21,099 nucleotides of DNA from a virus. The notes under the pieces are model-generated. The model had not been told where the DNA came from and did not search any database. It saw nothing but the letters and a program-made list of their open reading frames with translations. A program made the translations under genes and the position numbers. Shown piece by piece: positions 1 to 21,099 of the stretch. The stretch lies in IMG/VR virus record IMGVR_UViG_3300017783_000260, positions 1 through 21,099 of that record; one strand, given 5' to 3'. How positions within the stretch are numbered: position 1 is the stretch's first letter; each line of letters opens with the position of its first letter.

Positions 1-776
1 ATACGGTAGGATTTCTCCAGAACTTTTACCTTATCCGTACTCTTGTTAAACAGTTCGACCTCTACACCTGTCCACCTGTGGATAGCTTGGTCATCATCTC
101 CCGCAATAAAAACCTGATCGGCATTGTCCGCTATCTTCTCAGCCATCTGCCATTGCAGCGGAGTAAAGTCTTGAGCCTCGTCGATAAACATGAAGTCCAA
201 GTTCGGCACCTCTCCCAACGGTATGTACTTCTCAATCATATCCACGAAGTCGTACTTGTTAGTCGCCGACTTGTACTCTTCGATCTGCTTGGATAACTGC
301 ACAAGCTTCGGGAAAAACAAATCACGGTCCCCCGCATCATTGAACTCACGTTTCAGATCAATCATCCGCAGCCGAGCTCGGTTCTCCAGTTGCAGATACT
401 TGGACCCTGATCCTCCAATCGTGGGCAAAGACAAGCCATCCTCTAGCGACATACGCATCTTACCCTCAAACGTCAGGCCGAGCTCCCGTCCTATGTTGTC
501 GTAGTCTTCTTTGGTCATGATGTCTTGAGGCTGCAACCCCAGTCCATGAAACCCGAACGAGTGGCTCGTCTTCATAAACGGAAAGTCTTTTGGCTCCAGG
601 TTAAACTCATCACAGGCCCGAGCAACCATCTCCTCGATGGCTTTACGCGTGAACGAAATCACGCCGATCCTTGATGGGTGCGTTCCTTTTTCCAACGCAG
701 CTTTGATCTGCTGTATCAGGTAGTAGGTCTTGCCTGTCCCTGGAGGACCAAGCACCAGTTCCGCTTTAGGTATCAT
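1..776 (-). CDS. UvrD/Rep-like superfamily 1 DNA helicase (N-terminal part, runs off the window)
   Basis: The frame opens at an ATG at 776 and stays open to base 1, giving 258 codons of an incomplete protein. Walker A GPPGTGKT lies at residues 10-17, followed by VISFTRKAIEEM (SF1 motif Ia). Motif II is the UvrD-type DEAQDFTPLQW near residue 205, and motif III is GDDDQAIHRWTG about 25 residues later. These together identify an SF1 ATP-dependent DNA translocase; the later motifs are outside the window. The start overlaps the stop of the AlpA-like gene by 11 bases, so the two are translationally coupled at the end of the leftward replication operon. A role in phage DNA replication or recombination is inferred from the primase and SSB-like neighbours. 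Confidence 0.9.
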   Translation of the reverse strand, partial: MIPKAELVLGPPGTGKTYYLIQQIKAALEKGTHPSRIGVISFTRKAIEEMVARACDEFNLEPKDFPFMKTSHSFGFHGLGLQPQDIMTKEDYDNIGRELGLTFEGKMRMSLEDGLSLPTIGGSGSKYLQLENRARLRMIDLKREFNDAGDRDLFFPKLVQLSKQIEEYKSATNKYDFVDMIEKYIPLGEVPNLDFMFIDEAQDFTPLQWQMAEKIADNADQVFIAGDDDQAIHRWTGVEVELFNKSTDKVKVLEKSYR

Positions 777-987
777 ACTCTTTGCCCCTTGGTCTTGAGT
801 TTACCCAATCTTCAACCTCGGACAGAACCCAACGGCTAGAGGACCGCTTGTTTGTTTCGTCCCCCAGAACAATGGGCTTCGGAAAGTTATCTGTAGTCTG
901 CGCTAACTTGTAGACGTAGGATCGCGACACACCCAATAGGTCCGCAACTTCCCCCACTCGGAGCAAGCGATTAGAATGGGATGTCAT
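766..987 (-). CDS. AlpA/excisionase-family helix-turn-helix protein
   Basis: This 73-residue protein has the MerR-like HTH pattern of AlpA and Xis-type DNA-binding proteins: LLRVGEVADLLGVSRSYVYKL at the N-terminus, a short wing-like stretch FPKPIVLG, and the closing RWVLSEVEDWVNSR. Members of this family regulate prophage genes or act as recombination directionality factors. Here it sits between primase and helicase, overlapping both (17 bases with the primase end, 11 with the helicase start), and no integrase is visible. A regulator or replication accessory is therefore more likely than an excisionase. The family assignment is solid; the role is inferred. Confidence 0.8.
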   Translation of the reverse strand: MTSHSNRLLRVGEVADLLGVSRSYVYKLAQTTDNFPKPIVLGDETNKRSSSRWVLSEVEDWVNSRPRGKEYDT

Positions 988-2497
988 TTGATATCTCCTT
1001 CACAGGCAATTCGGTTTCATCTTCTTCAAAAGCAGGGACATACCAACATCGTATCGTTGTCCGCTGCCCTTTCTTTTTAGTAACATGTTGGATCCCATTG
1101 TCCCCGCCCATGTCCCGTATCATCTGGATAATGTGCGCTCGGGTCTGACCAACAAACCTTCGATGGTGCAGATACTCCAACAGGCCTTCCAACTTAAACT
1201 TCGTTACACCACCATCGGTCCACGGTTTATTCATCTCGATTTCTTCTGGAGCCATGGCGCGAATGTGACTGGTGCAGTAGGAAAACAAGTGCTCCTTAAA
1301 CTGACCCGCAATCGTCTCCTCATACGGCACATCGATGTACGTTGCTTGGCTCATCAAACTGTTGACCATCTGCTGCCACTTCTGTGGCTTAGTAGTCGGC
1401 GGCATAAAGTTACATTGCTCCATGCAAGCTCGCTGCCACAGCGTTTGATTCTGCAACTGCTCTGAGCCCAACTGAATCCGCAACCCGTTTACATCCATGA
1501 AATATAACCGAGGCTCAGACAACATGATCGTAAGCCCACCAACCTGCGGCGCATCAGGCGCATCATCGCTGATCCCGTGCTTTGCCAAGACGCACAGAGA
1601 TGGATCGCAGTATGACTTGAACGGTTCGTCCTTACAGGTATACCCCCAGTCTTTCTTCTCGTGCTGTTTGATTACGGTCAGCACCTCTGAGGATGGAAGG
1701 GGCGGAGAGAATAACGTGCGGTTGTATTCCTCCAGGGAGGCTTGCCAACTATCCGGAAACTTCTTCTTGCAGTACACGCCCATGAAAAACAAAAGCTTGT
1801 TCCTCGGCTCGCTCTGTGGCCCGTCCGAAAAGATGTTGCGTATGCAGGGAGGACCATCGTCGAAGTGTTTGCGAACCTTGGTCGTGCTGCGCAAGGCTTC
1901 CAAGTCAGCCAACTCAACCCGGTTCTTTTCCACCGCATCCAAGAACTCATCCAGTTCCATGGCCTCGCCGTTGGGATTGTAGCAATACCGCTGCGGGGTT
2001 TCCGCATTGAAGTACGGCATGTTTATAAAGTTTCCAACATCACCGCGCTCGGCAATGATCGTGTCCTGCTTTGGAAAAATCTCAACGCCACTGTGCCCAA
2101 GCATGATCGACATCTCGGTCAGGTATTCTCGGACCACGGCTGCTTGCTCCCACTCCTTTAGAAACAAATAGAGATGGGCGCCTCCGGATTTAGATCTGCA
2201 ATGCAGCAGCGGAAGCTTGAGCTTCTGGATCTTGTCCTGCATTTCTTTCTGGTTCAGATCATAGACATCCACATCTATAGCACCGAACCGACATTTATTG
2301 TCTTCGTTGATCGGGATAGCCCCAACCCCCTGCTCACCCTTGATGTGCGCTTTGACTAGCGCCTCGGTCAACGGCTCGCGGATAATCTTACTCTTTGAGT
2401 CTGCCTTACCGTTCCGACCTATCCGACCTACGGATGTCGTGCCGTGAGCATTCTTGGCTCCGGCAAACGCGGCAAGCAGTTTTTTAGATTGTGACAT
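971..2497 (-). CDS. Archaeo-eukaryotic-type (PrimPol/TOTE-like) DNA primase
   Basis: The 508-residue protein has the catalytic signatures of the archaeo-eukaryotic primase fold: FGAIDVDVYD at 71-80 with acidic pair D75/D77, then SKSGGAHLYLFL at 103-113 with H108, and EIFPKQD near 139-145 supplying the later basic/acidic positions. Such enzymes make RNA or DNA primers at the replication fork. A central segment contains a Cys cluster (CKDEPFKSYCDPSLC) that could bind zinc or an Fe-S cluster, as in PriCT-type regions. The extreme C-terminus is EISNDIPF, which resembles the acidic tip of bacterial SSB. The start has the ribosome-binding site GGGAG 6 bases upstream and follows an intrinsic terminator. 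Exact subfamily is uncertain; primase identity is strong. Confidence 0.85.
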   Translation of the reverse strand: MSQSKKLLAAFAGAKNAHGTTSVGRIGRNGKADSKSKIIREPLTEALVKAHIKGEQGVGAIPINEDNKCRFGAIDVDVYDLNQKEMQDKIQKLKLPLLHCRSKSGGAHLYLFLKEWEQAAVVREYLTEMSIMLGHSGVEIFPKQDTIIAERGDVGNFINMPYFNAETPQRYCYNPNGEAMELDEFLDAVEKNRVELADLEALRSTTKVRKHFDDGPPCIRNIFSDGPQSEPRNKLLFFMGVYCKKKFPDSWQASLEEYNRTLFSPPLPSSEVLTVIKQHEKKDWGYTCKDEPFKSYCDPSLCVLAKHGISDDAPDAPQVGGLTIMLSEPRLYFMDVNGLRIQLGSEQLQNQTLWQRACMEQCNFMPPTTKPQKWQQMVNSLMSQATYIDVPYEETIAGQFKEHLFSYCTSHIRAMAPEEIEMNKPWTDGGVTKFKLEGLLEYLHHRRFVGQTRAHIIQMIRDMGGDNGIQHVTKKKGQRTTIRCWYVPAFEEDETELPVKEISNDIPF

Positions 2498-2513
2498 TTA
2501 CTGCTCCCAAGTG

Positions 2514-2543
2514 AAAAGGGAGGCGGATACCCGTCCGCCTCCC
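2514..2543 (-). terminator. Intrinsic terminator between the SSB-like gene and the primase
   Basis: A perfect 10-bp stem (GGGAGGCGGA at 2518-2527 pairing with TCCGCCTCCC at 2534-2543) has a 6-base loop. On the minus strand it is followed by four T. It lies just after the SSB-like stop, so it should reduce leftward transcription into the primase, letting SSB-like mRNA exceed primase mRNA. Confidence 0.8.
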
Positions 2544-2551
2544 CAAGGCTG

Positions 2552-3343
2552 CTAGAAGGGGATTTCATCATCCTTCAATGGAGGAGTGGGAGTGGAAGCC
2601 CCTTCCTCCGGTGCAGCTTTCACTTCGCCCGCAGCGACACTGTCGCGGAAGGCTTTGGCCTCAAGCATTAGGTCACGGCTCTCAACCAACCCGACCTTTT
2701 CGATCTGATAGTTGAACCATGTACCTTGGTCATTGCTCTCTTCAACAGTGCTGAACTTCCAGATCGTAGCGAACAGGGGTGGCAGAACCATCTGCCCTGT
2801 CTTTGGATGCTTAACCTTTTGCATCGCAATCTGGGTCTTCCAACGACGGCTGACCTTCAACTGGCTAGACTTCATGTCGATCACAACAGGTTGCGTGATC
2901 CCGTCCTCTCCAATTAGCAAGCAGAAGTGCTGATCTGATTTGACCAACTCATTGCCGTTGGGCAGGATCTCCTTGGATCCCGAGCGGGAAGTCTGTTGCA
3001 ACACAGGATCGGTTGCAGCAATCTCTCCTTGGAAACCACCACCTTGATCCCGAGGCACGAACTCCAGGTACTTAACAGTCTGGTAGCAGGGAATGACAGT
3101 AACCCCGTCCTCTCCTGTGAACAGTTCCATGGTGACGTTGTTAAACAGATCACCTTGCTCCGAACCCTTGATGTGACTGGCCTCGCGCTTGTTAAGCTGC
3201 GGGGACATCGCTTGCAGAATACGAACAAACGGGATCTGCATTTCAGAACTGTCAAAGGCGGCGCCTTCTCCAGCAAACTCTAGGATGTCATCCATGACAT
3301 CTGTGCTTAACTCTGCACTTTTTTTCTTAGCTACGGCACCCAT
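2552..3343 (-). CDS. SSB-like protein, widespread phage family with acidic DDEIPF tip
   Basis: The 263-residue protein starts at the ATG at 3343, chosen because GGAGG lies 9 bases upstream; an upstream in-frame ATG at 3403 has no such signal. Recognisable features are IPFVRILQAMSPQLNKREA near residue 40, EQGDLFNNVT, KYLEFVPRDQGGGF and the Trp-rich WKTQIAMQK/TTWKFSTVEESNDQGTWFNYQIE region. I recall these from phage proteins usually labelled hypothetical or single-stranded-DNA-binding. The C-terminus is disordered (Pro/Thr/Ala-rich) and ends DDEIPF, the hallmark of SSB proteins that recruit replication partners. It ends in TAG, which matters for interpreting the TAG in the SNF2 gene. The function is inferred from tip and neighbours rather than a proven OB fold. 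Confidence 0.7.
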   Translation of the reverse strand: MGAVAKKKSAELSTDVMDDILEFAGEGAAFDSSEMQIPFVRILQAMSPQLNKREASHIKGSEQGDLFNNVTMELFTGEDGVTVIPCYQTVKYLEFVPRDQGGGFQGEIAATDPVLQQTSRSGSKEILPNGNELVKSDQHFCLLIGEDGITQPVVIDMKSSQLKVSRRWKTQIAMQKVKHPKTGQMVLPPLFATIWKFSTVEESNDQGTWFNYQIEKVGLVESRDLMLEAKAFRDSVAAGEVKAAPEEGASTPTPPLKDDEIPF

Positions 3344-3344
3344 A

Positions 3345-3902
3345 TTACTTCCTCCGGATTTGTGCTGTATTGGAAATGAAAGCCCCGAACAGATCGAGAT
3401 CAATCGGCTTACCTTCTATCACGCGCTCCTTAACGAAGGCTTTGAGTGTAGAAGGGTGAACGTGGGTCTTGGTCTTCGGATCGAAGCCACGCTCTTGCAG
3501 CAGTCCGACAACGTCGCCCGCCACATTATCCTCGCCCTTACCAAAGGACACGGTAATGTCATTCTTGATGATGTCATCCAAGCCATTGGACCGAAGCCAA
3601 TCAAACGCGGCCTCTTTGTTTGCCGCAGGTATTGACGCAGCAACAATCATCTTACGCTCCACAACAGAGCCGTCCACATCCAGACGCTCGACGCCCATCT
3701 CATCCATTAAGGCGGGGATGTTCTCGACCGAAAGCTTGTGCTTCTCTTGCTTCATAGCTTTGATGTGGTCCTCCGCATCGCTGATCTCTTTCTCAACAGC
3801 GCGAAGTTTGCGAACCAGTTGACTTAACTGCTTTCCGGTTCCAGTATCGACAGACGCGAGCGCCTCCGATTCGTCGTATAAGTCTTCAAATATATCGCTC
3901 AT
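3345..3902 (-). CDS. Phage DNA-metabolism-associated coiled-coil protein
   Basis: Start chosen at ATG 3902 (MSDIFEDLYDE), with GAGGA about 9 bases upstream; the upstream part of the open frame runs through the divergent promoter region. The 185-residue product has a long charged heptad-rich helix at roughly residues 20-60 (LVRKLRAVEKEISDAEDHIKAM). A conserved-looking C-terminal part follows (HVHPSTLKAFVKERVIEGKPIDLDLFGAF), which I associate with a phage family commonly found beside recombination or SSB-like genes. No catalytic motif is visible. It is the first gene of the leftward replication operon, with one base between its stop and the SSB-like start, so the two proteins probably work together. 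Confidence 0.7.
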   Translation of the reverse strand: MSDIFEDLYDESEALASVDTGTGKQLSQLVRKLRAVEKEISDAEDHIKAMKQEKHKLSVENIPALMDEMGVERLDVDGSVVERKMIVAASIPAANKEAAFDWLRSNGLDDIIKNDITVSFGKGEDNVAGDVVGLLQERGFDPKTKTHVHPSTLKAFVKERVIEGKPIDLDLFGAFISNTAQIRRK

Positions 3903-3978
3903 AAAGTTTTTCCTCTTCAGGGTTGATTTATCCGGTAGCACCATGCTATCCGTTAGTGGACAATAGTGGAGGTATATA
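3903..3978. promoter_or_regulatory. Divergent promoter/operator region between replication operon and SNF2 gene
   Basis: The only gap between two divergent genes must hold both promoters. It contains an imperfect dyad, CCGGTAGC at 3931-3938 and GCTATCCG at 3945-3952 around ACCAT, that could bind a regulator. GGAGG lies 8 bases before the rightward ATG. No confident -35/-10 pair could be assigned. Confidence 0.4.
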
Positions 3979-5235
3979 ATGGTTGTCAACTACAAATATA
4001 AATTACCACCGTTTAATCATCAGGCCGAAGCCTTGGATGACGGGTGGGATCGAATCGAGTTTGGTTTGTTCATGGAGATGGGGACAGGTAAATCCAAAGT
4101 TCTAATCGACAACATGGGCATGCTGTATCAATCAGGGCTGATCAACTTCGCCTTGGTCATCGCACCCAAAGGCGTGTATCGCAACTGGGTAGCCAAAGAA
4201 ATCCCCGAGCATATGTCCGATGATATACCCCATCGCGTCATACGTTGGGTGTCTAGTCCAAACAAAAAACAAACCGAAGAAATGCGCTCAGTCAAAGATA
4301 AGTTCAACGGCCTGACCATCTTCGTCATGAACGTCGAATCATTCTCATCTCTCAAAGGTAAGAATGCGGGGGAATGGATGGCTCGTGCGCTGGGCTCAAA
4401 CGGTATGATCGCAATCGACGAATCAACCACCATCAAAAACCATAAGGCCAAGCGCACCAAAGCTCTAATGAAAATCGCTGCGGGGTTCAAGTATAGAAGA
4501 CTCTTGACAGGCTCACCCATAACAAAAAGCCCAATGGATATATATTCGCAGTGCGAGTTTCTCCGCCCTGGGCTCTTGGGATATGATTCGTACTACGCGT
4601 TCCAAGGACGCTACGCCGTAGTGCAACGCAAGACCATGGGTCAAGCAGCCTTCCAACAAATCATTGGGTTCAAGAATCTCGACGAGCTCACCAACAAGAT
4701 CGACATGTTCTCCTTCCGCGTATTAAAGAAGGACTGCCTCGATCTCCCCGACAAAATCTACACCGCCAGGTATGTCGGCATGACCTCCGAACAGTTCAAG
4801 ATGTACGAGGATGTGCGCCGCCATGCCATGGTGCTGCTTGATGACGGTGAGTTGGTCACCGCACCCGCAGTAATCACGCAGATGCTGCGGCTCCAACAGA
4901 TAATGTCCGGCCATCTAAAGACCGACGACGGTGAGATGCTGTACTTCCCATCCAAACGCATGGATGCCCTGACCGAGATCATGGACGAGCACGACGGGAA
5001 AGCTATCATCTGGTCCCGCTTCCGGTACGACATCCAACAGATCACACAAATGCTGAACGATAAGTTTGGAGAAGGATCCGCTGCGGCATACTTCGGGGAC
5101 ACAACCGACGACGAACGCAATGACATCGTCAAGAACTTCCAGAATCCAAACCACCCACTTCGATTCTTCGTAGGTAACCCCGCCACCGCAGGATACGGTC
5201 TGACTTTGACCGCGGCAAACCTCGTGGTATACTAG
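3979..5235 (+). CDS. SNF2/DEAD-like superfamily 2 helicase, cut short by in-frame TAG
   Basis: The 418 residues before TAG carry a Q-motif-like PFNHQAEALD (11-20), Walker A EMGTGKSK (33-40), the DE-box IAIDEST (145-150), motif III LTGSP (176-180), and C-terminal RecA-lobe motifs IIWSRFRYD and GNPATAGYGLTLTAANLVVY. It is a phage SNF2-type ATP-dependent DNA translocase. The frame stops at TAG (5233-5235) exactly where relatives have a Tyr. It then continues for 70 sense codons containing motif VI (EDRAHRIGQ). The 418-residue product would lack the motif VI arginine and should be inactive as an ATPase. TAG lies one base from TAC/TAT, so a point mutation, sequencing error or readthrough are all possible. 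GGAGG precedes the start. Codons favour third-position C, unlike plus-strand genes beyond 16 kb. Confidence 0.85.
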   Translation: MVVNYKYKLPPFNHQAEALDDGWDRIEFGLFMEMGTGKSKVLIDNMGMLYQSGLINFALVIAPKGVYRNWVAKEIPEHMSDDIPHRVIRWVSSPNKKQTEEMRSVKDKFNGLTIFVMNVESFSSLKGKNAGEWMARALGSNGMIAIDESTTIKNHKAKRTKALMKIAAGFKYRRLLTGSPITKSPMDIYSQCEFLRPGLLGYDSYYAFQGRYAVVQRKTMGQAAFQQIIGFKNLDELTNKIDMFSFRVLKKDCLDLPDKIYTARYVGMTSEQFKMYEDVRRHAMVLLDDGELVTAPAVITQMLRLQQIMSGHLKTDDGEMLYFPSKRMDALTEIMDEHDGKAIIWSRFRYDIQQITQMLNDKFGEGSAAAYFGDTTDDERNDIVKNFQNPNHPLRFFVGNPATAGYGLTLTAANLVVY

Positions 5236-5448
5236 GCCAACGACTTCAATCTGGAAACCCGGATCCAATCAGAGGATCGAGCTCACCGGATCGGACAAAA
5301 GAACAACGTGACATACATCGATCTGATCTGCGAAGGCAGCATCGATGAACGCATAGTCAAGGCCCTTCGAACCAAGATCGATATTGGCGCCAAAGTATTA
5401 GGAGAGGAAGCAAGGGAATGGCTAAGTCTAAAACCCACGATGAAATAA
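5236..5448 (+). pseudogene. Detached C-terminal part of the SNF2-like helicase (after TAG)
   Basis: This segment continues the helicase frame without a gap: ANDFNLETRIQSEDRAHRIGQ, then a typical SNF2 C-terminal stretch (TYIDLICEGSIDERIVKAL), ending in TAA at 5446-5448. HRIGQ is motif VI of SNF2 enzymes. No start codon with a ribosome-binding site opens it, so it is expressed only by readthrough or if the TAG is an artefact. With readthrough the full protein is 489 residues. The end overlaps the next gene by 31 bases. Confidence 0.8.
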
Positions 5449-5666
5449 TCGAAACCATGGTGGACTATAAGAAAGGACTTCGGACCCTTGATACGGGGGC
5501 CAAGGTCCTTGCCGAACAAACAGGCCTAGAGGATGACGTAGCAAAAGCCCTGCTCAAAGGAATGAATAAATCCTACACCAACGTCACACAAATCCGAGGG
5601 TACTCCAAAGAAAAGGACTACCAAATCGCAGGCAAAAAAGGCAAATCTAATGAGGCAAAAAAATAA
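5418..5666 (+). CDS. Small hypothetical protein following the SNF2 helicase
   Basis: An 82-residue, Lys-rich protein (MAKSKTHDEIIETMVDYKKG..., C-terminus KKGKSNEAKK) with no motif I recognise. GGAGAGGAAG lies just upstream of the ATG, inside the helicase tail, so the genes overlap by 31 bases and are probably co-translated. It is mostly helical with a basic tail, so a DNA-binding helper is conceivable but unproven. It is the last gene of this short rightward unit. Confidence 0.65.
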   Translation: MAKSKTHDEIIETMVDYKKGLRTLDTGAKVLAEQTGLEDDVAKALLKGMNKSYTNVTQIRGYSKEKDYQIAGKKGKSNEAKK

Positions 5667-5707
5667 CCCCAACCGTTGCAGTGCGAATCCTAGCCGGGTC
5701 GGGGTTA
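5657..5707 (-). terminator. Terminator ending the leftward 11.9-5.8 kb operon
   Basis: TAACCCC (5664-5670) pairs with GGGGTTA (5701-5707), with three more pairs after one mismatch and a 22-base loop. On the minus strand the stem is followed by seven T after an A, as in an intrinsic terminator. It overlaps the stop codon of the convergent gene. The loop is longer than usual, which lowers confidence. Confidence 0.5.
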
Positions 5708-5766
5708 GTTAATGAGGGCAAATAAGGCCACAGGCGTGAACCTATTCGAGCAGTAGGTAAAGTATA

Positions 5767-5937
5767 TCAAGCCGTCTCTAATTCAGCAATAGCTTTTCTA
5801 ATCAATACAGATAGTTGTCGTGCCATGGACCTCTGCTCTGCGTCCGCCAACTTGCGAAGCAGGTCATGATCCTCTTTGATCAAGCCAACATTCTGAAATT
5901 GCTGCTTGTCTTTCTCTTTCATCTTCTTACGAGCCAT
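5767..5937 (-). CDS. Ribbon-helix-helix (Arc/CopG-type) small regulator
   Basis: A 56-residue gene starting at ATG 5937 with GGAGG 8 bases upstream and ending in TGA. After a basic N-terminus (MARKKMKEKDKQQ) comes FQNVGLIKEDHDLLRKLADAEQ and then RSMARQLSVLIRKAIAELE. That is the beta strand, helix A and helix B pattern of ribbon-helix-helix repressors, where the strand contacts DNA as a dimer. The size fits Arc/CopG. Its ribosome-binding site lies within an 11-bp inverted repeat, suggesting autoregulation at DNA or mRNA level. It is the last gene of the leftward operon. Confidence 0.75.
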   Translation of the reverse strand: MARKKMKEKDKQQFQNVGLIKEDHDLLRKLADAEQRSMARQLSVLIRKAIAELETA

Positions 5938-5939
5938 AG

Positions 5940-5984
5940 CTTGTCCTCCATTTGTTGGTTACTTCTAACCCACTGGAGGACAAG
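5940..5984 (-). promoter_or_regulatory. Inverted repeat that can mask the ribosome-binding site of the RHH gene
   Basis: CTTGTCCTCCA (5940-5950) and TGGAGGACAAG (5974-5984) are perfect 11-bp arms. Between them a second stem, GGTTA (5957-5961) and TAACC (5966-5970), has a CTTC/GAAG tetraloop. In leftward mRNA the arm next to the start codon contains the GGAGG, so the hairpin would hide it. It could equally be a DNA operator for the RHH dimer. Confidence 0.7.
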
Positions 5985-5991
5985 TTGCAAG

Positions 5992-6246
5992 TTAATCGTT
6001 CTTGTGGGAAATCTTTATGCAGCGCCACGGTATCTCGTCCCGCTTGTCCACATAATTAGGAATGCAGTGCGCCGTAACCTCGTCTCCAGGTTCAAGCTCC
6101 ATCTTCTCAACGATCCTGGTGCCGAAGAACACCCCGTCACCCTCTTCATTCACACCGAACGCACTGTCGGAATGAGTTAGATCCTCTATCAAAACAGTCA
6201 TCTCTTCCGACTGAAACTTTTTCTTCGTCTCAAAAGTCTGGCTCAT
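5992..6246 (-). CDS. Small hypothetical protein, possibly OB-fold
   Basis: An 84-residue protein with AAAGGAG 6 bases before the ATG. The second half (VFFGTRIVEKMELEPGDEVTAHCIPNYV...EIPWRCIKI) has the alternating strands and LEPGDEV turn often seen in small OB-like or cold-shock-like beta barrels, but no RNP motif is present. The family is not recognised. Its start overlaps the upstream 56-residue gene by 17 bases, and a hairpin separates its stop from the RHH gene. Confidence 0.65.
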   Translation of the reverse strand: MSQTFETKKKFQSEEMTVLIEDLTHSDSAFGVNEEGDGVFFGTRIVEKMELEPGDEVTAHCIPNYVDKRDEIPWRCIKISHKND

Positions 6247-6400
6247 AGAGTTCTCCTTTCTCTTCTTGGCTCTTTAAATAATTGAGTTCTTCTACCAACT
6301 GCTCGATCCTCGGATCCGCGGTGTCTTCCCACAGTATATCATCGATCTCTTGGTTCAGTTCTTTAATCCGCGTTGGAATGTACGTCAGAAGGTTTTTCAT
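6230..6400 (-). CDS. Small acidic coiled-coil protein
   Basis: A 56-residue frame from ATG 6400 to TGA 6230-6232 (MKNLLTYIPTRIKELNQEID...LVEELNYLKSQEEKGELYEPDF). AGGAGCAAGG immediately precedes the start. Heptads of Leu/Ile with many Glu suggest one long helix or helical hairpin. It overlaps the end of the HTH gene by 38 bases and the start of the next gene by 17, typical of this compact operon. No family recognised. Confidence 0.6.
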   Translation of the reverse strand: MKNLLTYIPTRIKELNQEIDDILWEDTADPRIEQLVEELNYLKSQEEKGELYEPDF

Positions 6401-6710
6401 CCTTGCTCCTTGGTAACCCGTATCTTGATTTAATTTGACGCAAAGACTTAACGGTCAAGCCCAAGATGTCAGCCGCATCGTTTAAAGAAATCTCACGTTG
6501 CAGCAACTTGTTTAACATCACCGCATCCTTGGATAACGACAACTTCGGACGCCCACCCTTGTTCACCGACGTATGCTTCGTGAACCCGTTCAACGCACTG
6601 CTGCTTATCCCACCATTCCAACGCGGATTGTCTGCCTTGTCCTTGATGTTCTGCGCCAACCACGCCTGACGATAAATGTCCTCGTACTTATCACGCTTGT
6701 GTGTGTTCAT
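6363..6710 (-). CDS. Helix-turn-helix DNA-binding protein
   Basis: A 115-residue protein. The N-terminal half is basic and polar, with a GGRPKLSLSKD linker like those preceding HTH domains in phage regulators. The C-terminal half has REISLNDAADILGLTVKSLRQIKSRYGLP (about 72-100), a clear helix-turn-helix with the AADxLGLTxxSLRQ recognition pattern. The ATG shares bases with the upstream stop (ATGA), so it is translationally coupled. It may regulate the leftward operon or the nearby A/C-rich repeats, but the target is unknown. Confidence 0.7.
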   Translation of the reverse strand: MNTHKRDKYEDIYRQAWLAQNIKDKADNPRWNGGISSSALNGFTKHTSVNKGGRPKLSLSKDAVMLNKLLQREISLNDAADILGLTVKSLRQIKSRYGLPRSKDEKPSDVHSNAD

Positions 6711-6895
6711 ATCTGCTTGCCCGTTTCACGAAGGTTCTTAACATATGTATCCAGTTCTTCACGCGCAGCGAATAACTCACGCTGTACATTGGGCCTCGCA
6801 TCTCTGCGATACCGCTCCTCCTGTAACGCATCAACCTGACGCTTGAGCCAGTTCAACTGAGCCGCTTGGAATGTAGTTAAATCACTGTCACCCAT
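6707..6895 (-). CDS. Small coiled-coil protein
   Basis: A 62-residue, strongly charged helical protein (AQLNWLKRQVDALQEERYRRDARPNVQRELFAAREELDTYVKNLRE) with two predicted helices around an ARPN turn. It resembles the many small phage coiled-coil proteins but matches no family I know. It overlaps its upstream neighbour by 8 bases and the downstream HTH gene by 4 (ATGA), so it belongs to the operon. Confidence 0.6.
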   Translation of the reverse strand: MGDSDLTTFQAAQLNWLKRQVDALQEERYRRDARPNVQRELFAAREELDTYVKNLRETGKQI

Positions 6896-7133
6896 TGCCC
6901 AGTCCCTCCGGCCTAATCTTCGGTCGTACCACCCTCGATGGTTTATCGGTCACCTCACAAAACATCATGATGTTGTTGCCGTACAAACTATAAAGCTCAT
7001 CGTACAACGGCATCGCAATGTCCTGATCCATGACCGCCTGACATTGAGCCTCGTTCTCAAACCAAACCACCGTCTCCATCTCATGGTCCTGCACCTCATA
7101 ATGCAGGACCAACGCTGTAAAATATTCAATCAC
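6888..7133 (-). CDS. Hypothetical protein
   Basis: An 81-residue, acidic, aromatic-rich protein (MIEYFTALVLHYEVQDHEMETVVWFENEAQCQAVMDQD...). The layout of an N-terminal strand (ALVLHYEV), a strand ending VVWFEN and a helix EAQCQAVMDQD suggests a small alpha/beta fold. No signal peptide or membrane segment is present. The start overlaps the end of the 165-residue gene by 4 bases. Confidence 0.6.
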   Translation of the reverse strand: MIEYFTALVLHYEVQDHEMETVVWFENEAQCQAVMDQDIAMPLYDELYSLYGNNIMMFCEVTDKPSRVVRPKIRPEGLGNG

Positions 7134-7627
7134 GCAACTTCCTCCTCAACACCCCGCAACGTCTGAGCAATATCCTCCAAAGGACCCATGTCCAAACCGA
7201 TGTTCTCAGCACACCCACGATATCTTGATAACCAAGATGCCATAGCCGTCGCCGCCTGTCTGCGTAATTCTTGTTGAGCATCACTGCTATCAGGATCAAA
7301 CCGCTCATACCCTCCACCACTCTTGCGTAAACTCACAGGACTGATGAACGTAGGGTACTCACGAACCGATAAACTAACCACCTGATCATTGGTCGTCGTG
7401 TCTTGAACCACGATCCTTAGACCACTCGCCATCTGACGAGCCAACTGGATCCGATGTTGACGCGCAGCTTGCGCATCATCCATACCATAGAACCAATCAT
7501 ATGCCTCATGATCAGGCTGTCCACCCAACCAATCCACAAACTCGTGCGGAACAAACATGTTGTTCCCAGATGCCGCTAGATATTCGTCAATAATTCTTTG
7601 ACGTTCTTTCTTTGGAAAACCAGCCAT
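7130..7627 (-). CDS. Hypothetical phage protein
   Basis: Start set at ATG 7627 (MAGFPKKERQRIIDEYLAASGNN), which has AAGGAG 8 bases upstream; the frame also runs open into the A/C-rich repeats, which I treat as non-coding. The 165-residue product begins with a helical FPKKERQRIIDEYL segment. It also has FVDWLGGQPDHEAYDWFYG and a helical Ala/Arg-rich part (DAQQELRRQAATAMASWLSRYRG). I do not recognise a domain. It is the first gene downstream of the 520-base repeat region, so any regulation by those repeats would act on it first. Confidence 0.65.
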   Translation of the reverse strand: MAGFPKKERQRIIDEYLAASGNNMFVPHEFVDWLGGQPDHEAYDWFYGMDDAQAARQHRIQLARQMASGLRIVVQDTTTNDQVVSLSVREYPTFISPVSLRKSGGGYERFDPDSSDAQQELRRQAATAMASWLSRYRGCAENIGLDMGPLEDIAQTLRGVEEEVA

Positions 7628-7644
7628 TTCTTTTCTCCTTATAT

Positions 7645-8160
7645 AGCTGTTTAATTGACCGCCGTGCCTCACCCGAACATACCTCACCGAAAATCTACAT
7701 GCCCGAACACAACACACCTTGACCGCCTTAGCCTGCCGTACCACACCTCGACGTACCCAGACGCAACTTAACCGACCAGAACCGTGACCGCCTTAACATA
7801 CGATACCAAAACCAATAAAGCCGAAACACATCTCACCCCGACCGCCTTACCGTGACCATAACTTAACCGAACACATCACACCTCACCTAGAGTGACCCCG
7901 ACCGCCTTAACACACCCGACCCAACCGAGCCTTATAAGACCCAACCGAACCGCAACATGACCGCCGTAACAAACCCTGACCCAACACAACCCGACACACA
8001 CCGCCGTACCCAACCTAGACCGACTTACCTTACCTGACCTACCACGCCCAACCCGAACTAAACCACCGTGACCGCCTTAACAAACCTGACCCAACCGGAC
8101 CGTACCCCGCCCTAACCGAACGTGCTCGACCGCACCTCACCCAGACCGTCTAACCTTGAC
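7645..8160. repeat. A/C-rich non-coding region with degenerate repeats of about 60 bases
   Basis: About 520 bases hold no convincing gene on either strand. The plus strand is overwhelmingly A and C (45 of 60 bases at 7921-7980). GACCGCC followed by TTA or GTN recurs at 7657, 7721, 7786, 7840, 7900, 7959, 7999 (CACCGCC) and 8070, with a partial GACCGC at 8128. Spacings are 64, 65, 54, 60, 59, 40, 71 and 58. Between them are variations on ACCCAACC, CCGAAC and CCTGACCC. Leftward transcripts would be G/T-rich with GGTTGGGT-like runs. Candidates are a replication or R-loop region, a binding array or a structured RNA. Confidence 0.75.
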
Positions 8161-8169
8161 CAAATGGAT

Positions 8170-8186
8170 GGGGGCTCGCGGCCCCC
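8170..8186 (-). terminator. Terminator-like hairpin after the RAMP-motif gene
   Basis: GGGGGC (8170-8175) pairs with GCCCCC (8181-8186) around a 5-base loop, 9 bases past the stop of the minus-strand gene. The following sequence ATCCATTTGG has only a weak T run, so termination may be partial. Confidence 0.5.
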
Positions 8187-8194
8187 GATCCTTC

Positions 8195-8971
8195 TTACGC
8201 AACTAAAGTAATATCACGGCGGGATCTCTCCTCCGCCATGAATTGCATCAACTCCTCAGTCTGCTCATCCGCAAACACAGGGTTGTCCATCGCATCCTGC
8301 TGAACCGCTCGATCCTCCAACATCAACTCATCCCAATCACTCTGAAATGAACCCATGCTGTCCTCAGTCAGAACTTGGAACGTGCCAAACGATCCTCGGC
8401 CCTTCTCCTGTCGGAAGTCTCCAATCCCAACAATCGATCCCGCATTCGTCAACAACGACACAATCGAATACGCACTCAACGTCGGCTGAACATACGCAAT
8501 GTCAACCTCCGCACACCAACGAGGCAAGTAAGCCCGCGTCCGCATGTCCGGCGTCTTGTTCATGTCCGCAGAGCGAACCATGTCAATCTTCAACTGAGGC
8601 TTGCCCCATATCTGAACATGCGTCTGAGGTAAAAAAATCAACCGCTGCACACTCGTCTTCGTAATCCCGTCAGTCTCCAACGCAGCCGTAGCCATCGCGC
8701 CCTTGACCCCTGGAGCAGGGAAACATAACAACGTATCCCCAAAAGACTTCTTGTAAACCGAATCACGAAACTCCTGCTCAGGGTTGTGCTTGATCTCTTT
8801 CTTCTGCGCCGCAGTCTTGCGACCCCCACCAATCAACAAATCACGCATAGCCTTGCTGCTCATGCTGTTGAAATACAACGGGGTAGTGCCCATCATCCGA
8901 AGTTTAACGCGACCCTGCTTCAATGGTTGAATTTCCAATGCAGACTCTTGTGGTGCTTTCTTCGTTGCCAT
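8195..8971 (-). CDS. Conserved phage protein with RAMP/Cas7-like motifs
   Basis: A 258-residue protein with AAGGAG 8 bases before the ATG. It carries segments I recall from a widespread phage family of unknown function: TPLYFNSMSSKAMRDLL, FPAPGVKGAMATAAL (about 105-119), VRSADMNKTPDMRTRAYLPRW, and GIGDFRQEKGRGSFGTFQV (about 186-204). A PxxGVKGAM loop plus a late GxxxxxxGSFGxF glycine loop is also how RAMP-fold proteins such as Cas7, Cas5 and Cmr subunits look, so an RNA-binding RAMP-like fold is possible. This is inference from motifs, not homology. The acidic C-terminal third (QTEELMQFMAEERSRRD) looks helical. Its own promoter candidate lies upstream and the A/C-rich repeats follow. Confidence 0.7.
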   Translation of the reverse strand: MATKKAPQESALEIQPLKQGRVKLRMMGTTPLYFNSMSSKAMRDLLIGGGRKTAAQKKEIKHNPEQEFRDSVYKKSFGDTLLCFPAPGVKGAMATAALETDGITKTSVQRLIFLPQTHVQIWGKPQLKIDMVRSADMNKTPDMRTRAYLPRWCAEVDIAYVQPTLSAYSIVSLLTNAGSIVGIGDFRQEKGRGSFGTFQVLTEDSMGSFQSDWDELMLEDRAVQQDAMDNPVFADEQTEELMQFMAEERSRRDITLVA

Positions 8972-9012
8972 GTGTTTTCTCCTTACTTGGCTTCTAGTTG
9001 ATAGTAACTTGT

Positions 9013-9041
9013 TTGTGACATGCGCTCTGCGCGTTAGTCAA
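9013..9041 (-). promoter_or_regulatory. Promoter candidate for the RAMP-motif gene
   Basis: On the minus strand TTGACT (9036-9041, preceded by C) lies 17 bases from TCACAA (9013-9018). The -35 is good and the -10 poor. Spacer bases include the imperfect palindrome GCGCTCTGCGC. Confidence 0.4.
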
Positions 9042-9286
9042 GAACTTTTTTTCACAATCCAAACGCCCTCGCGTCCAGACTTCTTTCCAGTGTCCACAAT
9101 TAAACCAGCCTTGTGTAACTGGGTCATCGTCGCCCGAACAATCGTAAGCTTCAATCCCGTGCGGTCCGACAACTGCTTCGCAGTCCCCGCTCCTCGGTCC
9201 AACTCACCCAAGATCTGCTCCTTGCGCGTCAGCTTCTTATTGCTCCGACGCTTGCGCGTCAGCCGTTTCCAAAATTCTCTAATCAT
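9038..9286 (-). CDS. Winged-helix DNA-binding protein
   Basis: An 82-residue protein with a basic N-terminus (FWKRLTRKRRSNKKLTRKEQ) followed by a compact winged-helix: ILGELDRGAGTAKQLSDRTGLKLTIVRATMTQLHKAGLIVDTGKKSGREGVWIVKK. The recognition helix would be KLTIVRATMTQLHKAG and the wing IVDTGKK...GVWIV. This is the MarR/ArsR/IclR-like N-terminal type. GGAGGAG precedes the ATG and lies inside a 14-codon upstream gene sharing an ATGA junction. It probably regulates the operon; the target is unknown. Confidence 0.75.
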   Translation of the reverse strand: MIREFWKRLTRKRRSNKKLTRKEQILGELDRGAGTAKQLSDRTGLKLTIVRATMTQLHKAGLIVDTGKKSGREGVWIVKKSS

Positions 9287-9327
9287 TTCTTCTCCTCCTC
9301 GATCAACAACTCTTTCATCTTACTCAT
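9283..9327 (-). CDS. 14-residue micro-gene between two coupled genes
   Basis: ATG at 9327 overlaps the upstream stop (TGATG) and has AGAGGAGG about 7 bases before it. The frame reads MSKMKELLIEEEKK and ends in TGA within the ATGA of the winged-helix gene. A strong ribosome-binding site and overlaps at both ends suggest real translation. It may only couple ribosomes to the next gene, since the next gene's own binding site lies in its last codons. Confidence 0.45.
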   Translation of the reverse strand: MSKMKELLIEEEKK

Positions 9328-9530
9328 CACGCCGCCTCCTCTTTGTAAAACTCAGGCAACACCTCGTTGCGTAACTTGTCCGCCATTTGTATATAGAAGG
9401 AACTGAACTCTACATCCATTGCCTCCCACAACTCTCCGCCGTGCTCTTCCACACTCTCCTGCGCCCACAGATGTACATGGTGCAAAATAAAATTCTTCAA
9501 CTGCTCTTGGTTCAACGGTAAACTAGACAT
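9327..9530 (-). CDS. Small hypothetical protein
   Basis: A 67-residue acidic, helical protein (MSSLPLNQEQLKNFILHHVHLWAQESVEEHGGELWEAMDVEFSSFY...). Start 9530 is chosen because GGAGATGGAAG precedes it and the open frame further upstream is only the shadow of the next gene. It overlaps that gene by 8 bases. No family recognised. Confidence 0.65.
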   Translation of the reverse strand: MSSLPLNQEQLKNFILHHVHLWAQESVEEHGGELWEAMDVEFSSFYIQMADKLRNEVLPEFYKEEAA

Positions 9531-9978
9531 CTTCCATCTCCTCCTTAATCTCAGGATCCCACGAACGATCCTCGCCGTGATGATACTCACCCTCAAACAT
9601 ACCACCCTCGTCCTGATAATCAGCCTGAACCTCAATGCCCATCGCATGCAACTTATCCCACACCGGAATAGGCGCACCCCATGCCGTCCAACAGCGGAAC
9701 GAAAACCACGATTTGTCGAACACATCTTCATGCGCCAAAGGCTCAATAATCTCAACCTCGCAGACATCCCACTTCGTACCCCAGTTCTCAACACGCCACT
9801 CGTACCAGTCAGGCATGAGTTGATCAGGACGCCTCTCCTCGTGGGCCCACACCTCAAACGGCATGGGCGCAATCGTGCTGCAAAACTCAGGCTCCGGCTT
9901 CGATAGCGCAGCATGTAAGTGCTGGATCAAATGGGTCGGGCCGTGAAGGTACACACTCTGATAACAATGATTAGGCAT
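9523..9978 (-). CDS. DUF1281/YubB-like protein with ferredoxin-like fold
   Basis: A 151-residue protein starting MPNHCYQSVYLHGPTHLIQHL, the typical opening of the DUF1281/YubB (Api92-like) family. Later come APMPFEVW, WYEWRVENWGTKWDV and FSFRCWTAWGAPIPVWDKL, matching the P.P...W..WGTKWD and sFdTaWgPP-like blocks of that family. Relatives occur on phages and plasmids; their role is unknown. The C-terminal 30 residues are strongly acidic. It ends in TAG and overlaps neighbours on both sides. Confidence 0.8.
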   Translation of the reverse strand: MPNHCYQSVYLHGPTHLIQHLHAALSKPEPEFCSTIAPMPFEVWAHEERRPDQLMPDWYEWRVENWGTKWDVCEVEIIEPLAHEDVFDKSWFSFRCWTAWGAPIPVWDKLHAMGIEVQADYQDEGGMFEGEYHHGEDRSWDPEIKEEMEDV

Positions 9979-10241
9979 TACAAAACACCTCCCGTTTTAA
10001 ATTGAATGTATTGCGTCACGTTTTCCTCAACCTCATTGTTAAACTCTGCAAACATACAATCCGCAACTGATGTGACCTGTGCCACAAAGACAGGCCAGTC
10101 TGGATCCCCCTCCCAACAAAAATCAGCAAGAGCAAGGGTTCTAAAATAGCCTTTTATACCCCCGTGATCTGGAACGGCTTCAACTATCTCAATCTGCGCC
10201 GAAGCACCGTCGATCATGTATTGCGCTGTGTGTTTAGGCAT
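9978..10241 (-). CDS. Hypothetical protein
   Basis: An 87-residue acidic protein ([52 protein letters not shown]...). Start 10241 is preferred over an upstream ATG at 10265 because GGAGACAGAG precedes it and it overlaps the methyltransferase stop by only 8 bases. No family recognised; the strands around AQIEIVEAV and FRTLAL suggest a small alpha/beta protein. Confidence 0.6.
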   Translation of the reverse strand: MPKHTAQYMIDGASAQIEIVEAVPDHGGIKGYFRTLALADFCWEGDPDWPVFVAQVTSVADCMFAEFNNEVEENVTQYIQFKTGGVL

Positions 10242-11244
10242 TCTCTGTCTCCATATAACTTTCAATTAATCCTTGCGCGACTTGCGCCGTGATCGCGTTG
10301 CCATAGGCGCGCAATCGTCCCACGCGGGAGGTAGCCCCATCAACCAACGGGAATGTGCCGGATCTAACTGGCCTCCACCTTCCATCCCTGCATCCAAGCC
10401 AGTCAACATCTCCCCAGAAGCCGTTAGTCTTATCGGACCCGCCATCTTCGACATCTGAGTTAGACTGCTCCCCGACATCTTGGCCGTGATCCCACTGCCG
10501 CCCCGCGTCCCGTCCGAGGCTGATGGTGTGGTCCACCCCGCCAACCTCGCCGCGTCCGCAGGATTCAACCCCGCGTTCATCCCGCGCTTGATCTTCGCGT
10601 CCGGATCCTCGCCCCGACCGTTGTTCGTCGCATTCGGCGTCGGCCATCCCACCAACTGAGCCGCCACATCCAACGTGTCCGTGCTGATCTTGCCGTTGCG
10701 TATCCGACCCCCCATGTAACCGCCCTTGTGATCCCGCGTCGTCGGCGTCGGCCACGAACCAAAGCCGTTGCCGGATGTGCGGGGCGCCGAAGCCCGCAGA
10801 GCACAAATCGAAAGCCCCGAAGGCGTAGTCCTCTCCTTCCATGTCAGCTTGTACAAGGTCGAGCCAACCAAGCCCGTCTTTGCTCGCAACCTGCTCTCCA
10901 AAGATCGTTGAAGGGCGACACTCCGCGATGAGGTGGTGCCAGTGAGGCCAGAGGTGCCGCTCGTCAAGCACCCCCTTTCTTGTGCCGCTCTGGCTGAAAG
11001 GTTGGCAGGGACATGAGCCCGTCCACACAGGCCTGTCATCTTCCCATCCCGCGGAGCGGAGCGCGTGGCTCCAGATTCCAATCCCCGCGAAGAAGTGACA
11101 CTGAGTAAATTCAAAAAGCTCTTCTGGTCTGACATCACTAATACTCCTCTCGTCAACCACACCATCAGCAATGTGGCCCGCCTTAATTAATTCCCGCAAC
11201 CATGACGCCGCATAAGGATCTATCTCGTTGTAATAAGCACTCAT
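10234..11244 (-). CDS. DNA (cytosine-5) methyltransferase
   Basis: The 336-residue enzyme contains the C5-methyltransferase motifs in order: I FAGIG (52-56, AdoMet site), IV PCQPFS (79-84, catalytic Cys80), VI as GEQV (116-119, usual form ENV), [14 protein letters not shown] (156-165), and IX/X as [17 protein letters not shown] near the end. It transfers methyl to cytosine in phage DNA, commonly to evade restriction. Residues about 170-300, where the target-recognition domain lies, are low-complexity and Gly/Asp-rich. That same DNA carries a second credible protein in another frame. The ATG overlaps the upstream stop (ATGA) with GGAG 9 bases before it. No cognate nuclease is nearby, so it looks like an orphan methylase. 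Confidence 0.9.
10266..11135 (-). CDS. Nested alternate-frame protein overlapping the methyltransferase
   Basis: In another frame of the same strand, ATG 11135 has GAGAGGAG 8 bases upstream and opens 289 codons. The protein has the sequence style of a family I recall beside or overlapping Dcm-like genes in many phages: [32 protein letters not shown]-like [22 protein letters not shown], then three GW-TP blocks (GSWPTP 126, VGWPTP 162, AGWTTP 199), [11 protein letters not shown] (237-247), and [21 protein letters not shown] at the end. It lies wholly inside the methyltransferase frame. Function is unknown; a partner or target-specificity subunit of the methylase is a guess. The alternative is a by-product of constrained codons, though the ribosome site argues against it. 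Confidence 0.6.
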
Positions 11245-11405
11245 GAAAACCGCTCCTTCAATCGCTTGGCGGCTTCCAACCTACTGTGAAGCTCCTCATG
11301 CTCCCAAGGCTCCGCATCACTGTCCAACCAAATATCCTCCAGATGCTCAATCATGTGATCAATTGCAACACGCAACACAGCAAACTCTAAATTTGGCAAA
11401 ACCAT
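11241..11405 (-). CDS. Small helical hypothetical protein
   Basis: Start 11405 shares its A with the upstream stop (TAATG); the open frame further up is a shadow. The 54-residue product ([54 protein letters not shown]) is acidic and almost entirely helical. The ATG of the methyltransferase overlaps its TGA. No family recognised. Confidence 0.6.
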   Translation of the reverse strand: MVLPNLEFAVLRVAIDHMIEHLEDIWLDSDAEPWEHEELHSRLEAAKRLKERFS

Positions 11406-11908
11406 TATGTCGCCTTCCAAATCTCTAACGCTTCCGCAAACGGCATGTCGTTCAAAATACGACGGCCATTGACCCACGAGCCATCAGTCACAGTAGGATA
11501 ATACTTGGATCCATACACATCATCCGAACCCTCCTTCTGAAACAACAAAGTGCTCTTCATCTTGCGCTTCAATTCACGACCCGTCAAAAAATCATTGACT
11601 TGATCACAACACCACGCCTCCAACGTCTGAGGCAAAGTATCATGAACCATAACACCATCCGCACCCTCATAACTGAAAGGTGAAGGAGGCAACGATTCAA
11701 AATACTCTTCAATAGATTTCATTACCGCACGGTAATCACGACTGTCACCCTTGAACTTAGGATGATCATAGTCACGGTCACAACCACCATGACCGTCGTT
11801 GCTCACAACAGCAACAGGCTTGCCATCCACATATAGATTGGCCTGATAACAATGAGTCTCCTCAGAAGCCCACGCAGTATGCTTAATAGATTTTAATTCA
11901 AGTTTCAT
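11405..11908 (-). CDS. Hypothetical phage protein, first gene of the leftward operon
   Basis: A 167-residue protein (MKLELKSIKHTAWASEETHCYQANLYVDGKPVAVVSNDGHGGCDRDYDH...). The N-terminal part looks like beta strands with a GHGG turn, the middle is helical (YRAVMKSIEEYFESL), and the end contains WVNGRRILNDMPFAEALEIWK. I do not recognise a domain. It has AAGGAAGGAAAG upstream of the ATG in the shared leader form and follows the best leftward promoter candidate of the window. Confidence 0.65.
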   Translation of the reverse strand: MKLELKSIKHTAWASEETHCYQANLYVDGKPVAVVSNDGHGGCDRDYDHPKFKGDSRDYRAVMKSIEEYFESLPPSPFSYEGADGVMVHDTLPQTLEAWCCDQVNDFLTGRELKRKMKSTLLFQKEGSDDVYGSKYYPTVTDGSWVNGRRILNDMPFAEALEIWKAT

Positions 11909-11945
11909 AAGTCTTTCCTTCCTTGATTACTTGTTGAATACATGC

Positions 11946-11974
11946 AAGCTATTGCACCTCGGTCCTCGGGTCAA
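11946..11974 (-). promoter_or_regulatory. Promoter candidate for the leftward 11.9-5.8 kb operon
   Basis: On the minus strand TTGACC (11969-11974, preceded by C) is separated by exactly 17 bases from TAGCTT (11946-11951). The spacer contains a CGAGGACCGAGG direct repeat. The start codon of the first gene lies about 38 bases downstream of the -10 box. Confidence 0.55.
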
Positions 11975-12030
11975 GGACTTTTTTGCAAGCAGCGGTTACG
12001 CGAGTTACACTATAGACACTTCCCCAGAGA

Positions 12031-12052
12031 TTTTTTGTTTTTTTTTTTTTTT
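12031..12052. repeat. Homopolymer T tract in the divergent control region
   Basis: Six T, a G, then fifteen T, followed by A/T-rich sequence to about 12065. It could be an easily melted element of an origin or intrinsic bend, or an unreliable homopolymer length. Confidence 0.6.
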
Positions 12053-12065
12053 CATTCAAATATAC

Positions 12066-12153
12066 CGTATCCACCGTATCCAAACGTATCCAAGCCTTAT
12101 TTATAGTGCTTAGACAGCCCAGATCTGGATACATCTGGTTACACTTGGATACA
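12066..12153. promoter_or_regulatory. Symmetric array of six phased octamers (iterons or operators)
   Basis: CGTATCCA occurs at 12066-12073, 12075-12082 and 12085-12092. Its inverted form TGGATACA occurs at 12126-12133 and 12146-12153, with TGGTTACA at 12136-12143. Steps are 9 or 10 bases, so sites in each triplet lie on one face of the helix, and the triplets face each other across 33 bases. CTATAT at 12173-12178 (an alphaproteobacterial-like -10) lies just right of it. The array sits between the leftward operon and the terminase gene. Confidence 0.75.
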
Positions 12154-12239
12154 CTTCGCTGGGAAAAAATCGCTATATAGGAAAGTTGAAAGAGCCAATC
12201 ACTTGGTATAGATTGTTGGATAACAACAACGGGGTGACC

Positions 12240-12812
12240 ATGGGAAAGCTTGAACAGAAGATCGAGGAGGAGCACGGTCGGACGCTGACCAACCGACAAC
12301 GCACCTTCGCAAGGCACATTGTCGAGGGCATATACTCAAACGCTGAAGCAGCCCGCAAGGCAGGTTATTCTGCCGAGGTTGCCAACACCAGTGCGTCCAA
12401 GCTTCTCAATGGGCGAGACTACCCGCACGTTTTAGAATATGTAACCGAGCTCCGAGAGGAGAGACAACGACGCTATGGCGTCTCCACTATTGGTCAGCTT
12501 CAACGGCTGTATCAACTGTCAGCGGGCGCCGAAGAGGCGGGCCAGTTTTCTGCGGCTATCAATGCCGAGAAGATCCGCTCTGCTTTGGGTGGCTTAACTG
12601 TCGATAGGCGGGAGCAGATCAACACAATAGATCAGATGTCACGGGATGAGATCACTGCCCGTTTGGCGGCGTTGCAAAAGCAATACCCCCAAGCTTTTGT
12701 GATAGAAGGAACAGCAAAGGATATCACACCAGATGAGCAAGGGGCCGGAGGCGAATTTTTGGAACTCATTGAGGACAAACCTTCCGAAGAATTGCTTCGC
12801 GACAAGGATTGA
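12240..12812 (+). CDS. terS: Terminase small subunit
   Basis: A 190-residue protein whose N-terminal part matches the Terminase_2 type: LTNRQRTFARHIVEGIYSNAEAARKAGYSAEVANTSASKLLNGRDYPHVLEYVTELREERQRRYGVS (about 15-82). Its helix-turn-helix, SNAEAARKAGYS, recognises the packaging site. The middle is a helical oligomerisation region and the acidic C-terminus (EFLELIEDKPSEELLRDKD) probably contacts the large subunit. ATG 12240 with GGGGTGA upstream is chosen over a TTG 54 bases earlier. It sits about 7.2 kb from the large subunit gene, which is unusual. The last 80 bases overlap the nuclease gene. Confidence 0.85.
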   Translation: MGKLEQKIEEEHGRTLTNRQRTFARHIVEGIYSNAEAARKAGYSAEVANTSASKLLNGRDYPHVLEYVTELREERQRRYGVSTIGQLQRLYQLSAGAEEAGQFSAAINAEKIRSALGGLTVDRREQINTIDQMSRDEITARLAALQKQYPQAFVIEGTAKDITPDEQGAGGEFLELIEDKPSEELLRDKD

Positions 12813-13143
12813 AAACAAGCACGGTGGCGGGGTGCCAGATGTACATTTAGTATGGGACGGCTTACCCTTCTGGATGGAGTTGAAGGTAGCGAACTCCAAC
12901 GCAATAAAACTCTCGCCTCATCAAGTTGCTTGGAATATGGCATATTGGGCTCGCGGTGGTGCGAATTTCTTCTTGGTAAAGAGGGCCAAGGAGCGTGATA
13001 TACTTTTATTTGGGGGGGATCAGGGGCCCGAGGTCCTTGAGCAGGGGTGCCTTGCGCCCTGCGTCCTGCGCGTTGACAGTCCTGCGTCCTTGTTCTGCGC
13101 CCTGCGCCCTGTTTTGGAAGGTATCTTGCGCCCTGTGCCTTGA
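12733..13143 (+). CDS. PD-(D/E)XK (VRR-NUC-like) nuclease with repeat-derived tail
   Basis: A 136-residue protein. Residues 8-95 resemble small phage VRR-NUC/Holliday-junction-resolvase-type nucleases: NFWNSLRTNL, ATRIENKHGGGVPDVHLVWDG with Asp36, FWMELKV with Glu49 and Lys51, then LSPHQVAWNMAYWARGGANFFLVKR. It would cut branched or packaged DNA near the terminase. From about residue 96 to the end the sequence (DQGPEVLEQGCLAPCVLRVD...LFCALRPVLEGILRPVP) is encoded by heptanucleotide repeats and looks like an acquired tail. ATG 12733 lies inside the terminase gene; the ribosome-binding site AAAGGA is rather distant. Confidence 0.75.
   Translation: MSKGPEANFWNSLRTNLPKNCFATRIENKHGGGVPDVHLVWDGLPFWMELKVANSNAIKLSPHQVAWNMAYWARGGANFFLVKRAKERDILLFGGDQGPEVLEQGCLAPCVLRVDSPASLFCALRPVLEGILRPVP
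13048..13139 (+). repeat. Heptanucleotide repeat cluster A ([CT]TGCG[CT]C)
   Basis: Imperfect tandem 7-mers TTGCGCC, CTGCGTC, CTGCGCG, CTGCGCC, repeated in phase and broken by short inserts. They form the 3' end of the nuclease gene. The 17-mer TGCGTCCTGCGCGTTGA here recurs with one change in cluster B. The next 50 bases continue GC-rich with GGTCCGC repeats. Confidence 0.7.
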
Positions 13144-13195
13144 TGTTATCGGTCCGCGGTCCGCGGTGCAAGGCGCAGCGGCGCGTTGGACAAAT

Positions 13196-13219
13196 AAAAA
13201 AGGGGCCGAAGCCCCTTTT
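13196..13219. terminator. Bidirectional intrinsic terminator between convergent genes
   Basis: GGGGC (13202-13206) and GCCCC (13211-13215) enclose CGAA, which is the stable UUCG tetraloop on the minus strand. Flanking A6 and T4 extend the stem and provide T runs for both directions. It ends the leftward 226-residue gene two bases after its stop and would also end the rightward terminase transcript. Confidence 0.85.
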
Positions 13220-13220
13220 G

Positions 13221-13901
13221 TTAGTGTTCCACTATTGCGATTGATTTTGCTAGGCTCGAGCCCTTGCATAATTTGCAGGCGGTGCATTGAGCGCGGCGCC
13301 CTGCTTCTTTTGATGCAGGGCAAAGGGCCTCGTTCGCCTTGTCTAGGTCGCCAAGATCCGCAATGACTCGGAAGGTCCGGTGTCCTTGTTTCCAATGCGC
13401 GACCGCTTGCGCATGATCATCGGCGGATTGCATCGCGAGGTCGGGACGGAATCCGGATTGGTGGCTATACGCTGTCCAAGTATCCGCTTCACTTAGAAGT
13501 TCGTCCCAAACGTGGGACGGGACCGCCGCGGGATCTCCGTATGTTCCGACGCGAACGAAACGACCGCGGCCCATGACCCGAGCGGGCCCGTCTTTATATA
13601 CGCCGCGCTGGAATGCTTTCCAAACGATCAAGACGCCTTGCCCTAAGTTAACGTAACAGCGGCGCCCCTTTGCTTGCTTGCGTTGCGGGTCCGTTGTTAC
13701 TTCGCCGCGCATTGTGCAATCGCCGCAAATTGAAAAATCTGCGCCGGTCTTTGAAGCTTCAAGCGGGTTCGTGTCGCGGCACAAGATGTAAGTTTGAACG
13801 ACCGTTCCCGTCTTTGTGTTGCGGTTTGAATATGTCGCGATAACAACGATTGGTTGACCATCCAATAGGCTCGGCCCGTTGTAGATGATTGCGCTTTTCA
13901 T
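13221..13901 (-). CDS. Conserved Cys-rich phage protein of unknown function
   Basis: A 226-residue protein from ATG 13901 (MKSAIIYNGPSLLDGQPIVVIATYSNRNTKTG), chosen for AAGGAAA upstream. Its sequence matches a phage family I recall: ICGDCTMRG, KGRRCYVNLGQGVLIVWKAFQRGVY, VRVGTYGDPAAVPSHVWDELL, SHQSGFRPDLAM, and ending LCPASKEAGRRAQCTACKLCKGSS with AIVEH. Two CxxC-type clusters (CGDC and CTACKLC) suggest zinc or Fe-S binding. Function unknown. It is a self-contained leftward cassette with its own promoter candidate, leader and terminator. Confidence 0.75.
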   Translation of the reverse strand: MKSAIIYNGPSLLDGQPIVVIATYSNRNTKTGTVVQTYILCRDTNPLEASKTGADFSICGDCTMRGEVTTDPQRKQAKGRRCYVNLGQGVLIVWKAFQRGVYKDGPARVMGRGRFVRVGTYGDPAAVPSHVWDELLSEADTWTAYSHQSGFRPDLAMQSADDHAQAVAHWKQGHRTFRVIADLGDLDKANEALCPASKEAGRRAQCTACKLCKGSSLAKSIAIVEH

Positions 13902-13933
13902 GGTGTTTGTTTCCTTCTCTGTTGAATGCTTAG

Positions 13934-13961
13934 AGTTTAGCAGATTGCAAGTGGTCCGCAA
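13934..13961 (-). promoter_or_regulatory. Promoter candidate for the Cys-rich gene
   Basis: On the minus strand TTGCGG (13956-13961) is 16 bases from TAAACT (13934-13939), about 33 bases upstream of the ATG. The heptanucleotide cluster B lies immediately upstream. Confidence 0.4.
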
Positions 13962-13972
13962 GTTTTATTTTT

Positions 13973-14025
13973 CCTGCGCCTTGCGTCCTGCGCGTCGATC
14001 CTGCGCCTTGCGCCCTGCGCCTTGT
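13973..14025 (+). repeat. Heptanucleotide repeat cluster B
   Basis: CTGCGCC, TTGCGTC, CTGCGCG, then after TCGATC again CTGCGCC, TTGCGCC, CTGCGCC, TTGTC: seven-base tandem units of [CT]TGCG[CT]C. It lies between the terminator of the 64-residue gene and the promoter of the Cys-rich gene. CGATCCTGCGCCTTG is shared exactly with cluster C. Confidence 0.7.
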
Positions 14026-14065
14026 CTTTTCTGTTTTATGTCGCAGCGCCAAGGCGCGACGCGAA

Positions 14066-14083
14066 AGGGCCCCGAAGGGCCCT
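14066..14083 (-). terminator. Terminator-like hairpin after the 64-residue gene
   Basis: AGGGCCC (14066-14072) and GGGCCCT (14077-14083) form a 7-bp stem; on the minus strand the loop is TTCG closed by C-G, a very stable tetraloop. It lies 4 bases past the stop and is followed by only TT, so efficiency is uncertain. Confidence 0.6.
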
Positions 14084-14087
14084 GGCG

Positions 14088-14282
14088 TTATTCATATCCC
14101 CAGTCTTTAAAGAAGTCTTGCGCCAAGTATGCCTGATAATACTCTTCGCATTGTGCTGCGGTCATCTGCTTCGCCTCGACCCGCTTGCCTTTGTACGTTC
14201 CCTCGGGCCAGTAATGCGGATCAATTGCCCTGCCATAGTAAGCATCGGCGCCGCCTCGATCTGCTGGATCTCCATGTGCCAT
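14088..14282 (-). CDS. Small conserved phage protein
   Basis: A 64-residue protein, MAHGDPADRGGADAYYGRAIDPHYWPEGTYKGKR..., matching small phage proteins I recall with the pattern G-xADxYYGR-x-PHY. Function unknown. Because the conserved block begins at this Met the start is secure, yet there is no ribosome-binding site: the T run of an intrinsic terminator ends one base before the ATG. It may be leaderless or translated from readthrough transcripts. Confidence 0.7.
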   Translation of the reverse strand: MAHGDPADRGGADAYYGRAIDPHYWPEGTYKGKRVEAKQMTAAQCEEYYQAYLAQDFFKDWGYE

Positions 14283-14311
14283 AAAAAATGGGCGGGCTTA
14301 TTGGCCCGCCC
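14283..14311 (-). terminator. Strong intrinsic terminator after the 71-residue gene
   Basis: GGGCGGGC (14290-14297) pairs perfectly with GCCCGCCC (14304-14311) around a 6-base loop. On the minus strand it is followed by A and six T (14288-14283). It ends the gene whose stop is at 14320 and directly abuts the next start codon at 14282. Confidence 0.85.
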
Positions 14312-14319
14312 CTCCCTAA

Positions 14320-14535
14320 TTAAGATTGCTCTAACATCCGCTCAAATCCGCGCCGCGCTTCCTCGGCAGCATCGCGCTTGAGCTTTTGCAATTTACTCAC
14401 CAGTTCTTTGGCGCGCCAGTTTTTACCATCCGCGGTGTCCACATTGCTCAAGCTGCTGATCAGGTTTTCAATTTCGCCCAGATCGATTTCGACTTGAACC
14501 TTCAGGGTGGTTTCTGAAACGTAAGATTTTCTCAT
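14320..14535 (-). CDS. Small coiled-coil hypothetical protein
   Basis: A 71-residue protein (MRKSYVSETTLKVQVEIDLGEIENLISSLSNVDTADGKNWRAKELVSKLQKLKRDAAEEARRGFERMLEQS): an N-terminal beta segment, a helix, and a long charged helix. AAGGAAAG precedes the ATG in the shared leader. It has its own promoter candidate and strong terminator, making a one-gene cassette. No family recognised. Confidence 0.65.
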   Translation of the reverse strand: MRKSYVSETTLKVQVEIDLGEIENLISSLSNVDTADGKNWRAKELVSKLQKLKRDAAEEARRGFERMLEQS

Positions 14536-14577
14536 AACATCTTTCCTTGTTGAGATAGGCCTGATTGCCTATGACTC

Positions 14578-14606
14578 ATGTTCGCATATAGCCACCAAGC
14601 TGTCAA
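14578..14606 (-). promoter_or_regulatory. Promoter candidate for the 71-residue gene
   Basis: Consensus -35 TTGACA (14601-14606) is 17 bases from GAACAT (14578-14583) on the minus strand. Just downstream the dyad ATAGGC/GCCTAT (14555-14572) could be an operator or 5' hairpin. Confidence 0.5.
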
Positions 14607-14646
14607 CAATTTATTTGTCACTTGCCAAAGGTTTCCAAGTGGCAAC

Positions 14647-14707
14647 GATCCTGCGCCTTGACATATTTTTTGCGAGCGGAGCGAGCCTTGCGCCTTGCGC
14701 CCTGCGG
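14647..14707 (+). repeat. Heptanucleotide repeat cluster C
   Basis: CGATCCTGCGCCTTG, a spacer with GCGAGCGGAGCGAGC, then TTGCGCC, TTGCGCC, CTGCGGC. It lies between the terminator of the 101-residue gene and the promoter of the 71-residue gene, the same position relative to a cassette as cluster B. Confidence 0.65.
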
Positions 14708-14720
14708 CCCGAACGCCAAA

Positions 14721-14745
14721 GGCCCAGGCGCTGCGCACCTGGGCC
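14721..14745 (-). terminator. Terminator-like hairpin after the SANT-like gene
   Basis: GGCCCAGG (14721-14728) pairs with CCTGGGCC (14738-14745); the loop contains a GCGC self-complement. On the minus strand TTT follows. It lies about 48 bases past the stop. Confidence 0.5.
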
Positions 14746-14792
14746 CGAAGGAAAGAGGCTCATTGACCCAAGAGCCAGGGGATTCTTCTGTG

Positions 14793-15098
14793 TTATCGAA
14801 GAGCGTTGATACGAGTGCGAACTGATACTGGGGTGCGTCCTAGTGATTGGGCGATACATAGCTCGATGACGTTTTTCTTTCCCCGCCCATCGAACTCGCG
14901 CAGCAGTCGCAGCAGCAAGTTATCTTCTTTTCTTTCCCAGGGTAGGGATACCCTGGGCCAGCCTCGTGTGCCTCGATTGTCATGCCATTGGTTAAGACTC
15001 GCAGCGTTAACCAATCTATCCGCATATGATTGTGCTCGCTGATAGTCTTCGTCATAAACGTAGCGCCATCCGCTTTCGATTGTACTTGTGATTTTCAT
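14793..15098 (-). CDS. SANT/Myb-like DNA-binding small protein
   Basis: A 101-residue protein from ATG 15098, 4 bases after the stop of the membrane peptide gene. The C-terminal 50 residues (WERKEDNLLLRLLREFDGRGKKNVIELCIAQSLGRTPVSVRTRINALR) have the Trp-start, helix, and LGRTxxSVRTR third helix of phage SANT/Myb-like or HTH proteins. The N-terminal half (YVYDEDYQRAQSYADRLVNAASLNQWHDN) looks helical. Probably a small DNA-binding regulator. The ribosome-binding site is weak, so coupling to the upstream gene is likely. Confidence 0.65.
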   Translation of the reverse strand: MKITSTIESGWRYVYDEDYQRAQSYADRLVNAASLNQWHDNRGTRGWPRVSLPWERKEDNLLLRLLREFDGRGKKNVIELCIAQSLGRTPVSVRTRINALR

Positions 15099-15102
15099 GG
15101 CG

Positions 15103-15195
15103 TTATACCCAGCCCATGATGATGGGCCCGAAGAGCACGGTTGCAATGATCAGGCCCATGACAAAGCCCAGCGTGATGTTCCATATAGTTTCCAT
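15103..15195 (-). CDS. 30-residue single-pass membrane peptide
   Basis: ATG 15195 with GGAAGGAAAG in the shared leader; stop TAA 15103-15105. The product METIWNITLGFVMGLIIATV continues LFGPIIMGWV, a single hydrophobic segment of about 24 residues with an acidic N-terminus. It is too short for a usual holin, though a lysis helper or inner-membrane modulator is possible. It is coupled to the SANT-like gene by a 4-base gap. Confidence 0.65.
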   Translation of the reverse strand: METIWNITLGFVMGLIIATVLFGPIIMGWV

Positions 15196-15215
15196 TGTTC
15201 TTTCCTTCCTTATTG

Positions 15216-15261
15216 AAAAGCCCCTGGCGCGTAGACTCCAGATATCGGAGCAGCCAGGGGC
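15216..15261 (-). terminator. Intrinsic terminator after the 75-residue gene
   Basis: GCCCCTGGC (15220-15228) pairs with GCCAGGGGC (15253-15261), with an inner CTCC/GGAG stem around AGATATC. On the minus strand four T follow. It starts 9 bases after the stop at 15271. Confidence 0.75.
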
Positions 15262-15270
15262 GGGGTTTGA

Positions 15271-15498
15271 TTAGAGCATAGCCTTTAACTCAGTCTTGAC
15301 GCGACGGGCGGTATCTCCGCGCCATGTTCCAGCGTTCGCCAGAAAGTAACGCACAACGGATTTGCCGCTATCATAGATGTAGTTGTCTTCTATGCTGTTA
15401 AGGGAGTGCATCGCGTCAAGATAAGGCGCAGCGCCAAAGTAAACTTTTTTCCAGTCTGCGCTAATCTCTTTCGCGATTGTGTTGATTGATCTAGACAT
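15271..15498 (-). CDS. Small conserved phage protein
   Basis: A 75-residue protein (MSRSINTIAKEISADWKKVYFGAAPYLDAMHSLNSIEDNYIYDSGKSVVRYFLANAGTWRGDTARRVKTELKAML). I recall near-identical-looking small proteins in other phages with I-A-KEI-DWK, YL-AM-SLNSIED and FL-NAGTWRG-A-RVK. Function unknown; no catalytic motif. GGAAAGGAAAG leader and its own terminator make it another cassette. Confidence 0.7.
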   Translation of the reverse strand: MSRSINTIAKEISADWKKVYFGAAPYLDAMHSLNSIEDNYIYDSGKSVVRYFLANAGTWRGDTARRVKTELKAML

Positions 15499-15530
15499 GT
15501 TCTTTCCTTTCCTAATTGAACAAGTAGAGT

Positions 15531-15554
15531 GTAGCCCAGTACCATCTGGGCTAC
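15531..15554 (-). terminator. Hairpin after the 48-residue gene
   Basis: A perfect 9-bp stem, GTAGCCCAG (15531-15539) with CTGGGCTAC (15546-15554), around 6 bases, 7 bases past the stop. No T run follows on the minus strand, so it may act as mRNA 3'-end stabiliser rather than terminator. Confidence 0.45.
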
Positions 15555-15561
15555 AAGTCTT

Positions 15562-15708
15562 TTATGCAAGCTTGTCGAACTCTTCGATCAGCTGATCATA
15601 CATCTTCGCAGCTTCGTCGCGTCGATCCGACATGAGCATCATCATCATGAACTCGAGCTTAAACTTTAGTTTGTTTCCTAGTGTTGTTTCTTTTTCTTTA
15701 GTTTCCAT
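15562..15708 (-). CDS. Small Met-rich helical protein
   Basis: A 48-residue frame (METKEKETTLGNKLKFKLEF then MMMMLMSDRRDEAAKMYDQLIEEFDKLA) from ATG 15708, with AAGGAAAG in the shared leader, to TAA 15562. The FMMMMLM run makes a short hydrophobic helix face, too short to span a membrane. The C-terminal helix is amphipathic. No family recognised. Confidence 0.6.
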   Translation of the reverse strand: METKEKETTLGNKLKFKLEFMMMMLMSDRRDEAAKMYDQLIEEFDKLA

Positions 15709-15728
15709 TGTTCTTTCCTTTGTTGAAT
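15709..15728 (-). promoter_or_regulatory. Shared leader (start-associated sequence), type copy
   Basis: ATTCAACAAAGGAAAGAACA immediately before the ATG. Copies with the TTCAAYAAGGAAAGAACA pattern precede minus-strand genes starting at 15986, 15498 and 15195, with weaker forms at 14535, 13901 and 11908. The AAGGAAAG includes the ribosome-binding site, but the conserved TTCAAY upstream is not needed for that. Confidence 0.65.
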
Positions 15729-15730
15729 GT

Positions 15731-15748
15731 GGGGGACCGTGGTCCCCC
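15731..15748 (-). terminator. Terminator-like hairpin after the 76-residue gene
   Basis: GGGGGACC (15731-15738) and GGTCCCCC (15741-15748) form an inverted repeat, realistically a 6-bp G/C stem with loop CCGTGG. There is no T run on the minus strand, so termination is uncertain. Confidence 0.4.
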
Positions 15749-15755
15749 TGTTGAA

Positions 15756-15986
15756 TTATACCAGTGTGAATTTCTTAACTGATGTTTCCTTAGCGTATTT
15801 CTTCCACACTGTTGGGCGGTTCTCTTTCCACCATGCCAGCGATGGTGCGCTCATCCGGACCGTGTATGACCATGTAGCCCAGCCATTGGCTACTGATGCT
15901 ACGCGCAGCTCATCGCGTTCTTTGGTGGCCGTTTTGATTTGAGCTTCGAGCTCCGCGATCCGTCCGAGTGTTTCGATCTTGTCCAT
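15756..15986 (-). CDS. Small hypothetical protein with N-terminal coiled coil
   Basis: A 76-residue protein. MDKIETLGRIAELEAQIKTATKERDELRV forms a coiled coil, followed by ANGWATWSYTVRMSAPSLAWWKENRPTVWKKYAKETSVKKFTLV, Trp-rich with a probable beta strand end. AAGGAAAG leader and a promoter plus 18-bp palindrome lie upstream, so it begins the leftward small-gene series. I recall similar short phage proteins of unknown role. Confidence 0.65.
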   Translation of the reverse strand: MDKIETLGRIAELEAQIKTATKERDELRVASVANGWATWSYTVRMSAPSLAWWKENRPTVWKKYAKETSVKKFTLV

Positions 15987-16019
15987 TGTTTCTTTCCTTT
16001 ATTGACCGTAGCGTCCTTG

Positions 16020-16059
16020 CTACATCTATAGATGTAGAGCATGAATATCAGATAGTCAA
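16020..16059 (-). promoter_or_regulatory. Promoter with 18-bp palindromic operator for the leftward small-gene block
   Basis: On the minus strand TTGACT (16054-16059) is 17 bases from TACATC (16031-16036). The -10 lies inside the perfect palindrome CTACATCTATAGATGTAG (16020-16037), so a dimeric repressor bound there would block RNA polymerase. Confidence 0.65.
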
Positions 16060-16130
16060 CACCTAAAACTCAATTAATTACAAGTTTTATCAATTAATTT
16101 CATCCATCCGGCGCCATCTTTGGGGGTTAC

Positions 16131-16195
16131 TCCGCCCGCCCGCGCCCGCCCGCGTCGCGGGCGCCGACCCCCGCACCCCCCTTTTTGGGGGGTGC
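16131..16195. other. GC-rich block with G-quadruplex motif and 9-bp hairpin
   Basis: The minus strand reads GGGCGGGCGCGGGCGGG at 16135-16151, four G3 runs with 1-3-base loops. It is followed by GCACCCCCC (16173-16181) pairing with GGGGGGTGC (16187-16195) around T5. The block separates the leftward small genes from the rightward late operon. It may be a transcription barrier, packaging or recombination site. Confidence 0.6.
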
Positions 16196-16256
16196 TGCTG
16201 CTATATACGACTTATATACATGGTTTTGTAAAATCATTCGGGGGTAATTTCATTGG

Positions 16257-16277
16257 ACTTGTGTCCAGTGCACAAGT
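16257..16277. promoter_or_regulatory. Inverted repeat upstream of the late operon
   Basis: ACTTGTG (16257-16263) and CACAAGT (16271-16277) are 7-base arms around 7 bases. A TATAAA at 16317-16322 downstream could be a -10 box, but no matching -35 was found. The rest of 16060-16358 shows no gene. Confidence 0.4.
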
Positions 16278-16358
16278 GCCGAGAAAAATCGCCCCTATAT
16301 TTTCATTTGGGTTTGTTATAAACTGCATCCGACAGCCGAGGAGCGAGGGCCGAGTACC

Positions 16359-17339
16359 GTGGACATGGATAGTTTTGAGAGTGATTACCGTGAGGAGCGT
16401 CGGCAGGCGTTGCGTGATCAGTATTTGTCTGGGGATCGTGGTTTTTTGGGAACTCTTGCGCGGCATGGTGCGAATCGTTTAGAGGAGCGGTTTCGTGATT
16501 TATCTTCTGGTATAGGTTCTTTGTTTCGTGATCCTGAGTCTTCTATTCGTTCTGCGGATGCTGGTTTGGAGGATTTATACGGCAGGATTTCTGGCGGGGA
16601 CGGTACTTCTGCGATGATGTTAGCTAGTGGTTTGGCTGGCGGTGGTGCGGGATTTAATTTGTTGCGTGGTGGTGGTTATAGTCCGAATGTTGTGGGTTCT
16701 TCGGGTGGTAATATAGTTCGTGGTTATCATTCTACTCGTGCTGATTTTGACGAGTTTGATCCTGAGAAGGCTCTTCCTTCTGGAAATTTTGGTTTAGCTA
16801 CATATTTCAGTGAGGGTCGGAAGTATCCGGAGGGTTTAAATCCTGGGGCTCGTGTTATTGAGGCGGATTTAGACACGAGTAATTTTTTACGCGGGGATAA
16901 GCGGCTGCCTATTCCGGAGGAGCGTGTGGCTGGTACGTTATCTGTATTGAGTGGTTTAGAGGATGCGTCGGGTCGTGGTGTTAAGGTAGATTTTGACAAG
17001 GACAGTAACACTGCTCAGGTTCAGTATCACAGATATCGGCGTTCTGGAGAGGAAGGTCCTGTGTTAGAGACTAAGACTATAGATTTCAACAATTCTGCTC
17101 AGGTTTTGGATGATTTAAAGTCGTTGACCTGGGGTTTACGATTGGAGTCGATGTCCTCGGATCGGAGGAATTTATCTGATTTGTTGCGTGGTGCGGGATT
17201 TACTGGTGTAAAGGGTGGATCGAAGGATGATTTTCACATTGGGGTTTTAGACACTGGGGTTATTGATCGTAAGGCTTCTGGGGGGTTGGTTTCGATGCCT
17301 AATTTTCAGGGTGTAGGCAGCTTAGGAGGGGAGTTATAA
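16359..17339 (+). CDS. Putative ADP-ribosyltransferase (ART-PolyVal-like) virion protein
   Basis: A 326-residue protein starting at GTG 16359 (AGGG 9 bases upstream) or ATG 16365. After a charged helical N-terminus and a Gly-rich linker comes an ART-like block: RGYHSTRADFDEFDPEKA (121-138), FGLATYFSEG (144-153), VIEADLDTSNFLRGDKRLP (167-184), and DLLRGAGFTGVKGG...DDFHIGVLD (274-298). This follows the order in ART-PolyVal domains of phage polyvalent proteins (YHGT-DF-F, G-G-YF, ADP-FLDWDKPL, LL-AGI-GI, NyVvfD). His124 and Tyr149 would be active-site residues. Such domains are thought to modify host proteins after entry with the DNA. Enzyme activity is inferred; the acidic third residue is not secure. 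It is first in the late operon. Confidence 0.65.
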   Translation: MDMDSFESDYREERRQALRDQYLSGDRGFLGTLARHGANRLEERFRDLSSGIGSLFRDPESSIRSADAGLEDLYGRISGGDGTSAMMLASGLAGGGAGFNLLRGGGYSPNVVGSSGGNIVRGYHSTRADFDEFDPEKALPSGNFGLATYFSEGRKYPEGLNPGARVIEADLDTSNFLRGDKRLPIPEERVAGTLSVLSGLEDASGRGVKVDFDKDSNTAQVQYHRYRRSGEEGPVLETKTIDFNNSAQVLDDLKSLTWGLRLESMSSDRRNLSDLLRGAGFTGVKGGSKDDFHIGVLDTGVIDRKASGGLVSMPNFQGVGSLGGEL

Positions 17340-18829
17340 TGGTGGATCCTTATAAGGGAACTCGGTTCGAAGGGTTTACAGGCTTAGGCAATGATGGCTA
17401 CGGAAGCATGTCGCAAGGTCCGATGGACAACATTCTTGCAGATGGATTTTTTGTTAATGATCCAAGAAGACCGAGGCCCGGAATGCGTGGCAGTTCCGAT
17501 AGCGGCATTCCAGCTATTCCGAACCCGGGGTCGCTTCCTCCCGCAATGGCAGAAGCGGATATTCAACCCGCCTATGAAAGAGCAAGAGCGGCGGCGGCAG
17601 AAGCCCGTGCTAATGGGATGTTAAGTCAGGAACTTTTGCCCGGAGAAATGGGTTTTGAAGAGTTTCGTAGAATAAATCTTATGCCGGGTAGAGGGTTGGG
17701 CGTATCCACCGGCCCGATTAACACGGGTCTTGGCGCATCGGTTGGCAGGATTTTGGCGGACATAAACATGACTCCGGAAGAGAGAGCCCTTAGCCCGATA
17801 GTCGCTCAAAACCCCGGTGGCGGTCCTGACAGGGCTGATTTCAATGCGTTCAAGAGTACTCTTCGAGATCCGGGGGACATGGGTCGTTATATAGCTCCGG
17901 GCGAGGAGATGAGTTATGAGGATTTTGTAAAGTTTGGTCGTCCTGCTAATTTAGTCGCTGCGGAATCTGCGGGGTATGGCGGCGGGGCACTTTTATCGGA
18001 TGCTTTTGGAAATAAAGTTTCTCTCGGCTCTTTAGCGGGCGTTACACCTGAAGAAGCGTTGAAGGGCGGTGGGCTGCTGCCCAATTCTGGCGTTTCTGGA
18101 AACTTAAAAGATGCAACGGGCATGCCTGACACTCGCGGCCCGAACGTCCCCGGCAACAGACCGCCTACCCCGACGGAACCTATTGATCCATATGCTCGCC
18201 CTACTCCCGGGATGTTTGGTCCTACAACAGAGACTAATCCGATTGCTGGAATCAGCAATCAACCGGGCGGTGGTGGGGTGTCGCCTCCTGTTTCGGCTGG
18301 AACCGACATATCGCCACAGCCTGATATGACGCAACGTCCTATGCCGTTTAGCGGATTAGCGAGTTTAACTAAGCTGCCGATGTTTCAGGAGTTTGCAACG
18401 AAGTTGGAATCGGAGCATCCGGAGGCGAGTCAGTTATTCAGTCAGATGTTTATGGGGTCTTCTCAGCGTCCTATGCCGTACCAGAATCCTTTTATGGGAA
18501 TGGGAATGGGCTCGTTCCATCCTATGATGGGAGGTATGGGAATGGGCATGGGCGGTTACAATCCTATGATGGGCATGGGTGGCGGCTTTAATCCTATGAT
18601 GGGCGGCATGGGCATGGGTGGTTACAGTCCGTTTATGGGAATGAATCCTATGATGGGCATGGGCGGTGGTTTTAATCCTATGATGGGCATGGGCGGTGGT
18701 GGACTAGGTTCCTTTTATCCGCAGCCTTCGACATATGGTCCGCCGCAATCGATGCCGTCGATGGGTGGTTATCCGACGCCTCCGCAGAGCAGTCCGTTTG
18801 GTGGTGCGATGCGCGGTTATTATGCTTAG
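17339..18829 (+). CDS. Pro/Gly-rich protein with Met-Gly repeat tail
   Basis: A 496-residue protein whose ATG shares its A with the upstream TAA (TAATG). Residues 1-370 are low-complexity, Pro/Gly/Asn-rich with short motifs such as LLPGEMGFEEFRR and ITPEEALKGG-like TPEEALKGG. The end consists of repeated NPMMGMGGG(F/Y) units before PPQSSPFGGAMRGYYA. There is no recognised enzyme domain. Location before the terminase and composition suggest a virion or head-associated protein. The stop is TAG, again showing TAG is a normal stop here. Confidence 0.65.
   Translation: MVDPYKGTRFEGFTGLGNDGYGSMSQGPMDNILADGFFVNDPRRPRPGMRGSSDSGIPAIPNPGSLPPAMAEADIQPAYERARAAAAEARANGMLSQELLPGEMGFEEFRRINLMPGRGLGVSTGPINTGLGASVGRILADINMTPEERALSPIVAQNPGGGPDRADFNAFKSTLRDPGDMGRYIAPGEEMSYEDFVKFGRPANLVAAESAGYGGGALLSDAFGNKVSLGSLAGVTPEEALKGGGLLPNSGVSGNLKDATGMPDTRGPNVPGNRPPTPTEPIDPYARPTPGMFGPTTETNPIAGISNQPGGGGVSPPVSAGTDISPQPDMTQRPMPFSGLASLTKLPMFQEFATKLESEHPEASQLFSQMFMGSSQRPMPYQNPFMGMGMGSFHPMMGGMGMGMGGYNPMMGMGGGFNPMMGGMGMGGYSPFMGMNPMMGMGGGFNPMMGMGGGGLGSFYPQPSTYGPPQSMPSMGGYPTPPQSSPFGGAMRGYYA
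18481..18708 (+). repeat. In-frame tandem repeats encoding Met/Gly-rich NPMMGMGGG units
   Basis: Repeats of AATCCTATGATGGGCATGGG and variants (TTTATGGGAATGGG, GGCGGTTACAATCC) recur through the 3' third of the gene. They give about seven copies of PMMG or PFMG in the protein. Copy number is likely to vary between isolates and assemblies. Confidence 0.7.
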
Positions 18830-18847
18830 AGTTGAAGGAGAACTCGA

Positions 18848-20020
18848 ATGAAGAAGTTTCAAGGTGGTGGCGGAGTTCCCCGTCAGACGACGATTGGTGG
18901 TCAGCGTCATGATTTGGCGTATATAAACCCGTTTGAGGCGGATTTATTGCGGGCTTATGGTGGGAGTGGTGAGCCGGGTCCGGGCGGAGTTCCTGCGTAT
19001 CGTGTTTATAACAGTAGTTATAACCCGAGCACGATTTCTCGGGATCGAAGCCAAAGCACTGCATCAAGGCAACAAGCGGCAATGGATCGAGAGATTCAAC
19101 GTGATGATAGACCTCGTCCTGCGGAGGAAACGACAGCACAGGCTAGGGCTCGTATGGATAAGGGCTCTAATCAGGGTCCAACTCCCGCGCAGGCGGCGGC
19201 GGCTCAAGCTGCGGCGGCGGCGTCGGCACGAGCGGCGGCTGCTGCGCGAGGACAAGCAGGAAGGGATGCTGCTGCTGCTGCTGCGAAGAAAATTGGAGCT
19301 CCCATGACCTCGACGGAAAGGCAGCGAGAAATTGCGGCACGAGTTCCGACGTATAACGTGGGCCCAGCGAGTATGCGGGGACTAACGAGTAGACAGGGGC
19401 CGTCGAGTGGCGGTATTATGGACACTCTTAGGAATATTCCGATTATTGGTAGTGTTATTGGTAACTATCAAATGGGGATTACCGCTGGGGGTCCGTTAAC
19501 ATCTTTAGAAGAACAGTATAGAAACCTTGTGGACTCTGGAAAATATACGAAAGAAGAGATTGAAGAATACATGGCGGCAACGCGACGAGGTATAGCTCGT
19601 CAGGAGGAAGAGATGTTTGGTGGTGGCGCTCCCCCCGCTGGGGATGACTCGATGCCGTACACGTTGCCTGCTGCTGCGGATCCTTGTCCGGAGGGGTATC
19701 GGATGGATACGGTGACGAATGCGTGTGTTCCAGCGGATGATGTTACTGGCGGAACTCCTCCTGTGGTTCCGGGGTTTCCGGATTTAACACGCCCTGAACC
19801 GGTTGAGGTTCCGACGGTTGTTGGCTCTCCGGACTATACGCAGATGCCTGTTACGGTTGGGGTTCCGCCGTTGTTTCCGGGGGTTGTGCCGATGCCTGAA
19901 ATTACAGGCCCTGTGAATCGAGGATTTATGCCAAGTGAATACGGGGGCCTTTTGGGTATCGCAGGTCCTGATGCTAGATTCACTACTGGTATGCCAACGG
20001 ACATAGATCCGTTTAGGTAA
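18848..20020 (+). CDS. Ala/Gly/Pro-rich structural-type protein with CPEGY motif
   Basis: A 390-residue protein with GAAGGAG 8 bases before the ATG. The N-terminus is Gly/Arg/Gln-rich; residues about 115-145 are an Ala-rich run. A central helical region follows (RNIPIIGSVIGNYQMGI, LEEQYRNLVDSGKYTKEEIEEYMAATRRGIARQEEEMFGGG), then DPCPEGYRMDTVTNACVPAD, a motif I associate with marine-phage virion-type proteins. The C-terminal part is Pro/Val-rich. A 17-residue hydrophobic stretch could touch membrane. Role unknown, probably virion-associated. Its stop overlaps the terminase start (TAATG). Confidence 0.65.
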   Translation: MKKFQGGGGVPRQTTIGGQRHDLAYINPFEADLLRAYGGSGEPGPGGVPAYRVYNSSYNPSTISRDRSQSTASRQQAAMDREIQRDDRPRPAEETTAQARARMDKGSNQGPTPAQAAAAQAAAAASARAAAAARGQAGRDAAAAAAKKIGAPMTSTERQREIAARVPTYNVGPASMRGLTSRQGPSSGGIMDTLRNIPIIGSVIGNYQMGITAGGPLTSLEEQYRNLVDSGKYTKEEIEEYMAATRRGIARQEEEMFGGGAPPAGDDSMPYTLPAAADPCPEGYRMDTVTNACVPADDVTGGTPPVVPGFPDLTRPEPVEVPTVVGSPDYTQMPVTVGVPPLFPGVVPMPEITGPVNRGFMPSEYGGLLGIAGPDARFTTGMPTDIDPFR

Positions 20021-21099
20021 TGAATTTACAGGCATTACCTGAAGAAGCGTTAAAAGAGATCTTAGCCTTAACGGAGGCTAAGAAAACCTTGGATTTGAGG
20101 GAAAAGGCGCATGATCAGTTCATGCCTTTTGCTCATCATGTGTATGAGAACTTCATTGAGGGTCGTCATCACCGGGTTATTGCGGAAAAGTTGGAGCAGG
20201 TAGCGAGGGGCGAGTTAAAGCGGTTAATTATTAATATGCCGCCTCGTCATTCGAAGTCTGAGTTTGCCAGTTATTTGATGCCTGCGTGGTTTTTGGGGCG
20301 GAATCCGAAGTTAAAGATCATTCAGGCTACGCACAACACTGAGTTGGCGGTACGGTTTGGTAGAAAAGTAAGGGATTTGATTGATGATCCAGCGTATAAA
20401 GAGGTTTTTCCAGAGACTAACCTCAAGGAAGATAACAAGGGCGCGGGTAAGTGGGGCACTGACAAGGGTGCTGAATACTTTGCGGCGGGTGTTGGAGCGG
20501 CCATTACGGGTCGTGGTGCGGATTTACTCATCATTGATGACCCGCATTCGGAGCAAGATGCGTTAAGCGAGAGCGCGTTCGACAACGCGTATGAGTGGTA
20601 CACCTCTGGTCCACGGCAGCGTTTGCAGCCAGGGGGTTCTATTATTCTGGTTATGACTCGTTGGGGTAAGAAGGATCTTACTGGTCGTTTATTGCAGGCT
20701 CAGACTGGTGATAAGATGGCGGATCAGTGGGATGTCGTAGAGTTCCCTGCGATTATGCCCAGTAATAAGCCGTTATGGCCGGAGTTCTGGGACAAAGATA
20801 CGTTGTTGTCGATCAAGGCGTCTTTGCCTGTTGGCAAATGGAACGCGCAGTGGCAGCAGCAGCCTACGGCGTCGGAATCTGCGATTATCAAACGTGAGTG
20901 GTGGCAGGACTGGGACAAGGAGAAGATTCCACGGCTGGATTACATTTTGCAGGCGTATGACACGGCGTTTTCGAAGAAAGAGACTGCGGATTACAGTGCG
21001 ATTACGACTTGGGGGGTATTTAAGCCCGAGGAGGGTGGCCCTGATCACATTATTTTGTTGGATGCCCGTCGCGGGCGGTGGAATTTTCCGGAACTCAAG
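20020..21099 (+). CDS. terL: Terminase large subunit (N-terminal 360 residues, runs off the window)
   Basis: The frame opens at ATG 20020 and is open to the last base. Walker A-like MPPRHSKSE (73-81) and Walker B LLIIDDPH (169-176) define the packaging ATPase; MTRWGKKDLTGRLL (212-225) is the typical coupling region. AYDTAFSKKETADYSAITTWG (312-332) begins the RNase-H-like nuclease with its first Asp. It translocates DNA into proheads and cuts genome ends. The order is identical to Terminase_6 type large subunits. It is translated coupled to the previous gene through TAATG and lies about 7.2 kb from the small subunit. Confidence 0.95.
   Translation, partial: MNLQALPEEALKEILALTEAKKTLDLREKAHDQFMPFAHHVYENFIEGRHHRVIAEKLEQVARGELKRLIINMPPRHSKSEFASYLMPAWFLGRNPKLKIIQATHNTELAVRFGRKVRDLIDDPAYKEVFPETNLKEDNKGAGKWGTDKGAEYFAAGVGAAITGRGADLLIIDDPHSEQDALSESAFDNAYEWYTSGPRQRLQPGGSIILVMTRWGKKDLTGRLLQAQTGDKMADQWDVVEFPAIMPSNKPLWPEFWDKDTLLSIKASLPVGKWNAQWQQQPTASESAIIKREWWQDWDKEKIPRLDYILQAYDTAFSKKETADYSAITTWGVFKPEEGGPDHIILLDARRGRWNFPELK

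Follow-up and report, generated by a model that had tools for sequence, protein, structure and literature searches.

A phased array of convergent iterons, co-varying with residues of a primase wing, as the probable replication origin of a phage family

The window (the whole stretch of viral DNA analysed, 21,099 nucleotides of IMG/VR record IMGVR_UViG_3300017783_000260) carries an array of short repeats between two divergent transcription units, as had been described in an earlier note made from the sequence alone. The left and right octamers and the adjoining T6GT15 tract given there are all present (Table 1). When each copy is read on its proper strand, both triplets turn out to be convergent copies, six in all, of a single word, TGG(A/T)TAC(A/G), whose form in the window can be shortened to G-GAT-AC (GGATAC). 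When the window was resampled 150 times under a first-order Markov model, convergent 6-mer clusters always fell short of the 5 copies observed, and 145 of the resamples had no cluster of at least four. Several short direct repeats at helical phasing are as expected of an iteron origin. The core between the arms is AT-rich and might serve as the unwinding element; both it and the T tract recur in relatives. The array does not fit a DnaA-box origin with its conserved TTATCCACA boxes, the word being replaced by unrelated sequences in close relatives.

Table 1. Array, neighbouring features and primase gene, with positions in the window
Feature	Position	Strand	Remarks
AEP primase (AEP-TOTE, phrog_21866), 508 aa	971..2497	-	proposed origin-binding initiator
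C-terminal winged-helix domain, primase residues 426-488	1034..1222	-	AlphaFold2 prediction
Codon of primase residue 481 (Thr in window)	1055..1057	-	tracks word base 4 (T or S with T, N with G, K with G or A)
Codon of primase residue 471 (His in window)	1085..1087	-	tracks word base 2 (N with A, H with G, A or S with T)
Codon of primase residue 469 (Ile in window)	1091..1093	-	ranks first for word base 3, though only in part
Left neighbour, phrog_17767, function unknown	11405..11908	-	absent from several relatives keeping the array
Outlying word-like copy GAGTTACA overlapping CACTATAG	12002..12015	+	minus-strand TATAGT, possible leftward -10
T6GT15 tract adjoining left arm	12031..12052	+	found in most relatives
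Left arm, three iteron copies	12066..12092	-	CGTATCCA on +, TGGATACG on -; 12066-12073, 12075-12082, 12085-12092 (9- and 10-bp steps)
AT-rich core between arms	12093..12125	none	includes CCTTATTTATA at 12095-12105; candidate unwinding element
Right arm, TGGATACA/TGGTTACA/TGGATACA	12126..12153	+	12126-12133, 12136-12143, 12146-12153 (exact 10-bp steps)
CTATATAGG	12173..12181	+	conserved; possible -10 of rightward (TerS) promoter
Terminase small subunit (TerS), right neighbour	12240..12812	+	99% identical in G001 despite different word

The outlying word-like copy GAGTTACA is unswapped in the 56.9-kb relative G001, where all six array copies read GATGAC, and it is therefore not strictly coupled to the array word; as its coupling is inconsistent, it was set aside. 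The sequence that it overlaps, CACTATAG, looks SP6-like. A search of 15 related contigs with the RNA_pol profile (PF00940) of single-subunit RNA polymerases gave no match, in a run in which the control also matched nowhere. The intergenic region found no match among cultured phages in a DNA similarity search, and a scan of bacterial genomes gave only 4 matches, all in distant MAGs. On the plus strand at 11962-11985, a hairpin, GTCCTCGGGTCAAGGAC, followed by T6 resembles a terminator, yet no plus-strand gene leads into it; a related motif, CTCGGTCC(T/A)CGGGTCAAG, recurs in distant relatives.

A comparison with relatives, suggested in the earlier note as a check for conserved iterons, gave a divided answer: the layout is kept in dozens of relatives, but the letters of the word are not, and the copies change together. 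Most of 80 TerS-bearing relatives retain the array architecture, the T tract and the AT-rich core (often CTTATTTAT), a stretch that recurs in many relatives with differing words, while all copies have been swapped together to GATGAC, GAGGAC, GAGTAC, GAGAAC, GATTAC or GTTTAC. Among 87 distinct upstream regions (69 resolved automatically), the words include GGATAC, GATTAC, GTTTAC (reverse-facing GTAAAC), GAGGAC, GAGTAC, GATGAC and GAGAAC. The frame G-NNN-AC is common to nearly all relatives; TAGTAC (L162/G005) and GAGTCA (L249) lie outside it. In G001 the flanks match those of the window over ~85 bp on the right-hand side of the array and ~150 bp on its left, bar a few single differences. We regard this concerted change as the strongest evidence that the octamers have a function. 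As they vary in their letters but change in concert, the part of the earlier note's refuting condition that asks for conserved octamers in relatives would have misled.

Some arrays depart from this layout. Upstream of the TerS match, L002 retains little of the left arm, and in L019 one flanking sequence gives way to another within the array, patterns which suggest recombination, or misassembly, at the putative origin. Near the end of another contig (L192:188-620) there are 15-bp tandem repeats with AGCCAA, unrelated to the GNNNAC words.

Changes in the word go along with changes in the primase. The primases of the window and G001 differ by 12 amino-acid changes, 7 of which (at residues 469, 471, 472, 473, 475, 478 and 481) fall in the 13-residue stretch 469-481 of the winged-helix hairpin (P ~4e-7, corrected for the choice of stretch). 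Codon changes within this stretch are 7 nonsynonymous to 1 synonymous, compared with 5 and 41 outside it (Fisher 3e-5). G011 and G013, more distant phages (diverged to 87%) that carry the same word as the window, have H471, T473, K475 and T481 in common with it, while the corresponding residues in the other-word phages G001, G002 and G003 are N, V/M, A/R and N/K. Of the 2,410 residues of the window's proteins that could be compared, only 9 show this word-following pattern. The primase region of the window and G001 could have been acquired by recombination; the code described below nevertheless holds across 8 independent switches.

A statistical comparison was made over 24 distinct primase/array pairs, with 1,689 variable columns in 14 shared proteins. 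The top-ranking column of all was primase residue 471 for word base 2, residue 469 for base 3 and residue 481 for base 4, explaining all, 80% and 87% of the entropy of the respective base. The correspondence at 471 (Table 1) has no exception in the MAFFT alignment, residue 471 of L397 being aligner-dependent (MAFFT places S there, tblastn R). At residue 469, K and R occur only together with a base-3 G, with exceptions for other residues (L155, G002, G003). Residue 473, an early candidate determinant, tracks no base across the pairs and was dropped. A tree was built from primase residues 1-425, so as to leave out the winged helix. On it, both base 2 and the class of residue 471 change 8 times, and all eight independent pairs agree (p=0.008); for base 4 and residue 481 agreement is found in 4/4 independent pairs. 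Among nearly identical primases with different words, the winged helix holds 12 of the 14 differences between L158 and L249, and 11 of 16 between L155 and L257. The primase of L249, whose GAGTCA array lies upstream of TerS, is unique in having E at residue 470, which possibly extends the code to base 5.

The correspondence was also used for forecasts. One, fixed before the scan, held that wings ending in RTN go with G or A at base 4; it was originally made for L274 and L292, whose arrays were not found, and was borne out in their sister L315 (RTN, GAGGAC). L314 (RTT, GAGTAC), the sister of L315, is one wing residue and one word base apart from it, and a later-found pair, L401, also agrees with the code. 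For further wing variants we would forecast GATTAC for VQNIVKAKGRRTT, GTTGAC for VQAIHKPDGKRTN, GAGGAC for KVNIHKSDGKRTN and GATGAC for VQNIHKSDGKRTN. Through this residue-base co-variation the array appears to have a cognate initiator of matching specificity, and recognition of the word by the primase wing is supported.

The AEP catalytic domain of the primase was recognized by PF22548 (E 5.8e-16), and the fold of this part matches CAPP Prim-Pol. AlphaFold2 (mean pLDDT 79 for the whole primase and 85 for the winged-helix domain) predicts a hairpin wing formed by strands 466-473 and 479-488. In this model one wing strand carries 469 and 471 in alternate positions and 481 lies on the facing strand, and the three plausibly share one face of the wing. 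A viral library search matched the winged helix to other phage primases, while its model gave no significant match in the PDB. No helicase domain was found in the primase with Pfam, nor any match among PDB helicase sequences. The predicted layout is thus that of the helicase-less AEP initiators (AEP with a C-terminal HTH). Kinship to ColE2, RepE or RepS was not seen at the sequence level, AEP-TOTE being the sole family matched and the winged helix being without a match among solved structures; we therefore suppose that the primase may work like these initiators, by analogy, and do not file it as a member. Acidic SSB-like tails ending in IPF are found on both the primase (ISNDIPF, 2497-974) and a phrog_2402 protein (KDDEIPF, 3346-2552), which suggests that the two dock onto a common partner.

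The flip of GC skew reported at the array was seen as a sign change in the window, and the cumulative skew, recommended as a check, has its global minimum in G001 at 34163, next to the array at 34171-34258. The global minimum also falls on the array in G003 and in the rotated G002, and lies 0.4 to 4.4 kb off the array in G004, G005 and G010 (among the shorter contigs). Since phage skew usually follows transcription, genes were split by strand for a skew test on 25 contigs. At fourfold sites, GC skew was negative in 48 of 50 plus-strand genes on the left and positive in 28 of 30 minus-strand genes on the right, these genes being homologous across contigs, so that the effective number of independent observations is lower than the counts imply. 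The skew thus follows the side of the array and not the strand of the gene. Together with the skew minima at the array, this strand-independent flip is an indirect signal of a replication start.

In cultured phages of Acinetobacter, Klebsiella, Salmonella and Providencia, arrays are found directly upstream of the primase gene. The set comprised Kokobel2, PMBT28, VLCpiS6a, PSA28 and ten Acinetobacter phages (nine read), with primases ~29-30% identical. Here too the words are swapped: TGGAAC, GAGCAACC, GAG(A/T/G)AACC and GGGTAAC. In the marine phages the array lies several kb from the primase gene (~10 kb in the window). A repeat scan of DSL-LC04, HTVC023P, HTVC027P, 023Pt_psg01 and Manatee Spring podovirus gave no convincing array. 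Phage DSL-LC04, a distant cultured relative in which no convergent array could be recognised, has a long intergenic run of imperfect GGT(G/T)(C/A)GG-like repeats (L201:29822-30120).

The reading of the array as an origin or an operator, offered in the earlier note, is upheld by these results, the origin side being favoured by the primase co-variation, the recurrent AT-rich core, the array-centred skew and the arrays before primase genes. The array might instead be mainly an operator at which the primase, alone or with another factor, regulates the divergent units, its own gene included, while replication starts elsewhere. Its place between these units, near the promoter-like CACTATAG (overlapped by the outlying word-like copy) and CTATATAGG, would suit this role, and its position in cultured relatives fits an autoregulatory operator. 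On the other hand, the flip in skew of minority-strand genes at the array is a signature of replication, the outlying copy does not follow the swap in G001 and the primase gene of the marine phages is distant; we consider a mainly regulatory array unlikely, and an additional operator role possible. A comparably small chance is given to the words being start sites of the primase on single-stranded DNA, with other factors opening the origin. The reader of the array would again be the primase, and NrS-1 PrimPol, likewise an AEP enzyme of a phage, recognises a specific site of 8 bases (PMC8718748). In NrS-1, however, recognition was assigned to the helix-bundle domain and not to a C-terminal winged helix (PMC8718748), and the regular 10-bp phasing and convergent triplets would favour duplex binding.

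Other readers of the array can be considered, as the window encodes several small DNA-binding proteins, and the primase link would then be mere hitch-hiking. Between the window and G001, differing in their words, AlpA and the ribbon-helix-helix (RHH) protein are 100% identical, and wHTH and TerS 99%, with one residue changed in each; HTH_28 is missing from phages that share the word, and conservation is seen in its helix-turn-helix. None of the columns of these five proteins comes near primase 471 and 481, and all five, being near-unchanged, absent or non-co-varying while the word differs, were rejected as readers. The gene at 6888-7133 does have 3 word-pattern residues, but is absent from relatives that retain the array. 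With no co-variation with the word among the candidate regulators within the window, the array does not look like that of a repressor and its operators, and a different phage DNA-binding protein as its reader is very improbable. Least likely of all is a role in packaging, with the adjacent TerS recognising the array as a pac/cos site. The array of the marine phages does lie immediately upstream of the TerS gene; however, TerS is nearly unchanged where the words differ, which argues that it is not the array reader, and in cultured relatives the array adjoins the primase and not the terminase. Elsewhere in the window, the DNA methyltransferase (10234-11244) differs from that of G001 mainly in residues 178-262, and the presumed target-recognition region thus seems to be swapped too; three genes at 16359-20020, among them that of a repetitive protein rich in Gly and Met, are all but absent from this close relative.

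The array is, then, most probably the bidirectional replication origin of the phage, with its iterons read by the phage's own AEP primase via the wing of the C-terminal winged helix, in a specificity that would diversify rapidly. The six words would be bound through the hairpin wing; at steps of ~10 bp the bound domains would all lie on the same side of the DNA helix, and the convergent triplets would place primase at both sides of the AT-rich core. By analogy with iteron origins and helicase-less AEP initiators, the core would then open and priming would start bidirectional replication. In the specificity code proposed, residue 471 would specify word base 2 and residue 481 base 4, with 469 contributing to base 3; the address of the origin could thus be changed by a few wing residues and the six copies together.

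Similar pairings are known elsewhere. Lambdoid phages have type-specific O initiators that go with type-specific iterons, a likeness to the present case; unlike it, the O gene itself contains the iterons, and its product is not a primase. Geminivirus origin iterons vary between viruses, and variation in a defined part of Rep (the iteron-related domain) correlates with iteron sequence (PMC10653810), as do the initiator residues here. That system is, however, a rolling-circle Rep of an ssDNA plant virus with an N-terminal DNA-binding region, as opposed to an AEP primase of a dsDNA tailed phage with a C-terminal wing. Nearer in domain layout are the ColE2/ColE3-type Rep, RepE/RepS and PrimHYQ, origin-binding initiators with AEP and C-terminal HTH and without helicase (PMC5862659; PMC5304414). 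ColE2 Rep is reported to unwind DNA although it has no NTPase domain, and in the PrimQH family of AEP proteins a C-terminal winged helix has been proposed to recognise the origin (PMC5862659). ColE2-type origins, among the smallest reported (PMC5304414), are not 3+3 iteron arrays, their initiators differ from the AEP-TOTE primase of the window, and the ColE2-type literature cited describes no phased array whose words are swapped in concert. SaPI Rep likewise initiates replication of a mobile element, and multiple short iterons are recognised by its C-terminal domain (PMC7581432); Foldseek gave a weak match with SaPIbov1 Rep (E 0.25). SaPI Rep is itself a hexameric helicase; its origin lies downstream of the gene, and the AEP primase is a distinct protein, whereas here the helicase-less primase carries the winged helix. 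In NrS-1 PrimPol a helicase domain is fused to the enzyme and the template is single-stranded, and neither an array nor co-variation is described for it (PMC8718748). Among open-licence papers, none was found on this array/primase pairing or on a residue-base code in a phage primase.

Origins are rarely known for tailed phages and almost never for uncultured marine ones. Here the probable origin, its candidate reader and the rule linking them, three primase-wing residues against three bases, could be read from sequence. AEP-primase origin recognition thereby becomes testable by single-residue and single-base swaps, and origins become predictable in related contigs. The frequency with which these phages change their replication address also calls for an explanation. 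We tentatively suggest, as a possibility short of an even chance, that a widespread phage family sets its origin address by a readable residue-to-base code in the primase wing, with swaps so frequent that even nearly identical phages have different addresses. If true, this would point to selection for orthogonal origins, for example as an escape from cross-talk with co-infecting relatives, from initiator-stealing satellites or from host factors, and such phages would fall into replication specificity groups, analogous to immunity groups.
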